From Ignavibacteria bacterium (GTDB lineage: Bacteria > Bacteroidota > Ignavibacteria > Kapaibacteriales > UBA2268), in the NCBI GenBank assembly GCA_012518115.1, contig JAAYTD010000057.1, positions 1-38,550 of the forward strand: a stretch of 38,550 bases of DNA. Reading direction: 5' to 3'. Both the position numbers and the translations under genes were made by a program. This document shows positions 1-38,550 of this stretch, one piece after another. Positions within the stretch are counted from its first letter, which is position 1, and each line of letters begins with the position of its first letter. The notes below the pieces were generated by a model. That model was not told the origin of the DNA. It did no database searches and saw nothing but the letters and a program-made list of their open reading frames with translations.

Positions 1-2
1 GT

Positions 3-2321
3 TTTCGTCATCGCATTTTAGAAATGGGTTTTGTGAAAGGTAGGCATGTAACTGTTATAAAAAATGCACCTTTACAAGATCCTATCGAATACAAGATATT
101 AGATAGCCATATTTCTTTGCGACGTAGTGAAGCTAGTCAAATAGAAGTTATTGATATTTGTGATTATGAAGAAGAACAGCATACTTTTTTTGGTACAATA
201 AATGACGATGATCCAGCAAGTTTTATTCATACCAAGCAGAAAACTATAAATGTAGCACTTGTAGGCAATCCGAATTGTGGTAAAACTTCTTTTTTTAATT
301 TTGCGACGGGATTACACGAAAAAGTTGGAAATTATGGTGGTGTAACTGTAGCAGCTAAGATAGGTGTATTCAATCGTAAAGGTTACACAATAAATTTAGT
401 AGATTTACCCGGCACTTACTCTATTACCGAATATTCGCCTGAAGAATTATATGTACGTCAGCATCTTATAGAAGAGATGCCCGATCTTGTTTTAAATGTC
501 GTTGATGCGTCTAATCTTGAGCGTAATTTATTTTTAACAACGCAGCTTATTGATATGAATTTCAAGACGGTTGTAGCCTTAAATATGTTTGATGAGTTTG
601 AAAAAAGTGGTAATAAACTTGATTATAAATATCTTGGACAAATGTTAGGTATTCCGTTCATTCCGACCGTAGCTTATAAAGGTATCGGCATAGAAGATGT
701 GATTGATACTATTATTGATGTTTATGAAGACCAAGAAGAAATCACAAAGCATATTCATATCAATTATGGCAATACTATTGAAAACGCCATTAGTTTAATC
801 AAGCCGAAGCTTTTGAAAAATAAAGCTATTTGTGATAAATATCATACTCGTTACTTATCTATCAAACTCCTTGAAAACGAAAAAACAACACTTGATCTTT
901 TAAGAGACGGTACAAAGAATTTTAAAGAGATTTATAAAATTGTAAAGCGGCAACAAAAGATTATAACAGATGAATATAAAGAAAATGTAGAAACTGTAAT
1001 AGCTAATTTGAAATACGGTTTTATAAGAGGTGCTTTAAAAGAAACGCTAGTACTTTCAGACAATAGTCATCATCCTGACAAAGCTACTAAGATAGATAAC
1101 ATTCTAACTAATAAATGGTTGGGCTTCCCTATCTTGATTATATTTCTATACTTAATGTTTCAAGCTACTTTTTCTTTAGGTGCTTATCCACAAGAATGGA
1201 TTGAGACAGGCGTTGAACTTTTGGGAAATTGGTTATCTAAGGTTTTGCCTGCGGGCGTATTCAATGATTTTGTTGTAGAAGGTTTAGTAGCTGGTGCTGG
1301 TGGCGTTATCGTATTTTTGCCGAACATTTTAATTTTATTTTTCTTTATTTCGTTAATGGAAGATACAGGCTATATGGCGCGCGCTACCTTTATTTTAGAT
1401 AAGTTAATGCATAAAATAGGCTTACACGGACGTTCATTCATTCCACTTTTAACAGGATTTGGTTGCAGCGTTCCTGCTATAATGGCTTGTAGGACTTTGG
1501 AAAACAAGAAAGATAGAATTTTAACAATGTTGATAATTCCGTTTATGTCTTGTTCAGCGAAGTTGCCCGTATATTTGCTTTTAGTATCTGCATTTTTCAC
1601 AAAGCATCAAGGATTAATACTACTTAGCATTTATATGATAGGAATTGTTATAGCTATCTTAGTTGCATTAGTCTTAAAAAACACTGTTTTTAAAAAAACT
1701 TCCGAGCATTTTGTTATGGAATTACCTCCTTATAGAAAAGCAACTTTACGTAACACCGCTACACATATGTGGCTAAAAAGCGTACAATATCTTAAAAAAA
1801 TTGGTTCGGTAGTGTTAGTAGCTTCCACGCTTATTTGGATGTTAAGCTATTTTCCACAACAAAATGATGAAAAAATTAATAACTTGACTGCTGAAAGAGG
1901 TTCAATACAATCCCCAAAATCATACATAGAACAAATTGGACAATTTATTGAGCCGACTTTGCGTCCTTTAGGATTTGATTGGAAAATGAGCGTTTGCGTG
2001 CTTACAGGATTTGCAGCTAAAGAAACAGCGGTAAGCACAATGGGTATTTTGTATCAAAGTGATGATAAAGATCAAACTTTAGTTGAACAAATTCGTGCAG
2101 AAAAATACACTTATGGAGAAAAAGCAGGACAAAATGTTTTTACTCCTTTAGTGGCATATTCATTCATACTTTTTATGTTATTATACTGCCCTTGTGTTGC
2201 TGCGGTTGTTACTTGTATGAAAGAATACAATAAATTCTGGGCTTTAGTTTTAACTTTATACACAACTGCAATAGCGTGGATAGTTTCATTTCTTGTTTAT
2301 CAAATAGGAAGTTTGTTTTAA
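3..2321 (+). CDS. feoB: Ferrous iron transporter, FeoA-FeoB fusion (5' end outside window)
   Basis: Moves Fe2+ across the inner membrane, gated by an N-terminal G domain. The reading frame is open to the left edge: codons before the first ATG (position 24) read FRHRILEMGFVKG, a typical FeoA segment, so that ATG is internal and the gene starts outside the window. Counting from that ATG, the FeoA (SH3-like) domain covers about residues 1-46. The G domain has G1 GNPNCGKT (81-88), G3 DLPG (127-130) and G4 NMFD (187-190). The remainder is the hydrophobic permease with gate segments containing GFGCSVPAIMACR and CVLTGFAAKETAVSTMG. FeoA fused to FeoB is common in Bacteroidota. The family call is secure; only the true start is unknown. 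Confidence 0.96.
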   Translation, partial: FRHRILEMGFVKGRHVTVIKNAPLQDPIEYKILDSHISLRRSEASQIEVIDICDYEEEQHTFFGTINDDDPASFIHTKQKTINVALVGNPNCGKTSFFNFATGLHEKVGNYGGVTVAAKIGVFNRKGYTINLVDLPGTYSITEYSPEELYVRQHLIEEMPDLVLNVVDASNLERNLFLTTQLIDMNFKTVVALNMFDEFEKSGNKLDYKYLGQMLGIPFIPTVAYKGIGIEDVIDTIIDVYEDQEEITKHIHINYGNTIENAISLIKPKLLKNKAICDKYHTRYLSIKLLENEKTTLDLLRDGTKNFKEIYKIVKRQQKIITDEYKENVETVIANLKYGFIRGALKETLVLSDNSHHPDKATKIDNILTNKWLGFPILIIFLYLMFQATFSLGAYPQEWIETGVELLGNWLSKVLPAGVFNDFVVEGLVAGAGGVIVFLPNILILFFFISLMEDTGYMARATFILDKLMHKIGLHGRSFIPLLTGFGCSVPAIMACRTLENKKDRILTMLIIPFMSCSAKLPVYLLLVSAFFTKHQGLILLSIYMIGIVIAILVALVLKNTVFKKTSEHFVMELPPYRKATLRNTATHMWLKSVQYLKKIGSVVLVASTLIWMLSYFPQQNDEKINNLTAERGSIQSPKSYIEQIGQFIEPTLRPLGFDWKMSVCVLTGFAAKETAVSTMGILYQSDDKDQTLVEQIRAEKYTYGEKAGQNVFTPLVAYSFILFMLLYCPCVAAVVTCMKEYNKFWALVLTLYTTAIAWIVSFLVYQIGSLF

Positions 2322-2339
2322 AAGTACTAGCTAGTAACT

Positions 2340-2386
2340 TTTTAAAAATTCCCTTTGGTACGAAGGGGTGGCAGGCGAAGCCTGAC
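2340..2386 (-). repeat. Dispersed GC-rich intergenic repeat, copy 1 (two small hairpins)
   Basis: Just after feoB the AT-rich background is broken by a GC-rich stretch with two adjacent hairpins: CCCTTT-ggtac-GAAGGG (2351-2367, one G-T pair) and CAGGC-gaa-GCCTG (2372-2384). Its reverse complement contains CGCCTGCCACCCCTTCGT followed by a GGGAATTTTTA-like tail. The same arrangement recurs, somewhat diverged, at about 12593-12629 and 16630-16658. No T-tract follows, so it is not a normal terminator. It looks like a REP-type dispersed element. Confidence 0.6.
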
Positions 2387-2452
2387 GGGATAGTTATTGA
2401 TTAATAAACTACAGTCAAAATATTTTTATAGATATTTAACTTAGATTTTTTC

Positions 2453-2483
2453 TTTGATATTGTAAAACAATTTTGTATCTTTG
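2453..2483 (+). promoter_or_regulatory. Bacteroidota-type promoter for the BNR/T9SS gene
   Basis: TTTG (2453-2456), 19 nt, then TATCTTTG (2476-2483) fits the Bacteroidota -33/-7 consensus TTTG...TAnnTTTG. Transcription would begin near 2490, which rules out the TTG at 2481 and the ATG at 2487 as start codons and supports the ATG at 2514. Confidence 0.7.
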
Positions 2484-2513
2484 TTTATGTTCAACATTAA
2501 TATTTTTAATTTT

Positions 2514-5081
2514 ATGAAAAATATATTTCTAAATTTATTTCTATTTGTTTCTTTAAGTAGTTTATTATATGCGGACATAACAGATTTAGGGTTGCATTTT
2601 CACCATAAATCTGACGCAGAATATAAAAAAATGAGAAGAAAATACATAAATTTCATTCATTCGCCGGACACGAATTTTAATTGGCGTATTGTTGAGCAAG
2701 AAAACCGACGTTGGCGACAAGATAATATCAATAATAGATTTAACTTACCTTTGAAAAAAATATCGGGCGATATATTAAGCGGTCAGATAGCTGATGGAAA
2801 CATTACTGGTTATTGGAAAGAGCGAGGTAGTAATAATCAAGCAGGCAGAACTCATACTTCCGATATAGATTTTGAACGCAATTATATTTATACCGCGAGT
2901 GCAGGTGGAAATATTTGGCGAAAAAATATTGGTAAAGACAATTGGGAGTGTTTGAACAACAATTTTAAGATTAACAATATTGTAATGTTGAAAATCATAA
3001 AAATTGGAAACGTAAATCGCATTTTAGTTGCTTGCAAAAATGCGAAATATGTATATTATTCAGATGATGAATGTAAAACTTGGCGCTTCTCAAAAGGATT
3101 GACAAGCAAAGAAGTTACGGACAAACGCTGTATGCGCGGAGTTATCAGTTCTAATGGCACAATATATACACTTTTCGGTAACACTACATCTTCTATGATT
3201 TTAAAATCAACAGATAATGGTGAAAGTTTTGAGACAATTAAAACTATTAATACAAATGTAACTGCTATTGATATTTGGACTTCTGTTTATGAAACGACGG
3301 ATTTATATTGTTTAGTCAAAAACACTCTCTACAAAATAGATAATTTAGAAAATTCGGAGAAGATTTGTGAAATAGCTTTATTTTCGCAAAAAGCAATTCG
3401 AAAAATAATGTTAAGTGGATCAAAACACCAAAACGAGCTAAATTTAGGAGTAGCTTTATATAGAGGCGACAGTACTTTTTTTGCAACTTCACAAGACGAA
3501 GGTTCTACTTGGACAGATAGAGGTAAAGTTGCTGACTATCCATTTATGGAAAATAGCTTTGCTGTTTCTAGCGTTGACGGCAATGTTTTATATTTTGGTG
3601 GCGTTGAATTTTACTATAATGGTGGCGGTAAACAATGGATACGTCAAAATAAATGGACTGAATATTATACTATATACGGTGGCAATGAAGTAACGAATTT
3701 GCATGCTGACATACCGGGAATTAATTCTATAATAGACCCAGTGGGCAATGAATATTTGCTTATTAACACAGATGGTGGAACCTATGAATCGCGTAATTAT
3801 CTGCAAGATATTACAAATATTTCTTTGACAAATTTGAATATCAGTCAATATTATTCAACTTATACAGAAGAAGCTGATGAAAGTGTAATTTATGCGGGCA
3901 GTCAAGATCAAGGTTTGCAAGTCTCTCAAGGTACTGAAAATTCAATAGATTTCAAACAAGTTATTAGTGGCGATTATGCTCATATATGTTCAAGTGATAG
4001 TGGCAACACAATTTGGACTGTATATCCGTATATGTTGATGAATTATAGTGATATAAAAACTGATAAAACTACCCATATGAGATATAAACCGAAAAATTCT
4101 AATAATATGATTTGGCTTCCACCTATAGCACCGCTAAATAATTCCTCGCAAGTTTATATGGCAGCTAGTGATGAAACAACAGGTGCTCCGCAAATCCAAA
4201 AAGTAACAAATCTTGGCTCTGGTAAATCATCTGTTCAAGCTATAATTACTCTTAATGAATTTGCAAAAGCATATAATCCTATAACTGCACTAGCTACTAA
4301 TCCGCATGAAGAAAATAGTTTTTATTTTATGACTCATCAAGGAATGTTTCATAAGGTTATAGATCAAGAAATAGTTTTTGAAAAAGCGTTGCCACAAACA
4401 AAAGGACATTATTTATCGGGAAACAAAATTTTAGTATCAAAGTTAAATCCGAAAAGAATAATTATTGCAGGCTCATCTTACTATTCTGATGGTGTTGTTG
4501 TTACAAATGACGGTGGGCAAACTTTTGAATCTATGATTCAAGGACTGCCTAAAACAACAGTAATTGATATTGCACAAACGCCTGACGAAAAGTATTATTT
4601 TGCTGCAACTGCTTCAGGTCCTTTTGTTTATGTTGTAGATAATAAAAGATGGTATGAAATGGCGTTACCTAACTCACCTGACCAAACTTTCTGGTCGGTT
4701 CAATATCTTCCACAAAATAAAATAGTACGTTTCGGAACTTATGGACGTGGAATTTGGGATTTTAATATAGAAAGTTTTAAAAGTATAGAAAATCAAGTAA
4801 GTTTACCGGGCAACTTTAATCTAAAAGCATTACCTAATCCGATACAGTTAGAGAAAAAACAGTGCAAGCTAGTTTTTGATTTACCGCAAGCAAGTTCTTG
4901 TAATATAAGATGTTACGATGCTTTAGGAAATTTAATACAAGAAGATTTAAATTTGTTTTTCAATGCAGGCGAAAATCAATTTAATTATGTTATAAATCAT
5001 AACAATCTATCTAAAGGATGTTATTTAATTTTCTTGAAAACAGATTACTATACAAATTTTGTTAAACTTATCATTGATTAA
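2514..5081 (+). CDS. T9SS-secreted Asp-box/BNR (sortilin-like) beta-propeller protein
   Basis: Predicted secreted or cell-surface protein of 855 aa. The ATG at 2514 gives a clean signal peptide (MKNIFLNLFLFVSLSSLLYA); the longer frame from the TTG at 2481 overlaps the promoter. The body carries Asp-box motifs typical of BNR/VPS10 propellers: YSDDECKTW, STDNGESF, SQDEGSTW and TNDGGQTF. The C-terminal ~80 residues form a T9SS type A sorting domain starting near LPNPI and ending in a short basic and hydrophobic strand (NFVKLIID). Such proteins are usually glycan- or protein-binding surface factors; no catalytic residues could be assigned. It is monocistronic, with its own promoter upstream and a strong hairpin downstream. 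Substrate unknown. Confidence 0.85.
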   Translation: MKNIFLNLFLFVSLSSLLYADITDLGLHFHHKSDAEYKKMRRKYINFIHSPDTNFNWRIVEQENRRWRQDNINNRFNLPLKKISGDILSGQIADGNITGYWKERGSNNQAGRTHTSDIDFERNYIYTASAGGNIWRKNIGKDNWECLNNNFKINNIVMLKIIKIGNVNRILVACKNAKYVYYSDDECKTWRFSKGLTSKEVTDKRCMRGVISSNGTIYTLFGNTTSSMILKSTDNGESFETIKTINTNVTAIDIWTSVYETTDLYCLVKNTLYKIDNLENSEKICEIALFSQKAIRKIMLSGSKHQNELNLGVALYRGDSTFFATSQDEGSTWTDRGKVADYPFMENSFAVSSVDGNVLYFGGVEFYYNGGGKQWIRQNKWTEYYTIYGGNEVTNLHADIPGINSIIDPVGNEYLLINTDGGTYESRNYLQDITNISLTNLNISQYYSTYTEEADESVIYAGSQDQGLQVSQGTENSIDFKQVISGDYAHICSSDSGNTIWTVYPYMLMNYSDIKTDKTTHMRYKPKNSNNMIWLPPIAPLNNSSQVYMAASDETTGAPQIQKVTNLGSGKSSVQAIITLNEFAKAYNPITALATNPHEENSFYFMTHQGMFHKVIDQEIVFEKALPQTKGHYLSGNKILVSKLNPKRIIIAGSSYYSDGVVVTNDGGQTFESMIQGLPKTTVIDIAQTPDEKYYFAATASGPFVYVVDNKRWYEMALPNSPDQTFWSVQYLPQNKIVRFGTYGRGIWDFNIESFKSIENQVSLPGNFNLKALPNPIQLEKKQCKLVFDLPQASSCNIRCYDALGNLIQEDLNLFFNAGENQFNYVINHNNLSKGCYLIFLKTDYYTNFVKLIID

Positions 5082-5101
5082 GATAGATATTTCTCAATTA
5101 T

Positions 5102-5140
5102 ATGGACAAGCATATAATATGTTTGTCCATTGTTATTTTT
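5102..5140 (+). terminator. Rho-independent terminator after the BNR gene
   Basis: ATGGACAA (5102-5109) pairs with TTGTCCAT (5123-5130). The stem continues inward through GCATA/TATGT (one G-T pair) to a three-base loop, giving about 13 bp. A T-rich tail (5131-5140) follows. It lies 20 nt after the stop codon. Confidence 0.75.
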
Positions 5141-5199
5141 TATCTAAACAAACAATGTGCTTTTTGAAATGTTTTTCCTTTTCCTTACTGCTTTCTATA

Positions 5200-5231
5200 T
5201 TTGGAAATTAAAATAAAAAACATTATTTTTG
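5200..5231 (+). promoter_or_regulatory. Bacteroidota-type promoter for the flippase-glf operon
   Basis: TTTG (5200-5203), 20 nt, TATTTTTG (5224-5231) matches the -33/-7 consensus. The predicted start near 5238 leaves a leader of about 70 nt before the flippase ATG. An overlapping second -7-like box, TATATTTG (5196-5203), has no good -33 partner. Confidence 0.65.
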
Positions 5232-5309
5232 CAGATGTTATTTTTTTGAATATATGCAAAATACTTTGTCTTCAAATAATCTCTGTCAAACAATTTCGCA
5301 TTACAATAC

Positions 5310-6761
5310 ATGATGTTGCAAAAAAACAAGCTAGCTAAAAATTTATTTTCACTTTCAGTAGCAGAAATTGCAACAAAAGGTGTTACTTTTTTTATAACTT
5401 TCTATATTGCACGTGTTTTTAACGTAGAAGGTTATGGTGTCTTTACAAAAATAACGACAATAGTAGCTTATTTAACTATGGTAAATCTTGGATTTAATAT
5501 GGTTGGATTACGTGCTATTTCGCGAAATATAGAAGACAAGGAAAAATATGTAAACAATATTCTTACCTTAAAAATAGTATTATCTCTTATTTTATTTTCA
5601 GTAGTTTGTATATATATATATTTCTTTTCGCAGGCGACTTTTTTAGTTAAGATAGCGTTTTTACTTGGCTGTTTGCAGATTTTCACAACATCTATTCAAA
5701 TCGATTGGTTTTATCAAAGCATTGAACGTATGGAAATTCTTGGCTTGCGTCAATTTCTCGTCAGTGTTATAACTTTAATAGGTGTTTTTCTTTTTGTCAA
5801 AACTGCTGAAGATATTCCGATATATATGGCAATAGTATCTTGTTCCCTATTATTAAACAATTCTTGGTTACTTTTATTATATCGCAAGAGCTATGCAAAA
5901 ATAAGGCTTACTTTTAACTTTGCTTTTTGGAAAAAATTATTAAAAGCTTCCTTGCCTATAACATCTTCAATTATCAATACAACTTTAGTAAATTCATTTA
6001 ATATCATATACTTAGACTTAACAGTAAGTGATTATCGTTTAGGTTTATTTAGTGCGGCTTTCAAATTATATACGTTTTGTATGATTCCTGCATCAATCAT
6101 TCAAAACTCTTTTCTTCCGACCATAGCTAGAGCTACTACTGTTCCAGAAAAACAAGATGCGATACAAAAGTATTCTAAATTACTAGCGCTAACAGTTTCC
6201 ATATTAGCTGTAATTGTTATATTCTTTGCTGATTTTTTCATTAATTTAGTTTTTGGCAAAAATTTTTCAGGTTCAGTTAATCTCTTACGTTTACTGATGA
6301 TTGGACTTTTTTTCAGTTTTTATAATGCTAGTATTATGCCGTCTATGCTTGCTTGGGGAAAAGAAAAAAATATAATGTATATTTTTACTGTTGCTGCAAT
6401 AGTAAATATTTTACTCAATATCGTATTAGTTAATAATTATTGGGAAATAGGTTCAGCTTTTGCAACTATTGGCACGGAAATTATAATTTCAATTTTACTA
6501 TCTATATTACTTATTCGCGAAATAGGAAAAAATTATATTAAAACTTTTGTAAAATTTATAATTATTGCAATAATTTCAGTTAGTATCGCTTATTTACTTA
6601 GTCATTTAAATTTAATTTTCAAAATAGATTATTTTGCAAATATTTCACAAACTATTTTAAGTATTTTAGGAATTATTTTATCATTTATAATTTTTTTATT
6701 TTTAGTTTTTAAACTTAATTACATTAATTTTCAAGAAATTAAAAGGAGCATAAAAAAATGA
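5310..6761 (+). CDS. Wzx-type oligosaccharide flippase (MOP superfamily)
   Basis: A 483-aa, almost entirely hydrophobic protein with about 12-14 predicted membrane segments. The N-terminal FYIARVFNVEGYGVFTKI pattern is typical of the polysaccharide-specific MOP transporters (RfbX/Wzx). It should flip undecaprenyl-linked repeat units across the inner membrane during surface polysaccharide synthesis. The 3' end overlaps the glf start by 4 nt (ATGA), so the two are co-transcribed. This ties it to a polysaccharide locus rather than to lipid II flipping by MurJ. A (TA)6 tract lies inside the gene at 5609-5620. A second ATG directly follows the first, so the start is uncertain by one codon. Confidence 0.88.
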   Translation: MMLQKNKLAKNLFSLSVAEIATKGVTFFITFYIARVFNVEGYGVFTKITTIVAYLTMVNLGFNMVGLRAISRNIEDKEKYVNNILTLKIVLSLILFSVVCIYIYFFSQATFLVKIAFLLGCLQIFTTSIQIDWFYQSIERMEILGLRQFLVSVITLIGVFLFVKTAEDIPIYMAIVSCSLLLNNSWLLLLYRKSYAKIRLTFNFAFWKKLLKASLPITSSIINTTLVNSFNIIYLDLTVSDYRLGLFSAAFKLYTFCMIPASIIQNSFLPTIARATTVPEKQDAIQKYSKLLALTVSILAVIVIFFADFFINLVFGKNFSGSVNLLRLLMIGLFFSFYNASIMPSMLAWGKEKNIMYIFTVAAIVNILLNIVLVNNYWEIGSAFATIGTEIIISILLSILLIREIGKNYIKTFVKFIIIAIISVSIAYLLSHLNLIFKIDYFANISQTILSILGIILSFIIFLFLVFKLNYINFQEIKRSIKK

Positions 6762-7870
6762 AATTTGACATTGTTATAGTAGGAGCTGGAATTACAGCTT
6801 GTGTACTTGCAGAACAATTATCTAAGCAAGGAAGAAGCATATTAATAATAGAGCAACGTAATCATATTGGCGGAAATTGTTATGATTTTCGTAATGATAA
6901 TAATTTACTTATTCATAAATACGGTCCTCATATTTTCCATACAAACAAAGAAGAAGTATGGCAATATCTTTCTAATTTTACAGATTGGGAACCTTATACG
7001 CACAGAGTTTTAGCTGATGTTGAAGGTAAATTAGTACCAATTCCTTTTAATTTAAATTCTTTAAGAGACTGCTTCCCTACTTCTTTAGCTAATCAATTAG
7101 AAACAAAGTTATTAGAAAGATTTGGATATGGTAAAAAAGTTTCCATTTTAGATTTGCGTAAAGAAGTAGATGAAGATTTACAATTTTTATCAAATTACAT
7201 CTATGAAAAAGTTTTTGTAGGTTATACAACTAAACAATGGGACGTTTCGCCAACAGACTTAGATCCAAGTGTAACTGGACGCGTACCTGTTTTTATATCA
7301 CGTGATAACAGATATTTTCAAGACAAGTATCAATCTCTTCCACGTTTAGGTTATACTGAAATGTTCAAAAATATGTTAGATAATAAAAACATTCATATCT
7401 TACTAGCTACTAATTATTTTGATGTTCATCAACAGCTTCAATATGAAAAAATGATTTTTACGGGAAAAATAGATACTTTTTTTGATTGTAAATTTGGTGC
7501 TTTACCTTACCGTGATTTAAGATTTGAATTTATAGATTACAATTTGGAGCATTTTCAAGAAGTAGCACAAGTTAACTATCCTTGTAATCATGATTATACG
7601 CGAATAACAGATTTTTCAAGATTTTATAATAGAACAAAACATTTTGGCACTTCAATAGCCAAAGAATTTTCTTGTGAGCATAATCCTTTAGAAAACTTAT
7701 CGCCATATTATCCGGTTCCGAACAAAGAAAGTGAAATTATATTTCAAAAATATTTATCTGAAGCTAAGAACAATGAAAATATAATATTTGCAGGTAGATT
7801 AGGAAATTATAAATATTACAATATGGACGATGCTGTAAGTAAAGCTTTAGAATTAGTGAAAAAAATATAG
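6758..7870 (+). CDS. glf: UDP-galactopyranose mutase
   Basis: A flavoenzyme of 370 aa that interconverts UDP-galactopyranose and UDP-galactofuranose, the donor for galactofuranose-containing glycans. The N-terminus has the dinucleotide-binding fold: DIVIVGAGITACVLAEQL and then an acidic residue in IIEQRNHIGGNCYD. The HKYGPHIFHT segment and the C-terminal AGRLGNYKYYNMDDAV match the Glf family, and the length is normal. It overlaps the flippase gene by 4 nt and has its own AAGGAG about 10 nt upstream of the ATG. The GlfT-like glycosyltransferase at 16.7-17.5 kb is a plausible user of the product. Confidence 0.95.
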   Translation: MKFDIVIVGAGITACVLAEQLSKQGRSILIIEQRNHIGGNCYDFRNDNNLLIHKYGPHIFHTNKEEVWQYLSNFTDWEPYTHRVLADVEGKLVPIPFNLNSLRDCFPTSLANQLETKLLERFGYGKKVSILDLRKEVDEDLQFLSNYIYEKVFVGYTTKQWDVSPTDLDPSVTGRVPVFISRDNRYFQDKYQSLPRLGYTEMFKNMLDNKNIHILLATNYFDVHQQLQYEKMIFTGKIDTFFDCKFGALPYRDLRFEFIDYNLEHFQEVAQVNYPCNHDYTRITDFSRFYNRTKHFGTSIAKEFSCEHNPLENLSPYYPVPNKESEIIFQKYLSEAKNNENIIFAGRLGNYKYYNMDDAVSKALELVKKI

Positions 7871-8001
7871 CTTAATTTTGATATAATTTACAAACAATTG
7901 TATATTATGTTCAGTTGTTTCGTAATATTTAATAATTAATGTTGTTTTTTTACTCTAATTTTAGATTATTTATCAAATAATTTAGAATTATTATTATAAT
8001 T

Positions 8002-8034
8002 TTTGTTTTTTTTCAAAAAAAAATTGTATATTTA
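8002..8034 (+). promoter_or_regulatory. Promoter for the transglutaminase-like T9SS gene
   Basis: TTTG (8002-8005), 21 nt, TATATTTA (8027-8034), a near match to TAnnTTTG. The predicted start near 8041 gives a leader of about 36 nt that contains AGGAG 9 nt before the ATG. Confidence 0.55.
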
Positions 8035-8076
8035 CAGTTAGTTAATTTTATATAATTATATTTAGGAGTTAAAGAT

Positions 8077-10512
8077 ATGAGATTACTCACAAAATTATTC
8101 ACACTAAATTTTTTATTTTTATTATGTTCACTAAGTTTGTTGGCAGACAACAAGGATAAAATTATTTTAACCGATCCAACAGGTAAGATGATACGTGGTA
8201 TTGTAGATACAAATCCGTTACCACAATTTCATTATATTGAAACTAAGTACAATGTTTACTCACAAGATCAGTACTTTCCTCAACTAAACTTTAAACAAAA
8301 ACAAAAGCTTAAAAATAATTCTTTTTTAGGCAACTCATTTAATACGCTAGCTACCTTTAAAAACAGTAATTTTTTATTTCCATCTGAATACTTTGCAATT
8401 AAAATTAACACAGATTCAAAGGAACTTGCATATTATAGAATTGATTTCAAATTAAGTAATAAATGTGAGCAAGCTATGAATATTGCTCCTAAGTGGATAC
8501 GTAATGATTTGCTTATAAAATTTCGCGAATTGCGAAATATCCAAGAAGGATATGATGCTCTCTACGCGCAACTTATTCTTGACGCTGCAAAAGAAGATGT
8601 GAGATTTGTAGATGAAGTTGCTTTTTTAGTTGCTCATATTGCAGTAGAATCTTTAACAACACCTGCTTTTAGAAATGGAGATTATAAAAATCTTTTAGCA
8701 GATGTAAGACACATTTACACTGTTGTTGATTCCTTGAAATATGTAAGAATAAAAGAACACGGTAGCTATGAAAGTGGCGATTACTATACAACAACAGAAT
8801 ATCGTCATAAAGTAAATAAAAATTCTCAAGCTATATGGACAGAAATTCCTTATGATATTTATTATTGGTATGTAGTTCATCCACAAATTCATCAAGAGTT
8901 ATTACAATATAAAGATAATCCTTCATATACAACGCAGCGAACTTGGGGCTATTCGTGGCGTAATTTCTATTGGTCTAATCCTGATGCTAATCACGACTAC
9001 ACTCCTGTAAACCAAAAAACTAAGGTTGGAGAGGTTAAAGAAATACCACGACTTGGCGATTTAATGCAAAAGCCTGAAATTCTATTCGATAGAGATTATA
9101 ATTTACTTCTTTTTAATCGCCCATTTAATGAAAAAGTAAATACTGCCTTAAATGTTTTAGGTAATTGGTGTTCTCGTGCGATACCGGGCGATCCTGTAGA
9201 TAATAATTTCAGACCTATAGCTCCTAATCAAGTGCTTACTTATCATTTAGGTCGCTGTGGTGAAGATACACAACTTTTAGTTGCTGCAGCAAGAACTTGT
9301 TTAATCCCCATAATTACAAGAATTACGCATTGCGAAGATCATGTTTTCGGAGCAGTTTATGATGCTGATAGATGGCAACATTTTGAATTCTTCCGTGGCG
9401 GATTAGTAGTAAGCGGTTGGGGTTGGACACATTTAGACCATAATGGAGTTTATGAGGAATTAGCACCTGATTATTGGATAATTTCTACTGTAAATGGAGA
9501 ACGCCCTGATGGTTTTGCTATAAATCATACCGAAGGCTACACTAAAACTTGTGAATTAGTTTTCAATGTCAGAGATACTAACGGACTGCCTGTTGATGGT
9601 GCTAAAATTAATTTGCACGGAGTTCCCTATGCATTTGGAGACAAATTTAACAGTATTCAATATACATATTCTCGCAGTGAATATACCGATAAAAACGGTA
9701 ATGCTAGGATTCTTGCAGGAGATGACAAGATATATCTATATAAAATCTATCATAAAAACTTTGTAAATGGTCAATATCCGCCAGATAGCTTGAGCTTCAA
9801 CATAGCAGTTGGAAGGGTTTATGCAGGAGAATTAACAGGTCCTAAATCACAAGCTGGAAAAGTATATGAACAAAATTTAGTTATTAATACTTGTAAAATC
9901 CCAACTTATAATATTACTCAAGTTAACACTATAGAAAAAACAAAATACGCTATAGAAGTTGATATGAAAGCAAACGATATTTTGATTGCTAGAAATAGTG
10001 GACGTACTTTCCACTATTGGAACGAAGATAGCTCAGGATATTTACAGTATTTCATCGTAGATAGAAATAATTTTGATAAATTGCAAAACGGTAAACCTTT
10101 TGAAGTATATTCAGAATTCAACTATCAAGAAAACGGTAAATTACAAATACCAATTCCGGAAACTAATACTGAATGGTTCTTAGTATGTAGTAATAAACTT
10201 TCTACAATGCACGCACAATACTTGGAATTTGAAGCTAATTTATTAGAAGGTGAGTTTTCTTATTCAGATATAGAAACAGACTTCAACTCGCATTGTTCTA
10301 TATCACCAAATCCATTTAATTCAGTATGTAATATATCAGTACCAAGTGATGCTCAACTTGTAGAAATTATTGATATAAACGGAAAAGTTCTATTTTCAAC
10401 TACAGAAACTGAATTTACTTGGGAACCAAAACAAACAGACAATGCAGCTTATTTTTTAAGAACAAAATTTAATAATAGATATTATATAAACAAATTTATA
10501 TATAATAAATAA
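8077..10512 (+). CDS. T9SS-secreted transglutaminase-like (papain-fold) protein
   Basis: Secreted or surface protein of 811 aa. It starts with a signal peptide (about residues 1-23) behind an AGGAG ribosome site. A transglutaminase-like core is visible: LGRCGEDTQLLVAAART supplies the candidate nucleophile Cys394, CEDHVFGAVYD the His422, and the following D/W/H segment the third residue. Such domains in Bacteroidota act as peptidases or acyl transferases. After it come an Ig/CNA-like module (about residues 495-570: FNVRDTNGLPVDGAKINL) and a C-terminal T9SS type A domain (SISPNPFNSVCNISV to YINKFIYNK). The N-terminal ~350 residues have no recognised fold. Substrate unknown. Monocistronic, followed by a strong terminator. 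Confidence 0.82.
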   Translation: MRLLTKLFTLNFLFLLCSLSLLADNKDKIILTDPTGKMIRGIVDTNPLPQFHYIETKYNVYSQDQYFPQLNFKQKQKLKNNSFLGNSFNTLATFKNSNFLFPSEYFAIKINTDSKELAYYRIDFKLSNKCEQAMNIAPKWIRNDLLIKFRELRNIQEGYDALYAQLILDAAKEDVRFVDEVAFLVAHIAVESLTTPAFRNGDYKNLLADVRHIYTVVDSLKYVRIKEHGSYESGDYYTTTEYRHKVNKNSQAIWTEIPYDIYYWYVVHPQIHQELLQYKDNPSYTTQRTWGYSWRNFYWSNPDANHDYTPVNQKTKVGEVKEIPRLGDLMQKPEILFDRDYNLLLFNRPFNEKVNTALNVLGNWCSRAIPGDPVDNNFRPIAPNQVLTYHLGRCGEDTQLLVAAARTCLIPIITRITHCEDHVFGAVYDADRWQHFEFFRGGLVVSGWGWTHLDHNGVYEELAPDYWIISTVNGERPDGFAINHTEGYTKTCELVFNVRDTNGLPVDGAKINLHGVPYAFGDKFNSIQYTYSRSEYTDKNGNARILAGDDKIYLYKIYHKNFVNGQYPPDSLSFNIAVGRVYAGELTGPKSQAGKVYEQNLVINTCKIPTYNITQVNTIEKTKYAIEVDMKANDILIARNSGRTFHYWNEDSSGYLQYFIVDRNNFDKLQNGKPFEVYSEFNYQENGKLQIPIPETNTEWFLVCSNKLSTMHAQYLEFEANLLEGEFSYSDIETDFNSHCSISPNPFNSVCNISVPSDAQLVEIIDINGKVLFSTTETEFTWEPKQTDNAAYFLRTKFNNRYYINKFIYNK

Positions 10513-10544
10513 AAAATATTGCTGCTACCAAAAGCAAAAAACAT

Positions 10545-10588
10545 AAAAATCCCATTTTCGTGAGTTTGCGAAAATGGGATTTTTTTTA
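10545..10588 (+). terminator. Strong bidirectional-type terminator
   Basis: AAAAATCCCATTTTCG (10545-10560) pairs perfectly over 16 bp with CGAAAATGGGATTTTT (10569-10584) around an 8-nt loop, followed by further T residues. It ends the transglutaminase-like gene about 30 nt after the stop. Confidence 0.9.
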
Positions 10589-10632
10589 GAATATCTTGTC
10601 TGAACTATGATTTTTGTGATTAGAAATAATGT

Positions 10633-10660
10633 TGGGCGTATTGCATACGCCCATTTTTTA
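10633..10660 (+). terminator. Second hairpin with T-tract between convergent genes
   Basis: TGGGCGTAT (10633-10641), a TGC loop, ATACGCCCA (10645-10653), then TTTTTT. The T-tract orientation favours stopping + strand transcription before it enters coaX antisense. It could also form on the coaX transcript, but without a good T-tract there. Confidence 0.65.
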
Positions 10661-10671
10661 TCTGAACTGTT

Positions 10672-11466
10672 TTACTTCAACGCATATTTCGCTATAGTAT
10701 ATAATCCGTTAAGCGTGTGCATTTTATCATACTTATCAAATATATTTGTTATGGGCGCTAGTACATTACTTAGACCGCCTGTAGCTGTAGTAATAATATT
10801 TTCGGGCTTGATATTTTCCTGCTTTTGCATATCTGCTTTCATCTGATTTATAACACCTTCGATTAATCCCTTATAACCTAACATTATACCGCTTTGAATG
10901 GACATTGTTGTATCAATACCCAAACTTGACGATGGTATTTCAAGCGGCACCGTTGGCAGTTGTGCAGTATTACTAAATAGTGATTTAAGAGCCGTCCTAA
11001 TTCCCGGCGCTATAGCTACGCCTAAAATATTAGCTTTGTCGCCTACAGATACAAAAGAGAGTGCTGTTCCGAAATCTACAACAATACAAGGCTGATGATA
11101 AGTTTCCCATGCTTGCACCGCATCACAAAGCAAATCCGTACCTATTTCATACACGGCGGTAGGCGGTATGCTTACCGGCAACTTGTGATACATATCGGTA
11201 GCTATTATAAGCGGTTCTTTATTAAAAAAACGCTGGGCTACAATTACAAAAGCTCCTATAAGCTGTGGCACTACCGAACTTACTACAACATTGTCTATCT
11301 TTTTAATATCCAAGTTGTAATCTTTGAATAAAGTACTAATAATCGCATAATATTCGTCGCCGGTGCGATTTGCATCGGTAGTGAGGCGCCATTGCTGCAG
11401 TAACGTGTCTGCTTCAAATAAGGCAACTTTAACATTTGTGTTGCCAATGTCAAATATTAATAACAT
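10672..11466 (-). CDS. coaX: Type III pantothenate kinase
   Basis: First step of coenzyme A synthesis: ATP-dependent phosphorylation of pantothenate in the cytoplasm. The 264-aa protein has the type III (ASKHA-fold) signatures: N-terminal LIFDIGNTNVKVALF (phosphate 1), VVDFGTALSFVSV (phosphate 2) with catalytic-type Asp, and ILGVAIAPGIRTAL. Length is normal for CoaX. It faces the + strand genes on its left and is followed, on its own strand, by the hairpins at 10545-10653. No -7 box was found just upstream. Confidence 0.94.
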   Translation of the reverse strand: MLLIFDIGNTNVKVALFEADTLLQQWRLTTDANRTGDEYYAIISTLFKDYNLDIKKIDNVVVSSVVPQLIGAFVIVAQRFFNKEPLIIATDMYHKLPVSIPPTAVYEIGTDLLCDAVQAWETYHQPCIVVDFGTALSFVSVGDKANILGVAIAPGIRTALKSLFSNTAQLPTVPLEIPSSSLGIDTTMSIQSGIMLGYKGLIEGVINQMKADMQKQENIKPENIITTATGGLSNVLAPITNIFDKYDKMHTLNGLYTIAKYALK

Positions 11467-11504
11467 AATTTATTGTTTAATTAGTATAGTAATAGTTTGC
11501 TGTT

Positions 11505-11556
11505 TTTAGTTGCTCGTTTCGACTTCGCTCAACTAGCGGGTGTGAGCGGTTTAAGG
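11505..11556. repeat. GC-rich REP-like intergenic patch
   Basis: Between coaX and the DUF1016 remnant lies a GC-richer patch containing TTTCGACTTCGCTCAAC followed by TAGCGGGTGTGAGCGG. Short sequences of the form GAGCGAAGTCGAAA are common intergenic repeats in Bacteroidota genomes. The AACTAGCG inside it (11531-11538) also begins the dispersed repeat copies at 12588 and 16625. No coding frame or clean hairpin with T-tract is visible. Confidence 0.35.
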
Positions 11557-11562
11557 CAAACT

Positions 11563-12569
11563 TTATAAATCTTCCGACAATTCGTTTTCTATCTCTGCAA
11601 TAGTTGGCAATTTACTTTTCACTTTTTCGGACATTATCTCCTCAAGTTTATACTCCGCGCTATTCCTATAGGCTGATTTGAACTTTCAAGTGCGTATTGT
11701 GCCATTACTTTGTTCTTTTCCTTGCAAATCAGTAAACCTATGGTAGGATTATCTATCTCTTTCTTTTTCAAATGATTTACTGCACTTACATAAGTTCCCA
11801 ACTGTCCGATGTATTCAGGCTTAAACCTCGTTGTCTTTAGTTCTATTACAACAAAACAGCGAAGTTCTAAATGATAAAAAAGCAAATCGGCATACAGTGT
11901 ATCCTCTCCCACATTCAACGGAACTTGATGCCCAACATAAGAAAATCCTGTACCAAGTTCCAAGAGAAAACGGGTCATGTTTTTGGTAAGAGACTCCTCT
12001 AATTCACGTTCAACAAAAGGTTGTGTCATCTCAAGAAAACCGAAATTGTATGGGTCTTTTAATATTTGTGCTGCTAAATCGTCATTGGGAATAGTCAGGT
12101 GTTTTTTGAAATTTGTAATAGCCTTTCCCTCTCTTTCGAAAAGATTGGTATCGAGAAAATTGAGCAACATACTGCGACTCCAATTGTTTTCCATCACCTT
12201 TTGCTGGTAGAAAAGTGCTTTTTCCACATCTTTACACTTAGATAGAATGTAAAGGTGATGTCCCCACGGTACAGAAAAGAAAATCTCTAAATTGGCAACA
12301 GCTTGTTGCCAAATTTTATCGCGTTTCTCTTCATCTAAATTGGCAACAACTTGTTGCCAATTTGAAACGCTTTCAAAATAGAATTCGTACCATTGCCTTA
12401 TATAGCGGAGATTTCTATACGAAAAGCCTTGAATATCAGGAAACTCCTTTATCAACTCACTACTAAATGTTTCCAAAAATCCACTTCCCCACTTGGCAGA
12501 TTTTGCGATACTTGAAGTCTTTTGAACCGTCAAGTATTCCTTGACAGTTGAAATCTTATCAATTGTCAA
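11563..12569 (-). pseudogene. DUF1016/YhcG-family PD-(D/E)XK nuclease gene, 5'-truncated and frameshifted
   Basis: DUF1016 (YhcG) proteins are putative PD-(D/E)XK nucleases often found beside restriction systems. The main frame (11634-12569) shows the family core: WGSGFLETFSSELIKEFP, GFSYRNLRYIRQWYEFY, and the nuclease end DLLFYHLELRCFVVIELK. Two defects are visible. There is no ATG: the frame opens only after a stop at 12585-12587, right beside the flanking repeat, and the usual N-terminal ~40-50 residues are missing. Near the 3' end, GCGCGG (about 11655-11660) replaces the expected GCGG. Removing two bases restores the family-type C-terminus (EYKLEEIMSEKVK ... LPTIAEIENELSEDL), ending at the TAA at 11563-11565. 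No slippery heptamer was seen, so decay or a sequencing error is more likely than recoding. Confidence 0.8.
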
Positions 12570-12587
12570 TGAAAAAACTACTCGTCA

Positions 12588-12704
12588 AACTAGCGCCTGT
12601 CACCCTTTCGTTCTAAATGGGAATTTTATAACCTAATTTTCACTCTTATAAAAATTTCCATCTTTAAGAGCTCTTAAAACTGTTTTCACATCTTCTAGTT
12701 TCTT
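12588..12704. repeat. Direct repeat A flanking the RM island (duplicated GT2 3' end plus dispersed repeat)
   Basis: Positions 12630-12704 match 16659-16733 with a single mismatch over 75 bp. On the minus strand this segment encodes the last 23 residues of the GT2 protein (KKLEDVKTVLRALKDG...FYKSEN) and its stop, although no GT2 gene lies here. The adjacent 12588-12629 is a diverged copy of the dispersed GC-rich repeat (AACTAGCGCCTGTCACCC...), also present next to the other copy. Confidence 0.9.
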
Positions 12705-12718
12705 TCATTTTAAACTAA

Positions 12719-13399
12719 TTATATTTTACGCATTATTATTAAATATTTAAAACCTCGCAGGTAAAAATTATAACGTCTAGCTCTATTATGCCAAAGCCCT
12801 GTGTTAGATGTTTGATTATGACGAGTAACACAAATTAAATCAACTGGTTCAAAGTACTTTTCAAGTCTTTGATAAATTAAAAATCCAGTCGGTGTAAATT
12901 TTTTCTTAATCCATTGGTCTCCAATGAGCCAAGCAATAACTTTATCTTTTTTTAAAATTCTTTTAGCCTCAATCATTACCTTTTCCAGTTCATCATAAAA
13001 CTCTGGCTTCTCACAAGAAATTTTGCCAAAACATTGTGGGTCGTCGGAATATTTAATGTTGTCTGAATAAGGACTGTCAATAAAAACAAAATCTACAGTT
13101 TCATTCTCAAGAGGAATTTGTCTTGCATCATTTTTTATAACATCAGGTCTTACGACGTTTACATCGTATCCTATTACCTTACGATTTAATTCTTTTGCAA
13201 CGTCTATAGTTGTTCCACTGCCACACATTGGGTCAACAACTAAGTCGTTTTCTTTAGTATAGCGTTGTAATAAATTCCAAATTACAAAAGCAGGAGTAAC
13301 ACCATTATACTTGTTGTTTCCGTGTGGTATTTTTCCATAATTTTGCGTTGGAAAATCCCAAAGCGTTGTTGATTCAAGAATTAAATCATTTGTTTTCAT
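12719..13399 (-). CDS. DNA adenine/N4-cytosine methyltransferase of the RM operon
   Basis: SAM-dependent amino-methyltransferase of 226 aa. Motif I is DPMCGSGTT (56-64, SAM binding). The catalytic motif IV appears as DSPY (108-111) in place of the usual DPPY or SPPY. The C-terminal part (RRYNFYLRGFKYLIIM) resembles motif VIII/X-like ends of small methylases. The start ATG overlaps the stop of the endonuclease gene by 4 nt, so translation is coupled. It is probably the second modification enzyme of the RM system. Its small size leaves little room for a target recognition domain, so it may work with the larger methylase or modify a different base. Confidence 0.82.
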   Translation of the reverse strand: MKTNDLILESTTLWDFPTQNYGKIPHGNNKYNGVTPAFVIWNLLQRYTKENDLVVDPMCGSGTTIDVAKELNRKVIGYDVNVVRPDVIKNDARQIPLENETVDFVFIDSPYSDNIKYSDDPQCFGKISCEKPEFYDELEKVMIEAKRILKKDKVIAWLIGDQWIKKKFTPTGFLIYQRLEKYFEPVDLICVTRHNQTSNTGLWHNRARRYNFYLRGFKYLIIMRKI

Positions 13400-14067
13400 T
13401 TTATCAGTTTTTTTAGATCTGCAACTAATTTATCAAACATCTTTATTTTATCACTTGTTTCAATTTTTGTTTCCGTCATAACATAACCACCATCTAAATC
13501 TTTTTCTACAATTGCTCGCCCTTTTTTAACCGGATTTTTCTTCGTCAAAGTCCCATCTTCATCTGGAGTTACAAAGAATACTCTTATATGTTTCGTGTTT
13601 TTATCAGCAGCAAGTTTTAGTTTCCAATAACCTGTTTGAGCAATTCGTTCTCTCAAAGTAACTTTTACCGATAAAGCCGCAACAACCATACTGTCTTCTG
13701 GATTAAAAACAACAATGTCAACATCTGGCATATGACAGCCACATTCACCACCAAAATCAATTAACAAATTACGCTTAACTTTACCAAGTTTTTTCGATAA
13801 ATTAGCACATTCTGTTCGTTCAAGAGAGTTGCCATTAACTACATCAAGTCCAATGCTCTTAATTTCATCTGTAATAATGTATTCAACAAGTTTTTCTAAG
13901 TTTTTTCCCTTAAAAGATCGCCAAGATTGTTCATGGTCTCTACCTCTAAAATCTTTTTTGTGCAAGGCTTTTGCTTCTTCAAAAACTTCAGAAATATGTT
14001 TATAAGCATTTTTACCAAAAAGAGTTTTCTTTTTGTCATATAAATTCTGTAAATCTTTAAATGTCAT
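13396..14067 (-). CDS. Type II restriction endonuclease, PD-(D/E)XK, BsaWI/CCGG-like
   Basis: A 223-aa protein between two methyltransferase genes, overlapping each by 4 nt. The active site can be read as P-D at 114-115 (HMPDVDIVVF) followed by S-V-K at 133-135. Glu57 in the helix SFKGKNLEKLVEYI is a candidate additional metal ligand. Directly after the Lys comes T-L-R-E-R (137-141). An R-(D/E)-R triplet next to the catalytic Lys is the known recognition signature of enzymes that read CCGG or CCNGG cores (NgoMIV, Cfr10I, EcoRII, PspGI). The KVTLRERIAQTGYWKLKL pattern recalls the BsaWI family. It should cut unmethylated foreign DNA; the exact site is unproven. Confidence 0.78.
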   Translation of the reverse strand: MTFKDLQNLYDKKKTLFGKNAYKHISEVFEEAKALHKKDFRGRDHEQSWRSFKGKNLEKLVEYIITDEIKSIGLDVVNGNSLERTECANLSKKLGKVKRNLLIDFGGECGCHMPDVDIVVFNPEDSMVVAALSVKVTLRERIAQTGYWKLKLAADKNTKHIRVFFVTPDEDGTLTKKNPVKKGRAIVEKDLDGGYVMTETKIETSDKIKMFDKLVADLKKLIK

Positions 14068-15347
14068 AACTTTTCCATTATTAAAATATATTCTGTTGGA
14101 TATACTAATTTTATATTTTTGTCAGAAATCTTTCCAAATTTTCCCGTTTTTGGATCTCGTGTTGATGGCAACATTTTTGAAGGAATTTCACGTTTTATTA
14201 CATTATGTGTTTTAAAACCAATATTATGAAACTGTTCTTGAAAGACCTCTGCATTTTTTATCTTAACTCCCTGAAATTCAGTGTTACCTATCACAATACA
14301 AGCACGTCCGCCGTGTTTCAATACACGCTTTGTTTCTTCAAAACTTTCCAACATATCAGCAAAGTAATTTTTCACTTCGTTTTGCTTTTTGTTTTTGAGC
14401 TCTGATACAATTTCATTTGCTAAATTGCTTCTTAAATCAACGTTTTCTCGATTTTTGTATGCACTACCAATAAACTTTTGACGAAATTCAGGTAAATCTT
14501 TTAAATAACCGAACCATAAAGATGGAAGTTGATGTAAGTCTGCATATTCATAAGAAGTTACATATGGTGGCGAAGTTACAATCAAACTTGCTTTTTCTGT
14601 TTCGCAATTCAAGTTTCGACTATCTCCACAACTCACATTTCTGTACAAATCTATATTTTCTTTAATATTTTCACTTAATTTTTTATCAAATTCATGATGT
14701 TTTTTTATCATCTTTTTTGACTGCCGCAAAAACAAAGTTAATGGTTCATAAACCTTCTTTTTATGATCACGTGTTGGTTTTACACTTTTTTGCAGCCAAA
14801 TTGAACATGATTTTAAAATTTGTGCAAAAGCAATCAAATAGAAATTTTGCACATTTTTGTTTTCAATCTCTAAAATTTGTGCAAAAATAACTGATAATTT
14901 ATCCTTTTGTTCGGGCAAAAACCAATAGTCTATACGTTCATTTTCAGGAATGTATTTTTGCGCCTCACTCAAAAAATAATCAAATCTGCCATCAAGTTTA
15001 TACGGCAAATCCTTTTCAAATTTCGCATATTCAGTAACTAGCTCTGTGTTTTTTATCGGCGTAGTTTTGACTTTTGAGAGCAAAAAAGCAATCTCGTTAA
15101 TGTCAGTTCCTATACCTATTCTATTATTTACAATTGCCTCCACTATAGTTGTTCCACTACCCATAAACGGATCAATAACAATATCACCCTCTTTGGAATT
15201 TTCCTTAATAAGCCGCTCGGCAAGCTGTGGAATAAACTTTGCTGGATATGTGTAATATCCGTGCGTTATATATGATGTATCTTTTATCGTTTTATCAGAA
15301 AACGAATAGGAATAGTCAATTTCAATATTGTCAAAATATTTTTTCAT
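14064..15347 (-). CDS. DNA methyltransferase, likely N4-cytosine type (SPPY)
   Basis: The 427-aa modification enzyme of the RM operon. Motif I is DPFMGSGTT (59-67), preceded by the motif X-like HGYYTYPAKFIPQLAERL. The catalytic motif is TSPPY (258-262); SPPY usually marks N4-methylcytosine enzymes. The ~190 residues between the two motifs could house the target recognition domain. It starts with ATG at 15347 inside the end of a truncated methylase frame and overlaps the endonuclease start by 4 nt. An N4C methylase next to an R-E-R endonuclease fits protection of a CCGG-containing site. Confidence 0.88.
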   Translation of the reverse strand: MKKYFDNIEIDYSYSFSDKTIKDTSYITHGYYTYPAKFIPQLAERLIKENSKEGDIVIDPFMGSGTTIVEAIVNNRIGIGTDINEIAFLLSKVKTTPIKNTELVTEYAKFEKDLPYKLDGRFDYFLSEAQKYIPENERIDYWFLPEQKDKLSVIFAQILEIENKNVQNFYLIAFAQILKSCSIWLQKSVKPTRDHKKKVYEPLTLFLRQSKKMIKKHHEFDKKLSENIKENIDLYRNVSCGDSRNLNCETEKASLIVTSPPYVTSYEYADLHQLPSLWFGYLKDLPEFRQKFIGSAYKNRENVDLRSNLANEIVSELKNKKQNEVKNYFADMLESFEETKRVLKHGGRACIVIGNTEFQGVKIKNAEVFQEQFHNIGFKTHNVIKREIPSKMLPSTRDPKTGKFGKISDKNIKLVYPTEYILIMEKL

Positions 15348-15525
15348 TATTTATTATTTTATCACACAAAATTATATTATATTCATCTGGAATTGCTTGC
15401 ATAATATCTAAGCAATCTCCTTGAATAACTTTGTTTTTAAGTTCTTCAATTGTTTTTTTCTCAATTGGATTTTGAATTTTTAATTCATGCTTTTCTTTAT
15501 TAAATTTTCTATCTAGAACATACAT
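15331..15525 (-). pseudogene. N-terminal remnant of another DNA methyltransferase
   Basis: A 64-codon frame whose centre reads KVIQGDCLDIMQAIPDEYNIILCD, the typical start of a beta-class (DPPY-first) amino-methyltransferase just before its catalytic motif. After ILCD the expected P-P-Y is absent and the frame runs into a few unrelated codons, stopping within the start of the next gene. The rest of the domain is missing, so it cannot be an active methylase. It probably marks replacement or deletion of an older modification gene at this locus. Confidence 0.65.
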
Positions 15526-15697
15526 TATTTTTCTTCCGCTACTTGAATTACTTATAACCGACTTTTTTTTAATTTAATGCTATACTTTGTAACTCTAAAA
15601 CTTATTTGTTCATTATCTATTAAAAAAATTGAATAGAATAACAATTAAAAGTACAATTAATATAATATTATTTTTTTAAAAAACAATTATGAATATA

Positions 15698-16564
15698 TTA
15701 AATTATACCAATTGAATTAACAATATTTTCCACAGAATGTTTATCCATTTTTGCAAAAGCAAACCATTTTTTACCTAAATCTTTTAATGAAGCACCAAGA
15801 TGATACACTTCCGTATTATCTATTATAATAAAACGATCATGGCTTTGGGTAAATGTTTTTATTTCAAAATTGCCGTATTGAGCATTGACTTTCTGCACAT
15901 CAAGTTGTAATTGTTTGCTTATCTTTTTTGTCAGTAACAAAACTTTTACATTTTTGTTTTTCTTTGCTAAATGTGTCAATGTGGTTTCATCTATATAGTT
16001 GTCAATTAGCACGATTTTATTTTTGGCAGATCGAATAATCTTTGAAGCCAATTCGTAAGCATCAAAAATTTGTCCCTCAAAAAATACGCCTTGAGTAGGC
16101 AATTCGCTTGATTTTATTTGGAAAGAAATTTCATCTACTCTCTCAGCAAGTTTTTCCACTGTACTTTCAACACGATTCATTCTTTGGTTAAGTGCATAAC
16201 CTTTTAACAAATAATCTTTTAAAACATTAGTAGCCCAAATTCTAAATTTTGTACCCTGTTTCGATTTTACTCTGTAACCTACTGAAATAATAACATCAAG
16301 GTTGTAGTACTCTACTTGTTGAGTTTGCATTTTCCCTTTAATTGCACCATGTATAGTGGTTGTCGCAAATTTTGCGACAACCAGTTCTTTAGCCAATTCT
16401 CCTTCATTAAAAATATTATTAATATGCTTACCAATAGTTTTTATATCTCTTCCAAAGAGTAATGCCAATTGCTGACGGTTTAGCCAAACAGTGTCATTTT
16501 CTAGCCTTACTTCAATACGCTCTGACAATTCATCAGATTGATATAGTATTAATTCATTACTCAT
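15698..16564 (-). CDS. RhuM-family DNA-binding protein fused to a PLD-like C-terminal domain
   Basis: A 288-aa protein. Residues ~1-130 match the Virulence_RhuM family: DTVWLNRQQLALLFGRDIKTIGKHINNIF (HTH-like), VVAKFATTT, YYNLDVIISVGYRVKSKQGTKFRIWAT. RhuM-type genes are frequent on phages, pathogenicity islands and beside defence genes. A helical linker is followed by a C-terminal domain (about 160-288) with VLIDNYIDETTL, VLLLTKK and SHDRFIIIDNTEVYHLGASL. This resembles a phospholipase D-like fold with one incomplete H-x-K-type motif (H-D-R). The function is unknown; DNA binding is inferred from the N-terminus. It has a separate promoter region of about 100 bp and lies 172 bp (AT-rich, nothing recognised) from the methylase genes. 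Confidence 0.75.
   Translation of the reverse strand: MSNELILYQSDELSERIEVRLENDTVWLNRQQLALLFGRDIKTIGKHINNIFNEGELAKELVVAKFATTTIHGAIKGKMQTQQVEYYNLDVIISVGYRVKSKQGTKFRIWATNVLKDYLLKGYALNQRMNRVESTVEKLAERVDEISFQIKSSELPTQGVFFEGQIFDAYELASKIIRSAKNKIVLIDNYIDETTLTHLAKKNKNVKVLLLTKKISKQLQLDVQKVNAQYGNFEIKTFTQSHDRFIIIDNTEVYHLGASLKDLGKKWFAFAKMDKHSVENIVNSIGII
16357..16383. repeat. 27-bp palindrome inside the RhuM gene
   Basis: Two 13-nt arms (TGGTTGTCGCAAA and its complement) surround one central base at 16370. The palindrome falls in the codons for VVAKFATT, a stretch that is itself conserved in RhuM proteins. Confidence 0.7.
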
Positions 16565-16624
16565 AAGCTACCTATTTTTGTTTTCGGAATAATTATCCAT
16601 TATCAATTAAATTAACTCCACATC

Positions 16625-16733
16625 AACTAGCGCCTGCCACCCTTCGTTCCATTTTTAAAACCTAATTTTCACTCTTATAAAAATATCCATCTTTAAGAGC
16701 TCTTAAAACTGTTTTCACATCTTCTAGTTTCTT
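16625..16733. repeat. Direct repeat B flanking the RM island (native GT2 3' end plus dispersed repeat)
   Basis: 16659-16733 covers the stop and last 23 codons of the GT2 gene and is 74/75 identical to 12630-12704. The adjoining 16625-16658 is another copy of the AACTAGCGCCTGCCACCC... dispersed repeat, 8 bp shorter than in repeat A. Because the complete GT2 gene reads into this copy, B is the original and A the extra one. Confidence 0.9.
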
Positions 16734-17513
16734 ACATCTTGTCAGCCAAACTAACGCATATCCGAATGGTCTTAAAATACGGACAGGCAGATTACCGTGC
16801 AAAACGTCCAAAACTATAAGGTTTCTTATCAAGTAATATGTTTTCCAATTAAATTCATGGTCATCAGCTACAGGTAGTTGTCTGTAGAAAATCGCATCGT
16901 TTACTATAGCTGTTTTCACTCCTATTTTTTTTAGCCTCAATGCATACTCGGTATCATCTGCTAATATAAAAATCTTTTTTTCTACAAATCCTACACGTTC
17001 AAAAATTGAACGATGGAACAACGGACCTTCAAGCGTAATTCCTTCTGCTAAAATCGTATCTCCAGTAAAATCTTCTTCTTGCACAATACTTGTCCAGATA
17101 CTTTTAAAAGGATTTGTCATATTCATTACTTTTGTATCATTATAAAAAACTTTGCCATCATCTTTTATTCGTTTCGGTACGACAACAAAATCTTTATCTG
17201 CAAATTTCAACAAATTTTCTAAACATTTTTCATCGGCTACAACATCGTCGTCCATTTGCCAAATCCATTCAAAACCTGCATTAAAAGCAGCTCGCGATCC
17301 TGTATATTGTCCGCCGGAGCTCCCTACATTCCCTTGCGTTATAACTTCTAAATCTTTTTGTTCGGCAAGCCATTCCAAAGTTCCGTCGGTACTACTATTA
17401 TTAACAACAAAAATTTTATCTATTTTATGTGTTTGGTTTCTCAAACCGTTAATTACTTTTTTTAATAATTCTAACCGATTATACGTAACAACAACCGCAG
17501 CTATATTTTTCAT
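16662..17513 (-). CDS. GT2 glycosyltransferase, GlfT-like (candidate galactofuranosyltransferase)
   Basis: A GT-A fold inverting transferase of 283 aa. The N-terminal AAVVVTYNRLELLKKVINGL and FVVNNSSTDGTLEWL are the nucleotide-sugar binding part. GNVGSSGG...AFNAGFEWIWQMDDDVV contains the metal-binding DDD motif. The G-N-x-G-x-x-GG...WxMDDD layout is that of rhamnosyl- and galactofuranosyltransferases of the GlfT1 type, and a glf gene lies about 10 kb away. It is translationally linked to the upstream GT4 gene (TGA, one base, ATG). Its last 23 codons are duplicated at 12630-12704. Sugar specificity is an inference. Confidence 0.85.
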   Translation of the reverse strand: MKNIAAVVVTYNRLELLKKVINGLRNQTHKIDKIFVVNNSSTDGTLEWLAEQKDLEVITQGNVGSSGGQYTGSRAAFNAGFEWIWQMDDDVVADEKCLENLLKFADKDFVVVPKRIKDDGKVFYNDTKVMNMTNPFKSIWTSIVQEEDFTGDTILAEGITLEGPLFHRSIFERVGFVEKKIFILADDTEYALRLKKIGVKTAIVNDAIFYRQLPVADDHEFNWKTYYLIRNLIVLDVLHGNLPVRILRPFGYALVWLTRCKKLEDVKTVLRALKDGYFYKSEN

Positions 17514-17514
17514 A

Positions 17515-18735
17515 TCATTTATTAATTAAGTTTTCAAAAAAGTTATGTAATTTATATGCTATTTGTTCATTTGAAAAATCGGATTTCACAAGCTCTAAAG
17601 CTTCTGTCCGTATTTTATGAATAAGTTCTTTGTTTTCAGATAGTTTTGTCATTATATCAATAAATTCTTCACCTGAATCTGCTAAAAAAATATTCTCATT
17701 ATTTTTTGCTCCAATACCTTCAGCGCCAATAGAAGTAGAAATAACCAAAGCACCATTAGCCATAGCTTCAATAATTTTGACGCGCATTCCACTACCAGAC
17801 AAAAGCGGAACAATCATAACAGGATATTGCCGCATAAAAGTATTTGCATCAGGAATTTCGCCGTGATATACCACATTTTTATATTTTTCTAACAAGCTTA
17901 CAAAGCTCTTAGGAGCATAGCGTCCAGCGATATGAAAGTATTTTTTTGGATTCTTTTCTGCAAATTCTTTCCAAACATTATCCAAAAACCAAATAACGCC
18001 CTCTTGATTAGGTATCCAATCTAATGCGCCAATGAAAAAGAAATCAGCAAGTTCCTTTTCTTCTATGCTGTTTACAATAGTTTCCGCATTAACTCCCGTT
18101 GGTATTACTGCAGAAGCTATATGTTTTTTCCCTTCTAATTTTTCTAAAAAATACGATAAATCTTTTGGAGTAACAGACAAAAAAGCATCAGAATTTTGCA
18201 GAACACTTATCTCATGCTGTCGCATTCGCTTAGCTAGTATCTTGTAATATATTCGCTTAATAGTATTTTTTTCAGCATTAGCAACTCTTTGCCATATTTC
18301 GTTTTCAACATTAGCAGTTCGAGCAACAATTTTTGCTTTAGAATACTTTCTAATAGTTGGAATATAAAACCCCATATTAGGCGATTCTATTTGCACAATA
18401 TCAAAATGTTTTTTCTTTAATAGTTCTTTTAGTCTGTGATTATATTCAGCATTAAAGAAACGTTCGGAATTGTACGGTAATTTTGAAAACAGTAAATTTT
18501 TCAGCGCTAAGTTCCATTTCAAATCTGTATTTATCGCCCAAGCAATTAATTCTACATTTTCAGGCAATTGATCTTTTACGTTTTCAACATCAATATAATG
18601 TTTGTTCGTATTTAGAGCAAAAACTGTAATTTTATCACCAATTTTTTCAAGATTTTCAATTAAAGTCCATACTCCTATAGTTCCACCATCTTTTGGCGGA
18701 AAAGGCACACGACTACATAAGTTCAAAATATCCAT
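17515..18735 (-). CDS. GT-B glycosyltransferase (GT4-like)
   Basis: A 406-aa cytoplasmic or membrane-associated transferase. The N-terminal acceptor-side motif is CSRVPFPPKDGGTIGVWTLI. The C-terminal Rossmann half has FFIGALDWIPNQEGVIWFL, FHIAGRYAPKSF, and VPLLSGSGMRVKIIEAMANGALVISTSIGAEGI, where the E(x7)E-like donor-binding segment lies. This is the pattern of GT4/GT1 family proteins of polysaccharide loci. Its stop is one base before the GT2 start, so both are in one operon. It is separated from ugd by an apparent terminator. Donor and acceptor unknown. Confidence 0.87.
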   Translation of the reverse strand: MDILNLCSRVPFPPKDGGTIGVWTLIENLEKIGDKITVFALNTNKHYIDVENVKDQLPENVELIAWAINTDLKWNLALKNLLFSKLPYNSERFFNAEYNHRLKELLKKKHFDIVQIESPNMGFYIPTIRKYSKAKIVARTANVENEIWQRVANAEKNTIKRIYYKILAKRMRQHEISVLQNSDAFLSVTPKDLSYFLEKLEGKKHIASAVIPTGVNAETIVNSIEEKELADFFFIGALDWIPNQEGVIWFLDNVWKEFAEKNPKKYFHIAGRYAPKSFVSLLEKYKNVVYHGEIPDANTFMRQYPVMIVPLLSGSGMRVKIIEAMANGALVISTSIGAEGIGAKNNENIFLADSGEEFIDIMTKLSENKELIHKIRTEALELVKSDFSNEQIAYKLHNFFENLINK

Positions 18736-18750
18736 CGTCTTGCAAGTCCA

Positions 18751-18797
18751 AAAAAAAACTACTTACTTAGAACTAGCGCCAAGTTTTGTAGTTTTTT
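18751..18797 (-). terminator. Terminator after ugd
   Basis: AAAAAACTAC (18753-18762) pairs with GTAGTTTTTT (18788-18797). On the minus strand the stem is followed by a long T run just after the ugd stop. The 25-nt loop contains AACTAGCGCC, the same 10-mer that begins the island repeats at 12588 and 16625. Confidence 0.6.
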
Positions 18798-18815
18798 ATT
18801 AATAAGTTTCAGAAT

Positions 18816-20159
18816 TTATTTATTAATAACATCAGGTCGCCCTATACTAAAATAGTTTATTCCACGCTTTCTCATATCTTCCAAAGCAAATAAATTTCTG
18901 CCGTCAAAAATTGTATTATTTTTCAGTTTTGATTTTATAACTTCAAAATCTGGAGTTCTGAATATATTCCATTCCGTACAAATTACAAGTACATCAGCAT
19001 CATTTAATGCGTCATACATTTTTTCTACAAGTTCAATTTTATCACCATAAAGTTTTCTTGTATTTTCCATAGCTTCAGGATCAAAAGCAGAAATCTGTGC
19101 TTTACGTTCAAGCAAGAAGTTAATCAATTTATGAGCTGGCGCTTCCCTAACATCATCTGTGTTCGGTTTGAAAGCAAGTCCCCAAATAGCAATTTTTTTT
19201 CCGCTCAAATCGTCATTAAAATATCGGCTTATTCTTTCACTAAATCTATTGATTTGTCTATGGTTAGCTTTTTCAGCATGTTCTACTATACTAAGAGGTG
19301 TATTAGCTTCTCTCGCAGTAAAAGCAAGAGCCCGAACATCTTTAGGAAAACAAGAGCCACCATATCCGATGCCCGCATAAAGGAACATTTTTCCTATACG
19401 CGGATCTGCTCCCATTCCATAACGAATTTTATCTATATTAGCACCAACTTTTTCACAATATGCAGAAAGTTCATTCATAAAAGAAATTTTTGTCGCTAAA
19501 AACGAATTTGCAGCATATTTCGTAATTTCTGCACTTCTTTCGTCCATAACAAAAATAGGATTGCCAGAACGTACAAAAGGAGCATATAAGTTTCGCAAAA
19601 TATCTTCTGCCCATTTATCAGTTGTTCCTATCACAACTCTATCCGGCTTTAGAGATTCTTCAAGCGCTGTTCCTTCACTCAAAAACTCAGGATTACTAAC
19701 AACAGTAAAACGCTCTTTCGGTAAGTGCTTAAGCAAAATATTATGAACTTTATCAGCAGTTCCAACAGGAACAGTACTTTTGTTAATGATAATTCTTTTC
19801 TCTGTATTTTTAGATTTTGCGATAAGTTCGCCTAAAGCATCAGCCATATTAAGAACATGATGCAAATCAGCCGAACCGTCTTCATTTGGTGGAGTTGGCA
19901 AACAAAGAAAAATTATACTGCATTTCTCAACGCATTCCTCTAAATTCGTCGTAAATACAATATTTTCATTTTTCAAATTGCTTTCTAAAAGCCTATCTAG
20001 TCCCGGCTCATAAATCGTACAAATACCTTGCTTTAACTTCTCTACTTTTTCCTCATCTATATCCACGCAACATACGTTATTACCTGTAGAAGCAAAACAA
20101 TTTCCCGTAACAAGTCCAACATAACCCGTACCAATAATGCCTATGTTATTGTATGCCAT
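18816..20159 (-). CDS. ugd: UDP-glucose 6-dehydrogenase
   Basis: Oxidises UDP-glucose to UDP-glucuronate with two NAD+, supplying uronic acid for surface polysaccharides. The 447-aa protein has the N-terminal NAD site NIGIIGTGYVGLVTGNCF, the substrate loop VSNPEFLSEGTA (153-164), and the catalytic cysteine in GIGYGGSCFPKD (Cys270). The C-terminal domain reads KIAIWGLAFKPNTDDVREAP. All family residues are present. UDP-N-acetylmannosamine-type dehydrogenases are related, but the GSCFPKD motif and length fit Ugd best. It sits upstream of the two glycosyltransferases in the same direction, consistent with a common pathway. Confidence 0.94.
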   Translation of the reverse strand: MAYNNIGIIGTGYVGLVTGNCFASTGNNVCCVDIDEEKVEKLKQGICTIYEPGLDRLLESNLKNENIVFTTNLEECVEKCSIIFLCLPTPPNEDGSADLHHVLNMADALGELIAKSKNTEKRIIINKSTVPVGTADKVHNILLKHLPKERFTVVSNPEFLSEGTALEESLKPDRVVIGTTDKWAEDILRNLYAPFVRSGNPIFVMDERSAEITKYAANSFLATKISFMNELSAYCEKVGANIDKIRYGMGADPRIGKMFLYAGIGYGGSCFPKDVRALAFTAREANTPLSIVEHAEKANHRQINRFSERISRYFNDDLSGKKIAIWGLAFKPNTDDVREAPAHKLINFLLERKAQISAFDPEAMENTRKLYGDKIELVEKMYDALNDADVLVICTEWNIFRTPDFEVIKSKLKNNTIFDGRNLFALEDMRKRGINYFSIGRPDVINK

Positions 20160-20266
20160 ATTTTTTTACCTAATTACAATTATTAATTAACATCTTAAAA
20201 AATTACTAAAATAAGGAAAAAAAATGAATTTATAAACGAATTTAATTAATTTAGTGAATTTCGTCC

Positions 20267-21424
20267 CTATTTCTGAAACGGCGAAATACTTCCAAGAACC
20301 AAACTTTGACTAGCGCCGGTAATATGCGGAACATTGCCCGCCACCCCATTTAAGGTCAAAAATCCTAAAAATGCAAAAGCTATAGCTTCATAAAATTGAC
20401 TGGAAATACCTTTAAAATCAGACGATAAAACAGTAAATTCTTCGCCCAATTTTGCTTTAAGTAGCTCCATAAGAAAAAGATTTTCAGCACCACCACCTTT
20501 AACAACTACTTCACCACCTTTGCAACAGTAATTTATAGCATTTGCTATAGTTATCACTGTTAGTTCTGTCAATGTTCGCACTGCATCACAACTAACTAGC
20601 TCGCTTTCTATGTTCAATTCCTTTACAGTATTTTCAAATAAATTTAGATTAAAAATCTCGCGTCCACAAGATTTTGGAGGAGCTCTATGAAAATAATCTA
20701 TAGATAATAATTTTTTTAATAATTCTTGGTTCACCTTCCCTGTTCTTGCTATATCGCCGTTTTTATCAAAAGGAATATTAAAGTATTTTTGAACATATTC
20801 ATCTATTAAGACATTTCCACAACCTGTATCAAAAGCTATAATATCTTGCAAGTTAGCATTTGGAGGAATAAAAGTTATATTCGCCATTCCACCGATATTT
20901 AATGCTATTACATTTTTTTCAGATTTTAAGAAATAAAAATCAAAGATTGGAACAAGCGGAGCTCCTTGCCCACCTAAAATTAAATCGGCAGAACGAAAAT
21001 CAGAAACTACCGTTTTTTCAATTAAAACAGAAAGAGCCGAAGCATTTGTCAATTGCAAAGTTGAACGTGTTTCCTCGCCTGCAAACTCTTTGTTTTCAGG
21101 ATTATGCCAAACCGTCTGACCATGAATAGCTACAGCATCTATAGAACGAAAATCTAACCGATTATTCTCTACAAATTTCTTTATACATTTTGCAAAAAAC
21201 ACAGAAAGAGCAAAATGTAATTGTGATATACTTGAAGTCGTAGCTATGTCGTCAATCGCTCTTTTTATCTCAACTTGTAATTTTAATGGAAAAGGAAATC
21301 TATCACTAGCTAGTAAGTTAAAATTATACTTTTTATTCTTATCAACAAAAAAATTGGCAGCAACAATATCTAAGTTATCTATAGAAGTGCCTGTCATTAT
21401 TCCTATAATAGTTTTATTTTGCAT
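20267..21424 (-). CDS. anmK: Anhydro-N-acetylmuramic acid kinase
   Basis: Peptidoglycan recycling: converts 1,6-anhydroMurNAc and ATP to MurNAc-6-phosphate. Motifs are IGIMTGTSIDNLDIV (ATP/substrate site), VAIHGQTVWHNP, VSDFRSADLILGGQGAPLVP and NIGGMANITFI, in normal order and length (386 aa). The start is set at the ATG at 21424 rather than the in-frame ATG at 21454: the latter lies within the -7 box at 21452-21459, and homologues begin just before the GTSxD motif. No murQ or other recycling gene is adjacent. A 107-bp AT-rich gap separates it from ugd. Confidence 0.92.
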   Translation of the reverse strand: MQNKTIIGIMTGTSIDNLDIVAANFFVDKNKKYNFNLLASDRFPFPLKLQVEIKRAIDDIATTSSISQLHFALSVFFAKCIKKFVENNRLDFRSIDAVAIHGQTVWHNPENKEFAGEETRSTLQLTNASALSVLIEKTVVSDFRSADLILGGQGAPLVPIFDFYFLKSEKNVIALNIGGMANITFIPPNANLQDIIAFDTGCGNVLIDEYVQKYFNIPFDKNGDIARTGKVNQELLKKLLSIDYFHRAPPKSCGREIFNLNLFENTVKELNIESELVSCDAVRTLTELTVITIANAINYCCKGGEVVVKGGGAENLFLMELLKAKLGEEFTVLSSDFKGISSQFYEAIAFAFLGFLTLNGVAGNVPHITGASQSLVLGSISPFQK

Positions 21425-21451
21425 TTTTATCAAAAAAATTAACTTAAAAAG

Positions 21452-21459
21452 CAAATATA
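21452..21459 (-). promoter_or_regulatory. -7 box for anmK
   Basis: CAAATATA on the + strand, i.e. TATATTTG on the coding strand, a full match to TAnnTTTG. Transcription would begin near 21445, about 20 nt before the chosen anmK start. No clear TTTG was found at -33. Confidence 0.5.
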
Positions 21460-21547
21460 ACTTTTTTTGGATATATAATTTATATGTATTAAGTTATTTT
21501 TCTTGCTAAAATATGCATTCAACTTTTTTTATTTCGTTCTTTTTTAT

Positions 21548-21668
21548 TATATTTACTAAACAATAATGTGTCAAAATAATATTTTTTTCACTTATCAAAA
21601 CGCAAGAATAAAGGAGGCTTGCAAACATGGAATTTAGCGAGAGCCATGAGAAAATAAAGGGTAGCTGA
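21548..21668 (+). promoter_or_regulatory. Structured leader of the lipoprotein pair (two hairpins)
   Basis: A weak -7 box, TATATTTA (21548-21555), would start a transcript with a ~140-nt leader. It contains hairpin 1, GCAAG (21602-21606)/CTTGC (21618-21622), with the perfect Shine-Dalgarno AAGGAGG (21611-21617) in its loop. Hairpin 2 is CATGG (21626-21630)/CCATG (21644-21648) and holds an ATG. No riboswitch class was recognised. A run GAAAATATTTTTT follows at 21667-21679. Confidence 0.45.
21627..21668 (+). CDS. Possible 13-residue leader peptide (upstream ORF)
   Basis: ATG at 21627 opens a 13-codon frame (MEFSESHEKIKGS) ending in TGA at 21666-21668, 36 nt before the first lipoprotein gene. 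AAGGAGG, the best Shine-Dalgarno in the window, lies 9 nt upstream, an ideal spacing. Bacteroidota genes usually lack such sites, which makes it stand out. Both elements sit within small hairpins. Whether it is translated is unknown, and a chance short frame remains possible. Confidence 0.35.
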   Translation: MEFSESHEKIKGS

Positions 21669-21704
21669 AAATATTTTTTAATAATTTAATCAAGAAAATC
21701 AAAT

Positions 21705-22379
21705 ATGGAACATTATAAAAAAAATATATTATCATCGTTGATGCTTAGCATATTATTACTATTTTCATTAAGTTTTACTAGCTGCTTAAAAGATGACAAT
21801 ATTATAAATTCAGAAGTAAATAATAATGATATTGAGTATTATATTTACGACAAAAATGGTGAGGAAATACATTATGCTAAGTGCAAGCATAGAGTATTAA
21901 TTTATATAAACCATGAAGAAAATTTGAATGAAGTTTTAGATGAACTTAAAAGTAAAGACTTAATTTCTCCTACAGACATTTCTTATAGTTCTAATAGACT
22001 ATATGCAAAAATAGATTCTACAAGAACTGATGTTGTTTCACGTATCAAATCTACTAAAAATGTAGAAAGTGTTCATTATATGGTACAACCGATAGAAATA
22101 GTACCAAATGATGATGATTTTTTAGCTGCAAGTAATACTATTATTTTAATGACTAAATCAGATGTTGACGTTAATGAAATTTTAGAAAAGATTGGAATAT
22201 CTTCTTTAATTGATAAAGTTGAACATGCTCTTTTTACAACTGCACCTATTTATCATCTCTATTTTATAACTACAGATTTAGATTTTTATAAAATTTCAAG
22301 AGATTTATATAAAACTGGATTATGTGTATATGCACAACCAAATTTTTGGATGCATATAAAACACCCTTATCCTTTTTAA
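21705..22379 (+). CDS. Lipoprotein with two propeptide-like modules, copy 1
   Basis: A 224-aa predicted lipoprotein. The signal sequence ends in the lipobox LSFTSC (Cys27), followed by KDDN; an acidic or charged tail after Cys often marks surface-exposed lipoproteins in Bacteroidota. After a linker come two similar alpha/beta modules. The first (about 62-131) reads HRVLIYINHEENLNEVLDELK ... LYAKIDSTRTDVVSRIKSTKNVESVHYMVQP. The second (about 145-218) ends DLDFYKISRDLYKTGLCVYAQPNF. That ending closely resembles the prodomain ends of Bacteroidota subtilases (ANxLYExGLFEYAEPNF-type), but no protease domain follows. A role as a protease inhibitor or a binding protein is inferred only from this. 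No ribosome site is evident directly upstream. Confidence 0.75.
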   Translation: MEHYKKNILSSLMLSILLLFSLSFTSCLKDDNIINSEVNNNDIEYYIYDKNGEEIHYAKCKHRVLIYINHEENLNEVLDELKSKDLISPTDISYSSNRLYAKIDSTRTDVVSRIKSTKNVESVHYMVQPIEIVPNDDDFLAASNTIILMTKSDVDVNEILEKIGISSLIDKVEHALFTTAPIYHLYFITTDLDFYKISRDLYKTGLCVYAQPNFWMHIKHPYPF

Positions 22380-22397
22380 TTTTTAGGAGATAAAGAA

Positions 22398-23078
22398 ATG
22401 GAACATTATAAAAAAAGTATATTATCATCATTGATGCTTAGCATATTATTGCTATTTTTATTAAGTTTTACTAGCTGCTTAAAAGATGATAATATTGTAA
22501 ATTCAGAAGTAAATAATAATGATATTGAGTATTATATTTATGACCAGAATGGTGAGGAAATACATTATGCTAAGTGCAAGCATAGAATTGTAATTTATGT
22601 CAAATATGAAGAAAAACTTAATGAAGTTTTAAATGAAATTAAAAGCAAAAACTTCAAAGGTTTAATTTCTATTGGTGCTTCTTCTAGTTCTAATATTCTA
22701 TATGCAAAAATAGATTCTACAAGAACAGATATTGTTAAAAATATTAAAACTATTAAAAATGTAGAAAGCGTTCATTATATGGTACAATCAATAGAGATAG
22801 CACCAAGTGAAGATGAATTTTTAGTTACAAGTAATGCTATTAATTTAAAGACTAAATCAGATATTGACATTAATGAAGTTTTAAAAAAACTAGAACTAAC
22901 TTCTTTAGTTGATAAAATTGTAGATCGTCCTTTTACAGATGAGCCTATTTATACTGTTTATTTTACAACAACAGATTTAGATTTTTATAAACTCTCACGA
23001 GATTTATATAAAACTGGATTATGTGTATATGCAAGCCCTGATTTTTTGATGCAATTAAAACACCCTTATCCTTTTTAA
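22398..23078 (+). CDS. Lipoprotein with two propeptide-like modules, copy 2
   Basis: Tandem paralogue of the preceding gene (226 aa, roughly 70% identical by eye), with lipobox LSFTSC at the same place. The signal peptide, the linker and the segments FYK.SRDLYKTGLCVYA and KHPYPF are nearly identical. The middle of each module varies more (KSKNFKGLISIGASSSS versus KSKDLISPTDISYSS). It has a good ribosome site, TAGGAGATAAAG, before the ATG, and sits 18 bp after copy 1 in an evident operon. Divergence concentrated in the presumed interaction surface, with constant ends, suggests diversification after duplication. Function unknown. Confidence 0.75.
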   Translation: MEHYKKSILSSLMLSILLLFLLSFTSCLKDDNIVNSEVNNNDIEYYIYDQNGEEIHYAKCKHRIVIYVKYEEKLNEVLNEIKSKNFKGLISIGASSSSNILYAKIDSTRTDIVKNIKTIKNVESVHYMVQSIEIAPSEDEFLVTSNAINLKTKSDIDINEVLKKLELTSLVDKIVDRPFTDEPIYTVYFTTTDLDFYKLSRDLYKTGLCVYASPDFLMQLKHPYPF

Positions 23079-23163
23079 TTTTTAGGAGATAAAAACAGAA
23101 TAGTAATTCATTTGACATATAAAGAAACATACAAAAAAATAGCTTGCTAAAATATTAGCAACT

Positions 23164-23195
23164 TTTGTAAGAATTGATACTTTTTCTTATTTTTG
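23164..23195 (+). promoter_or_regulatory. Bacteroidota-type promoter for ribD
   Basis: TTTG (23164-23167), 20 nt, TATTTTTG (23188-23195): full match to the -33/-7 consensus, about 40 bp before the ribD start. It separates ribD from the lipoprotein operon. Confidence 0.65.
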
Positions 23196-23235
23196 TATTT
23201 CTAAGTAAATTATTTTCTAATATTTCGATATACAA

Positions 23236-24324
23236 ATGCAATCAAAAATAAGTGATACAGAAGCTATGTCTAGATGTTTAGAATTAGCATTAAATGGTTC
23301 TGGTTCTGTTAGTCCAAATCCATTAGTTGGTTCTGTAATAATCAAAGACGGAGTTATTATTTCTGAAGCTTGGCATGAAGAATATGGCGGTTTACATGCT
23401 GAAATAAATGCTATTAATAAAAGTGGGTTAAGCTCCTTTGAAGGTATGACCTTAGCAGTAAATTTAGAACCTTGTTCACATTTTGGAAAACAAGCGCCTT
23501 GCGTTGATACTATTATTGAGAAAAAATTTTCGCGTGTTATCATAGGAATGAAAGATCCTAATCCTTTAGTTTCTGGTAATGGTATAGAAAAATTGAAAAA
23601 AGCAGGTATAGCTGTTGAAGTCGGCATATTAGAAAAAGATTGCAAATGGATAAATCGTTTTTTTTGCAAGAAGATGGAAACCAATTTCCCATTTATTGTT
23701 ATGAAAGTAGCTCAATCTTTAGACGGTTGCATAGCCACAATAACAGGCGAATCAAAATGGATTACTTGTGAAGAAAGTCGCAGGCGTACTCATATTTTAA
23801 GACACGAATGTGATGCTATTCTTGTTGGCATTAATACTGTTTTAGAAGATAATCCGATTTTAGATACACGACATATTGGCAATATCAAGCTCCCTACAGT
23901 AATAATTTTAGATACAAATCTACGTTTCCCATTAAATTCAAATCTAGCTTTAAGTTCAACAAAACGTAAAGTTATAGTTGTTCACTCAAGCGATAATAAA
24001 GAAAGAATAGAAGAGCTAGCTAGCGCCAACATAAATTTAATTTATGTTGAAAATATGTTTGATTTGAAGAATATTTTGGAACTTATTGCAACTCAAGAAA
24101 ATCTTATTTCTGTACTTGTCGAAGGTGGTTCTCATATTTTCAGTTCTTTTGTAAGTTCAAATCTTATCGATGAATTACATCTCTTTGTCGCACCAATTAT
24201 TATAGGCAACGGAAAGCGTACTTTTTCAACAGTAGAAACATTAAAGCTTTCGGAAAGTTATAAATTACGCCTTGTAAGCAGCACAAAAAGCGGAACAGAC
24301 GAACATATTTTTTTAATGAAATAA
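23236..24324 (+). CDS. ribD: Bifunctional riboflavin biosynthesis deaminase/reductase
   Basis: Deaminates 2,5-diamino-6-ribosylamino-pyrimidinone phosphate and then reduces the ribose side chain, two steps of riboflavin synthesis. The 362-aa protein has the N-terminal cytidine-deaminase-type Zn site: HAEINAI (His54, Glu56) and LEPCSHFGKQAPC (Cys80, Cys89). The NADPH-dependent reductase domain follows (about 150-362: VMKVAQSLDGCIAT, GINTVLEDNP, VLVEGGSHIFSSF). It stands alone, with its own promoter and a terminator shared with gdh. No FMN riboswitch was seen in the 5' region. Confidence 0.95.
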   Translation: MQSKISDTEAMSRCLELALNGSGSVSPNPLVGSVIIKDGVIISEAWHEEYGGLHAEINAINKSGLSSFEGMTLAVNLEPCSHFGKQAPCVDTIIEKKFSRVIIGMKDPNPLVSGNGIEKLKKAGIAVEVGILEKDCKWINRFFCKKMETNFPFIVMKVAQSLDGCIATITGESKWITCEESRRRTHILRHECDAILVGINTVLEDNPILDTRHIGNIKLPTVIILDTNLRFPLNSNLALSSTKRKVIVVHSSDNKERIEELASANINLIYVENMFDLKNILELIATQENLISVLVEGGSHIFSSFVSSNLIDELHLFVAPIIIGNGKRTFSTVETLKLSESYKLRLVSSTKSGTDEHIFLMK

Positions 24325-24341
24325 TGATTTTAGATAAAAAA

Positions 24342-24375
24342 AAGAGGTTACATTTTGTTGTAACCTCTTATATTT
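24342..24375. terminator. Bidirectional terminator between ribD and gdh
   Basis: AAGAGGTTAC (24342-24351) and GTAACCTCTT (24360-24369) form a perfect 10-bp stem with an 8-nt loop. A/T runs on both sides allow termination of both converging genes. Confidence 0.85.
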
Positions 24376-24403
24376 TTATAAAGTAACGTCTAATTTAATT
24401 GAC

Positions 24404-25690
24404 TTATACTATACCACGTAATTTAACTGCATCAGCAACACGTTTGATTGCAATTAGATAAGCAGCGTCACGCATATAAGCATTTTTCTCTTTTGCCATA
24501 TTTGAAACGCCGTGATAAGCAGCTGTCATTTTTTGATCTAATTTTTCAAGAACTTCGTCTTTTGGCCAGTAATAGTTCATATTGTTTTGAACTTGTTCAA
24601 AATATGAGCAAGTAACACCACCAGCATTACATAAGAAATCAGGAATAACAAATATACCTTTTGATTTAATTACTTCATCTGCTTCAGGAGTAGTTGGACC
24701 GTTAGCACATTCGTTTATAATTTTCACTGACGGCGAAATCATATTAACTGTATCTGCATTGATTTGATTTTCCAAAGCAGCTGGCATTAATATATCAACT
24801 TCTTGTTTTATCCAGTCGTTACCATCAAGAATTTCAAAGCCTAAATCTTTAGCTTTAGCTTGGTCGATTGTACCAAACTTATCTGTAATTCCAATAAGTT
24901 CGTCATAATTTGTACCTGCTGCTTTTCTGAAAGTAATAGCTTTTTTCACGTTGTTATCCCAGCAAGATACTGCAATAACTTTTCCACCTAATTGAGTATA
25001 AAGTTTAATTGCATATTGTGCAACATTACCGAAACCTTGCACTGAAGCTGTAGTTTTTGTAATATCAATACCTTTTTCTTTTAATGCTTCTCTTAAAGTA
25101 AAGATTGCTCCGAAACCTGTTGCTTCGGTACGTCCTAAAGAACCACCTGCACCTACTGGTTTACCTGTTATAACTCCAGGATATTTCATTCCAGTAATTT
25201 TTTCATATTCATCAAGCATCCAAATCATCATTTGGCTGTTTGTCATAACATCAGGTGCCGGAACGTCTTGTATAGGTCCTATTACTTTCCATATTTGGCG
25301 AATATAACCACGACAAATTAATTCTTGTTCTCGCAATGACAAAATACGTGGATCACAAACAACACCACCTTTTCCACCGCCAAGAGGAATATCAACACAA
25401 GCTGTTTTCCAAGTCATCCACATTGAAAGTGCACGAACTGTATCTATAGTTTCATTTGGATGGAAACGAATACCGCCTTTTGCAGGACCGCGAGCATCAT
25501 TATGTTGACATCTAAAACCACGGAATACTTGATAAGTTCCATCATCCATTCTTATAGGAATGCTAAAATGATATTCTCTATCTGGAACGCGAAGAAAATC
25601 GCAAGTTGCTTGATCTAATTGTAATTGTTTTGCAACATTATCAAATTGTTGTTGCGCCATTTTAAAAGGATTGAAATTTTGATCTGCCAT
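24404..25690 (-). CDS. gdhA: Glutamate dehydrogenase (Glu/Leu/Phe/Val family)
   Basis: Reversible oxidative deamination of glutamate to 2-oxoglutarate, linking amino acid catabolism and ammonia assimilation. The 428-aa protein shows the substrate lysine regions GPAKGGIRFHP (Lys71) and DIPLGGGKGGVVCDP (Lys107), followed by APDVMTN. The dinucleotide-binding part reads TTASVQGFGNVAQYAIKLY, and the C-terminus carries PEADEVIKSKGIFVIPDFLCNAGGVTCSYFEQVQN. Length and motifs fit the hexameric ~430-aa subfamily; cofactor preference (NAD or NADP) cannot be read with certainty. It has a long 5' leader with a hairpin and is monocistronic. Confidence 0.93.
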   Translation of the reverse strand: MADQNFNPFKMAQQQFDNVAKQLQLDQATCDFLRVPDREYHFSIPIRMDDGTYQVFRGFRCQHNDARGPAKGGIRFHPNETIDTVRALSMWMTWKTACVDIPLGGGKGGVVCDPRILSLREQELICRGYIRQIWKVIGPIQDVPAPDVMTNSQMMIWMLDEYEKITGMKYPGVITGKPVGAGGSLGRTEATGFGAIFTLREALKEKGIDITKTTASVQGFGNVAQYAIKLYTQLGGKVIAVSCWDNNVKKAITFRKAAGTNYDELIGITDKFGTIDQAKAKDLGFEILDGNDWIKQEVDILMPAALENQINADTVNMISPSVKIINECANGPTTPEADEVIKSKGIFVIPDFLCNAGGVTCSYFEQVQNNMNYYWPKDEVLEKLDQKMTAAYHGVSNMAKEKNAYMRDAAYLIAIKRVADAVKLRGIV

Positions 25691-25713
25691 AAAAGAAACC
25701 TCTATTTTTTTCA

Positions 25714-25742
25714 GCGGACAATATTAATTTGGCTATGTCCGC
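25714..25742 (-). promoter_or_regulatory. Inverted repeat in the gdh leader
   Basis: GCGGACA (25714-25720) and TGTCCGC (25736-25742) form a perfect 7-bp inverted repeat with a 15-nt spacer, between the gdh start codon and its predicted promoter. It is a GC-rich island in very AT-rich DNA. It could be an operator or an RNA hairpin close to the ribosome-binding region. Confidence 0.45.
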
Positions 25743-25798
25743 AGATAAATGTGTTAATTAAATTTTATTTTTATTAAAAATGTGAAATAAATTTATCA

Positions 25799-25806
25799 CA
25801 AATTTA
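25799..25806 (-). promoter_or_regulatory. -7 box for gdh
   Basis: CAAATTTA on the + strand is TAAATTTG on the coding strand, matching TAnnTTTG. It implies a leader of about 100 nt. No clear TTTG at -33. The rest of the 311-bp gap between gdh and the OmpA gene is AT-rich; apart from this box, the leader hairpin and the terminator at 25941 nothing is recognisable. Confidence 0.4.
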
Positions 25807-25940
25807 AGCAAATTATTTCTAAAAAAAAAATAATATTGCTTTTTTCAGTTTTTTTTTATTTTTTAAAAATATATGTTTTTCTATAAGGAAAATTATATTA
25901 CATTTATAAGTAATAAATAAATTGATATTATAAAATAAAA

Positions 25941-25979
25941 AAAAACAGGCTTTAGTATTATTAAAGCCTGTTTTTCTTT
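25941..25979 (-). terminator. Terminator after the OmpA-family gene
   Basis: AAAAACAGGCTTTA (25941-25954) pairs with TAAAGCCTGTTTTT (25962-25975) around a 7-nt loop. On the minus strand it lies just after the OmpA-like stop and is followed by a T-rich run. Confidence 0.85.
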
Positions 25980-26001
25980 TTATTAATTCTTCAAAGAAGA
26001 T

Positions 26002-27219
26002 TTATTTTGTTCTATAGAACTCAACTCTACGATTCTTTTGTCTGTTAGCATCGCTTGTATTAGGAACTAAAGGTTCGCTCATTCCAACGCCACGAGCATT
26101 TAATCTTTCAGATTCAATTCCACGCTCTACTAACCAAGCTTTTACTGCATCAGCACGTTCTTGTGAAAGTACAAGATTAGGTTCTTCCCCACCTACATCG
26201 TCAGTATGCCCAACAATATCAAATCTCATATCAGGAATTTTTTGCATAGCTTTCAAAGCATTGCCAAGTATTTTTTCTGAAGTATTAGAAATCGTTGATT
26301 TTCCTGTAACGAACTCAATATTTCTTAAAATTATTTTCTCACCAACTCCGACATTCAAAATATCATCATCAGGATCTAAAGGATTAGCGCCATAACGAAC
26401 TTCAACACCGTCTTTAACTCCACCGCCATCTGTGTCTGGATTTAACGGATCTGTTTTATATTTATAAACTTCCTCACCGTCAAGTAATCCATCATCATCT
26501 GTATCTGGATTAAACGGATCTGTACCTAAACGAAGTTCTTCTTCGTCAGGTAATCCATCACCGTCACTATCTTTAGGTATTCTAAAAAGATTGAAATTAA
26601 TACCGAGACGAGCAAAATATCCGCCATCATTTATAGCATCATGAACAGGATTAAGATCGTCAGACAAAGTAAATCCAATACCTAAATTGAAATCTAAAGA
26701 CACAAGAGAACTTAGAGCATACTTGAATCCAACTCCAATAGGAAAAGTTGCAGTTACGCCGCTTTCTTTAGGATCAACTTTTTCACCTTCAGGGTCATTT
26801 GCAACATTAGCATTAAAAGGCATATCTGTACACTTGAAGGTCATTAGTCCAAGCCCTCCCAATACGTATGGAGTTAATTTCTCTTCAGTTAAAAATTCAT
26901 ATCTCAATCGTAATTCTGTTGTAGTAAAATTACTTGCATATTGAGAAAATCCGCCTTTTTCACTTGTAGATGCTGTGAAATAATTAAAAGCTAGCTCTGG
27001 AGACAAACCTTCACCAAAAGCACCATGCCATATTCCATAGGCTCCAAATAAAGGTCCTATGCTTCTTTCTGCTGGAATAGATTCGTTTATACCGTAATAT
27101 ATTCCTCCACCGAAACCTACCGCAATTGTTTGATCATTTTTTGCTGCAAATAGCGTTGTCGATGACATTAAAAACAAAATTAACAAAAACTTTTTAAATG
27201 GTTTCATATTCTTACTCAT
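26002..27219 (-). CDS. OmpA-family outer membrane protein with thrombospondin type 3 repeats
   Basis: A 405-aa protein with a signal peptide (FLLILFLMSSTTLFAA). The N-terminal ~190 residues form an 8-stranded-type beta-barrel (YAIWHGAFGEGL..., alternating aromatic strands, ending FARLGINFNLFR). A calcium-binding TSP3 linker follows (about 216-288: DSDGDGLPDEEE, GTDPFNPDTDDDGLLDGEE, NPDTDGGG). The C-terminal OmpA peptidoglycan-binding domain (about 298-405) contains DIVGHTDDVGGEEPN and NRRVEFYRTK. It tethers the outer membrane to the cell wall. Homologues with this order are abundant in Bacteroidota. The ATG at 27219 or the one four codons later (27207) could be used; both keep the signal peptide. 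Confidence 0.93.
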   Translation of the reverse strand: MSKNMKPFKKFLLILFLMSSTTLFAAKNDQTIAVGFGGGIYYGINESIPAERSIGPLFGAYGIWHGAFGEGLSPELAFNYFTASTSEKGGFSQYASNFTTTELRLRYEFLTEEKLTPYVLGGLGLMTFKCTDMPFNANVANDPEGEKVDPKESGVTATFPIGVGFKYALSSLVSLDFNLGIGFTLSDDLNPVHDAINDGGYFARLGINFNLFRIPKDSDGDGLPDEEELRLGTDPFNPDTDDDGLLDGEEVYKYKTDPLNPDTDGGGVKDGVEVRYGANPLDPDDDILNVGVGEKIILRNIEFVTGKSTISNTSEKILGNALKAMQKIPDMRFDIVGHTDDVGGEEPNLVLSQERADAVKAWLVERGIESERLNARGVGMSEPLVPNTSDANRQKNRRVEFYRTK

Positions 27220-27260
27220 GTTTTGTGAAAAATTTTTTTTTATATTTTAATATAGTTTAA

Positions 27261-27268
27261 CAAATATA
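27261..27268 (-). promoter_or_regulatory. -7 box for the OmpA-family gene
   Basis: CAAATATA (+), TATATTTG on the coding strand, about 42 bp before the start. A CAAA (TTTG on the coding strand) at 27292-27295 could be the -33 element, with a slightly long 23-nt spacer. Confidence 0.5.
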
Positions 27269-27384
27269 CAAAAAATTATTTTAAAAATATGCAAAAGAAT
27301 ATTTTAAGAAATATATTTTTTATATTAATTTACAAAATTGATTGTATTTTTATAGTTATATAAAAATTTATCTTTCAACTATGC

Positions 27385-27415
27385 TTGCAAATATAAAAAG
27401 TAATTGTTATATTTG
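27385..27415 (+). promoter_or_regulatory. Promoter for the hydCBA operon
   Basis: CTTG-type -33 element (TTG at 27385-27387), 20 nt, TATATTTG (27408-27415). Start predicted near 27422, about 55 nt before hydC. It is divergent from the OmpA promoter in the same 258-bp gap. Confidence 0.6.
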
Positions 27416-27477
27416 TGTTTTCATTTAATTAAAATATTATTTCATTCACTATTTCATTATTCGAGTAATTTTAAGAT

Positions 27478-28011
27478 ATGAGTAACACTCAAGTTGACAA
27501 ATCTGCTATGCGCAAATTTCAGAAAGTTTGTGATATTTTGCAGAATTATGATTATGACTCAAAAAACTTAGTACCTATACTCCAAGAAGTACAAGAAGAA
27601 TATAGGTATTTGCCGGAAGACATCATGACTTTTGTTGCATCTTCTTTAGATATTTCACCGGCTAAGGTTTATGGAGTTGCCACTTTTTACGCACATTTTG
27701 CTTTAGAACCTAAGGGTAAATATATTATCAAAGTGTGTGATGGTACAGCTTGCCACGTACGACATTCTTTACGTATTATTGAAGCTATACAAGAACATTT
27801 GGATTTAACGGAAAAGCGTAATACTACAAACGATTTAATGTTTACGCTTGAAATTGTATCTTGCTTAGGAGCTTGTGGTCTTGCTCCTGTAGTTGTTGTA
27901 AATGAAGATGTCTATCCCGTTATGAATCCTGAATCCACTATAAAACTAATTGACACCATTATAGCAAAAGAAAATGGTAAGGAGGGTGATAATGATAAAG
28001 TCGCTATCTAA
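27478..28011 (+). CDS. hydC: Electron-bifurcating [FeFe] hydrogenase, small subunit (NuoE-like)
   Basis: The thioredoxin-like [2Fe-2S] subunit of the HydABC complex, 177 aa. An N-terminal helical part (about 10-75, including LPEDIMTFVASSLDISPAKVYGVATFYAHF) precedes the cluster domain with cysteines C87, C92, C129 and C133 (CDGTACHVR ... CLGACGLAP). It passes electrons within the complex next to the flavin subunit. The same fold occurs in NuoE of complex I and in formate dehydrogenases, but the following hydB and hydA define its role. The 3' end overlaps hydB by 20 nt. Confidence 0.93.
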   Translation: MSNTQVDKSAMRKFQKVCDILQNYDYDSKNLVPILQEVQEEYRYLPEDIMTFVASSLDISPAKVYGVATFYAHFALEPKGKYIIKVCDGTACHVRHSLRIIEAIQEHLDLTEKRNTTNDLMFTLEIVSCLGACGLAPVVVVNEDVYPVMNPESTIKLIDTIIAKENGKEGDNDKVAI

Positions 28012-29905
28012 TTTAGAAGCTTTAGATGCTGTAAAAAAAGAATATGCAAAAAAAATCGCTTTATTAAAACGTGAAATTATTGTATGTGCCGGTACAGGTT
28101 GTACTGCGAATGGTTCTTTAAAAGTTTATGAAGAACTAAAAAAACAAATAGAAAACGCAGGTCTTAACTTAGTAGTTAAACTTGATTTTGAAGAAGATAA
28201 AAAAGATCCTCACTATGTAATGAGTTCTGGTTGTCAAGGTTTTTGTCAAATGGGACCTTTAGTAACAATAGAACCTGATCACATTCAATATGTACATGTT
28301 AAGCCTGAAGATGTAAACGAGATAGTTTATACTACTTTGGTAGGCAATAAACTTGTAGATCGCTTACTTTATAAAGATCCTGTAACACAACAATCTTACA
28401 AAGGCACATCAAGCATTCCATTTTACGCTCGCCAACAACGAACTGTATTAAAAAATTGCGGTCATATTGATCCTAACTCTATTTTTGAATACATAGGTAA
28501 AGATGGATATTATGGTGCTTACAAAGCTCTTACAGAAATGTCAGATGAAGATATTTGTAACAATTTGTTACTTTCAGGGTTACGCGGTCGCGGCGGCGGT
28601 GGTTTCCCTACAGGTAGAAAATGGGATTTAACTCGTATCCAACCGGGAACGAAAAAATATATTGTTTGTAACGCTGATGAAGGTGATCCTGGTGCATTTA
28701 TGGACAGAAGCATTTTAGAAGGTAATCCTCATTCAGTTTTAGAAGGAATGATAATAGCGGCTAAAGCTATTGGTGCTGACGAAGGATATATATACGTTCG
28801 TACAGAATATCCACTTGCTTGTCGCAGGATTAAAGAAGCTATTGCCGAAGCTGAACGTTTTGGCTTACTCGGCGAAAATATCTTTAATTCAGGTCAAAAC
28901 TTAAAAATTCATGTTATGGAGGGTGCTGGTGCTTTTGTTTGCGGTGAGGAGACTGCTCTTATAGCTTCAATTGAAGGTAAGCGTGGTATGCCTATGCCAA
29001 AACCACCTTTTCCTGCTCAATCGGGACTTTTCGGAAAACCAACTTGTATTAATAACGTAGAGACTTTATCAGCTGTTCCGCTTATTATTTTCAATGGTCC
29101 TAATTTCTTCAAATCGATGGGAACAGAAAAAGCAGCAGGTACAAAAACATTTGCTTTAACAGGAAATGTTGCTAATACCGGTTTGATTGAAGTACCGTTT
29201 GGAACAACTCTTCGTGAAATTGTTATGAATATCGGTGGTGGTGTTTTGAATGATAAAGGTGAAGTTGATCCTGACGCTTTCAAAGCAGTTCAAATAGGAG
29301 GACCATCAGGCGGTTGTTTAACCAAAGAACATTTAGATATAAAATTAGATTATGACAACTTGTTAAGCGTGGGTGCTATGGTCGGCTCAGGCGGACTTGT
29401 TGTAATGAATAATAGTACTTGTATTGTTTCTGTTGCTAGATTCTTTATGAAATTTACGCAAAATGAAAGTTGCGGTAAATGTATTATATGTCGTGAAGGA
29501 ACAAAACAAATACTAGCTTTACTCGATGATATACAAAATGGAGATGCTACGTTAGAAACATTGGATTTGTTAGAAAGTTTAGCTCTTTCCGTGAAAGCTG
29601 GCTCCTTATGTGGACTTGGAAAAACTGCTCCTAATCCTGTGCTTGCAACATTAAAGTATTTCCGTGCTGAATATGAAGAACATATTATAAACAAACGTTG
29701 TCCGACCAAACAATGTAAAGCACTTATGAAACCTGAAATACTACCTGACAAATGTAAAGGCTGTCGTGTATGTGTGAAAACCTGTCCAGTAGGTGCTATT
29801 AGTGGTGATTTAAAGAAACCCCACGTAATTGATGATAAACTTTGTATTAAATGTGGAGCTTGTGCTCAAGTTTGTCGTTTTAACGCTATAATAGGAGTTG
29901 CATAA
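27992..29905 (+). CDS. hydB: Electron-bifurcating [FeFe] hydrogenase, flavin/NADH subunit (NuoF-like)
   Basis: The 637-aa NAD(H)- and FMN-binding subunit where, in the known HydABC enzymes, electrons from NADH and ferredoxin are combined to make H2. Domains: N-terminal thioredoxin-like [2Fe-2S] (C32, C37, C81, C85); NuoF core with the glycine-rich GRGGGGFPTG (199-208) and NADEGDPGAFMDR (227-239); SLBB; an iron-sulfur helical domain (CGKCIICREG); and two C-terminal [4Fe-4S] ferredoxin motifs (CKGCRVCVKTCPVG and CIKCGACAQVC). The ATG at 27992 is preferred over 27974 because AAGGAGGGTGAT lies just before it. The stop overlaps the hydA start (TAATG). Confidence 0.94.
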   Translation: MIKSLSNLEALDAVKKEYAKKIALLKREIIVCAGTGCTANGSLKVYEELKKQIENAGLNLVVKLDFEEDKKDPHYVMSSGCQGFCQMGPLVTIEPDHIQYVHVKPEDVNEIVYTTLVGNKLVDRLLYKDPVTQQSYKGTSSIPFYARQQRTVLKNCGHIDPNSIFEYIGKDGYYGAYKALTEMSDEDICNNLLLSGLRGRGGGGFPTGRKWDLTRIQPGTKKYIVCNADEGDPGAFMDRSILEGNPHSVLEGMIIAAKAIGADEGYIYVRTEYPLACRRIKEAIAEAERFGLLGENIFNSGQNLKIHVMEGAGAFVCGEETALIASIEGKRGMPMPKPPFPAQSGLFGKPTCINNVETLSAVPLIIFNGPNFFKSMGTEKAAGTKTFALTGNVANTGLIEVPFGTTLREIVMNIGGGVLNDKGEVDPDAFKAVQIGGPSGGCLTKEHLDIKLDYDNLLSVGAMVGSGGLVVMNNSTCIVSVARFFMKFTQNESCGKCIICREGTKQILALLDDIQNGDATLETLDLLESLALSVKAGSLCGLGKTAPNPVLATLKYFRAEYEEHIINKRCPTKQCKALMKPEILPDKCKGCRVCVKTCPVGAISGDLKKPHVIDDKLCIKCGACAQVCRFNAIIGVA

Positions 29906-31908
29906 TGAATACTTTAACTGTTGATGGAAAATTAGTTACATTTAGTAACGATGATAGAAATTTGCTTGAAGTAATTAGAAAAGCAAATATAGAACTACCT
30001 ACATTCTGCTATCATTCAGAACTTAGTGTATATGGCGCTTGTCGCCTTTGCCTTGTTGAGATTGAAGGACGCGGATTAAATACAGCTTGTACAACTAAGC
30101 CCGAACCTAATTTAGTAGTAAGAACAAATACTGCTCAATTACGCGATATCCGCAAATTTACTATAGAATTATTACTAGCTAGTTACGAACATGATTGTAC
30201 AACTTGCTCTAAATCTACTGCTTGTAAATTACAAGATATAGCTAAAAGACTTGGAGTTACAAAAGTTCGTTTCAAACGCGGACAAAGCAATTTGCCAATC
30301 GATGATAGCTCTTGGGCATTAGTTCGCGATCCTAATAAATGTATTTTATGTGGTGATTGCGTACGTGCATGCGAAGAAATACAAGGTATAGGCGCTATTG
30401 ATTTTGCTTGGCGTGGAGCTAACACACATGTTGTTCCAGCATTTAACAAAGGACTTGCTCATGTTGATTGTGTTGATTGCGGTCAATGTTCACGCGTATG
30501 TCCGACTGGTGCTATCGTGCCACGCTCTCAAATCGATGCAGTTTGGAAAGAATTAGATAATCCTGAAAAAACTGTTGTTGTTCACTTTGCTCCTGCTGTT
30601 CGCGTTGCTATTGGTGAAGCATTCGGTATGCCAGCGGGCACTGTTCTCCCAGGGCAAATAGCGTCAGCACTTCGTACTATCGGTTTTGACAAGATTTACG
30701 ATACTTCTTTTACGGCAGATTTAACAATTATGGAAGAAGCCACTGAACTTGTAGGACGCATTCAAAATGGCGGAGTTATGCCTATGTTTACATCTTGCTG
30801 TCCTGCTTGGGTTAAATATATGGAACAATATTACCCTGAAATGTTGCCAAATCTATCGACATGTAAATCACCGATGGGAATGTTCGGTGCGGTTGCAAAA
30901 AGTTATTTACCTGACTTTTTAAATATAGATCCTAAAAATTTAGTAGTAGTTACAATTATGCCTTGTACTGCTAAAAAAGTCGAAGCTAAACGTCCTGAAT
31001 TTACAACAGATGGAATGCCTGACAATGACTATGTTTTAACAACACAAGAATTTGCAACGATGATAAAACAATCTGGAATACGTTTCCAAGATTTATCACC
31101 AGAACCTTTTGATTTACCATTCGGTTATAAAACAGGTGCAGGCGTAATTTTTGGTAATACAGGTGGCGTTATGGAAGCTGCATTGCGATATGCAGTTGAA
31201 ATAGTAGAAGGTAAGCCTTTATCTAACCTTGAATTTAATGAAGTTCGTGGTGAAGAAGGAATTCGTGAAATTAACCTTACTGTTGGCGAACTTGAATTAA
31301 AAATTGCTGTAGTACACGGTTTGAAGAATGCTAAAAAAGTAGTACAGGACATCAAAGAAGGTAGAAAAATATATCACTTTGTTGAAGTAATGACTTGCCC
31401 AGGCGGTTGTATTGGCGGTGCAGGACAACCTGTTTATTTTGATAAAGCTATTCGTACAGAAAGAATAAAAGGACTCTATAGTGCTGATAAAATGCTACAA
31501 ATGCAAAAATCACAAGAAAATCCTTACATACAAGAACTTTATAAAAACTTCTTAGGCGAAGTTGGTGGCGAAAAAGCTCACAAACTATTACATACTCACT
31601 ACTATAACAGAAAACGTATCTCTGAAGAAGGTATGTCCATACTAGAAAATGTCGGAAATAAGCTATCTATTAGTGTATGTGTTGGTACAAACTGTTTTAT
31701 GAAAGGTTCACAAGAAATCTTAAAACGAGTTCTTAACTTTATAGAATCTAAAAATCTTACTGATTTTGTTGAAGTTAAAGCCAATTTCTGTATGGAAAAT
31801 TGTGATAAAGGACCTAGTGTAAGTATTGGTAATAAAGTTTACAGTAATGTTTCTTTCGACAATATTGTAAAGGAAATTGAAGCACAACTAGAAGCTGTAA
31901 CAAAATAA
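29905..31908 (+). CDS. hydA: [FeFe] hydrogenase catalytic subunit
   Basis: A 667-aa cytoplasmic enzyme that makes or oxidises H2 at the H-cluster. Order of domains: plant-type [2Fe-2S] (C35, C46, C49, C62); His-Cys3 [4Fe-4S] (H96, C98, C101, C107); two [4Fe-4S] motifs (CILCGDCVRAC and CVDCGQCSRVCP). The H-cluster motifs are L1 TSCCPAW (296-302), L2 MPCTAKK (352-358) and L3 TCPGGCIGG (497-505). A C-terminal thioredoxin-like [2Fe-2S] domain follows (CVGTNCFMKGS ... FCMENCDKGP). With hydB and hydC this is the group A3, bifurcating or NAD-linked type. The maturases HydE, HydF and HydG are not in the window. Confidence 0.95.
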   Translation: MNTLTVDGKLVTFSNDDRNLLEVIRKANIELPTFCYHSELSVYGACRLCLVEIEGRGLNTACTTKPEPNLVVRTNTAQLRDIRKFTIELLLASYEHDCTTCSKSTACKLQDIAKRLGVTKVRFKRGQSNLPIDDSSWALVRDPNKCILCGDCVRACEEIQGIGAIDFAWRGANTHVVPAFNKGLAHVDCVDCGQCSRVCPTGAIVPRSQIDAVWKELDNPEKTVVVHFAPAVRVAIGEAFGMPAGTVLPGQIASALRTIGFDKIYDTSFTADLTIMEEATELVGRIQNGGVMPMFTSCCPAWVKYMEQYYPEMLPNLSTCKSPMGMFGAVAKSYLPDFLNIDPKNLVVVTIMPCTAKKVEAKRPEFTTDGMPDNDYVLTTQEFATMIKQSGIRFQDLSPEPFDLPFGYKTGAGVIFGNTGGVMEAALRYAVEIVEGKPLSNLEFNEVRGEEGIREINLTVGELELKIAVVHGLKNAKKVVQDIKEGRKIYHFVEVMTCPGGCIGGAGQPVYFDKAIRTERIKGLYSADKMLQMQKSQENPYIQELYKNFLGEVGGEKAHKLLHTHYYNRKRISEEGMSILENVGNKLSISVCVGTNCFMKGSQEILKRVLNFIESKNLTDFVEVKANFCMENCDKGPSVSIGNKVYSNVSFDNIVKEIEAQLEAVTK

Positions 31909-31926
31909 CAACCTTTTTTACAAGAA

Positions 31927-31969
31927 AAACGGGACTTTGCAAATTTAATTTGTAAAGTCCCGTTTTTTA
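31927..31969. terminator. Terminator between hydA and yicC
   Basis: AACGGGACTTT (31928-31938) pairs with AAAGTCCCGTT (31954-31964). The stem continues inward through GCAAA/TTTGT to a short loop, and TTTT follows. It lies between the converging hydA and yicC genes. Confidence 0.85.
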
Positions 31970-32005
31970 ATTACCAAATAATAAAAAAGTTTAAATTAAG
32001 GTCTT

Positions 32006-32884
32006 TTACTCTACATTTTGAACTTGTTCTCTAATTCGTTCAAGTTCTTCTTTTGCAGAAACAACATATTGAGCTATCATAGCATCACTTGATTTCGAAC
32101 CAATAGTATTAATTTCTCTATTAAATTCTTGCAATAAGAAATTAATTTTACGTCCAGCTAGTTCTGGACCTTTTACAGCTTCAAAGAAAAATTTAAAATG
32201 CGAATCAAGTCTTACACATTCTTCCGAAACATCTATTTTGTCAGCAAGAAGAACTATTTCCATCTGTAAACGATGCTCATCTATTTCATCGCTTTCAAAA
32301 ATTTGTGCAATACGATGCCTTAATCTTTCTCGTTCTAAAGGAATACGATTGTGAGTTATTTCTTGAATTTTAGCAACAAATTCTTGCACTTTTTTCATTC
32401 TTTGAATGATATCTTTTGCAATATTTTGTCCTTCGCGCAATTTCATGTTTTCAAGTCCGCGAAGTCCATCTTTCAAAGCTTTATTCAATAGACGCATAAG
32501 TTTTTTCTCGTCATATTCAGCTTCATCTTGCATAATAAAGGTATCAAAATTTAATAGATGATTCATATTAACTACTTCTCTGAATTTAAATTGTTGTCTC
32601 AAAAGAGTTAACTCATCATAACATTGCTGTGCAAGTTCAGGATTAAAAGAAAATTTCTTTACTTTCTCATCATCATCTTCAATATTTATATTAACCGAAA
32701 TCGTGCCACGTGAAATATTATTTCTAAAAAATTCACGCATCTCAATTTCTCTATGAGATAATTGACGAGGCATACGAAAGTTAATATCGAAACCTTTTCC
32801 ATTTAAACTTTTTATCTCAACGGTAATTTTCATTCCTTCAGCTGAAACTTCTGTTTTGCTGAATCCCGTCATACTTTTTATCAT
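32006..32884 (-). CDS. yicC: YicC-family endoribonuclease
   Basis: A 292-aa protein with the YicC N-terminal pattern MIKSMTGFSKTEV...VEIKSLNGKGFDINFRMPRQL and the C-terminal DUF1732 end SKSSDAMIAQYVVSAKEELERIREQVQNVE, which contains the conserved E/K/D-rich FLLQEFNREINTIGSK. YicC of E. coli and its relatives act as endoribonucleases on RNA, including small RNAs. The gene often precedes gmk; here only a few hundred bases of another gene's terminator region lie downstream, so that link is absent. It appears monocistronic. Confidence 0.9.
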   Translation of the reverse strand: MIKSMTGFSKTEVSAEGMKITVEIKSLNGKGFDINFRMPRQLSHREIEMREFFRNNISRGTISVNINIEDDDEKVKKFSFNPELAQQCYDELTLLRQQFKFREVVNMNHLLNFDTFIMQDEAEYDEKKLMRLLNKALKDGLRGLENMKLREGQNIAKDIIQRMKKVQEFVAKIQEITHNRIPLERERLRHRIAQIFESDEIDEHRLQMEIVLLADKIDVSEECVRLDSHFKFFFEAVKGPELAGRKINFLLQEFNREINTIGSKSSDAMIAQYVVSAKEELERIREQVQNVE

Positions 32885-32921
32885 TTGTTATTTACCATTA
32901 AATAATGTAAAATACAAGCTA

Positions 32922-32929
32922 CAAATATA
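32922..32929 (-). promoter_or_regulatory. -7 box for yicC
   Basis: CAAATATA (+), TATATTTG on the coding strand, about 38 bp before the yicC start. No -33 element at the usual distance. Confidence 0.45.
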
Positions 32930-32970
32930 CAAAATTTTCATATAAAATTTTACTATTTTTTATCAAAAAA

Positions 32971-33007
32971 AGAAAAGAGCAAACAATTTATTTTTGTTTG
33001 CTCTTTT
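32971..33007 (-). terminator. Terminator after the Omp28-like gene
   Basis: AAAAGAGCAAACA (32973-32985) pairs perfectly with TGTTTGCTCTTTT (32995-33007). On the minus strand the stem is followed by CTTTTTTTG. Confidence 0.88.
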
Positions 33008-33044
33008 AAAATATAGTTTTTCTTAATTTATTTATATAAAAAAA

Positions 33045-35018
33045 CTATTCTTTTATAAATCTGAAAAACTTATCGTTAATTTTCAAATTATAAGAACCTG
33101 GGGTTAAGTATTCAACATTAATTGTATTAGAAGTATTTCTATCTTCTATAACAACTTTACCTGAGGCATCAAAAATTTGATAATCTGCACCTACAAAAGA
33201 TTGGTTGTCAATTTTTAAATATGTTGTTGTAGGATTAGGATAAATTGCTACATTATCAAGTTCTTCTTCAATAGAACCATCGTTTTTATATAGAGAAATT
33301 TCATCAATATAAAACATATTACCATCACTACCAGCGCGCACTCCTAATCTAAAGATAGCATTTTTATTGGCATAGTCTTTTAAGTCTATATCAATTTTTT
33401 TATATTCATTTGATTTAGGAATATAATAATATCTAGGATCTGTCGTACCTGTTTCTTGGCAAGTAGTTTCATTAATTTTTTGCCAAGTTGCTCCCCAATC
33501 TGTTGTAGCTTCTAATGTAACTGCTGGAGGAGTACCGTTTCTACTACCATCACAATAAGCATAGTGATAAGTTAGCATTTTTTGAGGATTAGTTGTTAAG
33601 TCAACTTCGCCAAACATTATATAAGCTGTTTGTCCTGCAAATGGTCCACCATACAAATCCATTGCTAAAGCATGAGTTGTATTGTTTGCTCCACATGCTA
33701 CATACCCACTTTGATCTTGCCAACCGCGCCATCCAAATGCAGCTTTAGACATATCAAAAACCACATTATCTAAATCTATAGCATTGTTTTTAACTTCAAA
33801 ACTGAAGTTAAATAAATCTACATCTTTCTCTACAAATCCATAAGAAGATGTAGTAATGGAATTATTACTATTATCTATATCTACTAAAGCTTTATCGCCT
33901 GCATAAATATTATTTGCTCTAGGTACATTAAATTGAAATGAATAGTTTTGAGATTTATTAAAGTTTACTACATCAAATTCTATAGTTGTTGTTTCGCCTT
34001 TTGCAAGTTTTCCTTCAAATGTTTTAGAAAACGGTTGATTACCGATTAACAAATTAACGACAAATTTTGTAACTTCTAGGTCAGCTTTATTAGTAACTTC
34101 AACTTTAGGTGTAATAGGCTCAAACTTTAAAGTCTTAGGATATACTGTTAAATCTTTAAGAGCAAGGTCTGTTTTTACATTATCAGGAACTTCAACAGTA
34201 GCTTGGTGCCCTGTATAAATATTATTATCTCCTTCAGCTATAAACGCTACTACCTCTAAATCAGTCACTGATAGTGGGATATTAGCAATTTTCTCAGGAA
34301 GAGTAACTTCATATTTCTTATACTCATAATGACCTTTAGTTGTTGTTTTAATAGTATCACCAAAAGCACCACCAGATGAAAGCACCATTCGCAAAGCATG
34401 CATATGACGATATAGCCCATTTGGAAGTGCATATTCAGGATTATAACTTGCCCCACCTTGATATCCAATAATTTCATTCTGTAACAACATTACAGTAAGA
34501 TAGTTTTTATCTTTAGAAATTGTTCCTGTATAATAAAGTTCCACTTCTACTGTTAATTTTCTGGCATCATAATCTAAAGTAGGTTTAACATAAATATTAA
34601 CGGGTGAATTTTGTCCCATTATAGTTGCTGCAACTCCTGCCCAGTTTCCACGACCCATAGCCCATGGCGTTGTAGATCTATTAATAGAACCTGCAGGAAA
34701 GCCTGTTATTCCTGCTTTACTAGCTATTGAATTACCTTCTGTTGTTCTTAAATCAGGTTCAGATGCATTACTCGGCGCTGCATATCCTCCGCAATGATTA
34801 TTGATAACAAAAACTCGTCCTGGATTTGCAGCTGCAAGTTGATTTGCAATCCTATGTCCATCAGGACAGTATCCACAATGAATACCTGTAAATTCTTCTA
34901 ATACAACATTTCTTTGTGTAACTTCTTTACTAACCCATTTCGGTTCTTGTGCAAATAAAGAAGCTGTTAATAAAATTCCTATTGCTAAACAAGCAACTAA
35001 TAAGTTGATTTTTTTCAT
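33045..35018 (-). CDS. Omp28-like T9SS protein with thioredoxin-like CxxC
   Basis: A 657-aa secreted or surface protein. It has a signal peptide ending LTASLFAQ. The Omp28 domain follows (about 30-270), beginning NVVLEEFTGIHCGYCPDGHRIAN, where CGYC resembles a thioredoxin-type redox pair. Then come CARDB-like adhesion segments, a beta-sandwich (about 410-575) ending IFRLGVRAGSDGNMFYIDEISLYKN, and a C-terminal T9SS type A sorting domain (IYPNPTTTYLKI to NDKFFRFIKE). Omp28 proteins are known from periodontal Bacteroidota as surface antigens or adhesins; redox activity is inferred only from the CxxC. The 146-bp gap upstream is AT-rich, with no recognised promoter. Confidence 0.86.
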   Translation of the reverse strand: MKKINLLVACLAIGILLTASLFAQEPKWVSKEVTQRNVVLEEFTGIHCGYCPDGHRIANQLAAANPGRVFVINNHCGGYAAPSNASEPDLRTTEGNSIASKAGITGFPAGSINRSTTPWAMGRGNWAGVAATIMGQNSPVNIYVKPTLDYDARKLTVEVELYYTGTISKDKNYLTVMLLQNEIIGYQGGASYNPEYALPNGLYRHMHALRMVLSSGGAFGDTIKTTTKGHYEYKKYEVTLPEKIANIPLSVTDLEVVAFIAEGDNNIYTGHQATVEVPDNVKTDLALKDLTVYPKTLKFEPITPKVEVTNKADLEVTKFVVNLLIGNQPFSKTFEGKLAKGETTTIEFDVVNFNKSQNYSFQFNVPRANNIYAGDKALVDIDNSNNSITTSSYGFVEKDVDLFNFSFEVKNNAIDLDNVVFDMSKAAFGWRGWQDQSGYVACGANNTTHALAMDLYGGPFAGQTAYIMFGEVDLTTNPQKMLTYHYAYCDGSRNGTPPAVTLEATTDWGATWQKINETTCQETGTTDPRYYYIPKSNEYKKIDIDLKDYANKNAIFRLGVRAGSDGNMFYIDEISLYKNDGSIEEELDNVAIYPNPTTTYLKIDNQSFVGADYQIFDASGKVVIEDRNTSNTINVEYLTPGSYNLKINDKFFRFIKE

Positions 35019-35164
35019 ATGTAAAAATCCTGTAATTATTAAATAAAAATATAATGAATGATTTTAATAAGCTATTTAATATTTTAAGTATCTGTTAAAT
35101 TAACTAAAAATTAACTAAAAAAAAAACATTTTTTTTGAACTTAAGAAATTTCTACAAAAAAATA

Positions 35165-35917
35165 TCATTGAAATTCATACCTTATTGTATCACCATTATC
35201 GATAATTTTTTGTTGTTTTTCACTGTCTTCAACAAGTAATCTACAGTCTTTTAATATACTTAATGCAAAATACTGTTTTTTTTCTTCTTGTAAAACAATG
35301 ATTTTTTTTCCAATAATATTTAATTCTTTCGTCCAAGTGTTAAAAATATTTTCTTCAGAATTAGTTAGTATCTCTTCTATATTGTTCTTCAATTCTAAAG
35401 TAATTTTTTCTATATTTATCTCATTTTTCAGCTTTGTACATTCTGCTAAAGCGACTGCATTCGGTACATTTTCTTTATCTGGCACCTGCATTATATTCAC
35501 TCCTATCCCTATAACAGAATGACAATTATTTTCGTTCAAATAATTTGTTTCAGATATTATTCCTGCAATTTTTTTGTATTCATCATCAGTTTTTACATAA
35601 ACATCATTTGGATATTTTAGATAAATTCTTTCTTTATCTATATATTTTTCTAATGTTTTTTTCGTTGCTAAACTTCCTATAACTTGCAATAAATACAAGC
35701 TTATATCTTTTATTGAATGTGAAACACCGAAAGAAAAAAGCAAGTTTTTTTGTTTAGAGCTCTCCCAAGTTTTCCCATTCCGACCGCGTCCCGCAGTTTG
35801 CCAATCAGCTACAACAACAACAGATTTTTCGCCTTCTTTCAGTAATTCAAAAGCAACATCATTTGTTGATTCTACTATTTCAAAATGAAATATTTTTGCT
35901 TTACTAGCTAGTGCCAT
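35165..35917 (-). CDS. birA: Biotin-[acetyl-CoA-carboxylase] ligase
   Basis: Attaches biotin to the carrier domain of biotin enzymes through biotinyl-AMP. The 250-aa protein lacks the N-terminal HTH of E. coli BirA, so it is a class I, non-regulatory enzyme. Motifs: ESTNDVAFELL, the biotin-binding loop GRGRNGKTWES, LKYPNDVYV with the catalytic-type Lys, KIAGIISE, and GIGVNI. The ATG at 35917, one base after the stop of the upstream GLUG gene, is preferred to the TTG at 35929, which lies inside that gene. It is therefore the distal gene of a two-gene unit with the GLUG protein. The palindrome CTAGCTAG overlaps codons 3-5. Confidence 0.92.
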   Translation of the reverse strand: MALASKAKIFHFEIVESTNDVAFELLKEGEKSVVVVADWQTAGRGRNGKTWESSKQKNLLFSFGVSHSIKDISLYLLQVIGSLATKKTLEKYIDKERIYLKYPNDVYVKTDDEYKKIAGIISETNYLNENNCHSVIGIGVNIMQVPDKENVPNAVALAECTKLKNEINIEKITLELKNNIEEILTNSEENIFNTWTKELNIIGKKIIVLQEEKKQYFALSILKDCRLLVEDSEKQQKIIDNGDTIRYEFQ

Positions 35918-35918
35918 T

Positions 35919-38550
35919 TTATTTTTCAATTATAATTTTTTCTGAAAACCTTAAAGTAGGAGTTTGTAAAATAACCCAATATACTCCCGTAGCAATTCCA
36001 TTTGTTGATATTTTCAACTCTTTATATTTATCACTAGTTTCAGATACATAAAAATTGGAACGATATAGTTTTTCTCCTATAATATCTACAATCTCTATGC
36101 TATGTAGTCCTATTTCCATAGTATTCAAAGCAAGTTCTATGTTATTATTTTTGATAGGGTTGTTTTTTACATTCAAATGTTGCAAATTTTCGTTAGCATT
36201 AACTAATCTATCGCCACCAACAGTACAAATATAAATAGTTAGATAACCCGGCTCTGTAAAAACATCTTTTACCTTAGATATATCCCAAGTAACATCTTCT
36301 ACCCAAACTCCTGTAGAATCAGGCACATCTAAAAGTACATCGCCTACCAAATAGAATAAAATATATTCTTTTGTAGCGCGCAAATCTCTAACGATTATAT
36401 TTTCTATATCAACTTGACGTAAACTATCTACAAGAGAAAAATCAGACTTAGCACGCTTACTAGAGTTATCTACTTGTGAAGAATAGTTTAACATCACATA
36501 TTTTGGATAGAATAAATTTCTATTGAACCTTAAAGTAATTTTATCTATTTGAAATCCAGCAACATCTTCAGGTGCGGTAATTTTAACAGGAATTCTATAG
36601 TTTTTTCTATTTGGAGACACTTTTTTATGTTCTGTTACAATAATTCGCACTTCGCCACTCGCTGTGTCAGGAATACCAACTTCTAAAAAAACATCTTTTT
36701 TGTTCCGTTCCTCAGCAATTTCTACAGAAGTCAAAAGCGTGCTACTTTCGCCTTTTAATAATTTTGCAGAATTACCAAGAATTTCAATTACATCAGGCTT
36801 TTCAACTTTCCATTTATATTCATCATTCAAAGTGTAAACCTTGAAGTTTTTTGTTACTTCTTTCACCGTTTCATCACCAAAAAGCAAGACAACAGAACTT
36901 GCATTCTGAGAAATCTTACTTTCTGTTGAAGTTTTTACACTTGGACGCGGATAAAGATTTTCGGCAAATATCCAATCATCAGCCGATATTCCTTCTAAAT
37001 TAGGCGAAAGACCTACTAGCTCTCGCGTGAATTTAGCCACCCCATAACCAGAAACTTCATCAATAGGACAAAGCTGCTTATCATAATAGCAATGTAGTAC
37101 CACGTCTCCAAGTACAAATACTTTCCCTGCTATTCCACCTAAATGTATATTATTAATTTCCTTATACAAAGGATTTAATGTAGATATACAACTTCTAATA
37201 CTACCTTTTAAAACTTGTCCACAAATACCACCAACAAACAACTCATTAACTGGAAAATTATCAGGCAGATAACATAAACCACCAGAATAGCAATTTGTTA
37301 TTTTACCGTCATCATTTAAGAAACCACAAATGCCGGCACAAGATCCATATTTACTAAGTAGATATATATTTCCTATACTTATACATTCAGAAATTACACC
37401 TGCATGCATTATTTGCCCACAAATGCCACCAATAAATGAAGGAATAGATGAAGTGTCAGATAGTATAACATCGCCTGAATTATGACAGTTAGTTATTGTA
37501 CTTTCTCCTATTAACACTCCACAAATGCCACCAATATTCATTGAAAAAGAAGGATTATTGCCAGATATTTTACCATAGTTACTTGCATTTGAAAAAACAA
37601 TAGAGCTCTCACTCCCAAGCCCATTATGTATTGCTCCAACTATACCACCTAAATTAAATCTGGAAGAACTAATGTTGCCATAATTTTCACATTTTGCTAA
37701 AAATTTATATGTATTAGTATCTCTAATACTTCCTGCGCCTGAAAATATTCCACCAAAAATTCCACCTAATCTGGCTCCTGTATTAACACAACACTGTATA
37801 TTCGCTTTATTTATAAATGTTCCATAAATTTCTAAGTTCGGTTTTTTGATAAGAGAAACGTAACAAGAATATACGCCAAATATACCACCTATGAAAGTAG
37901 CTTTAGCTTCGGAAAAACTTGCTTCCTCGTGATTAATCAAAACAGATTTTTCTAAATTTACTGTATTGTGTATCACTCCACAAATACCACCCGACACTAT
38001 TCTAGCTCCTATTTTACCATAATTTTCATTCGTACCTCGCATCTCACCAACAATAAATTCACCACAAATACCACCAAGAGAGCTACCAGAATAATCGGCA
38101 TTGGTTTTTCCAACATTGAGCGTTACAACATCGCCACGATTTATACAATCTTCTATAATTACACCTTCATTTGCATTTCCACTAACAGTCGCACATCCAC
38201 AAATGCCACCAACATAACCTCCTCTATCAATGTTACCTAAATTTTCACATTTTTTGATATAGCTTCCATTCTCTGCCCTACCTACTATACCGCCAGTACA
38301 ATCACCATTTTCTGCTATATTATCTTCTATCTTACATAAGTTCTTACAGCTTATAATATCTGTTGCATACGCTAACCCTATAATTCCTCCTGTATAAGTA
38401 TAGAAATCATTCATTCTTTTTGTAATCTTACCACTAACAGTTAAGTTTTTCACTTCTGCATTATCAGTATGTCCAAATAAACCTTGATAGGTGTTGGTAG
38501 GTACTATTTGCATCTCACTAACAGTAAAGTTATTACCATTATAAACACCA
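35919..38550 (-). CDS. T9SS-secreted GLUG-repeat protein (5' end outside window)
   Basis: Large surface protein, at least 876 aa visible. Upstream of the first ATG (38513) the frame stays open to the edge and reads GVYNGNNFTVSE, a typical start of the GLUG region, so the gene begins outside the window. About 13 GLUG-type repeats follow (pattern GGIxGxxxxxxIxxCxNxGxI), many with Cys in place of Val (GGICG). After them come Ig-like/cohesin-like beta modules (RIIVTEHKKV..., ITLRFNRNLFYPKYVMLN) and a C-terminal T9SS domain (VKNNPIKNNNIELALN ... FSEKIIIEK). GLUG proteins include IgA peptidases and adhesins; no protease motif is visible here. Likely an adhesin. Confidence 0.85.
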   Translation of the reverse strand, partial: GVYNGNNFTVSEMQIVPTNTYQGLFGHTDNAEVKNLTVSGKITKRMNDFYTYTGGIIGLAYATDIISCKNLCKIEDNIAENGDCTGGIVGRAENGSYIKKCENLGNIDRGGYVGGICGCATVSGNANEGVIIEDCINRGDVVTLNVGKTNADYSGSSLGGICGEFIVGEMRGTNENYGKIGARIVSGGICGVIHNTVNLEKSVLINHEEASFSEAKATFIGGIFGVYSCYVSLIKKPNLEIYGTFINKANIQCCVNTGARLGGIFGGIFSGAGSIRDTNTYKFLAKCENYGNISSSRFNLGGIVGAIHNGLGSESSIVFSNASNYGKISGNNPSFSMNIGGICGVLIGESTITNCHNSGDVILSDTSSIPSFIGGICGQIMHAGVISECISIGNIYLLSKYGSCAGICGFLNDDGKITNCYSGGLCYLPDNFPVNELFVGGICGQVLKGSIRSCISTLNPLYKEINNIHLGGIAGKVFVLGDVVLHCYYDKQLCPIDEVSGYGVAKFTRELVGLSPNLEGISADDWIFAENLYPRPSVKTSTESKISQNASSVVLLFGDETVKEVTKNFKVYTLNDEYKWKVEKPDVIEILGNSAKLLKGESSTLLTSVEIAEERNKKDVFLEVGIPDTASGEVRIIVTEHKKVSPNRKNYRIPVKITAPEDVAGFQIDKITLRFNRNLFYPKYVMLNYSSQVDNSSKRAKSDFSLVDSLRQVDIENIIVRDLRATKEYILFYLVGDVLLDVPDSTGVWVEDVTWDISKVKDVFTEPGYLTIYICTVGGDRLVNANENLQHLNVKNNPIKNNNIELALNTMEIGLHSIEIVDIIGEKLYRSNFYVSETSDKYKELKISTNGIATGVYWVILQTPTLRFSEKIIIEK

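Follow-up and report, generated by a model that had tools for sequence, protein, structure and literature searches.

The locus analyzed here raises the question of what two adjacent genes for short lipoproteins do, when their products look like the double prodomain of a subtilase with no protease attached. Bacteroidota of the gut, mouth, and sea have secreted subtilases in abundance, and, potempins aside, little is to our knowledge known about how these bacteria protect their own surface from them. The pair lies in the window, by which we mean the whole 38,550-nt stretch of DNA that was analyzed, and which is one contig (C39) of a 2.48-Mb genome in 92 contigs. An earlier note on this DNA had described the pair as standalone lipoproteins, with no protease domain in the proteins or elsewhere in the window. 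This description held, as both open reading frames are intact (Table 1), each protein has a lipobox ending in SFTSC, and no Peptidase_S8 domain was matched anywhere on the contig. The two genes, which are separated by 18 nt, encode proteins with 73% identity, both of which have the C-terminal motif DLYKTGLCVYA-(Q/S)-P-(N/D)-F, and in both the stop codon directly follows the prodomain. The position of the stop codon, together with the lack of an S8 match on the contig, identifies them as free-standing relatives rather than as zymogen prodomains. The Shine–Dalgarno stretch tttttaggagataaa recurs 3′ of each gene, and a near copy of the intergenic stretch is located 3′ of gene 2 (23079–23096), which fits the expectation from tandem duplication. 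In both proteins the lipobox cysteine begins the sequence C-L-K-D-D-N, which fits the optimal surface-export signal of Capnocytophaga lipoproteins, C-X-K-(D/E)2-X (PMC5080379), a rule that was set in another genus. The earlier proposal that the proteins are surface-anchored is plausible in view of this signal, from which we infer the exposure itself; both would be outer-membrane lipoproteins, probably facing outward. Elsewhere in the window, part of a DNA methylase (PF01555) is encoded in a cluster together with a protein of the RhuM family (PF13310); this cluster (12719–16564) is possibly a mobile or restriction island.

Table 1. Positions of the lipoprotein gene pair, its predicted parts, and its surroundings in the window
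Feature	Position	Strand	Remarks
anmK, flanking gene	20267–21454	minus	
72-nt leader element	21595–21666	plus	own-genome search: five identical copies, one at 96%
Free-standing tandem-prodomain lipoprotein 1	21705–22379	plus	224 aa, intact ORF; prodomain-only profile E 3.5e-9; AlphaFold2 model
Putative lipoprotein signal peptide, protein 1	21705–21785	plus	lipobox SFTSC, lipidated Cys27 (21783–21785), then L-K-D-D-N
Predicted module 1, protein 1 (beta hairpin + beta-alpha-beta-alpha-beta)	21837–22088	plus	model, mature residues 18–101
Predicted module 2, protein 1	22116–22355	plus	model residues 111–190; PC1/3 prodomain matches there
C-terminal tail, protein 1	22356–22376	plus	C-termini compared with subtilases
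Intergenic stretch with Shine–Dalgarno tttttaggagataaagaa	22380–22397	plus	sequence
Free-standing tandem-prodomain lipoprotein 2	22398–23078	plus	226 aa, intact ORF; prodomain-only profile 28.5 bits vs. at most 12.3 for shuffles
Putative lipidated Cys27, protein 2	22476–22478	plus	sequence
ribD, flanking gene	23236–24324	plus	

The relationship of the window proteins to subtilases was analyzed by profile searches in both directions. In the search of the own genome, a profile of 17 subtilase prodomains matched protein 1 with an E value of 3.5e-9 and two paralogs on contig C2 with E values of 8.5e-8 and 5.3e-7, and it also matched the free-standing proteins of two other genomes, G045 (E 1.9e-19) and G229 (E 1.3e-11); the profile by which these 17 prodomains had first been gathered had the window proteins among its members. 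With an independently collected, narrower prodomain set (A7), the window pair reached E values of only 0.9–2 (for 100,000 sequences). The scores against the prodomain-only profile were 37.8 bits for protein 1 and 28.5 bits for protein 2, while the maximum in 10,000 shuffles was 12.3 bits. When profiles were compared with each other using hhalign, the free-standing and the subtilase prodomains were aligned over 175 columns (98.8%, E 4.5e-17). In the reverse direction, a profile of five free-standing proteins matched the prodomain of a subtilase in a relative (L023, E 7.3e-5), where the reading frame is broken between the prodomain and the catalytic domain, and a wider free-standing profile picked up the N-termini of about 20 subtilases. 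Searches of Pfam and NCBIfam with the window proteins gave no match above chance, and neither did the PDB searched by sequence, using a single protein or a 41-row profile. The MEROPS I9/Pfam Inhibitor_I9 and PF22148 models did not match the window proteins, and genuine subtilase prodomains of the same type were also left unmatched by them. Judged by the shuffles, the resemblance of both proteins to subtilase prodomains goes far beyond chance.

The fold was predicted with AlphaFold2 from 41 rows, and the resulting model (pLDDT 80, pTM 0.74) consists of two beta-alpha-beta modules, whose strands and helices fall within residues 36–100 and 112–190 of the mature protein. The two similar modules that had been proposed from the letters are both clear in this model, while the similarity of the two halves in sequence is weak: with a profile of diverse prodomains they aligned in register at P 1e-4 and a probability of 57%, but not significantly with a narrower profile set. 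When the best 1000 Foldseek chains were re-ranked by VIA-align, the best match among them was 3wqb_B (Z 7.8, 95 residues, 2.9 Å), which is ORF2, a protein that exists separately from an Aeromonas sobria subtilase and both chaperones and inhibits it, and PC1/3 prodomains matched module 2 at Z 6.3. Foldseek alone placed ACT and RRM folds on top and did not single out prodomains, which VIA-align and a control model did. A genuine subtilase prodomain from Parabacteroides served as the control; its model (pLDDT 91) had its elements in the same order, and its top four matches were the PC1/3 prodomain (Z 8.9, 8.4, and 8.0) and ORF2 (7.9), followed by a next match at 6.5. Thus, prodomain structures are among the matches of both models. 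Against the window model, ACT domains reached Z 7.3, and common ferredoxin-like folds span a similar range. Such scores of ACT and RRM domains, which come nearly as high, and the empty Pfam and NCBIfam searches could be taken to mean that an unrelated two-domain ferredoxin-like lipoprotein, for example an ACT-like one, resembles prodomains by chance. This explanation, to which we give almost no credence, is in our view refuted by the profile searches in both directions, and the shuffles also speak against it. The C-terminus of protein 1 also lies approximately at the transition from prodomain to catalytic domain in subtilases. Taken together, the profiles, the fold prediction with its control, and the homologs described below make it close to certain that the window proteins are tandem-type Bacteroidota subtilase prodomains on lipoproteins, without a protease, as the earlier note had supposed. 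The entire mature part would then be what in a Bacteroidota subtilase (S8) forms the N-terminal tandem prodomain, here separated from the protease.

Further relatives are encoded in the own genome. A second tandem pair of free-standing genes (57%–60% identical) is located at the end of contig C2, and a fifth protease-less protein, on contig C19, consists of a prodomain match (E 8.2e-8) followed by a weak T9SS-type tail (E 0.0028, below the cut-off). The genome also encodes seven S8 proteins (nine matches), in each of which the catalytic domain is preceded by an N-terminal extension of at least about 100 residues, and one of the seven, on contig C3, bears a tandem prodomain of the window type. 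Among the four copies of the window and C2 pairs the dN/dS values were 0.50–0.63, and synonymous exceeded non-synonymous change (Fisher p 0.04 to 0.0005), which means that the four free-standing copies are under purifying selection. For the second part of the two window copies dN/dS was 1.2, a value that results from few changes and on which we base no claim of positive selection. The conservation among the four paralogs was highest in residues 187–205, which comprise the last helix and the motif, and lowest in residues 85–97 and ∼133–181, and the previous remark that placed the largest differences between the paralogs in the central parts of the modules was therefore roughly right. These central parts, as the earlier note proposed, may be a binding surface.

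These copies could alternatively be truncated subtilase genes undergoing decay. One C2 copy and the subtilase gene are 96% identical in their 5′ regions and first codons, which indicates that recombination between them did occur, and a shortened prodomain gene is known elsewhere (L047). On the other hand, all four open reading frames are intact with dN/dS below 1, the lipobox has no counterpart in the subtilase, tandem duplication took place at two loci, and there are several protease-less lineages. The view of the copies as remnants is disfavored by these data, and we regard it as very improbable.

The genomic context of the copies suggests a connection to a second group of lipoproteins. The 72-nt leader element sits upstream not only of the window pair but also of the C19 prodomain gene, a lipoprotein fragment on contig C16, and a lipoprotein on contig C26, and it is present at two further contig ends; several contigs of this genome break at it. 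The leader contains a strong Shine–Dalgarno sequence and a 13-codon mini-ORF (21627–21668), the frame of which is not maintained in all copies, and an Rfam search with the leader gave no match above threshold. Between the ends of C2 and C3, a 127-bp prefix is identical, and the identity across 262 bp is 96%. This shared sequence is the end of a lipoprotein gene, X, and it runs 4 bases into the start of the subtilase gene on C3 and into that of the free-standing gene on C2; gene X, with 97% identical DNA, precedes both the C3 subtilase and the C2 pair. A profile made from lipoproteins encoded directly upstream of subtilases at three loci (L112, L118, and L173) matched X (E 2.5e-7) and the C26 lipoprotein (E 1.2e-4). 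Thus, the prodomain proteins and this subtilase-associated lipoprotein family appear to be under common control. The family consists of small, uncharacterized lipoproteins; its members lie directly upstream of tandem-prodomain subtilases (L112, ∼3348–3930; L118, ∼371–840; L173, ∼3184–3700), where the two genes at some loci overlap by 4 bases, and also at contig ends of L009 and L061, and one member has faint similarity to the dentilisin subunit PrcB (E 0.019). Possibly, this is a second, potempin-like inhibitor family. A lipoprotein encoded next to the free-standing gene of G045 resembled the family, and was rejected as a member because its profile match was not significant.

Protease-less tandem prodomains recur across Bacteroidota. 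They were found as lipoproteins in G045, G229, G402 (two), G373, G389, G620, G247, G681, G197, G121, and G695, and with T9SS-like tails in G068, G060, and Prevotella (L167); in these cases the stop codon was read and no S8 domain lay downstream, and in G247 a complete, separate subtilase gene then follows. Two more loci (L160 and L171) contain candidate free-standing prodomain genes. Short-frame matches in G513, G408, G401, G501, G572, G507, G485, G570, and G420 were rejected, as they were subtilase genes truncated at contig ends or interrupted by a frameshift or by in-frame stop codons. A subtilase gene of the same family in Tannerella forsythia ATCC 43037 (contig091, L117) has an in-frame stop inside the prodomain and looks broken. 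On a 52-row tree the free-standing label had to change no fewer than five times on branches with good support, and a single clade of all 17 free-standing rows was rejected (AU p 0.0002), while a single clade for the 11 lipoproteins alone was not (p 0.08). The four own-genome copies are on a long branch with 2.5 changes per column, and in G045 and G229 a free-standing protein is present together with S8 genes, none of which has the same prodomain type. Both observations, and the occurrence of the family with T9SS-like tails, would fit a prodomain fold that was exapted for another surface role, such as adhesion, ligand binding, or scaffolding of a complex, with no protease partner. We consider this rather improbable, given that the proteins repeatedly occur next to subtilases and that the helix and C-terminal motif preceding the cleavage junction are retained as the best conserved part.

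The adjacency to subtilases was observed at four loci, where 27–107 bp separate a protease-less tandem prodomain gene from the gene of a subtilase. The clearest of these is G247, where a free-standing lipoprotein gene ends 27 bp upstream of the gene of a T9SS-sorted subtilase that carries its own homologous prodomain. At L121 and L147 proteins with T9SS-like tails are encoded 63 and 30 bp upstream of a subtilase, respectively, the L121 subtilase having its own prodomain and the L147 protease-less protein two successive tandem prodomains, and in Prevotella (L167) the prodomain protein is encoded 107 bp downstream. Additionally, a single-prodomain lipoprotein of G618 (PF22148, E 8.9e-13) is encoded immediately upstream of an S8 gene. 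A BsuPI lipoprotein (PF12690, E 8.5e-9) is encoded downstream of the free-standing prodomain gene in G229, and a borderline BsuPI match (E 1.5e-4, just under the cut-off) was found near such a gene in G402. The G229 locus (L060, 3900–10900) is an integron-cassette-array-like region of many small genes, several of which follow a repeated stretch reading MQGRYT/LQGRYT, and it contains both the prodomain gene and the BsuPI gene. In two species (G373 and G389; L102 and L103) the prodomain lipoprotein is encoded directly upstream of a lipoprotein resembling an M28-type peptidase. The L121 record, labeled Treponema sp., bears a Bacteroidota-type subtilase and T9SS-like tail, and its bin label is probably wrong.

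Because related protease-less prodomains adjoin subtilase genes, inhibition is the best-supported function, and the window genes probably encode surface-tethered free prodomains that inhibit subtilases in trans, even though no subtilase adjoins the window pair itself and G045 and G229 lack a subtilase of this prodomain type. The earlier note had also suggested that they could be decoys. By analogy to subtilase prodomains and free-standing propeptide inhibitors, module 2 would pack on the catalytic domain of the subtilase and the C-terminal tail would occupy the active-site cleft, in the manner of propeptide–subtilase complexes (PMC6993865). The targets of such a tethered inhibitor could be the own T9SS-secreted subtilases or foreign ones. 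A related explanation is that the lipoprotein aids the folding of a subtilase in trans, as ORF2 does, with only transient inhibition. The first rank of ORF2 among the structures matched by the window model, its double activity as chaperone and inhibitor, and the adjacency of prodomain genes to subtilases in relatives agree with this explanation. Nevertheless, it seems unlikely, because the N-terminal extensions on all seven S8 proteins found in the own genome, and the prodomains on the subtilases encoded next to the free genes in G247 and L121, leave no client in need of an external chaperone. The local subtilases having their own prodomains thus favors inhibition, and an outer-membrane lipid anchor is better suited to controlling a mature enzyme than to folding.

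Surface-tethered inhibition could be part of a wider arrangement, which we put forward tentatively. It would be a Bacteroidota-wide, repeatedly evolved surface system, in which lipid-anchored or T9SS-tailed free prodomains control secreted subtilases in trans, the own-genome prodomain proteins and the subtilase-upstream lipoprotein family share a leader, and tandem duplication lets the copies diverge so as to meet different proteases, whether own or foreign. If inhibition in trans is correct, a tethered free prodomain is a simple answer to the problem of self-shielding from secreted subtilases, the free-standing propeptide inhibitors are extended from mainly eukaryotes to a lipid-anchored, tandem bacterial form, and a set of lipoproteins left blank by Pfam and NCBIfam receives a name. 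The pairs of G247, L121, L147, and L167 offer testable protease–inhibitor combinations.

Several known systems resemble the window pair in part. One is the tandem prodomain of Bacteroidota S8 proteases, such as those of Parabacteroides sp. Marseille-P3160 (L112) and of the own genome (C3), with which the window proteins share the two modules, the order of strands and helices, and the C-terminal motif (YESGLFxxAEPDF-type), while they differ in having no catalytic domain and a lipobox in place of a plain signal peptide. ORF2 of A. sobria is likewise a free-standing bacterial partner of a subtilase; it inhibits its protease with an IC50 of 84 nM and can act as chaperone and inhibitor (PMC5638518). 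However, ORF2 serves a propeptide-deficient protease (ASP) encoded by the adjacent gene, whereas the own-genome subtilases have their own prodomains and no such client adjoins the window pair, on the contig of which no S8 gene was found. The potempins of T. forsythia are small lipoproteins encoded directly upstream of the secreted proteases that they inhibit (PMC7296668). The G247 lipoprotein and subtilase have the same gene arrangement, while the window pair lies between anmK and ribD with no adjacent protease. The potempin fold differs from the prodomain fold. BsuPI (PF12690) is a proteinase-inhibitor domain, like the role proposed here, but it is a different domain and thus a neighbor rather than a relative. 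Free-standing inhibitors of the I9 propeptide type are known from fungi, plants, and parasites, namely Pleurotus POIA1, the yeast proteinase B inhibitor, Arabidopsis SPI-1, Toxoplasma MIC5, and Plasmodium SUB1-ProM (PMC6993865). The window proteins, according to their model, would share with POIA1, SPI-1, and SUB1-ProM a subtilase propeptide fold made as a separate gene product, and SUB1-ProM is likewise encoded beside subtilase genes; in contrast to these eukaryotic inhibitors, the window proteins are bacterial, consist of two modules, have a lipid anchor, and occur in several copies. The suggestion that the family had not been described agrees with Pfam, NCBIfam, and the literature searched, which lay mostly outside subscription journals and in which no description of tandem, lipid-anchored Bacteroidota prodomains was found, but it does not extend to free-standing prodomain inhibitors as such, which are already known, mostly in eukaryotes. 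Hence, what appears to be new here is the tandem, lipid-anchored, multicopy bacterial form.
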